From positions 806,001-870,000 of the forward strand of contig NZ_CAKASL010000001.1 in NCBI RefSeq assembly GCF_916858655.1: 64,000 nt of DNA, given 5' to 3'. This DNA comes from Aeromicrobium sp. Leaf350 (GTDB lineage: Bacteria > Actinomycetota > Actinomycetes > Propionibacteriales > Nocardioidaceae). The translations under genes were made by a program, and so were the position numbers. This document shows, one piece after another, positions 1-64,000 of this stretch; positions within the stretch are counted from its first letter, which is position 1; every line of letters starts with the position of its first letter. A model generated the notes under the pieces. That model did not search any database. It saw only the letters and a list, made by a program, of their open reading frames with translations, and had not been told where the DNA came from.

Positions 1-993
1 GAAGCCGGCGACCGGCATCATGATCATCGCGCCGAGACCCTGCGGGGCGATCAGCAGACCGGCCATGAGCGTCGTCTCGCCTCGCACCTGCAGGAAGTAG
101 CTCGGGAACAGCAGGCCCGCGCCCATGAAGGCCACGATGAAGACGAACATCGTGACGACCGCGACCGTGAGGCGACGGTTCTTGAACAGGCGCAGGTCGA
201 TCAGCGGGTGCTCCGGACGGAACGCGTGGAACACGAAGGCCGTGATCAGCAGCAGGCCGATCGTCACCGAGACCCACACGCGCGGGCCGAGGTGCACGCC
301 GTTGCCACCCTCGGCGATCGAGGAGACGCCGAACAGGAACGCCGCGAGACCGGGCGACAGCAGCAGCATGCCCATGAGGTCGAACGACTCCGAGTTGGAC
401 TCGGTGTCCTTCGGCAGGACGCGCCACGCGACGGCGATCGCGATGATGCCGATCGGCAGGTTGATCAGGAAGATCCAGTGCCAGCTGAACTGGTCGATGA
501 GCCAGCCGCCGAGGATCGGGCCACTGATGGGGCCGAGCAGCATCGGCACGCCGAGCACGGCCATGAGGCGACCGATGCGCTCCGGGCCGGCGGCCCGCGT
601 CAGGATCGTCATGCCGAGCGGCATGAGCATGCCGCCACCGAGACCCTGCAGCACGCGGAACGCGATGAGCATCTCGATCGAGTCGGCTGCGGCGCACAGC
701 ACGGAGCCGGCGGTGAACAGCACCAGCGCGGCGATGTAGAGCCGCTTGGTGCCGAAGCGGTCAGCCGCCCAGCCGGTCAACGGGATGACCGTGGCCAGGG
801 CCAGCGTGTAGCCGGTCATGGTCCAGGCGACGGTCGCGAGCGTCGTGTCGAACACGTTCGCGAAGGTCGGCAGCGCGACGCTGACGACGGTGATGTCGAG
901 GATCGACATGATCGCGCCGAGCACGACGACGCCGGCGACCTTCAGCACCGGCCCGTCGAGCTTGTCGGTCGCTGCGGGTGCGGATGCACTCAT
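1..993 (-). CDS. DHA2-family MFS drug exporter (C-terminus cut by window edge)
   Basis: The reading frame starts at an ATG at 993 and runs off the left edge, giving about 331 residues of a family that is usually 450-550. The translation has the features of 14-TM EmrB/QacA-type proton-coupled exporters: a first helix with LDITVVSVALP, the motif TGWAADRFGTKRLY after helix 2, and helix 5 with a GPISGPILGGWL antiporter-like motif. It begins 4 bp after the stop of the upstream marR-type gene, so the two are one operon. The substrate cannot be told from sequence; a small toxic compound is the usual cargo and is inferred here. Confidence 0.9.
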   Translation of the reverse strand, partial: MSASAPAATDKLDGPVLKVAGVVVLGAIMSILDITVVSVALPTFANVFDTTLATVAWTMTGYTLALATVIPLTGWAADRFGTKRLYIAALVLFTAGSVLCAAADSIEMLIAFRVLQGLGGGMLMPLGMTILTRAAGPERIGRLMAVLGVPMLLGPISGPILGGWLIDQFSWHWIFLINLPIGIIAIAVAWRVLPKDTESNSESFDLMGMLLLSPGLAAFLFGVSSIAEGGNGVHLGPRVWVSVTIGLLLITAFVFHAFRPEHPLIDLRLFKNRRLTVAVVTMFVFIVAFMGAGLLFPSYFLQVRGETTLMAGLLIAPQGLGAMIMMPVAGF

Positions 994-997
994 GCAG

Positions 998-1459
998 TCA
1001 CTTCTTTCTGGAGGTCGGACGCAGGTGGTCGCCTGCGAGAATCGGTTCGAGTGCCGCGGAGAGCCGGGCACACAGGTCGGAGGGGATCTGGTCGACGACG
1101 TCGCGCAGGGCCTGGGCCTTCTGCTCGCCGTGGGCGTCGGCCAGCTCCAGGCCACGCGGGGCCAGCGAGACGAGCTTGACCCGACGGTCGGCCTCGCTCT
1201 CGCGCCGCTCGACGATCGAGAGCTTCACGAGCCGGTCGATGACGCGCCCCTGGGCCGCCACCGAGATGCCGACCTCCTCGGCGATCGCCGAGATGGGCAG
1301 CGGCTCCGTGGCACAGGCCAGCAGGAACACCGTCTTGGCCTGGTTGAGCGTGAGATCGAGGTCGGCCGCAGCGTCGTTGGTGCGGGAGTGCATGACGCCC
1401 ATGACCCGCTGCAGGAAGTCCTGCAGCTGGTCGTAGAGGACGACGGAGGAGGTGGACAC
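998..1459 (-). CDS. MarR-family transcriptional regulator
   Basis: About 153 residues with the MarR winged-helix layout: an N-terminal dimerisation helix (YDQLQDFLQRVMGVMHSR), the recognition helix in ISAIAEEVGISVAAQGRVIDRLVKL, and a wing with ERRESEADRRVKLVSL. It precedes the MFS exporter by 4 bp and presumably represses the pair until ligand binds. I chose GTG 1459. An in-frame ATG at 1489 lies inside a palindrome that looks like the operator, and that start would add a poorly conserved N-terminus. No clear ribosome binding site precedes either start, so the mRNA may be leaderless. Confidence 0.85.
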   Translation of the reverse strand: MSTSSVVLYDQLQDFLQRVMGVMHSRTNDAAADLDLTLNQAKTVFLLACATEPLPISAIAEEVGISVAAQGRVIDRLVKLSIVERRESEADRRVKLVSLAPRGLELADAHGEQKAQALRDVVDQIPSDLCARLSAALEPILAGDHLRPTSRKK

Positions 1460-1466
1460 GAAGAGA

Positions 1467-1490
1467 AATGCTAACCGATCGGCAACCATT
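1467..1490. promoter_or_regulatory. Candidate MarR operator
   Basis: A 24-bp imperfect palindrome in which 9 of 12 base pairs match, centred on CCGATCGG with outer arms AATG and CATT. It lies immediately upstream of the chosen GTG of the marR-type gene. The position and AT-richer arms fit an autoregulatory MarR site; binding is inferred. Confidence 0.5.
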
Positions 1491-1639
1491 GCAGGTCGGC
1501 AGGTGATGTGACATGGCTCGCACCTCCTCGGGGGAATACCGCGCTCCGTCACGCCTGCGCACCCCCATCGTCGCGGCCACCACCGACAGGACGCATCGGC
1601 CGAAGGTCTGGGTGTGCCAGATCACACGAGGCCAGGCCG

Positions 1640-1645
1640 TAGAAT
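1640..1645 (+). promoter_or_regulatory. Putative -10 element of typA (TAGAAT)
   Basis: TAGAAT lies 69 bp before the typA ATG. The predicted leader begins with a 6-bp stem, CGGCGC/GCGCCG (1651-1666, loop CTCT). The upstream -35 is not clear. Confidence 0.4.
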
Positions 1646-1713
1646 CAAGGCGGCGCCTCTGCGCCGTCACCCCGGCCGCCGCGCCGCCCCCTTCTCCAGA
1701 CTCGGATTTCTGC

Positions 1714-3591
<1,878 letters not shown>

Positions 3592-3605
3592 CCCCTCCCG
3601 CCCCT

Positions 3606-3690
3606 GGGCGGTGAGTTAGGGACCTGTCCGCTCCGCGAGCGGTGACTTGGGGACGTGTGCATGCCTCGCACTCGTCCCAAACTCACCGCC
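3606..3690. repeat. Dispersed palindromic repeat, site A (between convergent genes)
   Basis: Two direct units beginning GCGGTGAGTTAGGGAC (3607) and GCGGTGACTTGGGGAC (3639) are followed by an inverted unit ending AACTCACCGCC (3690). The second and third units form a stem of about 20 bp with three mismatches and a 7-nt loop. The repeat lies just after typA and supplies the TGA stop (3685-3683) of the opposing gene. It probably acts as a two-way terminator. The same units recur at 4711-4826 and 45143-45291. Confidence 0.75.
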
Positions 3691-4627
3691 GACGCGGGGG
3701 CGGCTCCGCGGGGATGCGGCGATAGAGGCTGCGGAAGTGCGGACCGAAGTCGGGTGCCGGGCCGTCGTAGCCGCCGGCGACGAGCTCCGCGTGGACCTTC
3801 GTCACGACCGCGATGACGTTGCGCATCTGCTCCTTCGTGACCTGGAGGTACCGCAGGTCCGTGGTCCGGACGAGCGCGTATCGGTCGATGTCGATGAGGT
3901 ACTGGCGACGGTCGGTCTGGTGGTGGCCGCCCTCGTACTCGGCGATGAGCCTCCAGATCAACCAGGCAAGGTCGGCGATGATCGTGCGGCCGTCGATCGT
4001 GATCTCGACGTTGAGGTCTGGCTTCGGAAGGCCCGCGAACACGAGCGCGGCGCGGAACGCTGACTCCTCGGTCGACCACGAACGGCCGTCGAGGTAGGGC
4101 GCGATCCAGACGGCCTGCGCGGAACCGGCGCGCCAGTCGTCGTGGCGGGCGAGCTCGACGAGTCCGGCCAGGGTCATGTGACCTTCACGCAGGAGCCAGT
4201 CGCCGACGACGATCGCGTCGAGCACGATCGCCTCCGAACAGTAGGCGAGGTAGGCGGCGGCCGGGGTGACGGCGTGGTCGTCGGCGAACGGCATGCGCTC
4301 GGTGCGGTGCAGCATGATGCCCTCGGTGGCGATGTGGTGGTCCCGCGCGACGACGAAGTGCAGCGGACGTTCCGGGCCGTGGTCGAGGCCGAGCTGCTGG
4401 ATGCGGGTGATGCCGGTCAGTCGCGCGTCGGGCGGCAGGGTCAGGACGGCGGCCAGGACCCAGTCGCTGCGCGTCATCACGTGATCGACGTGTACCCACA
4501 CCCGCGGGAAGAGACGGCGCCAAGCGCTACCTCGGAGCATGCGTGCGGACACGCCCAGTGCCGCGGCCGTGCTCGCGCGAAAAGGCATGGCTCGAAGCGG
4601 TTCCGGAACGTGTGGATCTGGCCCCAT
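3683..4627 (-). CDS. AbiEi-like N-terminal / DUF559-like endonuclease-fold protein
   Basis: About 314 residues from ATG 4627 (MGPDPHVPEPLRAMPFRAS). The N-terminus looks like the winged-helix 'type IV toxin-antitoxin AbiEi' segment often seen in actinobacteria (ALGVSARMLRGSAWRRLFPRVWVH). The C-terminus carries a PD-(D/E)xK-like stretch (DLAWLIWRLIAEYEGGHH, then IDIDRY). Such proteins are numerous in high-GC actinobacteria and their function is unknown. No AbiEii toxin partner lies beside it, so an antitoxin role is not supported. Palindromic repeats sit on both sides and its stop codon lies within one of them. Confidence 0.65.
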   Translation of the reverse strand: MGPDPHVPEPLRAMPFRASTAAALGVSARMLRGSAWRRLFPRVWVHVDHVMTRSDWVLAAVLTLPPDARLTGITRIQQLGLDHGPERPLHFVVARDHHIATEGIMLHRTERMPFADDHAVTPAAAYLAYCSEAIVLDAIVVGDWLLREGHMTLAGLVELARHDDWRAGSAQAVWIAPYLDGRSWSTEESAFRAALVFAGLPKPDLNVEITIDGRTIIADLAWLIWRLIAEYEGGHHQTDRRQYLIDIDRYALVRTTDLRYLQVTKEQMRNVIAVVTKVHAELVAGGYDGPAPDFGPHFRSLYRRIPAEPPPRRR

Positions 4628-4710
4628 GGCGAGAGCCTGACCGCACCTGAGCGCACCCGACCTGGCCGACCTCGTCGGCTGTGGACCGCCGTCACCTGCG
4701 GAAAACCCGG

Positions 4711-4826
4711 GGCGGTGAGTATCGGACGTGTCCCGCGCCTGAGCGGTGAGTCTGAGACGTGTCCGGTCCGCGCACTGGTCCATAAGTCACCGCCCGCTGG
4801 GCGGACGGGTCTCTAAGTCACCGCCC
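4711..4826. repeat. Dispersed palindromic repeat, site B
   Basis: Two direct units (starting GGCGGTGAG at 4711 and AGCGGTGAG at 4742, each followed by GACGTGTCC) and two inverted units ending AAGTCACCGCCC (near 4794 and 4826). The block lies directly downstream of the TetR gene stop at 4832, so it again marks a gene 3' end. The units match sites A and C. Confidence 0.75.
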
Positions 4827-4831
4827 AGGGG

Positions 4832-5455
4832 TTAGGGGGTGAGGAGGAGGGGGAGGGTCGTGGCGACGCGGGCGGTGAGGTTCGCTCGGGCAGTGGCGGG
4901 GTCGACGGAGCCGGCGATGACGGCCTGCTCGAAGAGGCCGTCGACGAGGGCGTACGCCGTGGGCGCGTCGACGCACGGCGCGCGGCCGGCCAGCTCGGCG
5001 TAGCGCGTGAGCACCCGCCAGGTCATCTGCTCCAGCAGCCGGTCGACGTGCAGCACGTCGCCGCGCAGCGAGGGCTCGAACATGCTCTGCGCCCGGACGT
5101 CGTACCAGAGCCGGTGCAGCCCCGTGTCCTCCACGAGCGTCGCACCCATCGTCGCGAGGAAGCCCTCGGTCAGCTCCTCGACCGTCGTCGCGGCGTCCAC
5201 CACGGCGTCGTAGCGCCGCGAGCAGGCCGTCTTGTAGTGACGCACGCAGAACGTGATCAGGTCGATCTTGTCGCTGAAGTAGTAGTGCACGACGCCGTGG
5301 CTGAACTCGGAGTTCTGGGCGATCTCGCGCAGGCTGGAGCGCGCGTAGCCCAGCTCGCCGAGGGTCTTGAAGGCCGACTCGGCCAGCTCGAGCCGTCGCC
5401 GGTCGGCCTTGCCGGACGACGCGTTCTCGCCGCCCTCGAGGGGTGTGACTGCCAT
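4832..5455 (-). CDS. TetR-family repressor of the adjacent catabolic operon
   Basis: 207 residues. The N-terminal helix-turn-helix is typical: ESAFKTLGELGYARSSLREIAQNSEFSHGVVHYYFSDKIDL, with the recognition helix near residue 45-60. The C-terminal ligand domain (BetI-like, with LWYDVRAQSMFEPSLR) is diverse and its ligand is not predictable. A purine-rich AGGAGGCAGT lies before ATG 5455. The gene is divergent from the SDR gene, and the gap holds two tandem inverted repeats, so it very likely controls the SDR/dehydrogenase/ligase operon and itself. Confidence 0.88.
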   Translation of the reverse strand: MAVTPLEGGENASSGKADRRRLELAESAFKTLGELGYARSSLREIAQNSEFSHGVVHYYFSDKIDLITFCVRHYKTACSRRYDAVVDAATTVEELTEGFLATMGATLVEDTGLHRLWYDVRAQSMFEPSLRGDVLHVDRLLEQMTWRVLTRYAELAGRAPCVDAPTAYALVDGLFEQAVIAGSVDPATARANLTARVATTLPLLLTP

Positions 5456-5510
5456 GACTGCCTCCTTCGCCGCCCCAGCCTAGTCCGAGCGGACGGTCGA
5501 GGTCGTCGAT

Positions 5511-5548
5511 CTTGACAACTGTCCAGAAAAGTCTTGACAAGTGTCAAG
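5511..5548. promoter_or_regulatory. Two tandem TetR-type operators overlapping the divergent promoter
   Basis: Two 16-bp inverted repeats, 22 bp apart: CTTGACAACTGTCCAG (5511-5526) and CTTGACAAGTGTCAAG (5533-5548). The second has perfect 7-bp arms around AG; the first has one mismatch. Each contains TTGACA, so repressor binding would cover a -35 box. Spacing of about two helical turns suggests cooperative dimers. Confidence 0.7.
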
Positions 5549-5623
5549 ATGTTACGCCAACGTGACGTGCATCACCCCACAGCGCCGTGGGCTCCGGCTG
5601 ACGGCGGCGACGAAGGAGAACCG

Positions 5624-6418
5624 ATGACCGTATTCGACCTGACCGGGCGCACCGCGCTCGTCACGGGAGGCGCGCAAGGCCTCGGACTCGGCATGGCCAC
5701 GGCCCTGGCCGCAGCCGGTGCCCGCGTCATGATCGGCGACGTCCAGACCGACGCCGGACGCGCCGCCGCCACCGCGCTCGGCGACGGCCACGGCTTCGTC
5801 GAGCTCGACGTCACGAGCGAGGCGACGTGGGAGAACGCCGTCGCCCAGACCGTCGGACAGCTCGGCGGCCTCGACATCCTCGTGAACAACGCCGGCATCG
5901 AGATCACGAGCCTGCTCACCGACGTCCAGGCCGACGACGTCCGCCGCATGCTCGAGGTCAACATCCTCGGCACGACGCTCGGCATCAAGCACGGCCTCGG
6001 CGCGATGCGTCCCGGTGGAGCCGCCGGCAACGGCGGCGCGATCATCAACGTCGCCTCGGTGGCGGCCACGATCGCCTTCCCCGGCATCGCGGTCTACTCG
6101 GCCACGAAGTCGGCGGTCGACCGCCTGACCCGCGTCGCCGCGATGGAGGCCGGCAAGCTCGGCACGGGCGTCCGCGTCAACTGCATCTACCCCGGCCTGG
6201 TGCCGACGGAGATGGGCGCCGGCCTGGCCAACGACGTCGCCAAGCTCGGACTGTTCGAGTCGCCCGAGGCCGCCGTCGGCGCGGTCATCGAGCTCACGCC
6301 CGCGGGCCGCCTCGGCGAGGTCGAGGACATGGCGGACGCGGTCGTCTTCCTCGCGTCGGACGCCGCGAGGTTCATCACGGGTGCAGGACTGCCCGTCGAC
6401 GGTGGAATGGGGATGTGA
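5624..6418 (+). CDS. SDR-family NAD(P)-dependent oxidoreductase
   Basis: 264 residues, the standard length of a classical short-chain dehydrogenase. The cofactor motif TGGAQGLG is at residues 14-21, NNAG follows near residue 88, and the catalytic Tyr158-x3-Lys162 lies in VYSATKSA, with the catalytic Ser in INVASVAA. ATG 5624 is preceded by GAAGGAGAACCG, a good ribosome binding site. It is the first gene of a three-gene operon (5-bp gap to the next). It probably oxidises a hydroxy group on an acyl or cyclic substrate; the substrate is unknown. Confidence 0.92.
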   Translation: MTVFDLTGRTALVTGGAQGLGLGMATALAAAGARVMIGDVQTDAGRAAATALGDGHGFVELDVTSEATWENAVAQTVGQLGGLDILVNNAGIEITSLLTDVQADDVRRMLEVNILGTTLGIKHGLGAMRPGGAAGNGGAIINVASVAATIAFPGIAVYSATKSAVDRLTRVAAMEAGKLGTGVRVNCIYPGLVPTEMGAGLANDVAKLGLFESPEAAVGAVIELTPAGRLGEVEDMADAVVFLASDAARFITGAGLPVDGGMGM

Positions 6419-6423
6419 ACGCC

Positions 6424-7551
6424 ATGTCGGACAAGCGTGTCGTGGTCTACGGAGCCTCCGGATACACCGGACGTCTCGTCTGTGAGTACCTGCGCGAGTA
6501 CAACGTCCCGTTCATCGCCGCCGGCCGCAGCGAGGACAAGCTCACCGAGTCCCTCGCCAGCCACGTGGCCGGCGTCGAGACGGCCGAGTACGAGATCGTC
6601 GCCGTCGAGCACGACGTGGAGTCGCTGACGCGGCTGTTCGAGGGCGCCGACGTCGTGCTCAACACCGTCGGCCCGTTCTCCGACCTGGGTCCGGCGGTCG
6701 TCGAGGCCTGCCTCGCGGCGGGCGCGCACTACACCGACACCACGGGCGAGCAGGACTGGCTCGTGACGTGCGACGAGCAGTACGGTGCCGACTTCGCGGC
6801 CGCCGGCCTGCTGCTCTCACCGGGCATCGCCCAGATGTACACGACCGGCGAGATCGCGGCCCAGCTCTGCCTCGAGACGCCGGGCCTGGACACCCTCGAC
6901 ATCGCGGTGTTCTGGGGCGGCAGCCCCACGATCGCCTCGACCCGCACGATCCTGGTCAACGCGGCGACCTCCGCCGCCCAGTACCTCGAGCAGAACACCT
7001 ACGTGCCGTTCGACCCCGAGGCCGGCCTCGTGCCGCTCGTGGTCCCCGGGCAGCACGAGCTCGCGCTGTCGCTGCCGTGGGGCGGCACGTCACACCCCGT
7101 CTGGTTCAAGCGCGATCCCCGCGTCGCGAACTGCAAGGCGCAGGGCGGCGTCTTCAACGCGGCACTGATGCACGGCGTGCCGCAGATCGTGGCCGCAGCG
7201 CTCGAGGCCACCAAGGACATGTCGCCCGAGGACCGCGACGCAGCCCTGACCGAGACCGCGCTCCAGGTCATGAACGTCATGCCCCCGCGCGAGAACCCAC
7301 GGGTCAACAAGTCGCTCGACTCGGTGCACGCATCCGGCCCGCTCGGTCGCGCGCACTGCGTCATCCACGGCAACAGCAACTACAAGCAGACGGGCCTCCT
7401 GCAGGCCTATGCCGCCTACTCGTTGCTGCAGACCCCGCCCCTGCGCGTGGGGTTCGCGAGCGGCTGCCAGGCCTTCGGTCACCGCGAGCTGCTGGGCGTG
7501 CTGCGCGCGTTCGGCCTGGTCGCCGAGCCCCGACTGACCGTGCAGGCCTGA
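6424..7551 (+). CDS. Saccharopine-dehydrogenase-like NAD(P)-binding protein
   Basis: 375 residues. The N-terminus is a Rossmann fold (VVVYGASGYTGRLVCEYL), followed by the family signature DVVLNTVGPFSDLGPAVVEACLAAGAHYTDTTGE. This matches the saccharopine dehydrogenase / trans-acting enoyl reductase superfamily. It is 5 bp after the SDR stop and 7 bp before the ligase, so the three are co-transcribed. In an operon with an SDR and an acyl-CoA ligase it more likely works on a lipid, terpene or aromatic intermediate than on lysine; that is inference. Confidence 0.82.
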   Translation: MSDKRVVVYGASGYTGRLVCEYLREYNVPFIAAGRSEDKLTESLASHVAGVETAEYEIVAVEHDVESLTRLFEGADVVLNTVGPFSDLGPAVVEACLAAGAHYTDTTGEQDWLVTCDEQYGADFAAAGLLLSPGIAQMYTTGEIAAQLCLETPGLDTLDIAVFWGGSPTIASTRTILVNAATSAAQYLEQNTYVPFDPEAGLVPLVVPGQHELALSLPWGGTSHPVWFKRDPRVANCKAQGGVFNAALMHGVPQIVAAALEATKDMSPEDRDAALTETALQVMNVMPPRENPRVNKSLDSVHASGPLGRAHCVIHGNSNYKQTGLLQAYAAYSLLQTPPLRVGFASGCQAFGHRELLGVLRAFGLVAEPRLTVQA

Positions 7552-7558
7552 GGCACGC

Positions 7559-9103
7559 ATGCGACTCGTCGACTACCTCGACAAGGGGGCCTCCCTCGAT
7601 GCGGAGGCCCCCTGCCTCACCCTGGACGACCGCTCCCTGAGCTATCGCGAGGTGCAGGACCTGGCCCGTCGGGTCGCCGCGGCGCTGGTCGCCCGCGGCG
7701 TCCGCCCGGGCGGCAAGGTCGCGATCCTCTCGGCGAACGACCCGATCTCGTTCTCATGCGTCTTCGGGATCAGCCTGGCGGGGGCCGTGTGGTGTCCGAT
7801 CAACCCGCGCAACGAGGCCGCCGAGAACCGCGACCTCCTGTCGGCGTTCGACTGCGAGGTGCTGATCTACCAGGAGGGGTTCGCGCCGCTGGTCGAGCGC
7901 ATCGCCGACGATCTTCCGGGCGTGCACACCTTCGTGTGCCTCGACGGGGCTCCCGTCCGCGGCATCGACTGGGACGCGTTCACGGGTCCGGCCGACTCGA
8001 CCGACGAGCACGAGCCCGACTCGATCGCGATGCTCGTGGGAACGGGCGGCACCACCGGCAAGCCCAAGGGCGTGCTGCTCACGGAGTCGAACCTCGAGAC
8101 CATGACGAGCATGACGCTGATCGGCTACCCGTTCGGCCGCCGGCCCGTCTACCTCGCGATCGCTCCCCTGACCCATGCCGCCGGCGTGCTCTGCATGCCG
8201 GTCCTGAGCCTCGGTGGCGAGATCGTCATCATGCGCAGCCCCGACGTCGACCGGTTCCTGGAGCTCGTCGAGATGCGGCGCGTGACGCACACCTTCATGC
8301 CGCCGACCCTCATCTACGCCCTGCTGGGCTCTGAGCGGCTCGACTCCACGGACCTGTCGTCGCTGGAGTGCTTCTGGTACGGCGCCGCCCCCATGTCGGT
8401 CACGCGCCTGGAGGAGTCGCTGCGGCGCATCGGCCCCGTCATGGGTCAGCTGTTCGGCCAGACCGAGGCGCCGATGATGATCTCGATGCTGCCGCCCGCG
8501 GAGCACTTCGAGGCCGACGGCTCGGTGGCCACCGCCCGACTCGCGTCGGCCGGCCGGCCGGCGCCGCTCGTGACGGTCGAGATCATGGACGAGCACGGCA
8601 CGCTCCTGCCCCGAGGCGAGCGCGGTGAGGTCGTCGTGCGGAGTCCCCTGGTCATGGCCGGCTACTACAAGAACCCCGAGGCCACCGCGGAGGCGTCGGC
8701 CCACGGCTGGCACCACACCGGCGACATCGGCTACCTCGACGCCGACGGCTACCTGTTCATCGTCGACCGCGCCAAGGACATGATCATCAGCGGCGGCTTC
8801 AACGTGTACTCCACGGAGGTCGAGCAGGCGGTCATGGCGCACGGCGGCATCCGCGACTGCGCCGTGCTGGGCCTCCCCGACGAGAAGTGGGGCGAGCGGG
8901 TCGTCGTGGTCGTGCAGCCCGAGCCCGACGCGCAGATCGACGGCGAGGCCCTCCGGGCGTTCGTCAAGGAGCGCATCGGCAGCGTCAAGACGCCCAAGGA
9001 GGTCCACGTCTGGGACGACCTCCCGCGCTCGAAGGTCGGCAAGGTCGTCAAGCCCGAGATCAAGGCCCGGCTGCTCGTCGGGGACGCTCCCGCGGAGGGC
9101 TAG
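7559..9103 (+). CDS. AMP-forming acyl-CoA synthetase
   Basis: 514 residues of the ANL superfamily. The ATP-binding loop GTGGTTGKPKG is at about residues 161-171, the GQTEAP motif near 300, the hinge motif HTGDIGYLDADGYLFIVDRAKDMIISGGFNVY follows, and the C-terminal catalytic lysine is in PRSKVGKVVK. It activates a carboxylic acid to its CoA thioester, probably as the entry step of the pathway encoded with the two upstream dehydrogenases. It ends in the sequence CTAG, which is also the end of the opposing gene, so the two stop codons overlap by 4 bp. Confidence 0.9.
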   Translation: MRLVDYLDKGASLDAEAPCLTLDDRSLSYREVQDLARRVAAALVARGVRPGGKVAILSANDPISFSCVFGISLAGAVWCPINPRNEAAENRDLLSAFDCEVLIYQEGFAPLVERIADDLPGVHTFVCLDGAPVRGIDWDAFTGPADSTDEHEPDSIAMLVGTGGTTGKPKGVLLTESNLETMTSMTLIGYPFGRRPVYLAIAPLTHAAGVLCMPVLSLGGEIVIMRSPDVDRFLELVEMRRVTHTFMPPTLIYALLGSERLDSTDLSSLECFWYGAAPMSVTRLEESLRRIGPVMGQLFGQTEAPMMISMLPPAEHFEADGSVATARLASAGRPAPLVTVEIMDEHGTLLPRGERGEVVVRSPLVMAGYYKNPEATAEASAHGWHHTGDIGYLDADGYLFIVDRAKDMIISGGFNVYSTEVEQAVMAHGGIRDCAVLGLPDEKWGERVVVVVQPEPDAQIDGEALRAFVKERIGSVKTPKEVHVWDDLPRSKVGKVVKPEIKARLLVGDAPAEG

Positions 9104-9831
9104 CGCACGAGGCGCGGCACGCCGAACGACGTGTGCACCGGATCGGTCGTGAGCACCGAGACGGGCGGGGTATCGACGACGCCCGGCAGTCCGGCGGCAG
9201 CGACGAGGGTGTCGTCGAGCCCGAGCAGCTCACCCTCGCGCAGCACCCACGGGGCGTGGGTGTTCGGCACCCACCAGGTGCGTCCGAGGTGGCGGGTGTG
9301 CAGCCCGAAGCGAGCCGTCAGGAACACCGACAGGTCGTCGGGGTCGGCGATCACCGCACCGCGGCGCACCGTGATGCGACCGCCGGCGCCCCGCGGAGTC
9401 GGCCACCGGCGGCGCGTGCGGTACTCGAGCACGTCGCCCTCGCGCTCGAGCGACATCCGGGCCCAGGTGTAGGGCGTCGCGAAGGCGAGCCGGGCAGCGA
9501 GGCTCACGGCCAGGCGGTCGGTCTCGAGCGAGCGGAACACGACCCCGTGGCGGCCGGCCTCGTCGACCGAGTAGAGCCGCACGTTCGTCTCGAGGAAGTC
9601 GCCCAGCCAGGGGATCGCCGGTCCTCGACCGAAGCCCGCACGCCGCATGACGAACGGGATGAGCCCCACATAGGTCGAACCGCCGAGGACGTCGGGACGC
9701 GTCCCCCGGGGCAGCAGCGGGGCGACCCGCTCGGGATCGACCGCCCAGTGCACGTAGGCCAGCTGGTCCCACGTCTGGCGCATGATCCTCGGTCCGGCCA
9801 GCTCCGGCGGGCGTGGATCGAGGGTCGTCAC
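9100..9831 (-). CDS. DUF2071 (YqjF-like) protein
   Basis: 243 residues from GTG 9831, preceded by GGATGGAGGG. The family signature is clear: WDQLAYVHWAVDPERVAPLLPRG, then YVGLIPFVM, WLGDFLETNVRLYSVDEAGRHGVVFRSLE. The function of DUF2071 proteins is unknown. The 3' end overlaps the opposing acyl-CoA ligase by 4 bp. Upstream, 67 bp away, lies alkB on the same strand. Confidence 0.85.
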   Translation of the reverse strand: MTTLDPRPPELAGPRIMRQTWDQLAYVHWAVDPERVAPLLPRGTRPDVLGGSTYVGLIPFVMRRAGFGRGPAIPWLGDFLETNVRLYSVDEAGRHGVVFRSLETDRLAVSLAARLAFATPYTWARMSLEREGDVLEYRTRRRWPTPRGAGGRITVRRGAVIADPDDLSVFLTARFGLHTRHLGRTWWVPNTHAPWVLREGELLGLDDTLVAAAGLPGVVDTPPVSVLTTDPVHTSFGVPRLVR

Positions 9832-9898
9832 CCCTCCATCCTCCTCGCGCCGAGCGCTCCCGGCCCGGTGAGATCGTGTGACGCTCGCGGCCTGCGCC

Positions 9899-10522
9899 TC
9901 AGAGCACGCCGCGGGGGCGGAGCTGCACCGAGATGCGGGGGCCCACCGGCTTGGACGTCTTGAGCACCGCATGGTCCCAGGTGCGCTGGCAGCTGCCGCC
10001 CATGACGAGCAGGTCGCCGTGGCCGACGAGGAAGCCGATCGCCTCCCCGCCGCCGCGCGGCCGCAGGCTGAGCCGCCGGGGCGCCCCGAGCGAGACGATC
10101 GCCACCATCGTGTCCTCCTCGCGACCCCGTCCGATGCGGTCGCCGTGCCAGGCGACGCTGTCGCGCCCGTCGCGGTAGTAGCAGAGCCCCGCCGAGACGA
10201 ACTCTTCCCCCAGCTCGTCGGCGTAGTGGGCGTTGAGCGCGCCGCGCATCTGCTGCAGCGACGGGTCGGGCCACTCGTGCTGCGGGCCGAAGTGGGCGAG
10301 CAGGCGCGGCACGTCGACGACGGAGTCGTACATCTCGCGGCGCTCGGCCTTCCAGCGCACGGTGGTCTGCAGGCTCAGGAAGAGGGGATCGGCCCCGTCG
10401 ACCCAGCCGGGCCGGACGTCGACCCAGGCCCCGTCACCGAGGTCGCGCCGCTGCACCCGAGCGCCGAGCGCCCCGAGCGTCGGGACCTCGGCGTGGTCGA
10501 GCAGCGACGCCTGGAAGTACAC
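9899..10522 (-). CDS. alkB: AlkB-type 2-oxoglutarate/Fe(II) DNA-repair dioxygenase
   Basis: 207 residues, the usual AlkB size. Iron ligands are His126 and Asp128 (WHGD) and His184 (TWDHAV), with the 2-oxoglutarate-binding arginines in PRISVQLRPR (Arg196, Arg202). It removes methyl damage such as 1-methyladenine and 3-methylcytosine from DNA. GTG 10522 lies 6 nt after a -10 element, so the mRNA is probably leaderless. An almost perfect SOS box overlaps the promoter, tying the gene to the LexA DNA-damage response. Confidence 0.92.
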   Translation of the reverse strand: MYFQASLLDHAEVPTLGALGARVQRRDLGDGAWVDVRPGWVDGADPLFLSLQTTVRWKAERREMYDSVVDVPRLLAHFGPQHEWPDPSLQQMRGALNAHYADELGEEFVSAGLCYYRDGRDSVAWHGDRIGRGREEDTMVAIVSLGAPRRLSLRPRGGGEAIGFLVGHGDLLVMGGSCQRTWDHAVLKTSKPVGPRISVQLRPRGVL

Positions 10523-10528
10523 GCCGTC

Positions 10529-10534
10529 ATGATA
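10529..10534 (-). promoter_or_regulatory. -10 element of alkB (TATCAT)
   Basis: TATCAT on the minus strand, ending 6 nt before the GTG start. This is the spacing seen at the other leaderless genes in this window. Confidence 0.55.
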
Positions 10535-10542
10535 AGCAGGGA

Positions 10543-10558
10543 TCGAACGAATGTTCTA
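10543..10558. promoter_or_regulatory. LexA (SOS) box upstream of alkB
   Basis: TCGAACGAATGTTCTA matches the actinobacterial/Bacillus SOS palindrome TCGAAC-N4-GTTCGA at 11 of 12 defined positions. It lies between the -10 element and the -35 region of alkB, where LexA would block transcription. Confidence 0.75.
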
Positions 10559-10573
10559 GGCCTGGGGCCGTGT

Positions 10574-10588
10574 CGCCTCGCTCGCCTG
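10574..10588. repeat. Target-site duplication, left copy (15 bp)
   Basis: CGCCTCGCTCGCCTG occurs here and again exactly at 12635-12649, directly outside the two ends of the element between them. It is read on the minus strand as the codons Q-A-S-E-A in the interrupted gene. Confidence 0.85.
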
Positions 10589-10615
10589 TGCCATCTCGCA
10601 GGTCTTCGGTGACAG
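10589..10615 (+). repeat. Left terminal inverted repeat of the element
   Basis: 27 bp starting TGCCATCTC and ending TCGGTGACAG. It matches the right terminus (12634-12608, minus strand) at 20 of 27 positions without gaps. A further GGTGACAG copy lies subterminally near 10660, like multiple transposase-binding sites. Confidence 0.75.
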
Positions 10616-10848
10616 TTTCGAATCAGCACATCGGTGACGATCCGGAGACTTCTCCCGGTGACAGTTCGACGTTAGATCGCATCCTCCGGCTCTTCGACTC
10701 AGCCCCAGCAGTCGGCAGTCATATACGCCACAGCCGACCGATTTCGGACGGGCGATGGTGAGCCGCCCGGAACTCTCAGTTGCGCGAGGTGTCGGGACCG
10801 GGTGCGATACTCGGACGAGGCAGAGGAAGCACCGGGGGTGCACGTGAG

Positions 10849-11457
10849 ATGGACCGACGGAACCTGAAGCGCCATAGCGGCTGCGTCGCAGCCGTGTTCC
10901 TTCTAACGGCCAGCCTGGCCGCGTGCAGCGGCGAAGACGGTCCTTCTCCATCTCCATCCCCGATCTCGAGCTCACCGCCGACGGCCGCGCCTGACTGGGT
11001 GAACAACTTCTCCGAGACTCAGGTCGAGGCCGCGCACGAGGCCATCGACTTTCTCCATTCGTACGACGCGAAGATCAACGACTTTCTCGAGGCCGGCCGG
11101 GCCACGCCCGACGTCCTCGCGTACTTGCAGGACACTCACGCGGACTGGCCTGCTGTCTGGGATCAATTCATGAAGGCAGAGGCCGAAGGTCGCACCACGA
11201 CGAGGCAACCGGGATGGGACGCGAAGACCACGCCCACCGAGGTGATGGTGACGCCGGAGGACTCTGTCGTGGTCACCATCACGCGCTGCATCGACCCGAG
11301 CAAGATCGCCGACTACATCGATGGCGTCGCACAACTGCAGCCAATCACCGGGTACTACGAGCAGATCGTCGGATTGGAGCGCGACACGACAGGCACGTGG
11401 AAGGTCAGCGACATCTCTACCGACCCACAGGCGACCTGCGATCTCCCAGTGGGTTGA
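10849..11457 (+). CDS. Cargo gene: predicted lipoprotein of unknown function
   Basis: 202 residues from ATG 10849. A basic start (MDRRNLKRHSG), a hydrophobic stretch and the lipobox LAAC with Cys26 predict a lipoprotein. A Ser/Pro linker (residues about 30-45) leads to a globular domain with no family I recognise. An in-frame ATG at 10780 would add 23 residues ahead of the signal peptide and is less likely. Base composition is lower in GC than the neighbours, and the gene lies inside the 10589-12634 element, consistent with transfer. It is convergent with the next cargo gene. Confidence 0.75.
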   Translation: MDRRNLKRHSGCVAAVFLLTASLAACSGEDGPSPSPSPISSSPPTAAPDWVNNFSETQVEAAHEAIDFLHSYDAKINDFLEAGRATPDVLAYLQDTHADWPAVWDQFMKAEAEGRTTTRQPGWDAKTTPTEVMVTPEDSVVVTITRCIDPSKIADYIDGVAQLQPITGYYEQIVGLERDTTGTWKVSDISTDPQATCDLPVG

Positions 11458-11543
11458 ACCTCGTCCTGCCGCTCTCTGCTGGACTGACGTTAGCTGCGGT
11501 GCCGATACAGGAGCCTGCAGCCCGGAAGGCGAGCGTCAGGGCA

Positions 11544-12029
11544 TCACGGGAGAGCTGACGTTGAGTCCAGCTGCTTGAACGACGAGAGGTCGTTGCAGCC
11601 GTTCAGGGTGGCCTTGGAAGCGAACCAGCCCCCAGCTGGAGCCTGGTCAACGACGTAGGTGCCGCCGGCGTGCTCGACCCAGACCGGGGCTCTCTTGGAG
11701 GCCGGTCCGAAGGGAGTCTCGATGATGGTGTCGGCCGTCGCCTCCGGGACGATCTCCCGCAAGGCTTCCAGCACGGTCGCCGCGCCGGGAGTCTTGTCGT
11801 CGGGGAAGCGTTCGACGATCAGGTCGGGAACCTCATCGGCCTCACACAGCAGTGACCCGGCCGTCTTCTCGATCGGGGGCGACGGTTCTTGCTCAGAGGC
11901 CGCGACGACGGTGTCAGGTCCCCCGCTATCAGGCGATTCGCCGTCGAAAGCCACTGCGCTAGAGGCGATGGCTACCAGGGCGAAGACGCCGCCGGCCGCC
12001 GCCACTCGCTGGGCAACGTTCAACTTCAT
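11544..12029 (-). CDS. Cargo gene: predicted secreted protein of unknown function
   Basis: 161 residues. The N-terminus (KLNVAQRVAAAGGVFALVAIASSAVAF) is a signal peptide or anchor, followed by an acidic Ser/Pro-rich linker and a small domain containing two cysteines (LLCEADEVPDLI; LNGCNDLSSF) that could form a disulfide. A segment AGGTYVVDQAPAGGWFASK is the most distinctive part. I do not recognise the family. It lies 15 bp after the SH3-like gene and is likely co-transcribed with it. Confidence 0.65.
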   Translation of the reverse strand: MKLNVAQRVAAAGGVFALVAIASSAVAFDGESPDSGGPDTVVAASEQEPSPPIEKTAGSLLCEADEVPDLIVERFPDDKTPGAATVLEALREIVPEATADTIIETPFGPASKRAPVWVEHAGGTYVVDQAPAGGWFASKATLNGCNDLSSFKQLDSTSALP

Positions 12030-12044
12030 GTCAAATCCCCGTTC

Positions 12045-12350
12045 TTATGCGCAGTAGACAGTTGGGACGTAGATGGCGAGATACGCGTTGCTCGACCAGC
12101 CGCGAACCCCCGTGGCCCGGTTGGTGTGGTTGCCCCAGCCGCTCTGGGTGTACCACAAACAGATCCCCTGACCGGGGTACCCGAGGCCGACTGAGGTGTA
12201 TCCGGTGCCGGCGCCGGTGCGAATTTTGACGCCGGTCGCGGTGTAGTCACCAGATCGGTAGGCCCACGCCGCCGAAGACGGGACGGTCACGAGGAGAGCC
12301 AGAACGAACGCTACGACCCATCGGATTGATCTGTGGTGCGATGTCCGCAT
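12045..12350 (-). CDS. Cargo gene: small secreted SH3-like protein
   Basis: 101 residues from ATG 12350, preceded by GGGAGGCTTC, a strong ribosome binding site. A signal peptide ends near VPSSAAWA. The mature part (GVKIRTGAGTGYTSVGLGYPGQ, then a Trp-rich WYTQSGWGNH and WSSNAYLAIY) resembles a bacterial SH3 (SH3b) domain, a fold that binds peptidoglycan or other envelope peptides. Cysteines in ICLWY and at the C-terminal YCA could pair. The frame is open to 12410, but the ribosome binding site and signal peptide fix this start. Confidence 0.75.
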   Translation of the reverse strand: MRTSHHRSIRWVVAFVLALLVTVPSSAAWAYRSGDYTATGVKIRTGAGTGYTSVGLGYPGQGICLWYTQSGWGNHTNRATGVRGWSSNAYLAIYVPTVYCA

Positions 12351-12558
12351 GAAGCCTCCCAAGTAAGAACCGTCAAACCGCAGCGTTACACCAGTCACAC
12401 AACCCATCAACGCTGACAGTGAAATTCGGCTTGGTTCGGACGGAAGTTGTCACCTGGGTGACAAAAACGGTCTGCCCCGAGCACACCCGACTAGTCCCGG
12501 GCACGCGATACGTCGGCAACGGACGTCGCCGCGGCCCACGATCGAAACACACCCCACC

Positions 12559-12580
12559 GTCACCCAAGTCCTGAGACATC
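12559..12580. repeat. Subterminal direct repeat of the element
   Basis: A 22-bp sequence of form GTCACC-N5-CCTGAGACATC that recurs 51 bp away at 12610-12631, inside the right terminus; it begins GTCACC and ends CTGAGACATC in both copies. Paired subterminal sites of this kind usually bind a transposase. Confidence 0.6.
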
Positions 12581-12607
12581 GAGCGGCACCCATGTCGCGA
12601 TACAGAC

Positions 12608-12634
12608 CTGTCACCGATCTCCTGAGACATCACA
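12608..12634 (-). repeat. Right terminal inverted repeat of the element
   Basis: On the minus strand it starts TGTGATGTCTC and ends TCGGTGACAG. It also encodes the last residues (CDVSGDR) and stop of the interrupted gene at 12943. Confidence 0.75.
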
Positions 12635-12943
12635 CGCCTCGCTCGCCTGGGCCCATCGTCGCGCCGCCTCCGCCGCGGCCGCCGCCACGAGGCCGGCGAG
12701 CTCGGGCCGCTCCGGCACGGGGAACGACGTGTACGCCCCACGACCCCCGGCCGTCGGGCGCCCGTAGGCCTTGGCCGCGAGACTGCCGTCGGGCAGCATC
12801 CGGATCGTGATCGACGTCAGCCGGAACTCCTCGCCTCGCCGCTCGTCGGTCCACTGAAGGTCTTCCGGCACGGCGACGTTGGCGGCCAGCGCATTGACCT
12901 GAACGGCGTCCACGCTCCGACCGTACGCGACACCGGTGGCCAC
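12611..12943 (-). CDS. Hypothetical protein with C-terminus replaced by the insertion
   Basis: 110 residues from GTG 12943. The protein is soluble, with a central LTSITIRMLPDGSLAAKAYGRPTAGGRGAY segment and an Ala-rich C-terminal helix (AAAAAEAARRWAQASEA). The final CDVSGDR and the TGA stop come from the end of the mobile element. Removing the element would give ...AQASEATRPQA and a TAG at 10558-10556. So only the last few residues changed, and the gene may still work. It is divergent from the gene at 12966. I do not recognise a family. Confidence 0.6.
   Translation of the reverse strand: MATGVAYGRSVDAVQVNALAANVAVPEDLQWTDERRGEEFRLTSITIRMLPDGSLAAKAYGRPTAGGRGAYTSFPVPERPELAGLVAAAAAEAARRWAQASEACDVSGDR
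12635..12649. repeat. Target-site duplication, right copy (15 bp)
   Basis: Identical to 10574-10588. It abuts the right terminus at 12634. Confidence 0.85.
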
Positions 12944-12953
12944 CGTCGCGCCC

Positions 12954-12959
12954 TAGACT
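12954..12959 (+). promoter_or_regulatory. -10 element (TAGACT) of a leaderless gene
   Basis: TAGACT ends 6 nt before the GTG at 12966, so transcription would start at or next to the start codon. Confidence 0.55.
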
Positions 12960-12965
12960 GGCGGG

Positions 12966-13253
12966 GTGACTCCGGCCTGGGACGCGCTGATCGGCGCCTT
13001 CGAACGTGCTGCCGGCGGGGCTCCGACCGACGTCGCCACGCTCGAGCCGCTCGTGAGCGCCGCGATCTCGGACGGCACGGTCGACAACGAGCTCGACCCG
13101 CACCAGACCGCGCGGCTCCTGTCGGCCCTGGCCGCCGGCACGCACGGACTCGGGCCGAGCGACTCCGACGTCGCGACCGCACTGATGGTCGCCACCCGCT
13201 GGCTGCACCCGCCGCGGCTCGGCGCGCGCCGCGAGCCCGGCCCCGCCGTCTGA
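12966..13253 (+). CDS. Small hypothetical protein
   Basis: 95 residues from GTG 12966, with a leaderless -10 element in front. It is soluble and mostly helical in appearance (WDALIGAFERAAGG; LDPHQTARLLSALAAGTHGL; ALMVATRWLHPP). The codon pattern is that of a real gene (G/C in third positions). No family is recognised. It is divergent from the gene at 12943, with a 22-bp gap. Confidence 0.6.
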   Translation: MTPAWDALIGAFERAAGGAPTDVATLEPLVSAAISDGTVDNELDPHQTARLLSALAAGTHGLGPSDSDVATALMVATRWLHPPRLGARREPGPAV

Positions 13254-13382
13254 CGCGGTCGCCTCCGCGATACCGCCGGACAGGACTGCCTGCAGCCTGG
13301 TCTTGCAGGGCGAGACACGCACGATCGGCGGCGCGACGCTGCGACGGTGGGCGGACACGTACCGCCATCGGGAGGCACCAGC

Positions 13383-13559
13383 ATGTCCGAGAAGTCCACC
13401 CCGTCGCCTGACGGGACCCCACCCAGCACGCCGAAGGCCGACGTCGACGAGGCCCGCAGCTTCGCCCTCTCCGAGGACTGGCTGGCGACGATCGTCGGCC
13501 TCGTGGTCGTCGCGCTCGCCGCGGCCGGCGTCATCACCGCCGACTGGATCCCGCTGTGA
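13383..13559 (+). CDS. 58-residue single-span membrane protein coupled to the YeiH exporter
   Basis: A disordered Ser/Pro/Asp-rich N-terminus (about 30 residues) is followed by one membrane helix (WLATIVGLVVVALAAAGVI) and a short tail ending DWIPL. ATG 13383 follows GGGAGGCACCAGC. The stop overlaps the GTG of the exporter in GTGA, so translation of the two is coupled. The arrangement suggests a small accessory subunit of the transporter; that role is inference. Confidence 0.8.
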   Translation: MSEKSTPSPDGTPPSTPKADVDEARSFALSEDWLATIVGLVVVALAAAGVITADWIPL

Positions 13560-14704
13560 GCGCGGGGGCGGATCAGAACCGGGCGACGGAGCAGGGGCCG
13601 CTCGAGGACTCCGTCGTCAGCCTGCGCCGCGGGCTCTGGACCGGGGCCTTCCTCGCAGGCCTGGCCGCCGTGGTCGTCGGCGGGCTGCTCGCCCGCTACC
13701 TCGCCGTCCACGTGCCGGAGTGGACCGCCGACGGCGGTCTCGCCGAGCTCGGCGCGGCGGTCGAGTACCCCGTCTACGCGATCGCGATCGGCCTGCTGCT
13801 CAACGCGGTGCTCGCTGCGACCGGGGTGCGGGACCGTATCGCCGTCGGCTTCCGCACCGAGTTCTTCATCAAGACCGGCCTCGTGGTGCTGGGCGCCACC
13901 GTGCTGCTCTCGGTCATCGTGCGGGCGGCCGGGCCGGCGATCCTGCAGGGCCTGCTGCTGATCACGGGCGTCTTCGCCTTCACCTGGTGGTTCGCCGGGA
14001 AGCTGGGGCTGGACGACAAGCTGCGTGCTCTGCTCGCGTCAGCCGTCTCGATCTGTGGCGTCAGCGCCGCGATCGCCGCCGCCGGGGCCGTGCGCGCCAA
14101 GCGGGAGCAGCTCGCGTACACCGCGAGCCTCGTGATCCTGTTCGCGCTGCCGTCGATCTTCATCCTGCCGTGGCTGGCGGACCTCCTGGGCCTGTCGCCC
14201 TCGGTGACCGGCGCCTGGCTCGGCGGCAACATCGACACGACCGCCGCGGTCACGGCGGCCGGATCGATCGCCGGCGAGGAGCCGCTGCAGATCGCGTCGA
14301 TCGTCAAGCTCACGCAGAACGCCCTCATCGGCTTCGTGGCCGTGGGCCTGACCGCCTGGTTCGCGTTCAAGGTCGAGCGCAGCAGCGAGGGTGCCCCGAA
14401 GGCGGTCGAGCTGTGGCACCGGTTCCCGAAGTTCGTGCTGGGCTTCCTGGCGGCCTCGGTACTGGCGACGGTCTACGCCGAGCAGGCCTCGGCCGCGAAC
14501 CTCGAGCAGTTCGAGAGCACGATCAAGGTGTTCCGCGACAGCTTTCTGACGCTGGCCTTCGTGTCGATCGGCCTGGAGTTCAAGGTGACCTCGCTGCGGG
14601 AGGCCGGTTGGCGCCCCATCGGGGTGTTCGCGGCCGCGACGCTGGTCAACATCGGCCTGGCGCTGGCCCTGGCCTCGATCCTGTTCGCCGGCTTCACGCT
14701 CTGA
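13556..14704 (+). CDS. YeiH-family putative sulfate/anion exporter
   Basis: 382 residues of an integral membrane protein with about ten helices. The family (Cons_hypoth698, 'putative sulfate exporter') is recognised by FIKTGLVVLGATVLLS, the SAVSICGVSAAIAAAGAVRAK motif and the GGNIDTTAAVTAAGSIAGEEPLQIASIVKLTQNALIG motif with its conserved charged residues. The transported substrate has not been shown for most members. Start GTG 13556 overlaps the upstream small gene by 4 bp. Confidence 0.85.
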   Translation: MSAGADQNRATEQGPLEDSVVSLRRGLWTGAFLAGLAAVVVGGLLARYLAVHVPEWTADGGLAELGAAVEYPVYAIAIGLLLNAVLAATGVRDRIAVGFRTEFFIKTGLVVLGATVLLSVIVRAAGPAILQGLLLITGVFAFTWWFAGKLGLDDKLRALLASAVSICGVSAAIAAAGAVRAKREQLAYTASLVILFALPSIFILPWLADLLGLSPSVTGAWLGGNIDTTAAVTAAGSIAGEEPLQIASIVKLTQNALIGFVAVGLTAWFAFKVERSSEGAPKAVELWHRFPKFVLGFLAASVLATVYAEQASAANLEQFESTIKVFRDSFLTLAFVSIGLEFKVTSLREAGWRPIGVFAAATLVNIGLALALASILFAGFTL

Positions 14705-14722
14705 CGCGCACGGGTCAGGGGC

Positions 14723-15004
14723 TCACCACGACGACGAGGACGAGCCCCTGATCTGCGCCAGGTAGACCAGGGCGGCGACGGTGCCGGCGAGGTTGAGCAG
14801 CGAGAGCGGGTTCCACCAGACCAGGTGCGCGACCACGGCGATGCCGAGGATCAGCAGCCACGCGTTCTTCGACAGCGTGTCGGTGCCCGCGAAGTCGCCG
14901 CCGCTGCGGGCGACGCAGTCGCCGAGGGCGAACGCCTTCACGACGAAGAGCACGATCGTCAGCAGGAGGGCGATCGTGGACTGCAGGGATCCGAGTTCGA
15001 ACAC
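14723..15004 (-). CDS. DUF2516 membrane protein
   Basis: 93 residues with three predicted membrane helices (STIALLLTIVLFVVKAFALGDC; WLLILGIAVVAHLVWW; LNLAGTVAALVYLAQIRG) and a serine-rich end. This matches the actinobacterial DUF2516 family, which as I recall lies next to hbhA in mycobacteria (Rv0476). GTG 15004 starts the protein. Its function is unknown. A strong terminator separates it from the hbhA-like gene upstream. Confidence 0.85.
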   Translation of the reverse strand: MFELGSLQSTIALLLTIVLFVVKAFALGDCVARSGGDFAGTDTLSKNAWLLILGIAVVAHLVWWNPLSLLNLAGTVAALVYLAQIRGSSSSSW

Positions 15005-15020
15005 GGGAGCAGCGTAACGA

Positions 15021-15069
15021 CCACGGGCGGACCGACATCCCCGAGAGTGGGATGTCGGTCCGCCCGTGG
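15021..15069. terminator. Intrinsic terminator after the HbhA-like gene
   Basis: A perfect 21-bp stem (15021-15041 with 15049-15069) and a 7-nt loop, beginning CCACGGGCGG. There is no clear T-tract, as is usual in high-GC actinobacteria. It lies 16 bp after the HbhA-like stop. Confidence 0.8.
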
Positions 15070-15085
15070 TGTGCGGAGCCGAGGA

Positions 15086-15619
15086 TCAGGCCTGCGAGGC
15101 CGGAGCCTTCTTCGCGGCGGGAGCCTTCTTGGCCGCCGGAGCCTTCTTCGCAGCAGGCGCCTTCTTGGCGGGGGCCTTCTTCGCCGGAGCCTTCTTGGCC
15201 GGCGTGGCCTTCGTGGCGGTGGCCTTGGCCGGAGCCTTCTTCGCGGCGGGGGCCTTCTTGGCCGCCGGGGCCTTCTTCGCAGCAGGCGCCTTCTTGGCGG
15301 CCGGAGCGGTCTTGGCGGGCGCGGCCTTCTTCGCGGCGGGCGCCTTCTTGGTCACCTTGGCGACGGTCTCGGAGACGGTCTCCTCGGCCTTGTCGGTGTA
15401 GACCTTGACGGCCGAGCGGACGTCGTCGGCGGTGACGGAGCGGGCCGCGGCGACGAGCTCCTCGGCGCGCTTGGCGAGATCGGCGTAGGCGGTGGCGGCC
15501 GAGGTCTTGGCCTTGCCCTGCAGGTCGCTGACGTCGATCTTGGCCAGCTCGTCGGTGAGGGACTTGACGTCCTTCGCGATGGCCTTGATGCGGGTGTTCA
15601 CGGAATCGGTGATGCTCAT
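15086..15619 (-). CDS. HbhA-like lysine/alanine-rich protein
   Basis: 177 residues. The N-terminal half is a helical/coiled-coil region (TRIKAIAKDVKSLTDELAKIDVSDLQGKAKTSAATAYADLAKRAEELVAAARS); the C-terminal half is a tail of AAKKAP / AKKAP repeats. This is the layout of mycobacterial heparin-binding haemagglutinin and of the histone-H1-like tails of HupB. It may bind DNA, anionic glycans or the envelope. The start ATG overlaps the stop of the XRE gene (ATGA), so they are coupled. The tail is encoded by imperfect tandem repeats and could vary in length between strains. Confidence 0.8.
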   Translation of the reverse strand: MSITDSVNTRIKAIAKDVKSLTDELAKIDVSDLQGKAKTSAATAYADLAKRAEELVAAARSVTADDVRSAVKVYTDKAEETVSETVAKVTKKAPAAKKAAPAKTAPAAKKAPAAKKAPAAKKAPAAKKAPAKATATKATPAKKAPAKKAPAKKAPAAKKAPAAKKAPAAKKAPASQA

Positions 15620-16083
15620 GGTGCGGTGTCCTCCTGGACGTTGGTGTTCTCGGTCTGCTCGGACAGCTCCAGGGCCAGCTCGTCGCCGGTGGCGACGTCG
15701 GCTCCGACGAACGAGCGGTAGATGTCGAGCAGGGTCGACTTCTGTCGTTCGGTCAGCCGTGGGTCGAGGGCGATGGCGTCCTCGACCATCCGAGGGCCGC
15801 TCCGGTCGACGTCGAGGATCCCGGCGCGGACGTAGAGCGACTCGGCCGAGATGCGCAGAGCCTTGGCGATCTGCTGCAACACCTCTGCCGACGGACGGCG
15901 CAGGCCTCGCTCGATCTGGCTGAGGTACGGATTCGAGACGTCCGACTCCTCGGCCAGCTGACGCAACGAGAGCTGAGCCTGGCGACGCTGCTCGCGGAGG
16001 TACTCACCGAGTCCCCCCACGGTGTCCTTGACCGTGTCCTTGACGGCGCCTGTCACGCCGTCGGTCGAGGTCAGCTTCGCCAT
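15616..16083 (-). CDS. XRE-family regulator (Rv0474-like)
   Basis: 155 residues with a central Cro/C1 helix-turn-helix: GEYLREQRRQAQLSLRQLAEESDVSNPYLSQIERGLRRPSAEVLQQIAKALRIS. The C-terminus (ESLYVRAGILD, then RQKSTLLDIYRSFVG) matches the actinobacterial regulator encoded just before hbhA. Three GCTTGC/GCAAGC half-sites lie directly upstream of the start, which suggests autoregulation of the XRE-hbhA operon. Confidence 0.85.
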   Translation of the reverse strand: MAKLTSTDGVTGAVKDTVKDTVGGLGEYLREQRRQAQLSLRQLAEESDVSNPYLSQIERGLRRPSAEVLQQIAKALRISAESLYVRAGILDVDRSGPRMVEDAIALDPRLTERQKSTLLDIYRSFVGADVATGDELALELSEQTENTNVQEDTAP

Positions 16084-16094
16084 GTCTCCATCGT

Positions 16095-16120
16095 GCTTGC
16101 AAAAGCAAGCAAGTGCAAGC
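16095..16120. promoter_or_regulatory. Candidate XRE operator with three half-sites
   Basis: The inverted repeat GCTTGC-AAAA-GCAAGC (16095-16110) is followed by a further GCAAGC (16115-16120). It lies 12 bp upstream of the XRE start codon, in an AT-richer pocket. Confidence 0.65.
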
Positions 16121-16194
16121 AGAACAGCGAGCGATGTGGGTCACAGGGATTGGAGCGGTGGACAGGCCTCTGACCTGCGGCGATGTTGCCCCGG

Positions 16195-17121
16195 TCAGAA
16201 CGCGGGGCGGATCTCGCCGACGGGCCGACCCCCGCCGAGCACCACCGGGCGCGGCTCGGGCAGCACGCTCGGCCCCCCGAGCACCTCCACCGCTCGGGCC
16301 ATCGCGACGGTGAGCGCGCGCGCTCCCCCGTCCTCGACCTTGCCGACCAGCGCCGACCCGTCGGGCCAGCCGACCACCATGGTGCTCTCGGCCGCGGTCT
16401 TGGCGATGGCGCCCGGCATCGCCGTGATGAAGTGCCGCTCGGTGCTGCGGGTGCCGCTGACGTGGGTGGGGTGAGCCGTGATCGCGTCCACGAGGCGGCG
16501 CGACTCCGCCGTGCCACCGGTGGCGATGTGACCGATCGCCTGAGCGAGCCCGAGGACCGAGGTCGCGAGGAGCGGCGCGCCGCACCCGTCGACCCCCACG
16601 ACGGCCGGGGGGCCGCCGGTCTCCCGCGTGAAGACCTCCGTGACCCGCTGCTGCAGCGGATGGCCCGGATCCAGGTAGTCGTGCGTCGACCAGCCCTGCC
16701 CGACGCAGGTCAGCAGCATCGCGGCGTGCTTGCCCGAGCAGTCCATGAGGATCGGCGCCTTGCCGCCGCCCTCGCGGATCACGCGCGCGTGCTCGTGCGG
16801 CGAGTCGGGCCAGGAGGCCGGCGTCTGCAGCGCCGACTCGTCGAGCCCGGCGCGCGCCAGCACGGCCCGCACGACCTCGAGCTGGAACACCTCGCCGTGA
16901 TGGCTCGACGTCGCGATGGCGAGCTCGGCGCCGTCGAGCGGCAGGCCGGCCTCGAGCATCGCCAGCGCCTGGATCGGCTTGTTCGCCGACCGCGGGAAGA
17001 TCACGGTCGTCGGGTCGCCGATCGACCAGTCGACCTCCCCCGCCGGGTCGACGTGCACCAGCACGCCCCGATGACGACTCTCGACGAGTCCCGACCGCTC
17101 GACCTCCACCAGCACGTCCAC
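16195..17121 (-). CDS. L-asparaginase II (Rhizobium etli type)
   Basis: 308 residues of the thermolabile AnsA/Asparaginase_II family, unrelated to the E. coli type. Typical stretches are HRGVLVHVDPAGEVDWSIGDPTTVIFPRSANKPIQALAML, ATSSHHGE, MDCSGKHAAMLLTC and VDGCGAPLLATSVLGLA. It hydrolyses asparagine to aspartate and ammonia. GTG 17121 begins the protein. It is divergent from manC with a 68-bp gap. Confidence 0.9.
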   Translation of the reverse strand: MDVLVEVERSGLVESRHRGVLVHVDPAGEVDWSIGDPTTVIFPRSANKPIQALAMLEAGLPLDGAELAIATSSHHGEVFQLEVVRAVLARAGLDESALQTPASWPDSPHEHARVIREGGGKAPILMDCSGKHAAMLLTCVGQGWSTHDYLDPGHPLQQRVTEVFTRETGGPPAVVGVDGCGAPLLATSVLGLAQAIGHIATGGTAESRRLVDAITAHPTHVSGTRSTERHFITAMPGAIAKTAAESTMVVGWPDGSALVGKVEDGGARALTVAMARAVEVLGGPSVLPEPRPVVLGGGRPVGEIRPAF

Positions 17122-17176
17122 CTCGCCAGACTAGGACCGCGTCACGGATCCGCGGACCGGACCCGCCCACCGCCAC

Positions 17177-17182
17177 TACGCT
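17177..17182 (+). promoter_or_regulatory. -10 element (TACGCT) of leaderless manC
   Basis: TACGCT ends 7 nt before the GTG at 17190. Confidence 0.5.
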
Positions 17183-17189
17183 GACGACC

Positions 17190-18272
17190 GTGACCTCGCG
17201 CCCTTCCCTGGACGACCTCCACGCGATCGTGCCGGCCGGCGGCTCCGGCACCCGGCTCTGGCCCCTGTCGCGGCAGGCCCGGCCCAAGTTCCTGCTGGAC
17301 CTGCTCGGTGACGGCAGGACCCTCCTGCAGCAGACGTGGGACCGGCTCGACCGGCTCGTCGGCCCCGACCGCGTCCACGTCGTGACGGGCATCGCCCACA
17401 CCAGCGGGGTCCGGGAGCAGCTCCCGGACCTGTCGCACCTCGTCGTCGAGCCGTCGCCCCGTGACTCGATGCCCGCGATCGCGGTCGCGGCGGCAATCAT
17501 CGCCGAGACCGATCCGGACGCCGTGATCGGCTCCTTCGCGGCCGACCACGTCATCGACGACGACGAGGCGTTCGCCGACGCCGTCACGCAGGCGGTCGTC
17601 GCCGCCCGCACGGGCCTGCTGGTCACGATCGGCATCACGCCCACCTCGCCGTCGACCGCGTTCGGCTACATCGAGGGCGGCGACGTGCTCGCGGTCGAGG
17701 GAGCCCCCACCGCCCTGGCGGTGCGGCGGTTCGTCGAGAAGCCCGACCTCGCGACCGCGCAGGAGTACGTCGCGAGCGGGTCGTTCAGCTGGAACGCGGG
17801 GATGTTCGTCGTGCGGGCCTCGGTACTGCTCGACCACCTCGCCCGCCTGCAGCCGACGCTGCACGACGGCGTGCGCGAGATCGCCCGCTCCTGGCACTCC
17901 GCCGAGCAGGACCTCGTGCTCGCCCGCGTGTGGCCGACCCTGACCAAGATCGCCATCGACCACGCGATCGCCGAGCCCGTCTCGCTCGAGGGCGGCATGG
18001 CGGTCGTCCCCGGCCGCTTCGGGTGGGACGACATCGGCGACTTCGCGGCGCTGGCGGACGTCGGCGCCACCTCCAGCCCCGGCACGATCTTCGTCGACGC
18101 CGACGGGCTGGTGATCTCCGGCGACGACACGACCGTCGCGGTCGTCGGGCTGCACGACGTCGTGATCGCGCGCACCTCCGACGCCCTGCTCGTGACGACC
18201 CGCGAGCACAGCCAGCGCGTCAAGGAGGTCTCGGCCGCGCTCCAGGAGCTCGGCCGCGCCGACCTGCAGTGA
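17190..18272 (+). CDS. manC: Mannose-1-phosphate guanylyltransferase
   Basis: 360 residues, the short bacterial type without a fused isomerase. The nucleotide-binding motif PAGGSGTRLWPLSRQARPKFLL begins near residue 15; FVEKPD and FSWNAGMFV are the sugar-phosphate motifs. It makes GDP-mannose from mannose-1-phosphate and GTP for glycan and glycolipid synthesis. It is convergent with manA (11-bp gap), the enzyme two steps earlier in the pathway. The leaderless GTG start is supported by a -10 element. Confidence 0.92.
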   Translation: MTSRPSLDDLHAIVPAGGSGTRLWPLSRQARPKFLLDLLGDGRTLLQQTWDRLDRLVGPDRVHVVTGIAHTSGVREQLPDLSHLVVEPSPRDSMPAIAVAAAIIAETDPDAVIGSFAADHVIDDDEAFADAVTQAVVAARTGLLVTIGITPTSPSTAFGYIEGGDVLAVEGAPTALAVRRFVEKPDLATAQEYVASGSFSWNAGMFVVRASVLLDHLARLQPTLHDGVREIARSWHSAEQDLVLARVWPTLTKIAIDHAIAEPVSLEGGMAVVPGRFGWDDIGDFAALADVGATSSPGTIFVDADGLVISGDDTTVAVVGLHDVVIARTSDALLVTTREHSQRVKEVSAALQELGRADLQ

Positions 18273-18283
18273 GCGGGGCGGGG

Positions 18284-19471
18284 TCAGACGAGGTCGATGA
18301 GGCGGCCGGCGATCTCGTCGTCCGGCGTGAACGCCACGGCGACCTCGCCGGAGCCCTCGACCTCGACCCGTCCGTCGGCGGGATCGAGGTAGACCGAGTC
18401 GCCGCGCACCATCGAGAGGCGGTCGCCGTTGCCGGCGACCAGCTCGACCCGACCGCCCGTGCACAGGGCGATGCGGCGCCCCGTGCCGTAGAGCTCGACG
18501 CCGTTCGCCGCGACGGCCACCTGCGTCACCGCGAGCGCGAACTCGTCGACGTCGGGCGCGAAGACCTCGGTCTCGGTGCCCACCACCTCGGGCGTGATGC
18601 GGGCCAGGCGCGACATGCCGCGCTCGAGGCACGTGACCAGGCCCTCCGGGTCGACGTGCTTGCTCGTGAGCCCGGCGCGCAGGACGTTGTCCGAGGAGGT
18701 CATGACCTCCAGGCACATGCCGTGCAGGTGCGCGTGGATGATGCCGGCGCCGAGGAACGCCGCCTCGCCGGGCTGCAGCGTGACCCGGTTGAGCAGCAGC
18801 GTCAGCACGAGGCCCGAGTCGCCCGGGAAGTGCTCGGAGACCTCCAGGACCGTCAGGTAGGCGCGCTTGACGTCGACGTGCTGGGCGACGAGCCGGCGGC
18901 ACTCGTCGACGATCGCCGCGATCTCGGCCGGCTCCGGCGGCTCCTGCACGAGCTGCTCGACGATCCGGACGATGCCGTCGAAGCCCGGCTTCACCCGGAG
19001 CTCCTCGGCGAGCCGTGACGCCAGGTCGGTGTCGATGCCGTCGAGCACGCGCAGGATCTCGGCCGTGGGACGGAACCCGACCAACGTGTCGAAAGTCGTC
19101 AGCGCGTAGGCCATCTCGGGCTTGTGGCGCGGGTCCTTGTACGTGCGGTGCGGCGCGTCGAGGGGCACCCCGGCGGCGTTCTCGGCCTCGAAGCCGACCC
19201 GCGCGAGCTGGGCGTTCGGGTGCACCTGCAGCGACAGCGGGCGGCCCGCGGCGAGGATCTTCATCATGTACGGCAGCTGACCCGCGACACCGGCCAGCGA
19301 CGCCGTGTCACCGTCGACCTCGACCTCGGAGGGACTCAGCTCGTGCGTGCCCATCCAGATCTCCGCGAGCGGGCGACCGTCGGGCGACGCCCCCAGGAAG
19401 TGGGGGATGTCGGACGAGGAACCCCAGTCGTAGTCGCGCGAGGCGTTCCGCAGCCGATGCATGGCCGCCAT
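18284..19471 (-). CDS. manA: Mannose-6-phosphate isomerase, class I
   Basis: 395 residues. Type I phosphomannose isomerase features: the N-terminal NASRDYDWGSSSDIPHFLG, the zinc-binding motif PLSLQVHPN, and KPEMAYALTTFDTLVGFRP, GIIHAHLHGMCLEVMTSSDNVLRAGLTSKHVD. It interconverts fructose-6-phosphate and mannose-6-phosphate. ATG 19471 (MAAMHRLRN) is used; ATG 19462 is also possible. Confidence 0.93.
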   Translation of the reverse strand: MAAMHRLRNASRDYDWGSSSDIPHFLGASPDGRPLAEIWMGTHELSPSEVEVDGDTASLAGVAGQLPYMMKILAAGRPLSLQVHPNAQLARVGFEAENAAGVPLDAPHRTYKDPRHKPEMAYALTTFDTLVGFRPTAEILRVLDGIDTDLASRLAEELRVKPGFDGIVRIVEQLVQEPPEPAEIAAIVDECRRLVAQHVDVKRAYLTVLEVSEHFPGDSGLVLTLLLNRVTLQPGEAAFLGAGIIHAHLHGMCLEVMTSSDNVLRAGLTSKHVDPEGLVTCLERGMSRLARITPEVVGTETEVFAPDVDEFALAVTQVAVAANGVELYGTGRRIALCTGGRVELVAGNGDRLSMVRGDSVYLDPADGRVEVEGSGEVAVAFTPDDEIAGRLIDLV

Positions 19472-19532
19472 CGTATGTCGACGCCTCGACCCGCGGGACG
19501 AAAGGCCCGAGGATCGCGCGTCGGAGGTCGGG

Positions 19533-21329
19533 TCAGTCGCGGCGCGCCGAGTGCCGCGGCTTGCGCGGGGGCCCTGACGAAGGTCCCGACGGACCGCTGC
19601 GGCGCCCGCCGCGCGCGCCCTCGCCTCGGTTGCGGTTCGGCGGCGGACCATCGTCGAGCCGGAGGTCGATGAGCTTGCCCGAGATGCGGGTGCCGCGCAG
19701 GGCCTCGAACACCGCGTCGGGGAGACCCGCGGTCAGCTCGACGATCGCGTGGTCGGTCCCGAGGGTGATCTTGCCGAAGTCGGAACGCTTGAGGCCGCCC
19801 TCGTTGGCGAGCGCACCCACGATCGCCGACGGTCCGATCTTGTGGCGCTTGCCGACCGCGAGCCGGTAGCGCGTCCACTCCCCCGACTCCTCGGACTCGG
19901 AACGGCGTCCGCGGTCGCCCCCGCGATCGGCACCCCGGTCGAACCCGCGGTCGCCGTCCTCGCGCGGGGCGCGCTCACGACGCTCCCGCGGCTCGTGACG
20001 CTGCTCGGCCTCGGGCCGCAGGAAGAAGTTCGGGTCGTCGGCGCCCAGCACTGCCAGGGCGGCCGCGACGTCGGTCATCTCCACACCGTGCTCGGCGACG
20101 TAGGCCTCGACCAGGGCGCGGAACGCGTGGAACTGCGGGGAGCCGAGGCTCTCGGTGATCGACTCGGTGAGCCGCGACGCGCGCCGCTCGTTGACCTCGT
20201 CGGGCGACGGGACCGACATCTGCTCGAGCGTGCGGCCGGAGACCTTCTCGAGCGCCGACAGCATGCGGCGCTCGCGCGGCGTGACGAACACGATCGCGTC
20301 GCCGCTGCGGCCCGCACGGCCCGTGCGGCCGATGCGGTGCACGTACGCCTCGGTGTCGTGCGGGATGTCGTAGTTGATGACGTGCGTGATGCGGTCGACG
20401 TCGAGACCACGGGCCGCGACGTCGGTGGCGACGACGATGTCGATCGCCCCGGACTTCAAGCCGCCGACGATGCGCTCGCGCTGCGCCTGGGCGAGGTCGC
20501 CGTTCAGGGCGGCCGCGTCGAAGCCCCGGCCCCGCAACCGCTCGGCGAGGTCCTCGGTGGACTGCTTGGTGCGCACGAAGATCAGCAGGCCGTCGCCGTC
20601 CTCGACCTCGAGCAGACGGGTCAGCGCGTCGAACTTGCCGTGGTGGTGCACGCCGATCCAGCGCTGCTTGACCGTGGAGGTCGAGCGGATGCTCGCGTCG
20701 ATCGAGACGTCGACCGGGTCGTGCAGGTACTTCTTGGCCAGGCGACGGATCGCCGGCGGCATCGTGGCCGAGAACAGGGCCACCTGCTTCTCGTCGGGGG
20801 TGTCGCGCAGGATGCGCTCGACGTCCTCCGCGAAGCCCATCGTGAGCATCTCGTCGGCCTCGTCGAGCACGAGGTGGTCGAGGCCCGACAGCTCGAGGCT
20901 GCCGCGCTCGAGGTGGTCGATGACGCGACCCGGCGTGCCGACCACGACGTGGGCGCCCCGCTCGAGCCCGCGCAGCTGGGCCGCGTAGCCCTGGCCGCCG
21001 TAGACCGGGAGCACACGGATGCCCGGAAGCTTCGCGGCGTAGCTCGTGACGGCGTCGGCGACCTGCAGCGCGAGCTCGCGCGTGGGCGCCATGATCAGGG
21101 CCTGCGTCTCGGACCGGTCCGGGTCGAGACCGTCGAGCATCGGCAGCGCGAACGCGGCCGTCTTGCCGGTGCCGGTCTGGGCCAGTCCGACGACGTCGCG
21201 ACCGGCCAGGAGCTCGGGGATGGCCCGGGCCTGGATGGGGGTGGGCGACTCGTACCCGAGATCGGAGAGCACCGCCACGAGCCCGGCCGAGAGGCCCAGG
21301 TCGGCGAAGGTGGACGGGGTGGAACTCAT
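19533..21329 (-). CDS. deaD: DEAD-box RNA helicase (DeaD/CsdA type)
   Basis: 598 residues. Helicase motifs in order: SPTPIQ, QTGTGKT (near residue 48), PTRELALQ, GTPGRVIDH, DEAD, SAT, VATDVAARGLD and HRIGRTGRAG. A linker rich in Arg/Asp/Gly (GDRGFDRGADRGGDRG) leads to a DbpA-type RNA-binding domain (GKRHKIGPSAIVGALANEGG) and a basic tail. It unwinds structured RNA in ribosome assembly and mRNA decay. The start at ATG 21329 (MSSTPSTFADLGL) fits the family; the frame extends much further upstream but that part is a shadow. Confidence 0.95.
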   Translation of the reverse strand: MSSTPSTFADLGLSAGLVAVLSDLGYESPTPIQARAIPELLAGRDVVGLAQTGTGKTAAFALPMLDGLDPDRSETQALIMAPTRELALQVADAVTSYAAKLPGIRVLPVYGGQGYAAQLRGLERGAHVVVGTPGRVIDHLERGSLELSGLDHLVLDEADEMLTMGFAEDVERILRDTPDEKQVALFSATMPPAIRRLAKKYLHDPVDVSIDASIRSTSTVKQRWIGVHHHGKFDALTRLLEVEDGDGLLIFVRTKQSTEDLAERLRGRGFDAAALNGDLAQAQRERIVGGLKSGAIDIVVATDVAARGLDVDRITHVINYDIPHDTEAYVHRIGRTGRAGRSGDAIVFVTPRERRMLSALEKVSGRTLEQMSVPSPDEVNERRASRLTESITESLGSPQFHAFRALVEAYVAEHGVEMTDVAAALAVLGADDPNFFLRPEAEQRHEPRERRERAPREDGDRGFDRGADRGGDRGRRSESEESGEWTRYRLAVGKRHKIGPSAIVGALANEGGLKRSDFGKITLGTDHAIVELTAGLPDAVFEALRGTRISGKLIDLRLDDGPPPNRNRGEGARGGRRSGPSGPSSGPPRKPRHSARRD

Positions 21330-21455
21330 GCTGCTCCGATGATCGGCGAGGTCGCGGTGCAGCGCAACGTCACCAACATCAATCAGCGCATCACCGGCGG
21401 GGTCCTCATACCGTAGTGTTTCGGCCAGTCCGGACCGCAATCGGGAGGAAGACTC

Positions 21456-22790
21456 GTGCGTCACACCCTGGGCGCCATCGCCCGTCGCTGGCCGATCGTG
21501 GCCGTCGTGACCCTCCTCGGCATCGGGCTCGCCGCCCTGGCCGTCACCTTCCAGTCCCCGCAGTACACCGGCACCGCCGAGGTCCTGGTGCAGCAGTCGG
21601 GCGAGGCCGGACCGTCCTCCCCCGGCGCCCGCGTGGTCGCCTCGTACGCCGCGACGCTCGAGGGTCGCGACCTCGCCGACGACGCCGGCGTCGACGCCCC
21701 CGTCACGGCCGAGCCGCGCGAGGGATCGGACGTCATCGAGCTCTCCGTCGACGGCGACACGCCCGAGCAGGCACGCAACCGCGCGGCGGCCGTGGTCGAG
21801 GCGTTCACGCGGTTCGTCGCCGACCGTGCGGGCGAGTCCGGGCTCACCGCGACCGTCGTGTCGTCGGCCGCGGCGAGCGACTCCGCCACGAGCCCCGACT
21901 GGGTCCTGTACCTGCTGGTCGGCGCTGCCGCGGGCTTCCTGGTGGGGGCCCTGGTCGCCCTCGCCCGCTCCGGCGCACCAGCCGTCGTGGGCACCGCCGA
22001 CGACGCGAAGTCGCTGACCGACGCTCCCGTGCTGGGCACCGTGGCCCAGGACCCCGACATGGCCGACCACCCGCTGCTCTCGCAGCTGGAGTCGAACCAC
22101 CCCCGCCGCGAGTCGATGCGCATCCTGCGCACGAACCTGCAGTTCCTGGACGTCGACTCCCCCCAGCAGGTCATCACGATCACCAGCGCCCTGCCGAACG
22201 AGGGCAAGTCGACCACGTCGTCGTCGCTCGCGATCGCCCTGGCCGAGACCGGCCGTCGCGTGCTGCTGATCGACGGCGACCTCCGCAAGCCACGGCTCGA
22301 CTCGATGTTCGGCCTGGAGCGCACCGTCGGACTGACGACTGCCCTCGTCGGTCGGGTCTCGCCCGAGTCGGCCGTGCAGTCGACCCGCACGCCGGGCCTG
22401 GACGTCCTCACGAGCGGCACCTTGCCCCCGAACCCGTCGGAGCTGCTGCAGACCGAGGCGATGCTCAACCTCGTCGGCCACCTGTCCGAGAGCTACGACC
22501 TCGTCCTCATCGACGCACCGCCGCTGCTCGCCGTGACCGACGGCGCCCTGCTGGCCGCGCTGTCCGACGGGGCCCTGGTCGTCGTGCGGCACGGACGCAC
22601 GCGGCTGGACGAGCTCAAGGGCGCCGCCGAGCGCCTGCAGGCCGTCGGCGCACGGGTGCTCGGCACCGTCATCACGATGACGCCGCGGCGCTCGACCTCG
22701 CGCTACGGCTACGGCAGCGGCTACGGCCCGGAGTTCTTCGCGCGCGAGACCGCGTCGAGCTCGGGGCGTCGCGCCGCCCGTCGCCGCTGA
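21456..22790 (+). CDS. Wzz-domain / BY-kinase polysaccharide co-polymerase
   Basis: 444 residues in one chain: a Wzz domain between two membrane helices (about residues 10-30 and 148-170), then a cytoplasmic tyrosine-kinase-like ATPase. Walker A is SALPNEGKST (Lys251), Walker A' is LLIDGDLRKP (about 269), and Walker B is LVLIDAPPLL (about 349). The C-terminus has a short tyrosine cluster (RYGYGSGYG), the usual autophosphorylation site. It probably sets chain length or export of an envelope polysaccharide. GTG 21456 follows GGGAGGAAGACTC. The gene converges with a tyrosine phosphatase. Confidence 0.88.
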   Translation: MRHTLGAIARRWPIVAVVTLLGIGLAALAVTFQSPQYTGTAEVLVQQSGEAGPSSPGARVVASYAATLEGRDLADDAGVDAPVTAEPREGSDVIELSVDGDTPEQARNRAAAVVEAFTRFVADRAGESGLTATVVSSAAASDSATSPDWVLYLLVGAAAGFLVGALVALARSGAPAVVGTADDAKSLTDAPVLGTVAQDPDMADHPLLSQLESNHPRRESMRILRTNLQFLDVDSPQQVITITSALPNEGKSTTSSSLAIALAETGRRVLLIDGDLRKPRLDSMFGLERTVGLTTALVGRVSPESAVQSTRTPGLDVLTSGTLPPNPSELLQTEAMLNLVGHLSESYDLVLIDAPPLLAVTDGALLAALSDGALVVVRHGRTRLDELKGAAERLQAVGARVLGTVITMTPRRSTSRYGYGSGYGPEFFARETASSSGRRAARRR

Positions 22791-22799
22791 GTCCGGCGC

Positions 22800-23348
22800 T
22801 CAGGCGTTGTCGACGGTGACGGCGAGGGCGTTGAGCCGCTCGGCGATCGTCGCGCAGGCGGCGTCGATCTGGTCGGCGACCGTGCGGTAGACCGCCGGCT
22901 TGCGGCGGTATGGGTCGACGACGTCGAGGCTGCCGCGGGCGCGGCTGCGCAGCCGCGCGGCCTCGGCCACGAGCTCCTCCGGGGAGTCGGCCTCGACCGA
23001 GGGGGCCAGCTGGGCGAACTCGACGAGCGTGAAGGTGCGGCGCAGCGCCTCCGGGGTCCCGCCGAGGATCTCCGAGCGGTGGTCGCTGGTCGCGGTCAGG
23101 ATGAGCCCGGCCGAGTCGACGAAGTAGTCGTCGATCGGGTGCGAGCGGAACGAGCCGGGGGTCAGCCCGAGGCGCATGAGCTCCATCGCCGCCATCGCGT
23201 CCATCGGCTTGTCGACCCAGCCGCGCACGCCGGCGCTGGCCACCTCGAAGTGCGACGGATCGAGACGGTCGCGCAGGACCATCTCCATCAGCGGCGACCG
23301 GCAGATGTTGGCGGTGCAGACCGCGAGCACCGCGAAGCGATGCTGCAC
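22800..23348 (-). CDS. Low-molecular-weight protein-tyrosine phosphatase
   Basis: 182 residues, with the catalytic P-loop CTANICRS (Cys11, Arg17) at the N-terminus and the general acid Asp in DVVDPYRR. This is the Wzb/Ptp type that dephosphorylates BY-kinases; the convergent neighbour encodes such a kinase. GTG 23348 lies directly after the ygfZ stop (23350), so it is expressed with ygfZ and the nitrobindin gene. Confidence 0.88.
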   Translation of the reverse strand: MQHRFAVLAVCTANICRSPLMEMVLRDRLDPSHFEVASAGVRGWVDKPMDAMAAMELMRLGLTPGSFRSHPIDDYFVDSAGLILTATSDHRSEILGGTPEALRRTFTLVEFAQLAPSVEADSPEELVAEAARLRSRARGSLDVVDPYRRKPAVYRTVADQIDAACATIAERLNALAVTVDNA

Positions 23349-23349
23349 G

Positions 23350-24303
23350 TCAGCCTCGCACCGAGGGCCGCACGTGCAGGCCGACCTCGGGGTCGACGAC
23401 GACCTCCTGCGCGGCGGCGACGCCGTCGACCAGGAGCGGGGCCGCCAGGTCGACCGAGCGCTTCAGGAGCGCGAGGGCGATCGGACCGAGCTCGTGGTGG
23501 CGGGCCGAGGTGCCGACCGTGCCGACCTTGCGGCCGTCGGCCGTGACCTCCGACCCCACGGCCGGGAGGTGGTCGACGGAGCCGTCGAGGTGCAGCAGGG
23601 TCAGGCGGCGCGGAGGACGGCCGAGCGTGTGCACGCGCGCCACCGTCTCCTGCCCGCGGTAGCAGCCCTTGTCGAGGTGCACCGCGACGTCGAGCAGTCC
23701 GGCCTCGTTCGGGATCGTGAGCTCGTCGGTGTCGAGACCCACGCGAGCTCGGCCGTCGGCGATGCGCGCGGCCTCCCAGGCCCAGGTGCCGACCGGGTCG
23801 CCGAGCTCGGCGGGGAGGTCGGCCAGCGTCGCGCGCGGGCGGATCTGCCACGCCAGACCGGGCAGACCGATCACGGCGTGCTCGTCGGTGACCTCGCGCA
23901 CCTCGACCCGGGTCATGAACCGCATGCGGTCCAGGAACGCGACGAGGGGCGCTGCGGCGCCCGGCTCGGTGTGGGCCCACACCGTCTCGCCGTCGTCGAC
24001 GAGGTCGAAGCCGTGCTCGATGCGCCCCTGTGGCGACAGGATCAGCGCCGAGGTCGCCACCCCGGGCGCGAGGTCGCGCACGTGCTGCGTCGAGAGGTCG
24101 TGGAGCCACGTCAGGCGGTCGGGGCCCGAGATCGTCAGGACGTCGCGGTGCGACAGGTCGACGAACGTGCCGCCCGCCTCGAAGCGGCGCTGCTCGTTGA
24201 CGATGCTGCCGTAGTGGGCCGCGACCGCGGAGTCCGGGGCGTCGGCGAAGACCGCTCCGGGCAGGTCCAGGAGCGGGGATCGACGGGACTCATACGCGCT
24301 CAA
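23350..24303 (-). CDS. ygfZ: YgfZ/GcvT-like folate-binding protein for Fe-S cluster repair
   Basis: 317 residues. The YgfZ signature KGCYRGQETVAR is present, with DRLTWLHDLSTQHV and SPQGRIEHGFDLV earlier. YgfZ helps assembly and repair of some Fe-S proteins in a folate-dependent manner. The start is TTG 24303, overlapping the nitrobindin stop by 14 bp, which argues for coupled translation. Confidence 0.9.
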   Translation of the reverse strand: MSAYESRRSPLLDLPGAVFADAPDSAVAAHYGSIVNEQRRFEAGGTFVDLSHRDVLTISGPDRLTWLHDLSTQHVRDLAPGVATSALILSPQGRIEHGFDLVDDGETVWAHTEPGAAAPLVAFLDRMRFMTRVEVREVTDEHAVIGLPGLAWQIRPRATLADLPAELGDPVGTWAWEAARIADGRARVGLDTDELTIPNEAGLLDVAVHLDKGCYRGQETVARVHTLGRPPRRLTLLHLDGSVDHLPAVGSEVTADGRKVGTVGTSARHHELGPIALALLKRSVDLAAPLLVDGVAAAQEVVVDPEVGLHVRPSVRG

Positions 24304-24781
24304 GCTGACCCCACAGGTGTGACTGCATCTCGTGTCCTTCGGCGGCCATGTCGTAGGCGTACATCAAACGGCTCTCGACCAGGCCGTAGAGGCGCTGGCC
24401 GGCGGTGTACTCGGTGGCCGACGCGGTGCGGGCGACCAGGTCGGTCGCGAGCTGGAGCCGCGGACCGTCGGTGGCGCCGTACCAGACCTCGGCGTGGCCG
24501 CTGGGGTGGGCGAGCACCATCTCGATGCCGTCGTCGGTGGGCCGCAGGAAGCCCGTCTCGAGCGCCCCCGGGCCGGTGCGGCCGCCCTGCTCGTCGGTGG
24601 TCCAGGACCGGCTGAAGTAGTGCAGGAACGGTCGGGTGTCGTGCGCGAACACGAGCTCCTGCTCGAACGTGTACGGCTCGACGGTCGGGTACTCGCCCCG
24701 CCCGTTGCCGTGCCAGGTGCCGAGCAACCAGGCGACCGGCACCAGCGAGGGGTGCAGGTCACTGGGGATCTCGAAGGGCAT
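24290..24781 (-). CDS. Nitrobindin-type heme protein (FABP-like, DUF1794)
   Basis: 163 residues. The signature GTWHGNGRGEYPT is at residues 21-33, and the C-terminal heme-ligand histidine is His155 in EMQSHLWGQLERV. Length and heme position match the mycobacterial nitrobindins, which are reported to convert peroxynitrite to nitrate. It is divergent from dtd, 36 bp away. Confidence 0.88.
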   Translation of the reverse strand: MPFEIPSDLHPSLVPVAWLLGTWHGNGRGEYPTVEPYTFEQELVFAHDTRPFLHYFSRSWTTDEQGGRTGPGALETGFLRPTDDGIEMVLAHPSGHAEVWYGATDGPRLQLATDLVARTASATEYTAGQRLYGLVESRLMYAYDMAAEGHEMQSHLWGQLERV

Positions 24782-24804
24782 GCCACCGATCCTACCGGCG
24801 GGCC

Positions 24805-24810
24805 TATTCT
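24805..24810 (+). promoter_or_regulatory. -10 element (TATTCT) of leaderless dtd
   Basis: TATTCT ends 7 nt before GTG 24818. Confidence 0.55.
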
Positions 24811-24817
24811 CGAGGTC

Positions 24818-25240
24818 GTGAGAGCAGTCGTGCAGCGGGTCACCCGCGGCGCCGTGCGCGTCGACGAGCAGACGGTCGGCGAGATCGGGCCCGGCCTGGT
24901 CGTGCTGCTGGGCGTGACCCACGACGACACCGCCGAGGTGGGCGACCGTCTGGCCCACCGCCTGCACCGCCTCCGTGTGCTCGCCGGTGACACCTCCCTG
25001 GCCGACGGCGACGGCGAGGTCCTGGTGGTCAGCCAGTTCACGCTGTACGCCGACACGCGGAAGGGTCGCCGGCCGTCCTGGTCCGCGGCCGCGCCCGCGC
25101 CGGTGGCCGAGCCGATCTACGAGGCCTTCTGCGAGTCCTTGCGCTCCCGGGGCGTGCCGGTGGCCACCGGGCGGTTCGGTGCGCAGATGGCGGTCGAGAT
25201 CGTCGGCGACGGTCCTGTGACGATCATCATCGACAGCTGA
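24818..25240 (+). CDS. dtd: D-aminoacyl-tRNA deacylase
   Basis: 140 residues from GTG 24818 (VRAVVQRVTRGAV). The catalytic motif SQFTLYADTRKGRRPS and the C-terminal motif GDGPVTIIID are both present. The enzyme removes D-amino acids (and misloaded glycine) from tRNA. The frame is open for 162 codons upstream, but the family starts here and a -10 element sits in front. Confidence 0.94.
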   Translation: MRAVVQRVTRGAVRVDEQTVGEIGPGLVVLLGVTHDDTAEVGDRLAHRLHRLRVLAGDTSLADGDGEVLVVSQFTLYADTRKGRRPSWSAAAPAPVAEPIYEAFCESLRSRGVPVATGRFGAQMAVEIVGDGPVTIIIDS

Positions 25241-25300
25241 GGGCCCCGACATCGAGGTTGGACGGCGAGAATTGGGCCGGACCCGGCACAATAGGACGAC

Positions 25301-26455
25301 ATGCCCGCACGTGGTCGGGTCCGAAGTGGGAGTGAGAGCAGCATGGCCGCAGGTCGGGAGTCGTCGCGCAAGTACCGCGACGCCGGCAAGCGACGCATGG
25401 GTGGACTCCCCTTCCACCGCCGTCACCGCCGCCTGCTGCTGACGCTGCTGACGATCGTCGGGCTGCTCCTGACGTCCGTGGGCGCCTATGCGTACCACCT
25501 CAACAAGCAGCTCTCGAACTTCGGCCGGGTCGACATCAGCACCGTCCAGTCCGGTGAGCCCGACCCCGACGAGGGTCGCGCCCTCAACGTCCTGCTGCTC
25601 GGTTCCGACATGGCCGAGAACAACGAGGGCGGCTCCTCGATCGAGGAGGACGCGGTCCTGGCCGACTGGCCTGCCGGCAAGTACCGCAGCGACACCTTGA
25701 TGCTCGTGCACATCCCGGCCGACCGCAGCGGCGTCCAGCTCATCTCGATCCCTCGCGACACGTACACGACGATCTACGACGAGGACGGCGAGGCGACCAA
25801 CAAGCAGAAGATCAACGCCGCCTTCTCGCAGTACGGCCCGGCCGGCGCCGTCGCGACGGTCCAGGCGCTCACGGGCATCACGATCGACCACCTCGCGATC
25901 ATCGACTGGGAGGGCTTCAAGGACATCACCACCGCCGTCGGCGGCGTCGAGGTGACGATCCCGGAGACCTTCACCGATCCCCAGCAGGGCATCACCTGGG
26001 AGGCCGGCACCAAGGTCATGGAGGGCGACGAGGCCCTGGCCTACGTGCGCACCCGCCACGGCCTGCAGCGCGGCGACTTCGACCGCATCGCGCGCCAGCA
26101 GAACTTCCTGCGCAGCGTCATGAACAAGCTGCTCTCGCGGGGCACCTTGACCAACCCGATCAAGCTCTCGAACACGCTCGAGGCGCTCTCGAACAACATG
26201 ACGCTCGACTCGAACTGGTCGCCGTCGAGCCTGCGCTCGCTCGCGCTGTCCCTGCGCAACGTCAGCTCCGAGACCGTCGCCTTCATGACCGCGCCGGTCG
26301 CGACCACCGAGGACGTCTCCGGGGTCGGCAACGTCGTGATCCTCAAGGAGAGCCAGTCGGACGAGCTCTGGCAGGCCGTGCTGAGCGACCAGGTCGGCTC
26401 GTACATCACGGCCTACCCGGACGAGCAGCTGCCGGGCGCCGACGAGGTCAGCTGA
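25301..26455 (+). CDS. LCP-family cell-wall glycopolymer ligase
   Basis: 384 residues: a basic cytoplasmic start, one membrane helix (LLLTLLTIVGLLLTSVGAYAY) and an extracellular LytR-CpsA-Psr domain with NVLLLGSD, YRSDTLMLVHIPADRSGVQLISIPRDTYT, and the conserved Arg region AYVRTRHGLQRGDFDRIARQQNFLR. LCP enzymes attach teichoic acid, arabinogalactan or capsule chains to peptidoglycan. ATG 25301 follows CACAATAGGACGAC; ATG 25343 is an alternative. It converges with the DUF4012 gene. Confidence 0.92.
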   Translation: MPARGRVRSGSESSMAAGRESSRKYRDAGKRRMGGLPFHRRHRRLLLTLLTIVGLLLTSVGAYAYHLNKQLSNFGRVDISTVQSGEPDPDEGRALNVLLLGSDMAENNEGGSSIEEDAVLADWPAGKYRSDTLMLVHIPADRSGVQLISIPRDTYTTIYDEDGEATNKQKINAAFSQYGPAGAVATVQALTGITIDHLAIIDWEGFKDITTAVGGVEVTIPETFTDPQQGITWEAGTKVMEGDEALAYVRTRHGLQRGDFDRIARQQNFLRSVMNKLLSRGTLTNPIKLSNTLEALSNNMTLDSNWSPSSLRSLALSLRNVSSETVAFMTAPVATTEDVSGVGNVVILKESQSDELWQAVLSDQVGSYITAYPDEQLPGADEVS

Positions 26456-26487
26456 CCCGACCCCGGCCACCGGGAGCGAGCTGCTCG

Positions 26488-28251
26488 TCAGCAGGCGGTG
26501 CGGAACCCGACGTCGGTCTGGCCCGGCTGCAGACCCGGCGTCGTGAGCAGGCGGCCGTCCTCGGTCTGTCCCTCGCCTCCGGTCATCCGGACGCGCACGT
26601 CGCTGGTGGCGCCGGGGGCGAGCTGCACCTCGACGTAGGCGACGAGTCGGTCGCCGGAGACCTGGGTCTCGAAGGGCACCTCGGCGCCGTCGACCTCGAC
26701 CGCCTCGACCGAACCGCCGGACGGCGTGTACGCGCGGACGCGCAGCACCATCGTGCCGGGCGGGGCGTACGGGGAGAGGCCGAGGACCGACAGCGGCAGC
26801 CGTGACGGGTCGACGGGCACCGTCGAGCGCAGCTCGGTGCGGACGGTGAGCTTCTGCTCGTCGTCCTCACAGCTCGAGGAGCTGACCGACGTTCCGCTCG
26901 TGAGGTAGTACTGCAGCTTCGCCTCGGTGCGGTCCGACAGGAAGACGCCCACCGTCGGAGCGTCGCCGTCGGGGCCGAACCGGCCCGCGATGACGTCGTC
27001 GCCGAGCTCGTCCTCGAGCGCCTCGTCGCGGAACCAGACCAGCACGCGGCGCTCGCCGGCCGCCGTGGCCAGACCGCGGAGCACGGTCGAGGGGTCACCC
27101 TGACCTGCGGTGAAGACGTCGAAGACGGCACGCGCCGTGCTCTCGAAGTAGGCGTTCTGCTTCGCCCCGTCGGGGAAGTTGATGTACGACTGGTTCAGCA
27201 GCACGTCGACGGCGTTCTCCGACGTCAGGACCGAGCCGTCGCTCGCCACGATCGGGCCGGTGCCCACCAGCAGGTAGGCGAGCGTGACCGGGTCGACCGC
27301 GATGACGCCGTCGACCTGGACTCCCCGGATCGTCGCGAAGATCGAGCTGGCGAGCTCGGCCGACCGCGGGAAGTCGGGGTTCAGCATCGAGTTGCGGAAG
27401 TCCGTGCCGACCGTCGTGCCGTAGAGGGCGGTCTCCTGCGCGGTGAGCGGCGCCGCCGGAGCATCGAGCGGCGGGAGGTCGCTCGACGAGCCCGTCTCCA
27501 GGATCGAGATCCGGCCGTTGTCGGTCTGCACGAGCAGCCACGTGCCCGGCACGCCACCGAGCGGGCGGACCTCCGCGTTGCTCTGCACCGCGACGAGGTA
27601 GGTGCGGGGGCCTTCCGTGCCGAGCACCCTCGGGAGCACGTCGGCCGCCCTCGCGGCCGAGTCCAGCACGTTGCCGACCTCGAGCAGCTGGTTCTGCGCC
27701 GTGACGACAGGGCGCTGGAACCGGCCGAACAGGCCGCTGGTGTCGAGGTCGGCGATCTCCTCCACGACCGGCGCGTAGGCGTCCGCGCTGCGCGTGAGCG
27801 CCGGCGCGATCGAGGTGAACAGCGCGGGGTCGATCATGCTGTCGCGCACCGTGAAGCTGTCGGCCTCGAGGTCGCCGGAGATCTCCATGAGGGGCGGCAG
27901 GGCGTCGTGCACGGCGACCGAGAGCCCGGAGGAGATCGTGGTGAGGGCCCGGGCCTCGTCGCCGATGAACGGGACGCGGCCGGCGAGCCACCACAGCGGG
28001 CCGTCGGAGTTGTCGTGGGCCCGGTCGGCGAACAGCGTGAGCTGGTCGAGCGCGGCCTCCGCGGTCTCCTGGTCACCCGAGACGAGAGCGGCCCGCAGGA
28101 CCGCCGACTGGTCGGCCGCCTTGGTGAGCGCGAGCGAGGCGAGCGTCGCCTGGAGGGCGAGCCACGCGAGCGCCAGGCCGAGGACGCTGCCGACCGTGAT
28201 CAGCACGCCGCGGCGCGTCCAGTCCGACGGTCTCAGCACGTCACGCAGCAC
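26488..28251 (-). CDS. DUF4012 membrane-anchored protein
   Basis: 587 residues: an N-terminal membrane helix (VLITVGSVLGLALAWLALQATLASLAL) and a large extracellular part with the DUF4012 hallmark (RTYLVAVQSNAEVRPLGGVPGTWLLVQTDNGRISI and DFRNSMLNPDFPRSAELASSIF). DUF4012 proteins often occur with polysaccharide clusters and show distant similarity to LCP-associated proteins; no activity is established. The neighbours (LCP ligase, LPXTG protein, Wzz-kinase) support an envelope role. The start is GTG 28251. Confidence 0.85.
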   Translation of the reverse strand: MLRDVLRPSDWTRRGVLITVGSVLGLALAWLALQATLASLALTKAADQSAVLRAALVSGDQETAEAALDQLTLFADRAHDNSDGPLWWLAGRVPFIGDEARALTTISSGLSVAVHDALPPLMEISGDLEADSFTVRDSMIDPALFTSIAPALTRSADAYAPVVEEIADLDTSGLFGRFQRPVVTAQNQLLEVGNVLDSAARAADVLPRVLGTEGPRTYLVAVQSNAEVRPLGGVPGTWLLVQTDNGRISILETGSSSDLPPLDAPAAPLTAQETALYGTTVGTDFRNSMLNPDFPRSAELASSIFATIRGVQVDGVIAVDPVTLAYLLVGTGPIVASDGSVLTSENAVDVLLNQSYINFPDGAKQNAYFESTARAVFDVFTAGQGDPSTVLRGLATAAGERRVLVWFRDEALEDELGDDVIAGRFGPDGDAPTVGVFLSDRTEAKLQYYLTSGTSVSSSSCEDDEQKLTVRTELRSTVPVDPSRLPLSVLGLSPYAPPGTMVLRVRAYTPSGGSVEAVEVDGAEVPFETQVSGDRLVAYVEVQLAPGATSDVRVRMTGGEGQTEDGRLLTTPGLQPGQTDVGFRTAC

Positions 28252-28289
28252 GGTCCAGCCTTTCGATGTTCTTGCCTAGGACAGCACGA

Positions 28290-28316
28290 AGCCGGGTCAC
28301 ATCGCGTGACCCGGCT
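28290..28316. terminator. Hairpin after the LPXTG gene
   Basis: A perfect 11-bp stem, AGCCGGGTCAC/GTGACCCGGCT, with a 5-nt loop, 29 bp after the LPXTG gene stop. No T-tract is visible. Confidence 0.65.
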
Positions 28317-28344
28317 CCGTGAGGTGAAGCAGTCGTGGTGTGAC

Positions 28345-28959
28345 TCAGGCGTTGCGGCGACGTGCGGCGACCGCGATGCCGGCGCCACCGGCGACCAGGA
28401 TGCCGCCGACGGCCAGGAGCCACAGGCCGATCTCGGTACCGGTCGTCGGGAGGATGCCCGAGCTGTTGTTGCCACCCGCACGGGGCAGCAGCACGACCGT
28501 GTTGCTGTTCGTGACGCAGCCGGTGCCGCACGCGGTCGAGACCGCGGGGAGCGAGGCCGTGCTGGCCGTGGCCACGCCCGACTCGCCCAGGGCGACGATC
28601 GGCGTGTAGTTGCAGGTGACCGTGATGGTCGTGGGGGTGCGGTTCTGGACGACCTCGGTGTCGAGGTTCAGGTCGTAGGACGCCTGTCCGCCGCCACTGA
28701 AGCCCTCGACCAGGTTCGGGACGGTGTTCACCGCGACCGAGTTGCAGACGACGGGCTGGGGCGCGCCGTCGACGGTGCGCGACGCGCTGACCTTGACGTT
28801 GACGACGCCGCCGCCGACGAGCTCGCCGCCGGAGATGTTCACGACGACGCCGTCGCCTCCGGCGTAGCCGGTGCTCAGCTCAGCGTTGGCCGGGCCGGCG
28901 GTCAGGCCGACCAGCAACAGGGACGCCAGAGCAGCGAGCGTTCCGAGGATTTTCCTCAT
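28345..28959 (-). CDS. LPXTG-anchored surface protein
   Basis: 204 residues from ATG 28959 (MRKILGTL), preceded by TTGGGAGCAAC. A signal peptide ends near AGPANA; the mature domain (two or three beta-sandwich-like repeats, with Cys residues) is of unknown family; the C-terminus is a sorting signal: LPTTG, a hydrophobic segment and RRRNA. A sortase would attach it to peptidoglycan. No sortase gene lies in this window. Confidence 0.85.
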   Translation of the reverse strand: MRKILGTLAALASLLLVGLTAGPANAELSTGYAGGDGVVVNISGGELVGGGVVNVKVSASRTVDGAPQPVVCNSVAVNTVPNLVEGFSGGGQASYDLNLDTEVVQNRTPTTITVTCNYTPIVALGESGVATASTASLPAVSTACGTGCVTNSNTVVLLPRAGGNNSSGILPTTGTEIGLWLLAVGGILVAGGAGIAVAARRRNA

Positions 28960-29118
28960 GTTGCTCCCAAAGTTCAGTGATGGTGGGCCAGGGCTGGCAG
29001 TTCTTCTCGACGTGAACGACCCCACGCGGGAGCACTCACACAGTCCTCAACGATTCCAGGACTGCGAGGTCACGCACGACTTCGGGCGATGACACCTCAT
29101 ATGAAACCACAAACCGGC

Positions 29119-29142
29119 CGGTCGGACCACGAGGTCCGACCG
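29119..29142. terminator. Hairpin downstream of a decayed gene end
   Basis: A perfect 10-bp stem (CGGTCGGACC/GGTCCGACCG) with the loop ACGA. On the minus strand it is followed by GGTTTGTGGTTT. It lies 37 bp beyond the TGA of the sorting-signal remnant at 29179. Confidence 0.55.
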
Positions 29143-29178
29143 ACTCGCTCGTGACGCGTGTCTCAGGTCGTCGTGCCT

Positions 29179-29250
29179 TCAGGCCTGTCGCCGACGCAGG
29201 GCCAGCGCAGAGCCACCGGCGACGGCGGACCCGGTTACGCCGATCTGCCT
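29179..29250 (-). pseudogene. Possible remnant of an LPXTG-type sorting signal
   Basis: The minus-strand frame ends IGVTGSAVAGGSALALRRRQA and a TGA, resembling the hydrophobic stretch and Arg tail of a sortase substrate but with no start or body. It is followed by a terminator-like hairpin. The rest of this 376-bp gap (28960-29335) holds two hairpins and no other gene. The call is uncertain because the piece is short. Confidence 0.3.
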
Positions 29251-29280
29251 CGATCGCGCCGATCGACCCCCGAACAGGGG

Positions 29281-29324
29281 TCGACCCGGCTCCCAGGCGC
29301 CGAGGCGCCCGGAAGCCGGGTCGA
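29281..29324. terminator. Terminator of the sulfurtransferase operon
   Basis: An 11-bp outer stem TCGACCCGGCT/AGCCGGGTCGA with an inner AGGCGCC/GGCGCC stem, 11 bp after the DUF1416 stop. A second small hairpin (CGACCCC/GGGGTCG, 29264-29283) follows. Confidence 0.7.
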
Positions 29325-29335
29325 TGGAGCGTGTC

Positions 29336-29632
29336 TCAGACGGTGACGGCGATGTCCGCGACGCTGCCGAGCGCGGCCACGACCGGACGGTCGACCGAGG
29401 CCGAGCGCGGGGCGAGCGTGCGCAGCGTCCACTCACCGGGAGCCGCGAAGAAGCGGAACTGACCGGTCGCCGAGGTGGGCACCTCGGCCGTGAACTCTCC
29501 CGTGCGGTCGAGCAGACGCACGTACGCGTTGCCGACGGGCTCGCCGTCACGCGTGACGATGCCCTGGATCACGGCCTGGTTGGCCACGTCGACGCCCTCG
29601 AGGCTGGGGCCGCCCTGGATCGCTCCGCACAT
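29336..29632 (-). CDS. DUF1416 protein (SseC-like)
   Basis: 98 residues, single domain: GPSLEGVDVANQAVIQGIVTRDGEPVGNAYVRLLDRTGEFTAEVPTSATGQFRFFAAPGEWTLRTLAP, a small beta-sandwich of the carboxypeptidase-regulatory type. DUF1416 genes directly follow the CysA2-type sulfurtransferase in actinobacteria (mycobacterial SseC). ATG 29632 is 1 bp after the sulfurtransferase stop. The exact role in sulfur metabolism is unknown. Confidence 0.88.
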   Translation of the reverse strand: MCGAIQGGPSLEGVDVANQAVIQGIVTRDGEPVGNAYVRLLDRTGEFTAEVPTSATGQFRFFAAPGEWTLRTLAPRSASVDRPVVAALGSVADIAVTV

Positions 29633-29633
29633 G

Positions 29634-30482
29634 TCAGGCCTCCCCGCGCTCGTCGCCGAGGGCGACCGGCACGCCGCGCAGCGAGCCGTACTCGCTCCAC
29701 GAGCCGTCGTAGTTCTTGACGTTCGGGTAGCCGAGGATCTCGCTCAGCACGAACCACGTGTGCGAGCTGCGCTCGCCGATGCGGCAGTAGGCGATCGTGT
29801 CCTTGCCCTCGTCGAGGCCGGCGTCGGCGTAGAGCGCCTTCAGCTCGTCGTCGCTGCGGAACGTGCCGTCGTCGTTCGCGGCCTTGCTCCACGGCACGTT
29901 GCCCGCGGTGGGGATGTGACCGGCGATCTGCGCGGCCTCCTGCGGCAGGTGCGCGGGGGCGAGCAGGCGGCCGGCGAACTCGTCGGGGCTGCGGACGTCG
30001 ATGAGGTTCTTCGAGCCGATCGCCTCGATGACCTCGTCGCGGTAGGCGCGGATGGCGTCGTTCGGCTCGGACGCGCTGTAGGTCGTGGCCGGGCGGTCGG
30101 TCGCGTCGGCGGTCAGCTGACGGCTGTCGAGCTCCCACTTCTTGCGGCCGCCGTCGAGCAGGCGGACGTCGGTGTGGCCGTAGTACTTGAGGTACCAGAA
30201 CGCGTAGGCGGCGAACCAGTTGTTGTTGCCGCCGTAGAACACGACGGTGTCGTCGTTGGCGATGCCCTTGTCGGACAGCAGCTTCTCGAGCTTGTCCTTG
30301 CCGATGAAGTCGTGGCGGACGCCGTCCTGGAGGTCCTTCTTCCAGTCGAGCTTCACGGCACCGGGGATGTGGCCCTTGTCGTACGCCGACGCGTCCTCGT
30401 CGACCTCGATGAGGACGACCTTGTCGTTGTCGAGGTTCTGCTCGACCCAGTCAGCGGTGACCAGTGCGGTCTCACGGCTCAT
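29634..30482 (-). CDS. Thiosulfate sulfurtransferase (CysA2/SseA type)
   Basis: 282 residues with two rhodanese domains. The active-site loop of the second domain is CRIGERS in AYCRIGERSSHTWFVL. The first domain has VLIEVDEDASAYDKGHIPGAVKLDW. It transfers sulfane sulfur from thiosulfate to thiols or cyanide. ATG 30482 follows CAAGGAGCACC. It lies between DUF4395 and DUF1416 genes in an operon that begins with a leader peptide. Confidence 0.93.
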   Translation of the reverse strand: MSRETALVTADWVEQNLDNDKVVLIEVDEDASAYDKGHIPGAVKLDWKKDLQDGVRHDFIGKDKLEKLLSDKGIANDDTVVFYGGNNNWFAAYAFWYLKYYGHTDVRLLDGGRKKWELDSRQLTADATDRPATTYSASEPNDAIRAYRDEVIEAIGSKNLIDVRSPDEFAGRLLAPAHLPQEAAQIAGHIPTAGNVPWSKAANDDGTFRSDDELKALYADAGLDEGKDTIAYCRIGERSSHTWFVLSEILGYPNVKNYDGSWSEYGSLRGVPVALGDERGEA

Positions 30483-30532
30483 GTGGTGCTCCTTGGTGAT
30501 GGATGGTGCGTCGGGATGGTGGACAGGGCAGT

Positions 30533-31021
30533 TCAGGCTGTTCCGGCCGTGGCACGGCGGATCAGCAGGTACATCTCGCAGCCGAGGCAGAAGCCCACGA
30601 CGGCGTTGAGCAAAGCAGCGACGAGCGCGAAGGCCAGGGCGACCAGCGCGACGGCAGCGGCGTCGGCCGCGAGGGCGACGAGCGCCACGACGGCGAACAC
30701 CAGCCCCACGGCCTGGGCGAACTGCGGAGGACGGGCGTCCTCCAGCTCGGTGGGAGCACCCAGGCGCGGGCGCACGAAACGGGCGAAGACCCGGCCGTAC
30801 GGCGAGTGCCGCACGCCGAGGAACGCGCCGATCGCGAACACGACCGCCTGGACGCCGGTGAGCACCAGCGCGACCTCGCGGGCCGGGGTGACGGTCAGGA
30901 GGGCCGCGGCGACGACGACCGACGTCACGGCAGCACCGAACCGCAGGCCGCGCGGGTCGACCTGGACGGGCCCGGCCGGCGTGCCGGCGGGCACCGGGGT
31001 GCCGGTGGAGGACGTGGACAT
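30533..31021 (-). CDS. DUF4395 membrane protein
   Basis: 162 residues from ATG 31021. Four predicted membrane helices and the C-terminal signature GFCLGCEMYLLIRR, with a CxxC pair. DUF4395 proteins accompany thioredoxins or rhodaneses, which suggests that the CxxC takes part in sulfur or thiol transfer at the membrane. It is the first structural gene after the leader peptide. Confidence 0.85.
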   Translation of the reverse strand: MSTSSTGTPVPAGTPAGPVQVDPRGLRFGAAVTSVVVAAALLTVTPAREVALVLTGVQAVVFAIGAFLGVRHSPYGRVFARFVRPRLGAPTELEDARPPQFAQAVGLVFAVVALVALAADAAAVALVALAFALVAALLNAVVGFCLGCEMYLLIRRATAGTA

Positions 31022-31111
31022 GGAGTGGCTCCTCGCGTCGTGGACGCATGACGGGACAACAGGGCCCGCCGAGGACACGGCGAGCGGGACGGCGACGCGC
31101 AGGTCAGCCGG

Positions 31112-31189
31112 TCAGGAGCGACACAGCGCTGAGCGCGTGCGGCAGTTGTCCACTGCCAGGCGACGCGTCAGGTGGGTGTGTCCGAGCAT
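31112..31189 (-). CDS. Sulfur-operon leader peptide (25 residues)
   Basis: ATG 31189 to TGA 31112 encodes 25 residues containing LTRRLAVDNCRTRSALCR. It matches the actinobacterial putative leader peptide pattern found before sulfur genes (L-T-R-R, then D, R, and a late S-A-L-C-R). The two cysteine codons (Cys16, Cys23) would sense charged tRNA-Cys. A -10 element 6 nt upstream makes it leaderless. The 90-bp gap to the DUF4395 gene could hold an attenuator (CGCCG/CGGCG stem). The gene is too short for routine gene callers. Confidence 0.8.
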   Translation of the reverse strand: MLGHTHLTRRLAVDNCRTRSALCRS

Positions 31190-31195
31190 GCGTCC

Positions 31196-31201
31196 ACTGT
31201 A
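31196..31201 (-). promoter_or_regulatory. -10 element (TACAGT) of the sulfur operon
   Basis: TACAGT on the minus strand, 6 nt before the leader-peptide ATG. Confidence 0.55.
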
Positions 31202-31219
31202 GGCAGACCAGAGCGACGA

Positions 31220-31249
31220 CGTCTCATCGGAGTCCTACATCATGAGACG
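31220..31249. promoter_or_regulatory. Candidate operator upstream of the sulfur promoter
   Basis: Inverted arms CGTCTCAT (31220-31227) and ATGAGACG (31242-31249), 14 bp apart. A further ACGAGACG lies near 31261. The position, about 20-50 bp upstream of the -10, fits an activator or repressor site. Confidence 0.45.
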
Positions 31250-31310
31250 ACTGTCCGAATTACGAGACGCTGGTCGCCTCGCGAGTAGCTCAGACCTGGC
31301 CCTGACCTGC

Positions 31311-32342
31311 TCAGCCCTGCTCGGACTGCTTGCTGAAAGCCGCGTCGAACGCCACCGCCGGGGGCGCGAAGTCGAGCGGCCGCAGGAGGGCCAGCGCCTC
31401 CGGGGCGCCCAGCAGGCGGTCCATGCCGGCGTCCTCCCACTCGATCGAGATCGGGCCGTCGTACCCGATGCGGTGCAGCGTGCGGAAGCAGTCCTCCCAC
31501 GGAACGTCGCCGTGCCCGGCCGACACGAAGTCCCAGCCTCGACGCGGGTCGCCCCAGGGCAGGTGCGACGAGAGGATGCCGTTGCGCCCTCCCCCCATCC
31601 GCATGCGGGTGTCCTTGCAGTCGACGTGGTAGATCCGGTCGGCGAAGTCGGAGATGAACGCGACCGGGTCGATCCCCTGCCACACCATGTGGCTCGGGTC
31701 CCAATTCAGCCCGAACGCCTCGCGGTGGCCGATCGCCTCGAGCGTCCGGACCGTCGACCAGTGGTCGTAGGCCATCTCGGAGGGGTGCACCTCGAGCGCG
31801 AACCGCACCCCGCACTCGTCGAAGACGTCCATGATCGGGTTCCAGCGCTCGGCGAAGTCGACGAAGCCCGCCTCGATGCGCTCGGCCGAGACCGGCGGGA
31901 ACATCGCGACGTACGGCCAGATCGACGAGCCCGTGAAACCGACGACGGTCGAGACGCCGAGCTGCTGCGCGAGGCGGGCCGTGTTCTCGAGCTCCTCGGC
32001 GGCCCGCTGCCGGACCCCCTCGGCGTCGCCGTCGCCCCAGACGCGCTCGCGGACGATCGCCTGGTGGCGCTCGTCGATCGGGTCGTCGCAGACGGCCTGG
32101 CCCGTGAGGTGGTTCGAGATCGCCCACAGCCCGAGGCCGTGCCGCTCGAGGATCGAGAGGCGCTCGGCCACGTACTCGTCGTCGTCCCAGCGCCAGGCGT
32201 CGAGGTGCTCGCCCGAGACGGCGATCTCGAGACCGTCGTAGCCCCAACCCGCGGCCAGGGCGGCCACCTCCTCGAGGGGCAGGTCGACCCACTGGCCCGT
32301 GAAGAGGGTGAAGGGGCGCTGGCCCGTCGGCTGCTGGGTCAT
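31311..32342 (-). CDS. Sugar phosphate isomerase/epimerase (TIM barrel), last gene of the sugar operon
   Basis: 343 residues from ATG 32342. Xylose-isomerase-like TIM barrel: [59 protein letters not shown] and [12 protein letters not shown] supply the metal-binding Glu, Asp and His. Substrate unknown; a keto-sugar or inositol derivative is likely given the ABC importer. The start overlaps the oxidoreductase stop (ATGA). Confidence 0.88.
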
Positions 32343-33481
32343 CGGACGACCTCCGGTCGCGCGTCGCTGGTGTTCTGGGGGGTGCCGCTGCGCTCGATCG
32401 CCTCGAGCACCTGCTGGACCGCGAGGCCGTCCTCGAACGACGGCGTCGGGTCGTCGCCGTCCGCGACCGCGCGCAGGAAGTCCGCGGCCTGGTGCGTGAA
32501 GGTGTGGTCCCATCCCAGCACGTGCCCCGGCGGCCACCAGCCGTCGAGGTAGGGCTGGTCGGGCTCCGTGACAAGGACCCGGGTCGGGAACTCCGCTCCG
32601 TCCAGGCAGGTCCAGAGCTCGTTGAGCGACTCCAGGTCGAAGCCCAGCGACCCGCGGCTCCCGAAGACCTCGATGCGCAGGGAGTTCTTGCGGCCGGTCG
32701 CCATGCGGCTGACCTCGAGGCTGACGACGGCTCCGCCGCTCGTGCGTAGCGTCGCCCAGGCGGCGTCGTCGACCGAGACGTCCTCGGCACCGTGCTCGCC
32801 CGGGCGCTGCGTCACGAACGTGTGCGTCGACCCGCTGACCTCGGTGACGTCCTGGCCGAGCAGGAAGCGCACCTGGTCGACGGCGTGCGACCCGAGGTCG
32901 CCCAGGGCGCCCGAGCCCGCCGACTCCCGACGCAGGCGCCACGACATCGGCGCCCGCTCGTCGACGAGCCAGTCCTGCAGGTAGCTGATGCGCACCTGCC
33001 GCACCTCGCCGATGCGGCCGTCCGCGACGTGCCGACGGGCCAGGGCCAGCGCCGGGACGCGGCGGTAGTTGAAGCCGACCATCGAGCGGACCCCGCGCCC
33101 GCGGGCGATCCGCGCGGCGTCGACCATCTTCTCGGCCTCGACGATCGTGTTGGCGAGCGGCTTCTCGACGATGACGTGCTTGCCCGCCTCGAGCGCGGCG
33201 ACCGCGATCTCGGCGTGCAGGTGGCCCGGCACGCACACGTCGACCACGTCGACGTCCGGCCGCTCGAGCACTGAGCGCCAGTCGGTCGAGCTCTCGGCCC
33301 AGCCGAGCCGCCGGGCGGCCCGGTCGACCTCGGTCGCGTCGCGGCCGACCAGCACCTGCTGGCGCACGAGGGGCAGGTCGGCGCGGAAGGCGCCGACCGT
33401 GCGCCAGGCGTCGGAGTGGGCTCGGCCCATGAACGCGTAGCCGATCACGGCCACGCCGAGGACACCGTCGATCTCGCTCAC
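32339..33481 (-). CDS. Gfo/Idh/MocA-family sugar dehydrogenase
   Basis: 380 residues. N-terminal NAD(P)-binding domain ([19 protein letters not shown]), the catalytic EKPLANT motif (Lys in EKP), and the C-terminal sheet domain with [19 protein letters not shown], whose His is part of the active site. It oxidises or reduces a sugar or cyclitol. GTG 33481 overlaps the neighbour by 4 bp. Confidence 0.9.
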
Positions 33482-34377
33482 GCGGATGCTCCTGCACTGG
33501 TGGGGGTGCGGTCGTCGAGCGACCGCAGGAAGGTCAGGCCGTCGCGGGCGAGGTCGTCCTGCGTCGGCGCCAGCGGACGCCAGATCGAGGCGGCCGTCGC
33601 GATCGAGGCGTTGTCGGAGGTGAAGCTCTCGATCACGAGAGGGCCGTCGTACGCGACGTCGTCGAGTGCGGCCAGGAGCGCGGACCAGTCGGTCTGGTCA
33701 CCGCCTGGTGCTCCCCGGTCGTTGCCGCAGACCTGGACGTGCACGAGGTGCTCACCGGCCCGCCGGACAGCGTCGGCGCTGGAGCGCTCCTCGATGTTGA
33801 GGTGGTAGGTGTCCAGCGCGAGGCCGAGCGCCGGACCGAGCAGGTCGCCCAGGGCGTCGAGACCCTGGTCGACCGTGTTCACGAACGACGTCTCGTAGCG
33901 GTTCAGCGGCTCGATCCCGAGCGCGACGCCCCGCTCGCCGGCGTGCTCGACGAGGGGGGCCAGGGACTCGCGCAGCTGCCCGTAGGCCGCCTCGCGCTCG
34001 TCCGGCGCGAGACGCCACAACCGGCCCGTCGCGGCGTAGAAGGGTCCGCAGACCGACGTCGCCCCGATCGCGGCCGCCAGGTCGACGCAGGCCCGCAGGT
34101 AGTCGCGGGTCGCCTCGATCGTGGCCGTGTCGGTCGCGACGAGGTCCCGCCCGGGCGCCATCGCCCCGACCACGCAGGGCGTCAGGCCGGTGTCGGCCAG
34201 TGCCTGCGCGACGACGCCTGCCGTGAGGTCCCCGGCGTTCTCCAGGGGCAGCTCGACGGCGTCGAAGCCGAGCCCGGCGACCCGCTGCAGGAGCGGGCCG
34301 ACGGTCTCGTCGGTCAGGGGCGAGGTCCAGATCCAGGTGTTGGCCCCGATCTGGCGCGCCCGGGCGGTGTGCGTCAC
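33478..34377 (-). CDS. Sugar 3-epimerase-like TIM-barrel protein
   Basis: 299 residues. It begins with [15 protein letters not shown] and has [31 protein letters not shown] and [20 protein letters not shown], the metal-binding and catalytic stretches of the D-psicose/tagatose 3-epimerase group. It probably epimerises the imported ketose before or after oxidation by the adjacent dehydrogenase; the exact sugar is unknown. Confidence 0.86.
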
Positions 34378-34380
34378 GGG

Positions 34381-35562
34381 TCAGCCGACCTCGCGGTCGA
34401 TCCAGACCTGCGGGAAGCCCGGGAGGTCCTCGCCGCCGAACTTCGCGTAGTGGCCGTCCGGCAGGCCCTCGTTGGCCGCCAGGTACTCGGCGCGCTCGTC
34501 CTCGGTGATGGGGGTCTGCGGCAGCACCCACTCGGCCGGGACGGGCTGGCCCGCGAAGATCATCTGCACCGCCAGCAGCGGGGTGCGCCACTGGAAGTTC
34601 GAGTAGACGGGCGCGAGTCCGGTCAGGCCGGTGTCCTCCCACTTGCGCAGGAAGCTCATCTCGTCCTCACCGGTCATGACCGGGTAGTCGACGCCGGCGT
34701 CCTCGAAGGCCTCGATGGCCGCGACGGCGCCGTCACCGGCGTCCATCCACACGCCGTCGACGTCACCCTGGACCAGCGCGTCGGAGATGATCTTCTTGAT
34801 CTCGGTCGGGTCGGCACCCGTGAAGTGGTCCTCGTGCTCGATGCCGTTCTCGTCGAGGATCTTCTCGGCGGCGGCCCAGCGGGTCTCCAGCACGTCGACG
34901 CCGGGCAGGATGCGCAGCGCGATGACCTTGTCGCCCTCCTCCAGGTTGTCGACGAGGAACTCGGCGGTGTCGATGCCCCAGGCGTAGCCACCGATCGGGT
35001 GGATGAACGTCGTGGCGCAGTCGGTCTCGACGCCGCGGTCGAACACGACGACGGGCTTGCCGGTCTCGCACGCGCGCTCGACGGCCGGCGTGATGGCGGC
35101 CGTGGAGTTCGGCGAGATGATGAACGCGTCGCAGTTGCCCTCGGAGATGAAGTAGTCGATGTCGGCGATCTGCGTGTTGTCGTCGTCCTGCGCGTCGCGG
35201 GTCTCCATCTCGGAGATCGCCCCCTGGCCCACGAGCACCTCGAGCTGCTGCTGCATCGTCAGGAAGCCGGTCTGGCGCCACGGGTTGCTGACCGAGGCGT
35301 TGGCGAAGCAGACCTTCTTGGCGCCGGGCGAGGCGAACGCCGCGGTGTCGGTCATCTCGCCGTCGATGTACTGCAGCCACGGCGTGGCCGGGTCACCCTC
35401 GAACGTCGCGTCGCGCTGCGCGTTCTGCTCGTCGAAGTCGGCCTGGACGTACCACTGGTCGCTGTCGTCGGACGAGCTGTCGTCCGAGTCGCTGCCGCAG
35501 GCTGCGAGGAGGGTCAGGGCCGCGGCTGCGGCGAAGATCCTCCGGGTCGCGTGTCGCTTCAT
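34381..35562 (-). CDS. Sugar ABC transporter substrate-binding lipoprotein
   Basis: 393 residues from ATG 35562. A lipoprotein signal ends LTLLAAC (Cys22), followed by an acidic Asp/Ser linker (GSDSDDSSSDDS). The rest is a periplasmic-binding fold of the ribose/galactose type (CFANASVSNPWRQTGFLTMQQQLE; DAFIISPNSTAAITPAVERACETGKPVVVFDRGV; DGVWMDAGDGAVAAIEAFEDAG). It delivers the sugar to the two permeases and the ATPase encoded upstream. Confidence 0.92.
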   Translation of the reverse strand: MKRHATRRIFAAAAALTLLAACGSDSDDSSSDDSDQWYVQADFDEQNAQRDATFEGDPATPWLQYIDGEMTDTAAFASPGAKKVCFANASVSNPWRQTGFLTMQQQLEVLVGQGAISEMETRDAQDDDNTQIADIDYFISEGNCDAFIISPNSTAAITPAVERACETGKPVVVFDRGVETDCATTFIHPIGGYAWGIDTAEFLVDNLEEGDKVIALRILPGVDVLETRWAAAEKILDENGIEHEDHFTGADPTEIKKIISDALVQGDVDGVWMDAGDGAVAAIEAFEDAGVDYPVMTGEDEMSFLRKWEDTGLTGLAPVYSNFQWRTPLLAVQMIFAGQPVPAEWVLPQTPITEDERAEYLAANEGLPDGHYAKFGGEDLPGFPQVWIDREVG

Positions 35563-36698
35563 CGGTGTTCTCCTTGGTGAGTGCCCGGGGTGGGCGGGGT
35601 GGGGGTTGCGGAGTCGGTGGTGGGGTCGTTGATGGGGTCGTTGATGGGGTCGGGCTCGGTGGTCGGTGGTGGGGCGCCACCGCGTCGGCCGACCTGCCAC
35701 ACCCGGGCGGAGGCCGCGACGGCGACGATGATGATGAGTCCCTGCACCGAGTCGCGCCACGTCGACGGCACGTGCAGCACGGTGAGCAGGACGAAGAGCA
35801 GCTCGAGCGCGTAGGCCCCGGCGGCGGCCGACAGGACCCAGCCGCGACCGCCTCCCAGCACCACGCCGCCCACGACGACCGCCGTGATGGCCGAGAACTC
35901 GTAGCCCTGGCCGACGGCGCGACCGCCCGCGTAGCCGACCAGGATGATGCCGGCGACCGTGGCGGACAGCGACGAGATCATGAACGCGCGGGTCTTGACC
36001 CACCAGACCGAGGTGCCGCCGAGTCGCGCGGCGTCCGGGTTGTCGCCCGTCGCCACGAGGGAGCGGCCGAAGGGTCGGCGCATCGAGAAGGCGGCGAGCG
36101 TCGCCAGCACCACGACGATGATCAGCGGGTAGGGGATCACCTCGACGACCGGCACGTCCTGGATCCCGCCGCGACCGATCTCGCGGAACTCGTCGACCGG
36201 GTTGCCGGCGGGCGCCACGCCCGCCCGGTACCGGAGGAACCCGAACAGGGCCAGCATCGTGCCGAGCGTGACGATGAAGCTCGGCACGCGCAGCAGGGTC
36301 GTGACGAGTCCGTTCACCAGACCGATGAGCGCACCGACGACCAGCATCAGCACCAGGACCGGCACGACCTGGCTGGAGTCGTCGCCCGCCATGTTGCCGG
36401 CGATGACCACCTGGGTCGTGACGACGGCCCCCATCGACAGGTCGAACTCGCCCGAGACGATCACGTAGTACTGCCCCATCGCGGCGATCGCGATCGGAGC
36501 GGTGCGGCCCGCGAAGCGGATCAGGGCACCGGGCTCGCCGAAGTTCGGGTTGCTGATGATGATCGAGACCAGCAGGACCAGCACGAGGACGTAGACCGCG
36601 CCGCCGGGCGTGGCCGCGCCGGCAGCGAGGCGGGCCCCGAACGAGCGCGAGTGCGCGGGCAGCCCCGGCCGCTCGTCGGGGCGGGTCGTCGTCGTCAT
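35559..36698 (-). CDS. Sugar ABC permease with an unusual Pro/Asp/Thr-rich tail
   Basis: 379 residues of the RbsC/BPD_transp_2 family: AMGQYYVIVSGEFDLSMGAVV, IGLVNGLVTTLLRVPSFIVTLGTM, and AVVVGGVVLGGGRGWVLS. About 35 residues after the last helix are rich in Pro, Thr and Asp (PINDPINDP), encoded by 12-bp tandem repeats; most relatives end shortly after the last helix. It overlaps the binding-protein gene by 4 bp. Confidence 0.9.
   Translation of the reverse strand: MTTTTRPDERPGLPAHSRSFGARLAAGAATPGGAVYVLVLVLLVSIIISNPNFGEPGALIRFAGRTAPIAIAAMGQYYVIVSGEFDLSMGAVVTTQVVIAGNMAGDDSSQVVPVLVLMLVVGALIGLVNGLVTTLLRVPSFIVTLGTMLALFGFLRYRAGVAPAGNPVDEFREIGRGGIQDVPVVEVIPYPLIIVVVLATLAAFSMRRPFGRSLVATGDNPDAARLGGTSVWWVKTRAFMISSLSATVAGIILVGYAGGRAVGQGYEFSAITAVVVGGVVLGGGRGWVLSAAAGAYALELLFVLLTVLHVPSTWRDSVQGLIIIVAVAASARVWQVGRRGGAPPPTTEPDPINDPINDPTTDSATPTPPTPGTHQGEHR
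35622..35645. repeat. Two 12-bp tandem repeats (GGGGTCGTTGAT)
   Basis: Two perfect copies plus a partial third. They encode the PINDPINDP part of the permease tail and could change in copy number. Confidence 0.7.
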
Positions 36699-37726
36699 CG
36701 GACCTCCTGGGCCGGCGGTGGCGTCGATCCGGCGGGCGCCGGCGGGACGGATCGGTCGAAGCGGGCGGGTCGCACCTGGAGGTTGCGACGGGCGTAGACC
36801 GCGACCGCGGCGATGATGATGACGCCGCGCACGACGTCCTTCAGGAACGGGTTGACCTCGAGGGCGCCCATCGTGTTGTCCATGACGGCGAAGATCGCGA
36901 CGCCGCCGAGCGTGCCGACGATGCCGCCACGCCCACCGGCGAGCAGGGTGCCGCCGAGCACGACCGCGGCGATCGACAGGAGGTCGTAACCGCCCTGCGA
37001 GCCGATCGTCGGGCTGCCGACGCTGAGCCGCGAGAGCAGCAGGAGGCCCGCCACGCCGGCCAGCACCGAGCAGAGGACGTGGGCCACGACCACGGGCGGC
37101 GACGTCCGCAGGCCGGACAGGCGCGCGACCTCGGGGCTGCCGCCGACCGCGTACATGTGGTGACCGATGCGCGTGCGGCTCAGCATCAGGAAGGCGAGGG
37201 CGGCGAGCGCGAGCATGATCAGGACGCTGACCGGGACGGGACCGATCTTGGCCTCGTCCACGGCGCGGAACGCCTTCGGAGCCGATCCGCTCGACCCCTG
37301 GTAGTTGGTGCCGATGTAGCCGCTGACGACCAGACCGACGCCGAGGGTCGCGATGAAGCCGTGCACGTGCAGCTGGCTGACGACGAGGCCGTTGGCGAGG
37401 CCGATCGCCGCGGCGACCGCGAGGGTCAGCAGCACCGCGGGGACGATGTTGCCGGACTCCCCGGCCATCGTGGTGCCGCCGATGATGCTGGCCAGGCTCA
37501 CGACGTAGGGAACCGAGAGGTCGAGACTGCCGACGAGGATCACGAGCGTCTGCCCGATCGCGATGAGCCCGAGGATGCTCGTGGCGGTCAGGATCGCCGA
37601 GATGTTGCCGCTGCTGAAGAAGTTGCGGCCGACCGTGGCCGTGAGCACTGCGCCGACCACGGTCGTGGCCAGCAGGACCAGGTAGACGATCGCGGTCGAG
37701 GACAGACCCGCGCTGCGCCCCCTCAC
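36695..37726 (-). CDS. Sugar ABC permease
   Basis: 343 residues from GTG 37726 (VRGRSAGLSSTAIVYLVLL). RbsC-like motifs: IAIGQTLVILVGSLDLSVPYVVSLAS, IGLANGLVVSQLHVHGFIATLGVGLV, and LSIAAVVLGGTLLAGGRGG. Together with the permease at 35559 it would make a heterodimeric channel. It overlaps both neighbours by 4 bp (GTGA and ATGA). The frame is open far upstream through the ATPase gene, but that is a shadow. Confidence 0.9.
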   Translation of the reverse strand: MRGRSAGLSSTAIVYLVLLATTVVGAVLTATVGRNFFSSGNISAILTATSILGLIAIGQTLVILVGSLDLSVPYVVSLASIIGGTTMAGESGNIVPAVLLTLAVAAAIGLANGLVVSQLHVHGFIATLGVGLVVSGYIGTNYQGSSGSAPKAFRAVDEAKIGPVPVSVLIMLALAALAFLMLSRTRIGHHMYAVGGSPEVARLSGLRTSPPVVVAHVLCSVLAGVAGLLLLSRLSVGSPTIGSQGGYDLLSIAAVVLGGTLLAGGRGGIVGTLGGVAIFAVMDNTMGALEVNPFLKDVVRGVIIIAAVAVYARRNLQVRPARFDRSVPPAPAGSTPPPAQEVR

Positions 37727-39255
37727 GCGACGGCTCCCCGGACGGCGCCGGTCGCGAGCTGCAGCACGTCCTCCTCGGACGAGCCCGCCGGCAGCTCGCC
37801 GGCCACCCGTCCGTCCCGCAGCACGACGATCCGGTCGCTCATCCCGATGACCTCGGGCAGCTCGCTGCTCACCATGAGCACCGCGAAGCCGTCGGCGGCG
37901 AGCTGCCGCACCAGGTCGTAGATCGCGACCTTCGCGCCGACGTCGACGCCTCGGGTGGGCTCGTCCAGCAGCACGACCCGCGGCTCGGTGGCGAGCCAGC
38001 GCGCGAGGACGACCTTCTGCTGGTTGCCACCGGAGAGGAACTGGACCTCCTGGTCGAGCCCGCGAGCGCTGACGCGCAGGGACGACAGCACGCCGGGCAC
38101 CGCACGGCGCGCCTGCCCGGTGCGACCCGGCACGACGCCGCGGACGACCGACAGCGCGTTGTCGAGGATCGACTGGCGCAGCGCCAGGCCGGTGGCCTTG
38201 CGGTCCTCGGTCACGAGGGCGAGCCCGGCCCGCACGGCCCGCCGCGGCGAGCGGAGCCGCAGCTCGCGCCCGTCGAGACGGACCGTGCCCCGGCTGAACG
38301 GACGGACGCCGAAGACGCCCTCCAGGAGCTCGGTGCGACCCGATCCCTGGAGTCCCGAGACGCCGACGACCTCGCCGGCGTGCACCGTGAGGGTCACGCC
38401 GTCGACGTCGCCGTGGCCGACGTCCTCCAGCTCCAGCCGGGGCTCCCCCACCACGGTGCCCGGAAGCGGGTCGGGGAAGTAGGTGACGAGCGAGCGGCCC
38501 ACCATGAGCCGCACGAGCTCGGCCTCGTCGAGCTCGGCCGCGGCCCGGGTCGTGACGTGCTGGCCGTCCTTGAGGACCGTGATGGTCGTGCAGAGGTCGA
38601 AGATCTCCTTCAACCGGTGCGAGACGTACAGGATCGCGACGCCGCGGGCCGTGAGACGGCCGATGATCGCGTAGAGCAGCTCGACCTCGTGGTCGGCGAG
38701 GGCCGCGGTGGGCTCGTCCATCGAGATGATGCGGGCGTCCTGGCTGACGGCCTTCGCGATCTCGACGATCTGCTGCTCGGCGACCGAGAGCGTGCGGACC
38801 GGTCGCCCGGCCTCCAGGTGCGAGACGCCGAGTCCCTCCAGCAGCTCCTGGGCGTCGCGCCGCATGGCGGCGGTGTCGACCATGCCCCGGCGGACCGGCT
38901 CGCGGCCGAGGAACACGTTCTCGGCGATCGTGCGATCGGGCAGCAGGTTGAACTCCTGGAACACCGTCGAGATGCCCGCCTGCTGGGCCTGCACCGGGTG
39001 CCCGAAGCGGACGTCGGTGCCGTCGAGGCTGATGGTGCCCGCGTCCGGCTGGTGCACCCCCGCGAGCAGCTTCATGAGCGTGGACTTGCCCGCGCCGTTC
39101 TCGCCGACGAGCCCGTGCACCTGACCGGCGACGAGCGTGAGCCCGGCGTCGGCCAGCACGGTCGTCCCGAGAAAGCTCTTGGTCAGCCCGGAGGCGACCA
39201 GCACGGGCTGCGGCGCCACGGGCTCGGAGGGGGCGGGTGAAGGTGTCTCGGCCAC
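37723..39255 (-). CDS. Sugar ABC transporter ATPase (two ABC domains)
   Basis: 510 residues, RbsA/MglA-like. First domain: Walker A GENGAGKST, signature LSVAEQQIVEIAKAV, Walker B IISMDEPTAAL. Second domain: the degenerate Walker A GLQGSGRTELLEGVFG, signature SGGNQQKVVLARWL, Walker B VVLLDEPTRGVD. First gene of the seven-gene sugar operon, starting at GTG 39255, divergent from the ROK regulator. Confidence 0.94.
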   Translation of the reverse strand: MAETPSPAPSEPVAPQPVLVASGLTKSFLGTTVLADAGLTLVAGQVHGLVGENGAGKSTLMKLLAGVHQPDAGTISLDGTDVRFGHPVQAQQAGISTVFQEFNLLPDRTIAENVFLGREPVRRGMVDTAAMRRDAQELLEGLGVSHLEAGRPVRTLSVAEQQIVEIAKAVSQDARIISMDEPTAALADHEVELLYAIIGRLTARGVAILYVSHRLKEIFDLCTTITVLKDGQHVTTRAAAELDEAELVRLMVGRSLVTYFPDPLPGTVVGEPRLELEDVGHGDVDGVTLTVHAGEVVGVSGLQGSGRTELLEGVFGVRPFSRGTVRLDGRELRLRSPRRAVRAGLALVTEDRKATGLALRQSILDNALSVVRGVVPGRTGQARRAVPGVLSSLRVSARGLDQEVQFLSGGNQQKVVLARWLATEPRVVLLDEPTRGVDVGAKVAIYDLVRQLAADGFAVLMVSSELPEVIGMSDRIVVLRDGRVAGELPAGSSEEDVLQLATGAVRGAVA

Positions 39256-39280
39256 GCCAGCACTGTGACACGGCTCACTG

Positions 39281-39304
39281 CTTTTGTCGAGCGACTCTCA
39301 AAAG
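39281..39304. promoter_or_regulatory. Candidate ROK operator
   Basis: Inverted arms CTTTTG and CAAAAG, 12 bp apart, in the 93-bp divergent gap between the ATPase and ROK genes. AT-rich arms of this kind are typical of XylR/NagC-type sites. Confidence 0.6.
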
Positions 39305-39348
39305 TCGATTGCTAGGCAAGCGAAAGAAGATCGTGGTTCACTCGAACC

Positions 39349-40506
39349 GTGCGAACCGGTGACCTCTTCGAGCTGCTGAAGGACGGGCGGCCCTGGACCC
39401 GGGCGGAGCTCGCCGAGACGACGGGCCTGGCCCGGTCGACGGTGGCCGCCCGGATCGACGTCCTGATGCGCCTGGGTCTCGTGGCGCCGTTCGGCGACGC
39501 CCGGTCCACCGGGGGCCGTCCCCCCGCCCTGTTCGCCCTGAACCCCGCCGCCAAGGTCGTCGTGGGCGTCGACGTCGGCGCGACGCACGTGCGCGCCGTC
39601 CTGGCCGACCTCACCGGCACGATCCTGGGCGAGGAGGCCACCGACCTCCCGGTCGCCGACGGGCCCGAGGCCGTGCTCGGCTGGATCGTCGGCGCCGCGG
39701 CACGACTCACCGCCACCGCACCCCAGGCCCAGCTCGCCGCGGTGGGCATCGGCCTGCCCGGTCCGGTCGAGCACTCCACGGGGCGGCCCATCAGCCCGCC
39801 GATCATGCCGGGCTGGGACCGGTACGACGTCGTCGAGCACGTCAGGCGCAGCACCGGCGTCCCCGTGCTGGTCGACAACGACGTCAACATCATGGCGCTC
39901 GGCGAGCGGCGGGCCCACCTGTCCGACGTCGACGACCTCGTGCTCATCAAGGTCGCCACCGGCATCGGTGCCGGCATCGTCTCCGGCGGCCGCTTGCAGC
40001 GCGGCGCCCAGGGAACGGCCGGCGACCTGGGGCACGTGCGCGTGGCCCGTGCGGGTGACGTCGTGTGTCGGTGCGGCAACACCGGATGTCTCGAGGCCCT
40101 CGCGGCGGGCCCCGCGCTCGCCGAGGCGCTGCGGGCGCGCGGCGTCCAGGCGCGGTCGGGCCAGGACGTCGTCGACCTCGTGCGCGCCGGCGACGCCGCG
40201 GCGATCGCCGTGGTGCGGGACGCGGGCCGCGACATCGGCGAGGTCGTGGCCACGATGGTCAACCTCGTCAACCCGTCCGTGGTGGTGATCGGCGGCCAGC
40301 TGGCCGGCGCGGGCGAGCACCTCCTGGCCGGCATCCGCGAGGTCGTCTACCTCCGCTCACTGCCTCTGGCGACGGCGCAGCTCCGCATCGAGTCGTCGCG
40401 GGCGGGCACCGAGGCCGGCGTGCTGGGCGCCGTGGCCCTGGCGGTCGACCACGTGCTCTCGCCCAGCGCGGTCGAGGCTGCGAGCCTCGCGCTGCTGGAG
40501 GCCTGA
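39349..40506 (+). CDS. ROK-family repressor of the sugar operon
   Basis: 385 residues: an N-terminal winged helix (WTRAELAETTGLARSTVAARIDVLMRLGLV) and a ROK sugar-kinase-like domain (VVGVDVGATHVRAVLADLTG; LVDNDVNIMALGE; the zinc-binding motif CRCGNTGCLEALA). It probably releases the divergent ABC/catabolic operon when the sugar or a product binds. GTG 39349 (VRTGDLFELL) is used. Confidence 0.9.
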   Translation: MRTGDLFELLKDGRPWTRAELAETTGLARSTVAARIDVLMRLGLVAPFGDARSTGGRPPALFALNPAAKVVVGVDVGATHVRAVLADLTGTILGEEATDLPVADGPEAVLGWIVGAAARLTATAPQAQLAAVGIGLPGPVEHSTGRPISPPIMPGWDRYDVVEHVRRSTGVPVLVDNDVNIMALGERRAHLSDVDDLVLIKVATGIGAGIVSGGRLQRGAQGTAGDLGHVRVARAGDVVCRCGNTGCLEALAAGPALAEALRARGVQARSGQDVVDLVRAGDAAAIAVVRDAGRDIGEVVATMVNLVNPSVVVIGGQLAGAGEHLLAGIREVVYLRSLPLATAQLRIESSRAGTEAGVLGAVALAVDHVLSPSAVEAASLALLEA

Positions 40507-40509
40507 GCC

Positions 40510-40938
40510 TCAGGCGGCCGAGGCCAGCACGGCCTCGACCTGCTCGCGGCGCGGGAGACCCGAGGCGCGACCCACGACGGCTCCGGCCGGGTCGACGACC
40601 AGCACCGTGGGCGTGCGCAGGATGTTCAGCCGGCGGACCAGCTCGAGGTTCGACTCCGCGTCGACCTCGACGTGGGCGACGCCCTCCCGCCCGCGGACGA
40701 CGTCGGTGAGCAGGACCCGCGTCGCGCGGCACGGGCTGCAGAACGAGCTCGAGAACTGCACCAGGGTGAGTCGCTCACCGAGCTCTCCGCCGATCTCGGC
40801 CGCCGTGACGACATCCGAGGCCGTGGCGGCCTGCCCCGGCGGCGCCTGGCTGCGGAAGCGGCCGTCGACGCGGCGCTTGAGCACGGCGATGACGGCCGTG
40901 GCCACCAAGGCCGCGAGCAGCACCCACACGCCGATCAT
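40510..40938 (-). CDS. Membrane-anchored thioredoxin-like protein (ThiX-like)
   Basis: 142 residues: an N-terminal membrane helix (WVLLAALVATAVIAVL) and a thioredoxin fold with active site FCSPCR and the cis-Pro loop LRTPTVLVVD. Position next to glnR and mshD corresponds, from memory, to ThiX (Rv0816c) of M. tuberculosis. A disulfide-exchange role is likely. It lies 3 bp from the end of the ROK gene. Confidence 0.85.
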   Translation of the reverse strand: MIGVWVLLAALVATAVIAVLKRRVDGRFRSQAPPGQAATASDVVTAAEIGGELGERLTLVQFSSSFCSPCRATRVLLTDVVRGREGVAHVEVDAESNLELVRRLNILRTPTVLVVDPAGAVVGRASGLPRREQVEAVLASAA

Positions 40939-40979
40939 GGAACCAGCCTACGTCGCCGACCCCGACGCGCACGGTCGTC

Positions 40980-41909
40980 TCAGGCTCCGACGCCGAGCTG
41001 ACCGATGAGGTGCACGAGGGGCGCGGCGAGCGCGACCGACATGGCCCCGGGGAAGCCCCAGCCCGAGGACGCGTGCCGGCGCCCCTCGCCCCAGGCCCGC
41101 CCGACGACCTGGCCGAGCACGGCGCCGATCGAGACCTGCGCGCCCATCAGCAGGCCGAAGACCCAGGTGAACGTGAAGAAGCCGCCCCACAGCTGGGCCA
41201 CCAGCGCACAGGCGACGGCGCTGCCCGCCATCGCGATCGACGCCACGAGGTAGCGGTCGCCGGGCAGGCTCCACAGCAGCACGCCGACGGCGACCCCGAC
41301 CGCGCCGAGCACGACCGACTCCTCCCCCAGCGGGTTCCGGGCCGCCGTGATCCACCCGACCGTGAGGGCCGCCAGCAGGCTCGCGGTCGCCGCGTGGGCG
41401 GCAGTGACGACGAGCTCGCGCCGCCCGTCGCGGCGGAACATCTGCGAGAGCAGCGCCACGACGAGACCGGCCGCGGTGGCCGGGACGATCGCGACGAGCG
41501 AGCCCGGCACGACCTCGGCGATGTCGCCCGCGGTGGTGCCGTCGGCACCCACGAGCGAGCGGGGCCACAGGGTCAGCACCGTCGCGACGAGGGAGGCGGT
41601 CATGATCGCCGCGACCTTGGGCGCCCGGACCGTGCGGCCTCGGGCGTCGGCGGGGTGCGGACCGACGGCGATCTGCGCCTGCACCAGCAGCACCGTCGCG
41701 GCGACCAGCACCGGATCGGCCTGGACCGCGGCGGCGATCACGGCGACGAGCGCGACCGTCCACAGCGCGGGGGTCAGTCGCGAGGGGGCACGACGGGCGG
41801 GGGCGCGGCGAGGAGGTCGGGGCGGGTTCGCGGGCTCGCCACCGGCATCCGCCGGGGAGGCTGCGTGGCCCTGGGAGGGCGAGCCTCGATGGGCGCTGCG
41901 CGACACCAC
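40980..41909 (-). CDS. Multi-span membrane protein next to glnR (Rv0817c-like position)
   Basis: 309 residues from GTG 41909. After a basic Pro/Arg-rich N-terminus of about 45 residues there are eight or nine helices, with ADPVLVAATVLLVQAQIAVGPHPADARGR near the front and WGEGRRHASSGWGFPGAMSVALAAPL near the end. The function is unknown. Its position between a thioredoxin-like gene and glnR is conserved in actinobacteria as I recall. Confidence 0.75.
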   Translation of the reverse strand: MVSRSAHRGSPSQGHAASPADAGGEPANPPRPPRRAPARRAPSRLTPALWTVALVAVIAAAVQADPVLVAATVLLVQAQIAVGPHPADARGRTVRAPKVAAIMTASLVATVLTLWPRSLVGADGTTAGDIAEVVPGSLVAIVPATAAGLVVALLSQMFRRDGRRELVVTAAHAATASLLAALTVGWITAARNPLGEESVVLGAVGVAVGVLLWSLPGDRYLVASIAMAGSAVACALVAQLWGGFFTFTWVFGLLMGAQVSIGAVLGQVVGRAWGEGRRHASSGWGFPGAMSVALAAPLVHLIGQLGVGA

Positions 41910-42161
41910 CGCATGATGTCATCCGGCTCCACCCCGCGCTGCGGGACACGCGTGCGGGAGGTCCGCGTGTCCGTCCCGTGTCGTGTCCGCGGACGCGACA
42001 TCTGCCGGAGTGATGCCTGTCACCTGTTCGACATGCCCTGGAGATTGACCCGACACGTGCGTTAGAGTTGAAATCGCAATGAGGCCCGGCGAGTTCGCCG
42101 CGGCCTCGTCCTGTATCCGGGGTCCCTCGCACCAGGGGGGTCCATCCATCCGGAGGTGCCC

Positions 42162-42872
42162 GTGTCCCACCTGCTCCTGCTCACCAAGAGCCCGCAGTCG
42201 TCGGTGGAGGTGCTCCCGGCCCTGGCGCTGCTGCCGCACCACGTGCGCATCCTCCCGGCGGAGGCCAGCGCCCTGCTCGACGCCCCGTCCTGCGACGCCG
42301 TGCTGGTCGATGGACGCCACGACCTCGCCCAGGTGCGCAGCCTGACCCGCGTCATCCGCACGACCGGCATCGAGGTGCCGCTCCTGGTCGTCCTGACCGA
42401 GGGCGGCCTCGCGGTCGCCGCTGCCGACTGGGGCATGGACGACGTCATCCTGACCACCGCCGGTCCCGCCGAGCTCGAGGCGCGCCTGCGTCTGGGCATC
42501 GGCCGCATCGCCGCCGCCTCGAACGGCGCCGGCGAGAGCCACGTCATCTCCACGAGCGGCCTGGTCGTCGACGACGCCACCTACACCGCGAAGCTCGAGG
42601 GTCGCTCGCTCGACCTGACCTTCAAGGAGTTCGAGCTCATCAAGTTCCTGGCGCAGCACCCCGGCCGGGTCTTCACCCGCCAGCAGCTGCTGCAGGAGGT
42701 CTGGGGCTACGATTACTTCGGCGGCACCCGCACCGTCGACGTCCACGTCCGCCGCCTGCGCGCCAAGCTCGGCCCGGAGCACGAGACGCTGATCGGCACC
42801 GTGCGCAACGTCGGCTACCGGTTCGTCTCGACCAAGGCCGACAGCCGCGAGACCGCCGACGCGAACGCCTGA
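42162..42872 (+). CDS. glnR: GlnR-type orphan response regulator
   Basis: 236 residues from GTG 42162 after CCGGAGGTGCCC. The N-terminal receiver-like domain ([39 protein letters not shown]) and the OmpR-type winged helix ([53 protein letters not shown]) match GlnR, the main nitrogen regulator of actinobacteria. GlnR works without a partner kinase, and none is nearby. The 252-bp gap before it (41910-42161) holds only its promoter region, with TAGAGT near 42064. Confidence 0.92.
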
Positions 42873-42885
42873 CGGCGGAGCCTGA

Positions 42886-42891
42886 CAGACT
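42886..42891 (+). promoter_or_regulatory. -10 element (CAGACT) of a leaderless gene
   Basis: CAGACT ends 6 nt before GTG 42898, giving the carboxyltransferase its own promoter between glnR and itself. Confidence 0.45.
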
Positions 42892-42897
42892 CAGGCC

Positions 42898-44322
42898 GTG
42901 GCCCGTCTCACCGCGCACGACCTGATCGACCTCGTCCTCGACGAGGGCTCCGTCGAGTCCTGGGACTCCCCCATCGACATCTCGGGGCACGCCGAGCCCT
43001 ACCGCCGTGAGCTCGAGGCCGCCGCCGAGCGCGCCGGCACCGACGAGTCGATCCTGACCGGGCGCGGCACGATGCGCGGCCGACCCGTCGCGTTCGTCGT
43101 CAACGAGTTCCGCTTCCTCGCCGGCTCGATCGGGCGGGCCTCGGCCGACCGCATCGTCGCCGCCGTGCGCCGGGCGACCGCGGAGGGCCTGCCGATCCTC
43201 GCGGCGACGGCCTCCGGCGGCACCCGCATGCAGGAGGGCACGCCGGCGTTCGTGCGGATGATCGACATCAGCCGTGCCCTGATGGACCATCGCCAGGCCG
43301 GCCTGCCGTACCTGGTGTACCTGCGCCACCCGACGACCGGAGGCGTCTTCGCCTCGTGGGGCTCGCTGGGTCACGTGCGCATCGCCGAGCCGGGCGCCCT
43401 GATCGGCTTCCTGGGTCCGAAGGTCTACGAGCTGCTCAACGGCCGACCGTTCCCGGCCGGCGTGCAGACGTCGGAGAACCTCGTGCGGCACGGCGTCGTC
43501 GACGCCGTCGTGATCCCCGACGAGCTGCCGATGGTCGTCGACCGCACGCTCTCGCTCCTCGTCGACGGCCCGCGGCCCCGCGAGCTGCAGCCGCGGCGGG
43601 CCCCCGTCGAGCGCCGCCTCGACACGTGGGAGTCGATCGAGCTGACCCGCGCCCCGCACCGCACCGGCGTGCGCGAGGTGCTGCGGCACGGCAGCGACGC
43701 GACGGTCCGCCTGCAGGGCACGGGCGAGGGCGAGCGCGACGCCGCGATGATCGTGGCCCTGGCCCGGCTCGACGGGCAGCCCTGCGTGGTGATCGGGCAG
43801 GACCGCACGACCCAGACCCCGGAGTCGCCGATGGGCCCGGCCGCCCTGCGCGAGGCGCGCCGCGGCATGGAGCTCGCCGACGAGCTCGGGCTGCCGCTCG
43901 TCTCGTTCATCGACACCCCGGGCGCGGAGCTCTCGCCGGAAGCCGAGCAGGGGGCCATCGCGGGCGAGATCGCGCGGTGCATCAGCCAGATGTCGACGCT
44001 GCGCGTGCCGACCGTCTCGGTGCTGCTCGGTCAGGGCTGCGGAGGTGGCGCGCTGGCCCTCCTGCCGGCCGACATCGTGGTCGCGACCGAGCACTCGTGG
44101 CTGTCGCCGCTGCCGCCCGAGGGTGCGAGCGCGATCGTGCACGGCGACGTCGAGCACGCCGCCGAGATGGCGACGTCGCAGCAGGTCAGCGCCGTCGACC
44201 TCCACCGCCACGGGGTCGTGCACCAGCTGGTGCGCGAGTACCCCGACGACGACGCCGAGTCGCTGGCCCGCGCCGTCGCGGCCGAGGTCGCGGCCCAGCT
44301 CGAGGCGTTGAGGGCGCGATGA
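42898..44322 (+). CDS. Acyl-CoA carboxylase carboxyltransferase (AccD3-like)
   Basis: 474 residues. An AccD-like half (GTMRGRPVAFVVNEFRFLAGSIGRASADRIVAAVRRA; ATASGGTRMQEGTPAFVRM) is joined to an AccA-like half (QDRTTQTPESPMGPAALREARRGMELADELGLPLVSFIDTPGAELSPEAEQGAIAGEIARCI; GQGCGGGALALLPAD). No zinc-finger cysteines precede it, so it resembles the short AccD3 type. It transfers carboxyl groups to an acyl-CoA; the biotin-carrier subunit is not nearby. Confidence 0.85.
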   Translation: MARLTAHDLIDLVLDEGSVESWDSPIDISGHAEPYRRELEAAAERAGTDESILTGRGTMRGRPVAFVVNEFRFLAGSIGRASADRIVAAVRRATAEGLPILAATASGGTRMQEGTPAFVRMIDISRALMDHRQAGLPYLVYLRHPTTGGVFASWGSLGHVRIAEPGALIGFLGPKVYELLNGRPFPAGVQTSENLVRHGVVDAVVIPDELPMVVDRTLSLLVDGPRPRELQPRRAPVERRLDTWESIELTRAPHRTGVREVLRHGSDATVRLQGTGEGERDAAMIVALARLDGQPCVVIGQDRTTQTPESPMGPAALREARRGMELADELGLPLVSFIDTPGAELSPEAEQGAIAGEIARCISQMSTLRVPTVSVLLGQGCGGGALALLPADIVVATEHSWLSPLPPEGASAIVHGDVEHAAEMATSQQVSAVDLHRHGVVHQLVREYPDDDAESLARAVAAEVAAQLEALRAR

Positions 44323-45125
44323 ACGAGCACCTGACCGAGCTGGCGCGGCGCGCGACGGAGTTCGACGGCGTCGAGCCGTTCAACGAGGCCACCCGGATGG
44401 CGCTCGCGGCCCGCGAGGAGCCGCGCGTCGACGTCCGCATCGAGGCGGGGCCCCAGCTGGTGGCCGCGGCGATCGCCGTCGGCGACGCGCCGGTCGAGCT
44501 GGTCGTCGATCCCCGGTTCCGCCGCGGGGGCCTGGGGCACCGGGTCGCAGCGTCGGTCCTCGACGAGGGCGAGACCCGCTTCTGGGCGCACGGCGACCTG
44601 CTGCCGGCGCAGAAGCTCGCGCGTCGGCTCGGGCTGGAGGCCGAGCGCACCCTGCTCGTGCTGCGGCGCGAGGGAGCTCCCCCGGTCGACCTGCGGGTGC
44701 CGGAGGGCGTCACGATCCGCACGTTCACCGAGGCGGACGCCGAGGCCGTGGTGGCGGTCAACGCGCGGGCGTTCGCGTCGCACCCTGAGCAGGGCGCGAT
44801 GGACCTCGCGGACTTCCGCCGGCGCACGCAGTCGTCGTGGTTCGATCCCGAGGGCCTCTTCGTGGCCGAGCGTGACGGCGAGGTCGTCGGCTTCCACTGG
44901 ACCAAGATCGAGGACGGCGTGGGCGAGGTCTATGTCGTCGGCGTCGACCCGTCGGCGCACGGCGCCGGGCTCGGCACGGCTCTCACGGCCCGCGGCCTCC
45001 AGCACCTCGACCGGCAGGTGCAGGTCGTCGACCTCTACGTCGAGGCCGACAACGACCCCGCCCTCGTCGTCTACCGCCGTCTCGGCTTCACCGAGCACGC
45101 CCGCGACACCCTCTACGCCCGCTGA
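44319..45125 (+). CDS. mshD: Mycothiol synthase
   Basis: 268 residues with two GNAT domains; the second has the full acetyl-CoA site: VNARAFASHPEQGAM, VVGFHWTKIEDGVGEVYVVGVDPSAHGAGLGTALTARGL and YVEADNDPALVVYRRLGF. It acetylates the cysteinyl amine in the last step of mycothiol synthesis, which marks the host as an actinobacterium. ATG 44319 overlaps the carboxyltransferase stop in ATGA. Confidence 0.94.
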   Translation: MNEHLTELARRATEFDGVEPFNEATRMALAAREEPRVDVRIEAGPQLVAAAIAVGDAPVELVVDPRFRRGGLGHRVAASVLDEGETRFWAHGDLLPAQKLARRLGLEAERTLLVLRREGAPPVDLRVPEGVTIRTFTEADAEAVVAVNARAFASHPEQGAMDLADFRRRTQSSWFDPEGLFVAERDGEVVGFHWTKIEDGVGEVYVVGVDPSAHGAGLGTALTARGLQHLDRQVQVVDLYVEADNDPALVVYRRLGFTEHARDTLYAR

Positions 45126-45142
45126 CCCCACCCACCCCGGTG

Positions 45143-45291
45143 AGCGGTGAGTTACGGGCGTGTCCCGCGGGTCGGCGGTGAGTTACGGGCGTGTCCCGCG
45201 GGTCGGCGGTGAGCTAGGGACGTGTCCGGCGCCTCTACACGTCCCTAAGTCACCGCCCGAGAGCGGGACACGTCCCTAAGTCACCGCCCGC
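45143..45291. repeat. Dispersed palindromic repeat, site C (five units)
   Basis: Three direct units about 31 bp apart (starting near 45143, 45174 and 45205, form GCGGTGAGTTACGGGCGTG) and two inverted units (ending AAGTCACCGCCC near 45259 and 45290). They fill the gap between convergent mshD and the esterase. Long stems can form between direct and inverted units, so this is probably a two-way terminator as well. Confidence 0.8.
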
Positions 45292-45309
45292 GGGTGGGGT
45301 GGGGTGGGG

Positions 45310-46380
45310 TCAGGAGAGGCCGCGCTGGAGGGCGGCGGCGAGGCGGCGGATGGCGGCGGGGGCGCTGCGGCCGAAGGAGGCCATGTTGGCGAAGCCGTGG
45401 ATCAGCGACTCCTCGCACTGGTACTCGACCCTGACCCCGGCCGCGCGCATCAGCTCGGCGTACTCGGCGCCCTCGTCCAGCAACGGGTCGAAGCCGGCCG
45501 TGACGACGTAGGCCGGCGGGACGCCGGTGACGTCACCCCGGATGGGCGAGAGCCGCGGGTCGGCGCGGTCCTCGTCGCCGACGAGGTAGTTCTCCTCCGC
45601 CTTGTCCATGAAGCCGGTCGTCAGGTAGAAGCCCTCCCCGAACGTGTGCCGGCTCGGCCGCCGCTCCGCGAAGTCGGTCGCCGGGTAGATCAGCAGCTGG
45701 AACGCCGGCTGCTGGGCGGCGCCACCGTCCCTGGCCTCGCGCGCCGCCTGCTGGGCGACGACCGCCGCGAGGTTGCCACCGGCGCTGTCGCCGCCGACCG
45801 CGATGCGCGTCGGGTCGATGCCGAGCCCGGCCGCGCTGTCGCGCACCCACTCCCACGCCGCCCACGCGTCGTCGACCGCCGCGGGGAACTGCGCCTCGGG
45901 CGCGAGCCGGTAGTCGACCGCGACGACGCGCACCTGCGCCGCCTCCGCGAGGTAGCGGCAGAGGGCGTCGTGGCTCTCCAGGTCGCCGTAGATCCAGCCG
46001 CCGCCGTGGTAGAACACCAGCGCCGGCGAGGCACCCGACAGGTCGCGCGGCGTGTAGAACCGCAGCCCGAGCCGGCCGCCGGGTCCGTCGATGAAGCGGT
46101 CGGTCACCGCGCCGATCGGCAGCGTGCCGCCCGCGAGCTGCGAGCTCGCGCGCAGGATCTTGCGCCCCCGGGTCACGCTGACGTCCTCGACCGCCGGCCC
46201 CTCGATCCGGGCGAGCTTGAGCAGCAGCTGCATCTCGTGGTCGAGCTGCTTGCCGTCGCGCACGACCGGCGCGCCCGCAGCAGCCTTCAGGACGCGGGCG
46301 GGAAGCCGCATGACGCCGCGGGCCGAGACCCCCCGCACAGCGCCGAGGACGGTACCGAGGGACGGGCCAGGAGTCGCCAT
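45310..46380 (-). CDS. HSL-family alpha/beta-hydrolase (esterase)
   Basis: About 356 residues from ATG 46380. Hormone-sensitive-lipase family: oxyanion motif HGGGW, nucleophile motif GDSAGG, catalytic Asp in GFDPLLDEG and His in LIHGF. It cleaves short or medium acyl esters. A GTG at 46401 is a possible longer start. It is divergent from ppk. Confidence 0.9.
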
Positions 46381-46445
46381 GTCGGCAAGGTACCGCACCA
46401 CCCGTCGTTCACCTCGCGTCTACGTTCTCGTGCCACGATGTGGCC

Positions 46446-48581
46446 ATGGAGAGTGCAGATCTGGACGTCACGGACGTGACGTCTCCCGACGAGTTCGACG
46501 TCGATCCACCCTTTGACGCCACCGCGGGCACCCTCCCGGACGACCGGTTCCTCGACCGCGAGCTCTCCTGGATCTCGTTCAACGAGCGCGTGCTCGAGCT
46601 CGCCAAGGACGCGAGCCTGCCGCTGCTCGAGCGCGTGCGCTTCATGGCGATCTTCGCGAGCAACCTCGACGAGTTCTTCATGGTGCGCGTCGCGGGCCTC
46701 AAGCGTCGCATCGCGGCCGGGGTCGCCGTGCCGTCGTCGAGCGGCCTGCACCCCAAGGAGGTGCTGGCCCGCAGCCTCGCCGCCAGCCAGGACCTCCAGC
46801 GCCGCCACGCCGAGCACCTGCACGAGCACCTCGACGCCGACCTCAGCGCGGCGGGCATCGAGCTGCTCCGCTGGGACGACCTCACGGCCGACGAGCAGGA
46901 GAACCTCGGCGCGACCTATCGCGAGCGCGTGTTCCCCGTCCTCACCCCGCTGGCCGTCGACCCGGCGCACCCGTTCCCGTACATCTCCGGCCTCTCGCTC
47001 AACCTGGCCGTCGTGCTCCGCAACCCCGCGACGGGCAAGGACCACTTCGCCCGCGTCAAGGTGCCGCCCATCATCAACCGCTGGATGGAGGTCGGCCCGC
47101 AGCGCTACCTGCCGCTCGAGGACGCGATGGCGGCCCACCTGCACCTGTTGTTCCCCGGTATGGAGATCGTCGCCCACCACACGTTCCGCGTGACCCGCAA
47201 CGAGGACCTCGAGGTCGAGGAGGACGACGCGGAGAACCTGCTCAAGGCGCTCGAGCAGGAGCTGCTGCGCCGCAAGTTCGGCCCGGCCGTGCGCCTCGAG
47301 GTCGAGCCGACCATCGATCCGGACGTGCTGGAGCTGCTCACCTCCGAGCTCGGAGTGCGCGACGACGAGGTCGTCCGCCTGCCCGGACCGCTCGACCTGC
47401 GCTCACTCAACGAGATCGCCGACATCGACCGGCCCGAGCTGCACTACGAGCCGTTCGTTCCCGGCACGCACGAGCACCTGGCCGAGGTCGAGACCGCGAG
47501 CCCGGCCGACCTGTTCAGCGCGCTGCGCAAGCGCGACGTGCTCGTGCACCACCCGTACGACTCCTTCGCCACGAGCGTGCAGCGCTTCATCGAGCAGGCC
47601 GCCGCCGACCCGAAGGTCCTGGCGATCAAGCAGACGCTGTACCGCACCTCGGGCGACTCGCCCATCATCGACTCCCTGATCGACGCGGCCCGCGCCGGCA
47701 AGCAGGTCCTGGTGCTGGTCGAGATCAAGGCCCGCTTCGACGAGCAGGCCAACATCCGCTGGGCCCGCAAGCTCGAGCGGGCCGGCTGCCACGTCGTGTA
47801 CGGCATCGTCGGCCTCAAGACGCACTGCAAGCTCGCCCTCGTGCTGCGCGACGAGCCCGACGGCCTGCGGCGGTACGCCCACATCGGCACGGGCAACTAC
47901 AACCCGAAGACCGCGCGCCACTACGAAGACCTGGGCCTGCTCACGGCGAACCAGGACATCACCCGCGACCTCACCGACCTGTTCAACCACCTGTCGGGGT
48001 TCTCGCAGCAGAGCGAGTACGGCACGCTGCTGACTGCGCCGACCCACCTGCGCACGGGCCTGCTCGACCGCATCCGTCGCGAGATCGAGCACCATCGCGC
48101 CGGCCGCGAGGCCCACATCCGCATCAAGGTGAACTCGCTCGTCGACGAGGCCCTGATCGACGCGCTGTACGAGGCGTCCGTCGCCGGGGTGCCGGTCGAC
48201 ATCGTGGTCCGCGGCATCTGCGCGATCCGGCCCGGAGTCCCCGGGCTGAGCGAGAACATCCGGGCGATCAGCGTGCTGGGGCGGTTCCTCGAGCACAGCC
48301 GGGCGTACTGGTTCGCCAACGGCGGCACGCCCGAGGCCTGGATCGGCTCCGCCGACCTGATGCACCGCAACCTCGACCGCCGCGTCGAGGTGCTCGTGCG
48401 CATCCCGTCGGAGGCGCAGACCGATCGCATCGGCGACCTGCTCGCGACATCGGCCGACGACGAGACCGCGAACTGGCACCTGACGGCCGACGGCGAGTGG
48501 GTCCGCGGCGCGGGCACGCGCGACCTCCAGGCCGCGCTGATCGAGAACTCACGCCGTCGCCGGTCGCGCACGAAGGGCTGA
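46446..48581 (+). CDS. ppk: Polyphosphate kinase (PPK1)
   Basis: 711 residues, standard PPK1 length. Motifs: [33 protein letters not shown], the two HKD-type sites with the phosphorylated histidine His460 in KTHCKLAL and the second conserved histidine near 617 in [12 protein letters not shown], and [25 protein letters not shown]. It stores phosphate as polyphosphate from ATP. Start at ATG 46446; GTG 46440 is an alternative. Its location beside pst and pit genes makes a phosphate region. Confidence 0.95.
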
Positions 48582-48631
48582 GCCCGACCGTGCGATCGCG
48601 CTGGTCAGGACCGGCACCGACTCCTGCGTGC

Positions 48632-49684
48632 TCAGCAGGACGCGAGGACGAGGGGTCCGGCGAACGCCATGAGCGAGACCGCCCCGTCCTGACGGTCCAG
48701 GTCGAGCACCGCGACGCCGTCGTCGACGCTCTGACGTGTCAGCTCGATCGACTCCTCGACGGTGCCGGTCTGGCCGATGAAGGGTCCGGTCGCCAGCCGG
48801 GACCGCACCTCGGCCTGCTCGGCGGCCTGGGTGCTGGAGTCGAAGGTCATCGCGACCACGAACCGGTCGGGCTCGTCCGTCGGCGCGGCGGAGACGTCGA
48901 GACCTCGGACCAGCCAGCGGTACGGGCGGAGCTCGCCGGCAGCGTCGACGGCCACGGCCGCCTGGGCCGCGATGTCGGGGCCGGACTCGGCCGGGTCGGT
49001 CGAGTCGCAGCCCGCCTGACCGTCCTGGAGGGCGAACACGTCGAGCGCGGACGCCTGGGCCCAGGTGCGCGCCGCGGTCGGGTCGTCGGCCAGAGACTCG
49101 GCGCGCCCCTCGGCGATCGCGGTGAGCTGCTCCACCACCGGCACCTCGGAGGATGCGACGGCGACGCCGTCGCCGAGCAGGCGCACCTGCTGGAAGGTCT
49201 CCGGCGTCGAGGCGCCGTCGACCCGCAGGTCGGACAGGTCGATGGTCCAGAGCCCGTCGCTCTCGACGTAGCCGACGTCGCGCAGGCGCGCCTCGGTGCG
49301 GCTCCTCGACTCGGGCAGGCCGACCAGCAGACCGGTGCCCGCGGAGGTCTGCACGAACGCCTCCCAGCGCACGGTCCGCGGCGACCAGCCCAGACCCTCG
49401 GCCACCACGACGTCGCTCGAGACGAGCGTCGAACGGGTCGCGAGGTCACGGTCCGACGCCGCGGCGACCAGGCCGTCGCCGCTCTCGCCCAGGCGGTCGC
49501 GCACCGACTCCCAGTCGGTCACGTCGAGGCCGGCCAGGTCGGCGGGCACCAGGCGTGCGACGTCCTGCACGCGCGCGTCAGCCCCCAGGCGCTCGGAGAC
49601 GACGACACCGGCACCCACGGCGGCGGCCAGCACGGCCACGGCGACGGCGGAGGCCGTCCAGCCCCTCGGCGTCCAGCTCCTCAC
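48632..49684 (-). CDS. Membrane-anchored hypothetical protein
   Basis: 350 residues from GTG 49684. One N-terminal membrane helix (WTASAVAVAVLAAAVGAGVVV) and a large extracytoplasmic domain with two cysteines (QAGCDSTDP and the C-terminal LVLASC). No known motif. It lies convergent with ppk and divergent from mutT1. GTG 49690 is also possible. Confidence 0.7.
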   Translation of the reverse strand: MRSWTPRGWTASAVAVAVLAAAVGAGVVVSERLGADARVQDVARLVPADLAGLDVTDWESVRDRLGESGDGLVAAASDRDLATRSTLVSSDVVVAEGLGWSPRTVRWEAFVQTSAGTGLLVGLPESRSRTEARLRDVGYVESDGLWTIDLSDLRVDGASTPETFQQVRLLGDGVAVASSEVPVVEQLTAIAEGRAESLADDPTAARTWAQASALDVFALQDGQAGCDSTDPAESGPDIAAQAAVAVDAAGELRPYRWLVRGLDVSAAPTDEPDRFVVAMTFDSSTQAAEQAEVRSRLATGPFIGQTGTVEESIELTRQSVDDGVAVLDLDRQDGAVSLMAFAGPLVLASC

Positions 49685-49761
49685 GCCCACGACGACCGCC
49701 TCTCCTCGGGTCCGAGCCCGACCACGGCGGCCCGCGTGCGGGTGCACCGACCGACGGCTAG

Positions 49762-49767
49762 GACAAT
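49762..49767 (+). promoter_or_regulatory. -10 element (GACAAT) of leaderless mutT1
   Basis: GACAAT ends 6 nt before ATG 49774. Confidence 0.45.
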
Positions 49768-49773
49768 ACGACC

Positions 49774-50652
49774 ATGACGCGCGAGCGAACCATCGTGGCC
49801 GCTGGCGGGATCGTCTGGCGCCCCCGCGCCGGCTCCCGCAACGGCGTCGAGGTCCTCGTGGCACACCGGCCCCGGTACGACGACTGGACCTTCCCCAAGG
49901 GCAAGCGCGACGACGGCGAGCCCGTGCAGCGCACCGCGGTCCGCGAGATCGAGGAGGAGACGGGTTTCCGGGTCCACCTCGGCGTGCCGCTGCCCGCCGT
50001 GAGGTACCGCGTCGGGGCCGGCCCGAAGATCGTGCACTACTGGACGGCACAGCCCGACGCGGTCGACCCGGGCGCGTTCGTGCCGAACAAGGAGGTCGAC
50101 GAGGTGCGCTGGGCCCGCCCCCGCGTGGCGCGCGACCTGCTGACCTACAGCCACGACCGCGACCTGCTCGCCGCGTTCCGCGGGCGCCGCGACGCGGGCC
50201 ACCACAGGGCGCGGTCGCTCGTGCTGCTGCGCCACGGCAAGGCCGCGTCCGCCGGCCGGTGGCGCGGCGACGACCACGACCGGCCGCTGACCGAGCTCGG
50301 CCTGCGCCAGGCGGACGACCTGGGGCAGACCCTCGCGCCGTACGGACCGCTCCGGATGTTCGCGAGCCCCGCACTGCGCTGCCGCCAGACCCTGGAGCCC
50401 CTCTCCACCCACGTCGGTCAGCCCGTCACGCTCGACCGCCGCCTCGTCGAGAGCGCACCCCCGGCCGCGATCGCGGCCGTCATCCGCGAGGCGATGGCCC
50501 GCCGCGGGCTCACGGTGCTGTGCAGCCACCTGCCGACGCTGATGGGGGCCTTCGACGCCGTCGGGCTCAAGCCGCTCGACCTCGCCCCCGGCGAGGGCGT
50601 CGTGGTGCACCACCGGCACGGCCGCGTCGTCTCGACCGAACGCCTGCCGTAG
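49774..50652 (+). CDS. mutT1: NUDIX hydrolase fused to histidine phosphatase (MutT1)
   Basis: 292 residues. The Nudix box runs from Gly43 to Gly64 (G-x5-E49-x7-R57-E58, then EEETG). The second domain is a phosphoglycerate-mutase-like phosphatase with the RHG motif (VLLRHGKAAS). Mycobacterial MutT1 of this build degrades 8-oxo-dGTP and diadenosine polyphosphates; as I recall it also lies beside ppk there. This gene cleans the nucleotide pool. Confidence 0.92.
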   Translation: MTRERTIVAAGGIVWRPRAGSRNGVEVLVAHRPRYDDWTFPKGKRDDGEPVQRTAVREIEEETGFRVHLGVPLPAVRYRVGAGPKIVHYWTAQPDAVDPGAFVPNKEVDEVRWARPRVARDLLTYSHDRDLLAAFRGRRDAGHHRARSLVLLRHGKAASAGRWRGDDHDRPLTELGLRQADDLGQTLAPYGPLRMFASPALRCRQTLEPLSTHVGQPVTLDRRLVESAPPAAIAAVIREAMARRGLTVLCSHLPTLMGAFDAVGLKPLDLAPGEGVVVHHRHGRVVSTERLP

Positions 50653-50724
50653 CCCCGTCGGGAGTGACCTTCGTTACCTGACGGACACCCCCTGCGCCCG
50701 GAACCCCACCGGAGCTGCGGGACC

Positions 50725-50757
50725 GTTCCCGGATCGTTCACGTCTCGTTCACCCAGC
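50725..50757. promoter_or_regulatory. PHO box (PhoP site) upstream of pstS
   Basis: Three directly repeated 11-bp units at 50725, 50736 and 50747, the last two beginning GTTCAC. This is the layout of the Streptomyces PHO box. A -10-like TAGCGT follows at 50785-50790. Confidence 0.85.
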
Positions 50758-50830
50758 TCGGGGCCCCGATACACCTGGCCTCCCTAGCGTCACCACGTCA
50801 GTCCCCCCGTTCCCCTGAAGGGAAATTCAC

Positions 50831-51916
50831 GTGAAGCGCAACACCCTGCGAGCCTCGGTCTCCGCCGCGGCCGTCCTCTCCCTCGCCCTCGTGCTCGGTG
50901 CCTGTGGCGCCGGCAACGAGGAGTCCTCCGGCTCCGGCGACCTGTCCGGCACGCTGAACGGCGCGGGCGCCAGCTCGCAGCAGGCCACCGTCGCTGCGTG
51001 GAAGTCCTCCTTCCAGACCGAGAACCCCGACGCCACGGTCAACTACGACCCGGTCGGCTCGGGCGGCGGCCGTGAGCAGTTCATCGCCGGCGGCGTCGAC
51101 TTCGCCGGTTCCGACGCGCCCCTCGACGACGAGGAGCTCGCGGCGGCCAAGGAGCGTTGCGGCGGCGAGATCGTCGAGGTCCCCGTCTACGTCAGCCCCA
51201 TCGCGGTCGTCTTCAACCTCGAGGGCGTCGACTCGCTCAACCTCTCGGCCCAGACCATCGGCGCCATCTTCGAGGGCACCATCACGACCTGGAACGACCC
51301 GGCCATCGCCGCGGACAACCCGGACGCCGACCTGCCGTCCGACCCCATCGTGACGGTCCACCGTTCCGACGACTCGGGCACCACCAAGAACTTCACGGCC
51401 TACCTCGAGGAGACCTCGGGCGGCTCGTGGACCGCGGGTGAGGTCGAGACCTGGCCGACCCCGGAGGGCGAGAGCGCCCAGGGCACCGCCGGCATGATCG
51501 ATCGCGTCGGCGCCACCGCCAACTCGATCGGCTACGCCGACGCCAGCCAGGCCGGCGACCTGTCCACCGCCGCCGTCAAGGTCGGCGAGGACTTCGTCGA
51601 GTACTCGCCCGAGGCCGCTGCCGCGATCCTCGAGAAGTCCGCGCCCATCGAGGGTCGTGGCGAGACCGACCTCGCGCTCGAGATCGACCGCGCGACGGAG
51701 GAGGCCGGCGTCTACCCGGTCGTCCTGGTCTCCTACGCGATCGCCTGCCAGACCTACGAGGACGAGGCGAAGGCCGAGCTCGTCAAGGGCTGGCTGGCCT
51801 ACCTCGTCAGCGAGGAGGGCCAGGCGAAGGCGGCTGAGGACGCCGGCGCCGCGCCGATCGGTGGCGACATCGCCACGCAGGCCCAGGACGCCGTCGAGAC
51901 GATCTCGGCAGGCTGA
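50831..51916 (+). CDS. pstS: Phosphate-binding lipoprotein PstS
   Basis: 361 residues. A lipoprotein signal ends LVLGAC (Cys25). Phosphate-binding motifs: LNGAGASSQQATVAAWKSSF, VGSGGGREQFIAGGVDFAGSDAPL and HRSDDSGTTKNFTAYL. It binds phosphate outside the membrane for PstCAB. GTG 50831 follows GAAGGGAAATTCAC. A PHO box lies upstream, and a hairpin in the gap to pstC should favour pstS transcript. Confidence 0.95.
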   Translation: MKRNTLRASVSAAAVLSLALVLGACGAGNEESSGSGDLSGTLNGAGASSQQATVAAWKSSFQTENPDATVNYDPVGSGGGREQFIAGGVDFAGSDAPLDDEELAAAKERCGGEIVEVPVYVSPIAVVFNLEGVDSLNLSAQTIGAIFEGTITTWNDPAIAADNPDADLPSDPIVTVHRSDDSGTTKNFTAYLEETSGGSWTAGEVETWPTPEGESAQGTAGMIDRVGATANSIGYADASQAGDLSTAAVKVGEDFVEYSPEAAAAILEKSAPIEGRGETDLALEIDRATEEAGVYPVVLVSYAIACQTYEDEAKAELVKGWLAYLVSEEGQAKAAEDAGAAPIGGDIATQAQDAVETISAG

Positions 51917-51922
51917 TTCCGT

Positions 51923-51971
51923 TCGGGGGCCGGTCAGTGAGAGTCTGAAGACCTCACGGGCCGGCCCCCGA
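51923..51971. terminator. Long hairpin between pstS and pstC (partial terminator or mRNA stabiliser)
   Basis: An 11-bp stem TCGGGGGCCGG/CCGGCCCCCGA, a 3+3 internal loop, then GTGAG/CTCAC closing an 11-nt loop. It starts 7 bp after the pstS stop. It probably raises pstS over pstCAB expression. Confidence 0.75.
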
Positions 51972-52021
51972 CGGGGTCCACCCCCACCACGACCACCAGT
52001 TCTTCGGAAAGTAGGAACGCC

Positions 52022-52984
52022 GTGAGCAGCACGACCGAGCGGGAGAAGGAAGCCCCTCGTCCCGTTCGCCGTCCAGGCGACCGCATCTTCGAGGCCCTCT
52101 CCACGAGCGCCGGCATCCTGATCCTGCTGACGCTCCTGGGCGTCGCGGTGTTCCTGACGCTCGAGGGACTCCCCGGCATCACGGCCTCCGCCGACGAGAT
52201 CGGCGGCAAGACCGGCGGCAAGGGCTTCTTCGCCTACGTCTGGCCCCTGGTCTTCGGCACCGTCTGGGCCGCGTTCATCGCGCTCATCATCGCCGTGCCC
52301 GTCGCGATCGGCGTGGCGCTCTACATCTCGCACTACGCCCCCCGACGCCTGAGCTCGACGCTCGGCTACGTCATCGACCTCCTGGCCGCCGTGCCGTCGG
52401 TCGTCTACGGCCTCTGGGGCCTGCTGTTCCTCTCGCGCGAGCTCGCGCCGTTCTACCAGTGGCTCGCCGACACCTTCGGGTTCATCCCGTTCTTCGCGGG
52501 CAACCCCTCCGGCGGCGTCTCGGCCAACAGCATCCTGACTGCGAGCCTGGTGCTCGCCGTCATGGTCCTGCCGATCATCACCGCGATCTGCCGCGAGATC
52601 TTCCTGCAGACCCCCCGCCTGCACGAGGAGGCCGCCCTGGCCCTCGGTGCGACGCGCTGGGAGATGGTCCGCCTCGCGGTCTTCCCCTACGCCCGCTCCG
52701 GCATCGTCTCGGCCTCGATGCTCGGCCTCGGCCGCGCGCTCGGCGAGACGATGGCCGTCGCCATGGTCCTCTCCGCCTCGGGCGTCGTGACGTTCAACCT
52801 GATCGGCAGCACCAACCCGAGCACGATCGCCGCCAACATCGCGCTGCAGTTCCCCGAGGCCTTCGGCACCTTCACCAACGTGCTGATCGCCACCGGCCTC
52901 GTGCTGTTCGTGATCACCTTCGCCGCCAACTTCGCCGCACGCGCCATCGTGGAGCGTCGCAAGGACTTCTCGGGAGCCAACTGA
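52022..52984 (+). CDS. pstC: Phosphate ABC permease PstC
   Basis: 320 residues with six membrane helices. Typical motifs: VWPLVFGTVWAAFIALIIAVPVAIGVALYIS, LGYVIDLLAAVPSVVYGLWG and the cytoplasmic EEAALALGATRWEMVRLAVFPYARSGI loop that contacts PstB. GTG 52022 follows AAGTAGGAACGCC. The stop overlaps the pstA start (TGATG). Confidence 0.95.
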   Translation: MSSTTEREKEAPRPVRRPGDRIFEALSTSAGILILLTLLGVAVFLTLEGLPGITASADEIGGKTGGKGFFAYVWPLVFGTVWAAFIALIIAVPVAIGVALYISHYAPRRLSSTLGYVIDLLAAVPSVVYGLWGLLFLSRELAPFYQWLADTFGFIPFFAGNPSGGVSANSILTASLVLAVMVLPIITAICREIFLQTPRLHEEAALALGATRWEMVRLAVFPYARSGIVSASMLGLGRALGETMAVAMVLSASGVVTFNLIGSTNPSTIAANIALQFPEAFGTFTNVLIATGLVLFVITFAANFAARAIVERRKDFSGAN

Positions 52985-54057
52985 TGACCACGACGCTTCA
53001 GAAGACGCCTGAGCCCTTCGACCTCAAGAGCGAGCTGCAGGAGCACCAGCTGCCCCTGTGGGTCCCGAAGGCCATCGTCGCCGGCGCCGCCGTGGTCGGC
53101 GTGCTGCTGGCCGTCAGCGGTGCCGTCTCGATCGCGCAGGCCGTGCTGATCGGCTGGGCCCTCACCTGGGCGCTGCCCATCGCCTCCCGCGTGGTCGAGG
53201 GTGGCCGCAAGGCCAGCGACCGCACCGTGACGCTGCTGGTTTCCAGCGCGTTCGGCCTGGCACTGATCCCGCTGGGCTCGATCCTGTGGCTGGTCATCAG
53301 CCGCGGCGGACCGCAGCTCAGCGCCGAGTTCTTCACCTACTCGATGCGCAACGTCGTCGGCGAGGGCGGCGGCATCTACCACGCGCTGGTCGGCACGCTG
53401 CTCATCACGGCGGCCGCCACGATCATCTCGGTGCCGATCGGCCTGTTCACGGCGATCTACCTCGTCGAGTACGGCGACGGCAACCGGCTCTCGCGCTCCA
53501 TCACCTTCCTGGTCGACGTCATGACGGGCATCCCGTCGATCGTCGCCGGCCTCTTCGCCTACGCGCTCTTCGTGATCTTCTTCGGCGAGGGCATCCGACT
53601 GGGCATCGGCGGCGCGGTCGCGCTGGCGGTGCTCATGGTGCCGATCGTCGTGCGGGCGTGCGAGGAGATGCTGAAGCTCGTGCCCAACGAGCTCCGCGAG
53701 GCTGCCTTCGCGCTCGGCGTGCCGAAGTGGCGCACCGTCGTCAAGGTCGTGCTCCCGACGGCGATCTCGGGCATCGTGACAGGTGTGACCCTCGCGATCG
53801 CCCGTGTCATCGGCGAGACCGCGCCGCTGCTGATCATCGCGGGCCTGACCGACTCGGTGAACTTCAACCTGTTCTCCGAGCGCATGACGACGCTGCCGGT
53901 GTTCACGTACTTCTCGGTGAAGTTCCCCGGCGTCCCGCCGGAGGCCAGCATCGACCGGGGCTGGGGCGCCGCCCTGGTGCTCATCATCATCGTGATGCTG
54001 CTGAACCTCGTCGCCCGCGCCGTGAGCTACTTCTTCTCCCCCAAGGGCGAGCGATGA
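52984..54057 (+). CDS. pstA: Phosphate ABC permease PstA
   Basis: 357 residues; longer than the E. coli protein because of an N-terminal extension with two extra helices ([33 protein letters not shown]). The core has [54 protein letters not shown] and [32 protein letters not shown], the PstB-contact loop. ATG 52984 shares its A with the pstC stop. Confidence 0.95.
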
Positions 54058-54119
54058 GTCGCCCGCACCTCGTCTCCTCCCCCGACCTGACCGACCGCGC
54101 CGCGCGGCTCGGGCTCTGA
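54054..54119 (+). CDS. Possible 21-residue microprotein between pstA and pstB
   Basis: ATG 54054 overlaps the pstA stop (ATGA) and runs to TGA 54119, giving 21 residues that start [12 protein letters not shown]. The pstB ribosome binding site (AAAGGAAAACCG) begins right after this stop. It may be translated by coupling and keep ribosomes moving to pstB, or simply be chance. No similarity is recognised. Confidence 0.35.
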
Positions 54120-54130
54120 AAGGAAAACCG

Positions 54131-54910
54131 ATGGCCAAGAGCATCGACGTCTCGGACCTGAACATCTACTACGGGGACTTCCTCGCCGTCGAGGGCGTCA
54201 ACATCACGATCCCCCAGAAGTCCGTCACGGCCTTCATCGGCCCGTCGGGCTGCGGCAAGTCGACCTTCCTGCGCTCGCTGAACCGCATGCACGAAGTCAT
54301 CAAGGGCGCCCACGTCGACGGCAAGGTGCTCGTCGACGGCAACGACCTCTACGGCGCCGACATGGACCCGGTCAACGTCCGCCGCATGATCGGCATGGTC
54401 TTCCAGCGCCCGAACCCCTTCCCGACGATGAGCATCTACGACAACGTGCTCGCCGGGCAGAAGCTCAACAGCAAGAAGATGAAGAAGTCCGAGGCCGACA
54501 CCACGGTCGAGCGGGCGCTGCGCCAGGCCGGCCTGTGGGCCGAGGTCAAGGACCGTCTGGACCGTCCCGGCTCGGGCCTCTCGGGTGGTCAGCAGCAGCG
54601 TCTGTGCATCGCTCGCGCGGTGGCGGTGCAGCCCGAGATCCTGCTGATGGACGAGCCCTGCTCGGCCCTCGACCCGATCTCGACGAGCGTCATCGAGGAC
54701 CTGATCCACGAGCTCAAGACCGAGTACACGATCGTCATCGTGACCCACAACATGCAGCAGGCCGCCCGCGTCAGCGACGACACGGCGTTCTTCAACCTCG
54801 CGGGCGTGGGTCAGCCCGGCAAGCTGGTCGAGTCGGGTCGCACGGAGAAGATCTTCTCCAACCCCGACAACCCCGCCACCGAGGCCTACATCCAGGGCCG
54901 GTTCGGCTGA
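54131..54910 (+). CDS. pstB: Phosphate ABC transporter ATPase PstB
   Basis: 259 residues. Walker [11 protein letters not shown]-loop [18 protein letters not shown], signature [14 protein letters not shown], Walker [13 protein letters not shown] and the switch His in VTHNMQQA. It powers phosphate uptake. ATG 54131 follows AAAGGAAAACCG. No phoU gene follows it here; the only PhoU-like gene nearby belongs to the pit operon. Confidence 0.96.
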
Positions 54911-54931
54911 GCCGAGCTCCCGCACGCACGA

Positions 54932-54963
54932 CGAAGGCTCCCTGCGCCAGCAGGGGGCCTTCG
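54932..54963. terminator. Terminator of the pst operon
   Basis: A 14-bp stem, CGAAGGCTCCCTGC with GCAGGGGGCCTTCG, with one T-G pair and the loop GCCA, 21 bp after pstB. Confidence 0.8.
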
Positions 54964-54990
54964 CAGTTCCCACCCCTGCCCCCGCCGGGC

Positions 54991-55043
54991 GGCGGTGAGC
55001 CAGCAACCTTCTGGACCCGCTGAGCGGTTGGCTGCTCACCGCC
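54991..55043. repeat. Palindromic repeat, site D (variant)
   Basis: GGCGGTGAGCCAGCAACC (54991-55008) pairs with its inverted copy (55026-55043) at 15 of 18 positions. The outer GGCGGTGAG/CTCACCGCC is shared with sites A-C, but the GACGTGTCC core is missing. It lies between the convergent pst and pit operons. Confidence 0.6.
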
Positions 55044-55107
55044 CCCGCCCCGCCGACTCGTCCGTGCCCGCTTGTCGGGTCCGTCGGGAGCGTTGACCTG
55101 CCGAGAA

Positions 55108-56130
55108 CTACGGCAGGAAGGTGCGGACGACGAAGTAGGTCAGGGCCGACACAGAGGCGGCCGCGGGGATCGTCACGACCCACGCGACCACGATGCCGCG
55201 GGCCACGCCCCAGCGCACCGCGCTGATGCGCTTGGTGGCCCCGGCGCCCATGATCGCCGAGGTGATCGTGTGGGTCGTCGAGACGGGCGCGTGCAGGCCG
55301 ATCGCCATGACGTAGAGCACGGTGGCCGCGACGCTCTCGGAGGCGAACCCGCGGGGCGGGTCGAGGTCGATGATGCGGCGCCCCAGGGTGCGCATGATGC
55401 GCCAACCGCCCGAGTAGGTGCCGGCCGCGATCGCCGAGGCCGCAGCGATGATGACCCAGAGCGGCACCCCGTCGCCGTCGGAGTAGCCACCGGCCACCAG
55501 GGCCAGCACGATGACGCCCATCGTCTTCTGGGCGTCCTGCAGGCCGTGTCCGAGGGACATGCCGGCGGCCGAGACCGTCTGGGCGTGACGGAACCCGCGG
55601 GTGACCTTGTGCGGGTTCGCCTTGCGGAAGCCCCACATGATCCCGGTCATCACGATGAACGCGCCGGCGAAGCCCAGCAGGGGTGAGAGCACCATCGGGA
55701 TGGCGACCTTCTCGACCAGCAGGTCCCACGAGACGGTCGTGGCCGAGGCGATGCCCGCGCCGACGATGCCGCCGATGAGGGCGTGCGAGGACGACGACGG
55801 GATGCCGAAGTACCAGGTGATGAGGTTCCAGGTGATCGCGCCGATGAGGGCCGCGAGGACGATCGTCAGGGCGTGGGCCCGGTCGGAGTCGGACACACTG
55901 GTGACGCCGTCGATGTCGATGAGCTCCTGGATGGTCTCGGCGACCTTCACGCCCAGGAGGGCGCCCACGAAGTTCAGGATCGCCGCCATCGCGAGGGCGA
56001 CACGCGGTGTCAGCGCGCGCGTGGAGACGGAGGTGGCGATCGCGTTGGCGGCGTCGTGGAAGCCGTTGGTGTAGTCGAACACCAGGGCGATGACCACGAC
56101 GGCGATGACCATCGCCAGGACGAGGTCCAC
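55108..56130 (-). CDS. pit: Low-affinity inorganic phosphate transporter Pit
   Basis: 340 residues from GTG 56130. The two Pit signature repeats are present: FDYTNGFHDAANAIATSVSTRALTPRVAL and SLGHGLQDAQKTMGVIVLAL, plus PSSSSHALIGGIVGAG and HAPVSTTHTITSAIMGAG. It imports metal-phosphate with protons. It begins 2 bp after the DUF47 stop, and the operon has its own PHO box. Confidence 0.95.
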   Translation of the reverse strand: MDLVLAMVIAVVVIALVFDYTNGFHDAANAIATSVSTRALTPRVALAMAAILNFVGALLGVKVAETIQELIDIDGVTSVSDSDRAHALTIVLAALIGAITWNLITWYFGIPSSSSHALIGGIVGAGIASATTVSWDLLVEKVAIPMVLSPLLGFAGAFIVMTGIMWGFRKANPHKVTRGFRHAQTVSAAGMSLGHGLQDAQKTMGVIVLALVAGGYSDGDGVPLWVIIAAASAIAAGTYSGGWRIMRTLGRRIIDLDPPRGFASESVAATVLYVMAIGLHAPVSTTHTITSAIMGAGATKRISAVRWGVARGIVVAWVVTIPAAASVSALTYFVVRTFLP

Positions 56131-56132
56131 CC

Positions 56133-56750
56133 TCAGGACTCCTTGACGGCGATCTGCTCGACGATGTTGGCCACCGTCTCCAGGGCGTCGATCGCCTGCT
56201 CGACGGACTCCACGACGTCCTTCATCTTCAGGACCTGCATCGCCTTGTACGAGCCGCCGAAGAGGTGGGCCAGGATCCGGCGGTGGTTGCGGTCGCCCTC
56301 GTTCTCGAGCCGGTTGATCTCGATCCAGTACTCGTCGAGGTCCTTCATGGTGCGCAGGCGTGGCATCGAGTCGGCGGTGAGCCGCGAGGCGCGCTGCAGG
56401 ACGTCGAGCTGGTCGGCGAAGTGCGGCGGGAACTCGGTGACGTCGTAGAGGACGATCGAGTCGACCGCCTCCTCCATGAAGTCCATGACGTCGTCCAGGG
56501 CGCTGGCGAGGGAGTAGATGTCCTCGCGGTCGAAGGGCGTGACGAACGTGCTGTTCACGAGGCGGACGATGCGGTGGGTCGTCTCGTCGGCCTGGTGCTC
56601 GGCGTCGCGCATGCTGTTCGACAGCGCCTCGCGATCGACGCCGTCGGCGAGGATGCTCGCCAACAGGTCGGAGCCGGCCACGAGGTGGCTGGCGGATTCG
56701 GAGAAGAGATCGTAGAAGGTCGTCTCCACCGGTCGGATGCGGAAGCGCAC
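56133..56750 (-). CDS. DUF47 PhoU-like partner of Pit
   Basis: 205 residues, entirely helical, with PhoU-type metal-binding motifs (DAEHQADETTHRI; EDIYSLASALDDVMDFMEEAVD; NRLENEGDRNHRR). DUF47 proteins are encoded just before pit and are thought to regulate it. GTG 56750 follows CAGGAGCAAGGC. Confidence 0.92.
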   Translation of the reverse strand: MRFRIRPVETTFYDLFSESASHLVAGSDLLASILADGVDREALSNSMRDAEHQADETTHRIVRLVNSTFVTPFDREDIYSLASALDDVMDFMEEAVDSIVLYDVTEFPPHFADQLDVLQRASRLTADSMPRLRTMKDLDEYWIEINRLENEGDRNHRRILAHLFGGSYKAMQVLKMKDVVESVEQAIDALETVANIVEQIAVKES

Positions 56751-56785
56751 GCCTTGCTCCTGTCAACGGTCAGTTGGCCGTGACC

Positions 56786-56816
56786 ATGCTAGGGGTTCAC
56801 CGGCTGGTCACCAACG
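56786..56816 (-). promoter_or_regulatory. PHO box and -10 of the DUF47-pit operon
   Basis: Two 11-bp units, GTTCACCGGCT (56795-56805) and GGTCACCAACG (56806-56816), lie next to TAGCAT (minus strand, 56791-56786). A third, weaker TGACC unit follows. The layout fits PhoP control of this operon. Confidence 0.65.
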
Positions 56817-56836
56817 TGACCGCGTGAGTTGGCCCG

Positions 56837-57010
56837 TCAGCCCTCGTCCGCGGGGTGGTCGGCGTCGTCGCCGAGGCCCAGGATCTGGTCGACCTGGTCC
56901 TGCGAGAGGGGCTCGTCCGCGTCGGTGGCCGCGATCATGAGCTTGCTCGTCAGCTCGATCTCATCGAGCGCCGTGTCGTCACGCAGGCGCTCGTCCAGCG
57001 GCTCCGTCAT
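56837..57010 (-). CDS. 57-residue acidic protein
   Basis: ATG 57010 after GGGAGGAC, a very strong ribosome binding site, to TGA 56837. The sequence (starting MTEPLDERLRDDTALDEIEL, with LSQDQVDQILGLG near the end) is acidic and helical. It is below the size limit of many gene callers. The codon use supports a real gene. No function known. Confidence 0.75.
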   Translation of the reverse strand: MTEPLDERLRDDTALDEIELTSKLMIAATDADEPLSQDQVDQILGLGDDADHPADEG

Positions 57011-57130
57011 GTCCTCCCTACCTTCTCCCCCGAGAGGATCAGAGTAACGCTGCGCCCCGCACCACGCGGACCAATCCAGTGACCGGACGGAGGACCCGGG
57101 AGGTTCGGTGGTGGTAGCCCGCCGAACTTG

Positions 57131-57162
57131 ACTTACTTGACCTTCCGGTTGGTAAAGTAAGT
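57131..57162. promoter_or_regulatory. TetR operator over the SMR-operon promoter
   Basis: A 32-bp palindrome in which 13 of 16 pairs match; the outer arms are ACTTACTT and AAGTAAGT around CCGG. It ends 3 bp before the ATG and covers TTGACT (57128) and TAAAGT (57153). Confidence 0.75.
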
Positions 57163-57165
57163 ACC

Positions 57166-57720
57166 ATGCCCGAACCTGCTCACCGCCCTTCGCAGCGGCC
57201 CGCCCTGCTGGACGCGGCGCTCGGCGTCGTGCGCGACGGCGAGTCCCTCTCGCTCGAGTCGGCTGCCCGCGCCGCCGGCGTCACCAAGCCCGGTCTCATG
57301 TACCACTTCGCCACGAAGGAGGCGCTCGTCGCCGCCCTCGTCGACCACGTGCTCGACCGCCACGAGACGACCCTCGCCGAGCTGCTCCCCCAGGGTCCGG
57401 CCGCGGCCGAGGCCTCCGACCGGATCGCCGCCTACGCCCGCTGGGCCCTGTCCTTCGAGCACGACGCGGCCGACCTCGTCCTCTTCAGCGACCCGCGCCT
57501 GCGCGAGCAGATGGCCGAGCGCTGGGCCACGCGGTTCGCACCGTGGGTGCACGTGCCCAGCGACCTCCCCGCCGAGGAGCGTGCTCGACTGCAGGCCGTC
57601 CGCCTGATGGCCGACGGCTCGTGGTTCGCCGACGCGACCTCGACCCTCCCGGTGCCCCCGGAGGACCGCGAGGCCCTGCTCGCGACCGCCCTCGACCTGA
57701 TCGGACGGAACCCGTCGTGA
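57166..57720 (+). CDS. TetR-family repressor of the SMR pair
   Basis: 184 residues. The helix-turn-helix is ALLDAALGVVRDGESLSLESAARAAGVTKPGLMYHFATKEALVAALVDHVLDR. The C-terminal domain is QacR/TetR_C-like. It overlaps the first SMR gene by 4 bp (GTGA) and has a palindrome directly upstream, so it is autoregulated with the pump genes. Confidence 0.9.
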   Translation: MPEPAHRPSQRPALLDAALGVVRDGESLSLESAARAAGVTKPGLMYHFATKEALVAALVDHVLDRHETTLAELLPQGPAAAEASDRIAAYARWALSFEHDAADLVLFSDPRLREQMAERWATRFAPWVHVPSDLPAEERARLQAVRLMADGSWFADATSTLPVPPEDREALLATALDLIGRNPS

Positions 57721-58085
57721 AGAAGTGGCTCCTGCTCGCCGGCGCCATCGGCAGCGAGGTGACGGCCTCGCTGTCCCTGAAGGGCGCGCTCGACCGACCG
57801 GCGCTCTACGTCGTCGTTGCGGTCGGGTTCGTCGCCGCCTTCACGTTCCTGTTCGCCGCCCTCGGGCAGGGCATGCCGCTGGGCGCGGCCTACGGCATCT
57901 GGGCGGCGTGCGGCGTCGCCCTGACGGCGATGCTGTCCGCCGCCATCTATGACGAGCCGCTCACGCCCCTGATGGGGCTTGGCATCGTCGTCATCATCGG
58001 CGGCGTGCTGCTGGTCGAGCTCGGGTCCCAGGCGGCGCGCTCCCGGACCGCCGCGCCCGACGTGAACCAGGGAGGCGACCGCTGA
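57717..58085 (+). CDS. SMR multidrug efflux subunit 1
   Basis: 122 residues, four helices, with the essential Glu14 in AIGSEVTASLSLKGAL and the GAAYGIWAACGVALTAMLSAAIYDEPLTPLMGLGIVVIIGGVLLVEL block. It has a longer hydrophilic tail than its partner. The two adjacent subunits (EbrAB/YkkCD-type pair) should form a heterodimer that exports cations or guanidinium-like compounds. Confidence 0.92.
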   Translation: MKKWLLLAGAIGSEVTASLSLKGALDRPALYVVVAVGFVAAFTFLFAALGQGMPLGAAYGIWAACGVALTAMLSAAIYDEPLTPLMGLGIVVIIGGVLLVELGSQAARSRTAAPDVNQGGDR

Positions 58086-58405
58086 TGGAGTGGGTCTACC
58101 TCGTGGTCGCGATCCTCACCGAGGTCGCCGCCACCCTGTCGCTCCGCATGGCGAGCACGGGTTCGCGGGCGTGGTTCGGCGTGGTCGGCGTCGGGTACCT
58201 CGCGGCCTTCACGGCGCTCAGCCTCAGCCTGTCCGAGGGCATGAACCTCGGCGTCGCCTACGGCATCTGGGCCGCCAGCGGCGTCGCCCTGACGGCGGTC
58301 CTGTCGCGGATCCTGTTCCAGGAGGCGCTGACCTGGGTCATGAGCCTGGGCATCGTGCTGATCGCCACCGGCGTGCTGCTGGTGGAGCTCGGAGCCACGC
58401 ACTGA
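58085..58405 (+). CDS. SMR multidrug efflux subunit 2
   Basis: 106 residues, the usual SMR length. The essential glutamate is in AILTEVAATLSLRMA, followed by GVAYGIWAASGVALTAVLSRILFQEALTWVMSLGIVLIATGVLLVEL. The start shares its A with the stop of subunit 1 (TGATG). Confidence 0.92.
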   Translation: MEWVYLVVAILTEVAATLSLRMASTGSRAWFGVVGVGYLAAFTALSLSLSEGMNLGVAYGIWAASGVALTAVLSRILFQEALTWVMSLGIVLIATGVLLVELGATH

Positions 58406-58455
58406 CCCGGTACGGCGCGGGGCACCCGCCGACGGTGGCAGACTGAACCCCGCCA

Positions 58456-58531
58456 GGGCCTCTAGCTCAACTGGCAGAGCAGCGGACTTTTAATCCGCGG
58501 GTTGTGGGTTCGAGTCCCACGGGGCCTACCA
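58456..58531 (+). tRNA. tRNA-Lys (anticodon TTT)
   Basis: 76 nt including an encoded CCA. The D-arm is TAGCTCAACTGGCAGAGCA, the anticodon loop CTTTTAA reads TTT, and the T-arm is GTGGGTTCGAGTCCCAC. The acceptor GGGCCTC pairs with GGGGCCT with a terminal G-U pair. Confidence 0.95.
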
Positions 58532-58803
58532 ACGAACGATCAAATGGTTCGCTCGCATTGCAGTCAGAGCGTGCACGGGATCCCTTCACCGGTCGAGCGA
58601 GCGCACTCCGTTGGCCCGCCCCCACCACCCTGGCGGCCTCACCCCGACTGTCACCTATCGCTGCAGCAGTCCCTCCCGCTTCGGATGTGTTGTCCCGGCA
58701 GCCGACCGACGCGATCCGCGATCCACGACAGGCAAGCTGGATGAACCGTCCCGGCCGGTACGGACCCGGCCCATCGTGATCCGGCGGGTGACACGATACG
58801 GAA

Positions 58804-59154
58804 ATGATCGACGCTGGGGCATCGCTGAATCCGCACCTGAGCAACGACGAGCGCACTCTGTTGCTGCGTGGCTTGGGAGAGTGGGGAGGGCTGGCAACAA
58901 TGACCGACAGGATCGCCAGCCTCATTGGTTTCGCCGACGCGGAAAGTTTTCGCTCTGAACGTGACCGCATGTCCGAATCCATTCGCACCGGGTCACCCAT
59001 GTCGCAGACGGATTGGAGGCGGGCGCTCCTCGGCACCGAGATCGCATTCGTGAGCGACGTCTTGGGAGTTGGCGTTGATTGGCCCACCACGACCGGCCTC
59101 GAAGACGTCAACACCATCTCAATCCTGCGGGGCCTCCAGAGAAAACTGATCTGA
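58804..59154 (+). CDS. Hypothetical protein of lower GC content after the tRNA
   Basis: 116 residues, helical and acidic (LNPHLSNDERTLLLRGLGEWGGLATMTDRIASLIGF; WRRALLGTEIAFVSDVLGVGVDW). GC content is visibly lower than in the neighbours, which fits acquired DNA beside a tRNA. The family is unknown. Confidence 0.5.
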   Translation: MIDAGASLNPHLSNDERTLLLRGLGEWGGLATMTDRIASLIGFADAESFRSERDRMSESIRTGSPMSQTDWRRALLGTEIAFVSDVLGVGVDWPTTTGLEDVNTISILRGLQRKLI

Positions 59155-59519
59155 CCTCGGGGACCGTCACTTGCAAGCGACCCTCCTCGCGGGTCCGCTC
59201 ACGCCCAAGCCGCCAGGAGCCTGACCCGCGGCCCATCAAGCAGGATCGTCCGTGCGTCCGGCATCCTGAGCGGACGTTCCTACCAGTCGCGACACACCCG
59301 TCGCACTACTCGGGCCGCGGGTGCTCACCCGAATCGAATGAGCGCTGCAGTTGCAGCCAGAACGCGGGGTTCGTGGGAAGCGACGCGCATCTCTGTGGGA
59401 AGCCGACTCGAGCAGCCCAATTCAGCCCTTGCTATCCGAGGAAGGATCGAGTCTCGCAACTACCCCACCGCCGACGGTGCGCGTTCCCCCTGACAGCCGA
59501 GGCGCCCCCGGCGCCGTGA
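59155..59519. other. Gap without a supported gene
   Basis: 365 bp between the hypothetical gene and the HTH protein. Open frames here lack ribosome binding sites and normal codon use. I see no hairpin or repeat, and no copy of the tRNA 3' end. Confidence 0.6.
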
Positions 59520-60371
59520 TCACCACTCCCAGCGGGCACCGAGCGATCCGGGACCGAAGTCCGTCTGGCGGTAGTGGAGTCCGGTCGCACCGTCGAGCGA
59601 CACGGGCCAGGCGTGCTGCAGGCCGTCCTCGTCGAACCAGACCCAGGCCCTCGCCGGCAGGCAGTCGGGGTGGAACCTGACCCAGATTATGGCCTCCTCG
59701 AGTCGCTGCTCGGCCACGAGCCCGTACTCGGTCTCCAGGTCGGGCCGACCGTCGACGACCGCCTCGCACTCGGTGACGACCGCCTCGCCCTCGCTCAGCG
59801 GACGCTCGAACGTGATCGTCGTTCCGATGATCCCGTTGCCGAGCCGCTCCGCGTTCTGGACCGAGCAGCCGCTGACGGCGCGCAGCACCACGTCGTTGTC
59901 CTGGGTGCCCTTGTCGGGCCCGGCGAAGATGGTGACGCCCTCGACGTCGGCCCGACGAGCGACGAAGATCTGCACGAGACGGACGCGCTGGACCTCCCGC
60001 TCCGGTCCCACGTCCACGGTCATCTGGAAGACCACCCGGTCGACGTCGGCCTCACCGACGAGACTCTGCAGCGTCGGCTCGCCCACGAGCTCGTCGAACG
60101 GACGCGGACGCTCCGCGCCGCCGCGGGCGAGCCGGCCGCCCAGGTCGCCCTCCCCCAGATCGAGCACCCGCTCGAGCTCGGGGACGGCCTCGAGCGAGCG
60201 CCGACGTTCGGGCTCACGCAGACCTGCGCGCCAGTACGACAACGACGCCAGCGATATCGGGTGCCCGACGGCGATCAGCCTCTCTCGCACCTGCTGGAGC
60301 GTCATCCGGCGTGCACGGATCGCCTCGTCGAGCACGGTCGCGAAGGTCCCCGTCCCGGTGAGGTCCGTCAT
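59520..60371 (-). CDS. HTH-containing protein of unknown function
   Basis: 283 residues from ATG 60371. The N-terminal 75 residues look like an XRE-type helix-turn-helix (FATVLDEAIRARRMTLQQVRERLIAVGHPISLASLSYWRAGLREPERRRSLEAVPELERVL). The remaining 200 residues form a beta-rich domain with no family I know (VTIFAGPDKGTQDNDVV; VWFDEDGLQHAWPVSLDG). It is divergent from a sigma factor. Confidence 0.75.
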   Translation of the reverse strand: MTDLTGTGTFATVLDEAIRARRMTLQQVRERLIAVGHPISLASLSYWRAGLREPERRRSLEAVPELERVLDLGEGDLGGRLARGGAERPRPFDELVGEPTLQSLVGEADVDRVVFQMTVDVGPEREVQRVRLVQIFVARRADVEGVTIFAGPDKGTQDNDVVLRAVSGCSVQNAERLGNGIIGTTITFERPLSEGEAVVTECEAVVDGRPDLETEYGLVAEQRLEEAIIWVRFHPDCLPARAWVWFDEDGLQHAWPVSLDGATGLHYRQTDFGPGSLGARWEW

Positions 60372-60390
60372 GGGCAGATTCTCTCGCGCT

Positions 60391-60416
60391 TTCACTTGCG
60401 CCGGGCCAGAAGTGAA
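60391..60416. promoter_or_regulatory. Candidate operator between HTH gene and sigma gene
   Basis: Inverted arms TTCACTT (60391-60397) and AAGTGAA (60410-60416), 12 bp apart, in the 97-bp divergent gap. The AT-rich arms stand out from the GC-rich surroundings. Confidence 0.5.
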
Positions 60417-60468
60417 TTCTTCGGTCCTACCGTCCTCGCGACCCATCCATCCGAGCGAGGAGAGCCAC

Positions 60469-61032
60469 ATGGAACCGTGTGCTCGCGCGCCGAGACGCGT
60501 GCTCGCCGCACCGACCGACTCGGTGCTGCTCGAGCGATGCCGCACCGGCGACGGGCAGGCGTGGGACCTGCTGGTCGCGCGCTACGAGCGCCTGGTCTTC
60601 TCCGTCGCGCTCCGCAACGGCACCAGTCGCGAGGATGCCGCCGACGTCACCCAGACGACCTTCGTCGCCCTGATCGACTCGCTGCACCGGCTCGAGGACG
60701 ACACCCGCCTCGCGTCGTGGCTCATGACCGTCGCCCGACGCCAGGCCTGGCGCGCCCGCTCCACGTCGCGCCGCGACCTCCCGCTCGAGACCGCCGCCGA
60801 GGCGACGGGTCAGGATCCCTACGAGCTCTGGGACACCCAGACCGCCGTCCACGACGCCCTGGCAACCCTGGGCGGCACGTGCCGCGAGCTGCTGCTCGCC
60901 CTCTACTTCGACTCCGAGGAGCCGAGCTACGCCGACATCGCCGCCGACATGGGGCGCTCGATCGGCGGGATCGGACCGATGCGCGGCCGCTGCCTCGACC
61001 GGCTCCGCTCGATCATCACGCAGGAGGTCTGA
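60469..61032 (+). CDS. ECF-type sigma-70 factor
   Basis: 187 residues from ATG 60469 after CGAGGAGAGCCAC. Region 2: WDLLVARYERLVFSVALRNGTSREDAADVTQTTFVALIDSLHRLEDDTRLASWLMTVARRQAW. Region 4: LGGTCRELLLALYFDSEEPSYADIAADMGRSIGGIGPMRGRCLDRLRSII. No anti-sigma gene follows, so control may be at transcription or through the divergent HTH protein. Confidence 0.9.
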   Translation: MEPCARAPRRVLAAPTDSVLLERCRTGDGQAWDLLVARYERLVFSVALRNGTSREDAADVTQTTFVALIDSLHRLEDDTRLASWLMTVARRQAWRARSTSRRDLPLETAAEATGQDPYELWDTQTAVHDALATLGGTCRELLLALYFDSEEPSYADIAADMGRSIGGIGPMRGRCLDRLRSIITQEV

Positions 61033-61042
61033 GGCGCGTCGA

Positions 61043-61048
61043 TAGCAT
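61043..61048 (+). promoter_or_regulatory. -10 element (TAGCAT) of a leaderless gene
   Basis: TAGCAT ends 6 nt before GTG 61055. Confidence 0.5.
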
Positions 61049-61054
61049 GGAGCC

Positions 61055-61495
61055 GTGCGCCGGGCCGCGATCTTCGACGTCGACGGCACGCTCTGCGACG
61101 TCAGCTCGGTCCGCCACCACGTGCGGGGTCGCAAGAAGGACTTCAATGCCTTCCACTCCGACGCCCTCGCGTGTCCGCCGCACGTCGAGGTCGCCGACGC
61201 GGCCCGCCGCGCACGGGCCGAGGGGCTGGCCGTGCTGGTGGTCACCGCACGCAAGGAGAGGTGGCGCCACCCGACCGGCTTCTGGCTCGCCCTGCACGAC
61301 ATCCCGTCCGACGAGCTCTACATGCGCGGCGACAAGGACGGCCGCCGCGACGTCGAGGTCAAGCGCGACATCCTGCAGCGCATCCGCCGCCGCTACGAGG
61401 TCGTGGAGGCCTGGGACGACAACCCCGCGATCATCGCGCTGTGGGAGTCGAGAGGCATCCCGGTCCGTGTCGTCGAGGGCTGGGAGCCGGACTAG
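61055..61495 (+). CDS. HAD-superfamily phosphatase (polynucleotide-kinase 3'-phosphatase-like)
   Basis: 146 residues. Motif I DVDGTLCD, motif II VVTARKERWRHPTGFWL, then DELYMRGDKDGRRDVEVKRDIL and the motif IV region AWDDNPAIIALW. This resembles the phosphatase domain of phage and bacterial polynucleotide kinases and related LNS2-like proteins. No kinase domain is present. Leaderless GTG start. Confidence 0.82.
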   Translation: MRRAAIFDVDGTLCDVSSVRHHVRGRKKDFNAFHSDALACPPHVEVADAARRARAEGLAVLVVTARKERWRHPTGFWLALHDIPSDELYMRGDKDGRRDVEVKRDILQRIRRRYEVVEAWDDNPAIIALWESRGIPVRVVEGWEPD

Positions 61496-61517
61496 CCCGG
61501 GGCCGCAGGACCTGCCG

Positions 61518-61973
61518 TCAGCCGTGCATGCGAGCACCCTTGACGACCTTGTCGACGGCGTTCTTCGGACCGCGCAGGGCGATGCCGACCAGGTCGAGGT
61601 CTGCCGAACCGACCGCGGCGACCGCGGCGCGATTGGCGGCGTCGTGCCCGGTCGAGAAGAGCTCGCGCGTGTAGATCGCCGTGGCGATCCCCCGCCCGAT
61701 CGCCTTCGCGCGCGCGGTCGCGAGGAGCTCGGCGTCGCCCGCGAGGACGAGCACCGGCTGGCGCAGCATCGGGAGGTACTCCGTCGCGTCGGCGTCGACG
61801 TACGGCTCTCCGACGAGGCCGGGCTCGCTCGTCGCGACGCCGCTCGTCAGGAACGCCGTCACGTTCAGCTCCTGCCACGGCAGGAGGTCGTCGCGGAGCA
61901 GCACCACGACCTTCGTGTCGAAGCGTGGAGCTGCTGCGGGGGTGGTCGCGGGAGTGGTCTCGGAGGTGCTCAC
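61518..61973 (-). CDS. DUF2000 protein
   Basis: 151 residues from GTG 61973. Family marks: FDTKVVVLLRDDLLPWQELNVTAFLTSG and YLPMLRQPVLVLAGDAELLATARAKAIGRGIATAIYTRELFSTGHDAANRAAV. Similar to peptidyl-tRNA-hydrolase-2-like folds; function unknown. Divergent from an AraC regulator, a pairing that suggests the regulator controls it. Confidence 0.85.
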   Translation of the reverse strand: MSTSETTPATTPAAAPRFDTKVVVLLRDDLLPWQELNVTAFLTSGVATSEPGLVGEPYVDADATEYLPMLRQPVLVLAGDAELLATARAKAIGRGIATAIYTRELFSTGHDAANRAAVAAVGSADLDLVGIALRGPKNAVDKVVKGARMHG

Positions 61974-62010
61974 ACGTCGATTCTCGAACCGTCGGGACGA
62001 CCTTGGCTTG

Positions 62011-62016
62011 TACGTT
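62011..62016 (+). promoter_or_regulatory. -10 element (TACGTT) of the leaderless araC-type gene
   Basis: TACGTT ends 6 nt before GTG 62023. Confidence 0.5.
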
Positions 62017-62022
62017 TGACGC

Positions 62023-62805
62023 GTGGTCGAGTCCGTTCGCGCCTGGGAACCGGGAGTGCCCCTGGTGCGCGAGGTCCTGCACGCGACCTTCGAGGAGCAC
62101 GCGTATCCGATGCACACCCACGACGCGTGGACCGTGCTGCTGGTCGACGACGGTGCCGTCGACTACCACCTCGACCGCAGGGGCCACCGGACCGAGCCGG
62201 GCACCCTGACGATCCTGCCCCCGCACGTCGCCCACGACGGTCGCTCCGCCGAACGAGGCACCTCCTTCACGAAGCGCGCGCTCTACCTGGACGGCGACTG
62301 GCTCCCCGACGCGCTCGCCGGGCCCACGGCCCTGCGCCCCGCGCTCCGCGCTCCTCGGGCGTCGCGTCTCGCCGTCGGCATCCACGAGGCACTGCGCTCG
62401 CCTGGCGACGAGACCGCCGCCGAGCACGGCGTGCTGATGCTCGGCGACGTGGTCCGCGGAGAGCTCGACCGCACGGCTCCGGAGCACCTGCGTGACGCCC
62501 CGCTCGCCCGTCGCCTCCGGGACCTGCTCGACGACCACCTTCCGGCAACCGTGACGGTGGCCGAGGCCGGCCGCCTCCTGCACGCCCACCCCGGGCACCT
62601 GACCCGCGTGTTCGTGCAGACCTACGGCATCCCTCCCCACCAGTACGTCACCGGCCGGCGGGTCGACCGCGCGCGGCGCCTCCTCGTCCGCGGGGAGTCA
62701 GCGGCAGCCGCAGCGACCGCGGCCGGCTTCCACGACCAGTCCCACATGACGCGCCACTTCCGCAGGGTCCTCGGGGCGACGCCGGGAGCCTTCGCGCGGC
62801 CCTGA
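62023..62805 (+). CDS. AraC-family regulator
   Basis: 260 residues: an N-terminal cupin ligand domain (EEHAYPMHTHDAWTVLLVDDGAVDYHLDRRGHRTEPGTLTILPPHVAHDGR) and a C-terminal double helix-turn-helix (VTVAEAGRLLHAHPGHLTRVFVQTYGIPPHQYVTGRRVDRARRLL; AAAAATAAGFHDQSHMTRHFRRVLGATPGAF). It probably acts on the divergent DUF2000 gene. Confidence 0.9.
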   Translation: MVESVRAWEPGVPLVREVLHATFEEHAYPMHTHDAWTVLLVDDGAVDYHLDRRGHRTEPGTLTILPPHVAHDGRSAERGTSFTKRALYLDGDWLPDALAGPTALRPALRAPRASRLAVGIHEALRSPGDETAAEHGVLMLGDVVRGELDRTAPEHLRDAPLARRLRDLLDDHLPATVTVAEAGRLLHAHPGHLTRVFVQTYGIPPHQYVTGRRVDRARRLLVRGESAAAAATAAGFHDQSHMTRHFRRVLGATPGAFARP

Positions 62806-62835
62806 CCGACGCGCCCCCGCCCTCCGCGCTCCCGG

Positions 62836-62841
62836 TACCGT
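62836..62841 (+). promoter_or_regulatory. -10 element (TACCGT) of a leaderless gene
   Basis: TACCGT ends 6 nt before GTG 62848. Confidence 0.5.
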
Positions 62842-62847
62842 TCAGCG

Positions 62848-63342
62848 GTGATCACGACGATCCTGGTCGAGCACCCCTGGCTGACCACCGCCGGCCTCGG
62901 CCTGCTGGTCGTCGCCGGTCCTCCGCTGGGCGTGCTGCTGGTGCGCCGACGTCGGACCACGCAGGTCCTGCTCGCCGCGTCGCTGGTGGCGATCGCCCTG
63001 CTGACCCTCACGCCGAGCGGGTCCGACCTGGGCGTCCGGTGCGTCGCCGAGTGGTCGTGGCCCGCGCTCGGCCGGGTCGAGCTGATCGCCAACGCCATCC
63101 TGTTCGTGCCTGCGGTCGCGCTGGCCTCGCTCCTGACCCGACGGCCGGTCCCGACCCTGCTGGGCGCCAGCGCCTCGTCAGTCCTGATCGAGGGGGTGCA
63201 AGCCCTCGTGACACCGCTCGGTCGCAGCTGCTCCACGAACGACTGGCTCTACAACACCCTCGGCGCCCTGCTCGGGGCTGCGGTCGCCGCACTCGCCCTG
63301 CACCTCGACCGCCGGGGCGAGCCGGCCGCCGCGCGGGAATGA
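62848..63342 (+). CDS. VanZ-like membrane protein
   Basis: 164 residues, about four or five helices. VanZ-type features are LTPSGSDLG, ANAILFVPAVALASLL, IEGVQALVTPLGRSCSTNDWLYNTLGALLG (the conserved Q and NDxxxNxxG). VanZ proteins lower teicoplanin binding in some hosts; most relatives have no assigned role. Confidence 0.85.
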   Translation: MITTILVEHPWLTTAGLGLLVVAGPPLGVLLVRRRRTTQVLLAASLVAIALLTLTPSGSDLGVRCVAEWSWPALGRVELIANAILFVPAVALASLLTRRPVPTLLGASASSVLIEGVQALVTPLGRSCSTNDWLYNTLGALLGAAVAALALHLDRRGEPAAARE

Positions 63343-63387
63343 ATCCCCGTCGGAGCCGTTAAGGTAGATGAAAGTTCAATTTCTGCG

Positions 63388-64000
63388 ATGGGACCCCTCA
63401 TGCGTGACGTGACCTTCGGGATCGACACCTTCGGCGACGTGCCGGAGGACGACCACGGCGACCTGCTGACGCCCGCCCAGGCGATCCGCCAGGTCCTCGA
63501 CGAGGCCGTGCTGGCCGACCAGGTCGGCATCGACGTCATCGCCCTGGGCGAGCACCACCGCCCGGAGTACGCGATCTCGAGCCCCGAGACCGTCCTCGCC
63601 GGCATCGCCACGCGCACCGAGCGCATCACCCTCGCCTCGGGCGTCACGGTGCTCTCCTCCGACGACCCCGTGCGCGTCTTCCAGCGGTTCTCGACCGTCG
63701 ACGCCCTCTCGAACGGCCGCGCGCAGGTGATCCTCGGACGCGGCTCCTTCACCGAGTCGTTCCCGCTCTTCGGGTACGACATGGCGCAGTACGACACGCT
63801 CTTCGAGGAGAAGCTCGAGCTGTTCTCGAAGCTCCTCGAGGAGCAGCCCGTCACGTGGAGCGGCACGACCCGCGCCGCCCTCGACAACGCGGACGTGCAC
63901 CCGAAGACCGAGTCCGGCCGCCTCGACACCTGGGTCGGCGTCGGCGGCTCGCCCGAGTCGGTCATCCGCACGGCCCGCTACGGTCTGCCGCTGATGCTGG
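63388..64000 (+). CDS. Luciferase-like (LLM) flavin-dependent oxidoreductase, partial
   Basis: About 204 residues before the right edge cuts it; the family is about 340. It begins DVTFGIDTFGDVPEDDHGD and continues ADQVGIDVIALGEHHRPEYAISSPETVLAGIATRTERITLASGVTVLSSDDPVRVFQRFSTVDALSNGRAQVILGRGSFTESFPLFGY, the F420/FMN-binding TIM-barrel core. ATG 63388 or 63400 is the start; neither has a clear ribosome binding site. An AT-rich pocket with TGAAAGTTCA (63369-63378) upstream may be a regulator site. Confidence 0.85.
   Translation, partial: MGPLMRDVTFGIDTFGDVPEDDHGDLLTPAQAIRQVLDEAVLADQVGIDVIALGEHHRPEYAISSPETVLAGIATRTERITLASGVTVLSSDDPVRVFQRFSTVDALSNGRAQVILGRGSFTESFPLFGYDMAQYDTLFEEKLELFSKLLEEQPVTWSGTTRAALDNADVHPKTESGRLDTWVGVGGSPESVIRTARYGLPLML

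Follow-up and report, generated by a model that had tools for sequence, protein, structure and literature searches.

Mobile insertion cassettes (MICs) have been described as elements with inverted ends of an IS type, usually flanked by a target duplication, in which the position of the transposase is taken by other genes (PMC3913671, PMC2909200, PMC3129680). They are a known kind of element (PMC3913671, PMC3129680), reported also from an actinobacterium (PMC2909200). MIC231A1, which carries an endopeptidase gene, is described as mobilizable in trans by the IS231A transposase (PMC3913671, PMC2909200, PMC3129680). In the IS481 family, ISArsp8 from an Arthrobacter plasmid is presented with ends reading TGTGATCTCTCAGAACATCG... 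and a 15-bp direct repeat (PMC6305408), while TnRErm46 and ISArsp12 appear as members with cargo genes (PMC6794481, PMC6305408). The direct repeats given for the latter two, the 6-bp NCTAGN of TnRErm46 and CCTAGA of ISArsp12 (PMC6794481, PMC6305408), suggest to us that they belong to another branch of IS481. The cargo listed for other MICs and IS481 transposons in these descriptions serves drug resistance, regulation or transport, or consists of an endopeptidase, other enzymes or unknown proteins (PMC6794481, PMC3913671, PMC6305408, PMC2909200).

Here we analyse a cassette in the genome of Aeromicrobium sp. Leaf350, located in a stretch of 64,000 nucleotides that was analysed as a whole and is called the window below. 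As far as the published descriptions go, its anatomy is that of MIC231 of Bacillus cereus, of mic-qnrD and of the MIC with ISPfr11 termini of Propionibacterium freudenreichii. MIC231, however, belongs to the IS231 family, while the present cassette has IS481-type ends, a transposase tail and three exported-protein genes; and whereas MIC231A1 is described as movable in trans, the present cassette is a candidate for such movement. ISArsp8 resembles the cassette in the sequence of its IS481 ends and in the 15-bp direct repeat but is described as a full IS, with a transposase and without a passenger gene. TnRErm46 and ISArsp12 resemble it as IS481-family elements with cargo genes but, according to their descriptions, have kept the transposase. 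The P. freudenreichii genome paper, in its treatment of mobile elements, counts IS481 among the IS families of that genome and does not tie the cassette to IS481 (PMC2909200). Within the open-licence papers on MICs and IS481, a cassette of IS481 origin whose cargo is exported may not have been described.

Borders, target duplication and base composition

The element is bounded by imperfect inverted ends of 27 bp, identical at 20 positions, and the same 15-bp word, CGCCTCGCTCGCCTG, flanks it on both sides with no mismatch (Table 1). As a control for the direct repeat we drew 60-base stretches at random from the same window, in 2,000 pairs with a spacing of 2,060 bases. A common word of 15 bases was reached in none of the pairs; the longest one had 12 bases, and in 83 of the pairs the longest common word was one of 9-12 bases. 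The GC content of the element is 63.3%, compared with 71.1% for the window, and GC3 of the three cargo genes is 0.78-0.80 against 0.85-0.97 in four neighbouring frames, the interrupted frame included. Thus, the inverted ends with their borders, the perfect direct repeat and the lower GC content, all reported in the first-pass annotation, are upheld.

Table 1. Position of the cassette and its features in the window
Feature	Position	Strand	Remarks
Whole element	10589-12634		
Left target duplication copy	10574-10588	.	exact match to 12635-12649
Right target duplication copy	12635-12649	.	exact match to 10574-10588
Left end, IS481 type	10589-10667	+	27-bp terminal repeat and subterminal repeats; alignment of about 79 bp
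Left terminal repeat	10589-10615		TGCCATCTCGCAGGTCTTCGGTGACAG
Cargo gene 1, lipoprotein	10849-11457	+	202 aa; LAAC lipobox; tad-type-pilus-linked family
Cargo gene 2, small secreted protein	11544-12029	-	161 aa; relatives in two Nocardioides
Cargo gene 3, secreted SH3-like protein	12045-12350	-	101 aa; possibly cell-wall-binding; weak SH3 matches
Right end, IS481 type	12470-12634	-	terminal and subterminal repeats; 157 bp with 82% identity to G016:C15
Transposase remnant	12470-12574	+	final 34 codons plus stop codon of an IS481 transposase gene, VCPEHTRLVPGTRYVGNGRRRGPRSKHTPPSPKS-stop; 25/34 identical to L043 transposase
Right terminal repeat	reverse complement of 12608-12634		TGTGATGTCTCAGGAGATCGGTGACAG
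Interrupted open frame	12614-12943	-	3' end cut by the insertion; few genus matches

Relationship of the ends to IS481 elements

The 49 available genomes of the genus, the own one among them, were searched at the DNA level with a query extended 666 bases past the right border. Besides the cassette, 11 rows were listed for the right end, and 7 of them stop exactly at the last base of the element (12634). Among the remaining rows one ends 1 base further, one is 4 bases short, and two run 11-12 bases beyond. The left end gave three rows, which start at 10588 or 10589. In the genus, the matches fall on IS481 copies, on fragments of such copies or on isolated ends; the right end is also present in an IS on a Mycolicibacterium plasmid. 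Five IS481 copies or pieces of copies have left ends that align with that of the cassette over the length given in Table 1, and the identity listed there for the right end is the best reached with any known copy.

The terminal 27 bp on the right of the cassette are the same (27/27) as those of two IS481 copies, L043 and L044, of the congener G016. While left and right terminal repeats of the cassette agree at 20/27 positions, as do those of the L047 IS, the values for three other relatives are 24, 24 and 26. All six left ends compared are closer to the right end of the cassette (20-25/27) than to its left end (15-22/27), which indicates that the left end of the cassette has drifted. The word TCGGTGACAG is found nine times in the own genome: the two occurrences in the cassette are the only ones to sit in an IS-type end, and the seven outside it are not in such ends (12-17/27).

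Repeats of 15 bp with strict borders were also observed at two tandem copies in L047, at L128, and at L160 and L161; the IS of L128 is located on a Mycolicibacterium alvei plasmid. The full relative L044 has no repeat with strict borders and one of 13 bp when a one-base shift is allowed, and at four internally deleted IS481 copies a flanking repeat is absent (0-2 bp). Family-type ends and the duplication length of IS481 are both present in the cassette. The IS481-like character of the ends, which had been put forward from the cassette itself, is borne out by their match to real IS481 elements of the genus, several of which also have 15-bp repeats.

Transposase remnant

The right end region contains the end of an IS481 transposase gene (Table 1), whose similarity to the end of the L043 transposase has an E-value of 1e-12. 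The distance from its stop codon to the end of the element, 60 bp, is the same in L043 and L129, and is 35 bp in L044 and 79 bp in L128. When the L043 transposase was compared with the whole own genome at E-values up to 10, one match was obtained, the remnant itself (E 4.3e-9). The IS481 family model gave no match in the own genome, which is 99.97% complete; the same model does detect relatives of this IS481 group in G041 (E 4.5e-61).

Except for the C-terminal tail, a DDE transposase with an integrase core domain is absent from the cassette, and for this reason we treat it as a derivative of IS481 and not as a member of the family. The cassette had been called transposase-less: this is correct for the transposase gene, but the 34-codon tail has to be added to the picture. 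A full IS with the same ends, which the first-pass annotation had proposed to look for in this genome, did not appear, the remnant being the only transposase match. Given the tail and the lack of any other match in the own genome, the cassette is, to judge from its sequence, an IS481 in which the transposase body has been replaced by cargo.

Copy number and insertion site

The own genome contains one copy of the cassette, and the DNA search revealed no second site in the 48 other congeners, in plasmids or in phages. A match to the query was obtained in 45 of the 48 other genomes, with the best rows in the left flank. This search, and a comparison of the flanks with 29 left-flank loci of those genomes and four longer stretches, yielded no exact empty site among the 48. 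In four congeners (G018, G031, G032 and G041) the left flank joins, within about 10 bases, a sequence that starts near 12950 in the window, and both the cassette and the small interrupted frame are missing. As the interrupted frame is missing too, these joined flanks speak neither for nor against the first-pass annotation, which had proposed to look for empty sites in close relatives. The proposal that removal of the element restores the interrupted frame fared less well: joining the flanks exchanges no more than the last few residues of a 110-aa open frame, and relatives of this frame are nearly lacking in the genus, where, among 49 genomes, the own one and a single other gave a match, the latter with an E-value of 5.9e-4.

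Other members of the IS481 group

Of the right-end matches in the 294 genomes of the family, 30 loci were selected out of a longer list; the cassette itself is one of them. No second MIC was recognised among these 30 loci; several of them run into contig ends or have an end with no transposase close by, and one of five such regions examined is an isolated end. Four of the 30 are short copies (L140, L144, L155 and L156; 528-959 bp) that have kept both ends, with an internally deleted transposase and no flanking repeats. In L047:5909-13410 (G041), IS481 copies of 1,574 bp stand in tandem, separated by the same 15-bp word, so that one repeat is common to both; a third copy, with a flanking repeat of 14 bp, is apparently split by a further insertion.

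A 4,932-bp element is common to G031 and G041 (L160:4217-9148 and L161:145-5076). It combines an IS481-type transposase with signal peptidase II, a cadmium transporter and a P-type ATPase, and both copies have 15-bp repeats. These copies, 99.98% identical in two species and located at different sites, suggest that the group was active not long ago and that it transports cargo; they also suggest a recent transfer of this transposon between species. Together, the internally deleted copies and the 4,932-bp element indicate that members of this IS481 group can lose internal sequence as well as carry cargo.

Cargo genes

The reading frames of all three cargo genes are intact. Export signals, as well as the lipobox of gene 1, were read directly from the sequence and are found on all three, in agreement with the lipoprotein, secreted protein and secreted SH3-like protein named in the initial reading. 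A scan for promoters and terminators gave nothing above chance.

Gene 1 is 59% identical to a paralogue at a tad-type operon of the own genome and has matches, many of them weak, in 48 of the 294 family genomes (own genome included). In 23 of the 29 other loci retrieved from these matches, a neighbouring gene of one secreted-protein family lies within the same 3-kb stretch, and 21 of those 23 additionally have a CpaB/SAF gene. The paralogue locus in the own genome continues with T2SSE and T2SSF genes, and it is from these families that we read it as a tad-type pilus operon. Between gene 1 and the tad paralogue dN is 0.30 and dS, which is near saturation, 0.95; these values point to purifying selection on the gene 1 family. 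The own tad-type operon (L052, G000:C1:1418000-1437000) adjoins genes for a tyrosine integrase and an XRE/IrrE-type regulator, which gives it the look of belonging to an integrated island.

Gene 2 is matched in 3 of the 294 family genomes: the own genome and two Nocardioides. No Pfam family matched it at E-values up to 0.1, and a partial structure model (mean pLDDT 58.8) gave no fold match in the PDB at E-values up to 0.001 (best 0.38). In the two Nocardioides (L126 and L091), the gene-2 family is found near what look to be genes for Rieske-type proteins and uvr-type genes, these names being read from sequence. Gene 3 has matches in 4 of the 294 family genomes, own genome included, the best of the others at an E-value of 2.5e-6. 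Its similarities to SH3_3 (E 0.038, below the cut-off), to a phage amidase family (E 0.003) and to an SH3b structure (E 0.062) are weak, and its structure model is unusable (mean pLDDT 45.9). In Nocardioides sp. LHD-245, genes 3 and 2 form a chromosomal pair, adjacent, in the same order and on one strand; no IS-type ends were seen in the stretch retrieved around this pair, in which gene 3 follows the contig end by about 260 bases.

With gene 1 linked to tad-type operons and genes 2 and 3 paired in one Nocardioides, the cargo is, as far as gene neighbourhoods tell, a patchwork of families with two or more separate home contexts. For the same reason we did not adopt a fixed three-gene unit. Spread of the cargo by plasmids was rejected: in tblastn searches of plasmids, genes 1 and 2 had no match and gene 3 a single weak one (Streptomyces, E 8e-4). 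A phage origin was rejected, as phages contained no match to the cassette DNA (compared as nucleotides only) and viral contigs no relative of gene 2; a defence system was rejected as well, with no PADLOC match at E-values up to 0.1.

Origin of the cassette

What is seen directly are the features by which MICs are described: a pair of inverted ends belonging to an IS of known type, other genes replacing the transposase, and a target-site duplication identical at 15/15 positions. We consider it probable, from sequence comparison, that the element is a non-autonomous MIC derived from IS481 that was moved whole by a trans-acting IS481 transposase. The IS481 transposase gene would have been lost, save for its last 34 codons inside the right end region, and its place would have been taken by the three exported-protein genes. 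A transposase provided in trans, by co-entering DNA or by a donor since lost, would then have bound the repeats of both ends and moved the unit as a whole, leaving the 15-bp target duplication. With one copy, no cognate transposase here and no exact empty site in 48 congeners, movement in trans is something we infer, as are transposition as one unit and a benefit of the cargo. In favour of this explanation count the ends and the 15-bp repeat, both with counterparts in relatives, the tail in phase as the one transposase match here, the recent-looking activity and cargo of the 4,932-bp element, the internally deleted copies with both ends, and the purifying selection on the gene 1 family. Against it stand the single copy, with no second site in the 48 congeners, plasmids or phages, and the failure to find an exact empty site among those congeners; moreover, L044 has no strict-border repeat, the four deletion derivatives have 0-2 bp, and the left end of the cassette has drifted relative to the left ends of six relatives.

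Compatible with an IS481-derived MIC is the tentative possibility that the cassette moved once and is now immobile, owing to its ends or to the missing transposase, with genes that, by chance, have been retained or are in decay. The lack of a cognate transposase in a 99.97% complete genome and the drift of the left end from those of its relatives would fit such a remnant; three intact reading frames and a right terminal 27 bp identical to that of two real copies argue against it.

In an unlikely alternative, the 15-bp duplication arose when an ordinary IS481 inserted at this place, and recombination later swapped its transposase body for cargo; the cargo unit itself would never have jumped. 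The presence of the transposase tail, the single copy with no second site, and a right end that matches at best at 82% over 157 bp, which implies time for change, are all consistent with such a replacement in place. However, genes of two home contexts would have had to come together at this very site, with the ends on both sides left intact, and the 15-bp repeat is still perfect, although this is a weak point, the repeat being short.

Virtually no probability attaches to an ordinary lower-GC region flanked by similar sequences by chance: short repeats are common in GC-rich DNA, as the control pairs with 9-12-base words illustrate, but such an origin is refuted by the exact 15-bp repeat that no control pair reached, by matches to real IS ends, the majority of them breaking off at the border, and by a transposase tail in phase, and the restriction of TCGGTGACAG in IS-type ends to the two words of the cassette also speaks against it.

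Discussion

The new elements of the present analysis, relative to the first-pass annotation, are the 34-codon transposase tail and the patchwork nature of the cargo. The IS481-derived MIC seems to be a well-preserved cassette of an ordinary kind with an unusual cargo, which, by its signal sequences and families, looks made for the cell surface. We mention as a speculation, and regard as quite improbable, that the cassette ferries cell-surface parts between actinobacteria, namely an extra tad-pilus-linked lipoprotein and a secreted SH3-type pair, and is spread by neighbouring IS481 transposases. If this were true, the host surface would be changed or masked, for example in pilus function or in the attachment of phages or predators.

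The cassette also suggests how a carrier IS can be converted into an element of this kind. Survival of the 3' end of the transposase gene may be due to its overlap with the end on which the transposase depends. Full IS copies, internally deleted copies, a transposon with both transposase and cargo, and a cassette without a transposase gene all belong to one IS481 group and occur in one bacterial family, so that the steps of such a route can be compared.
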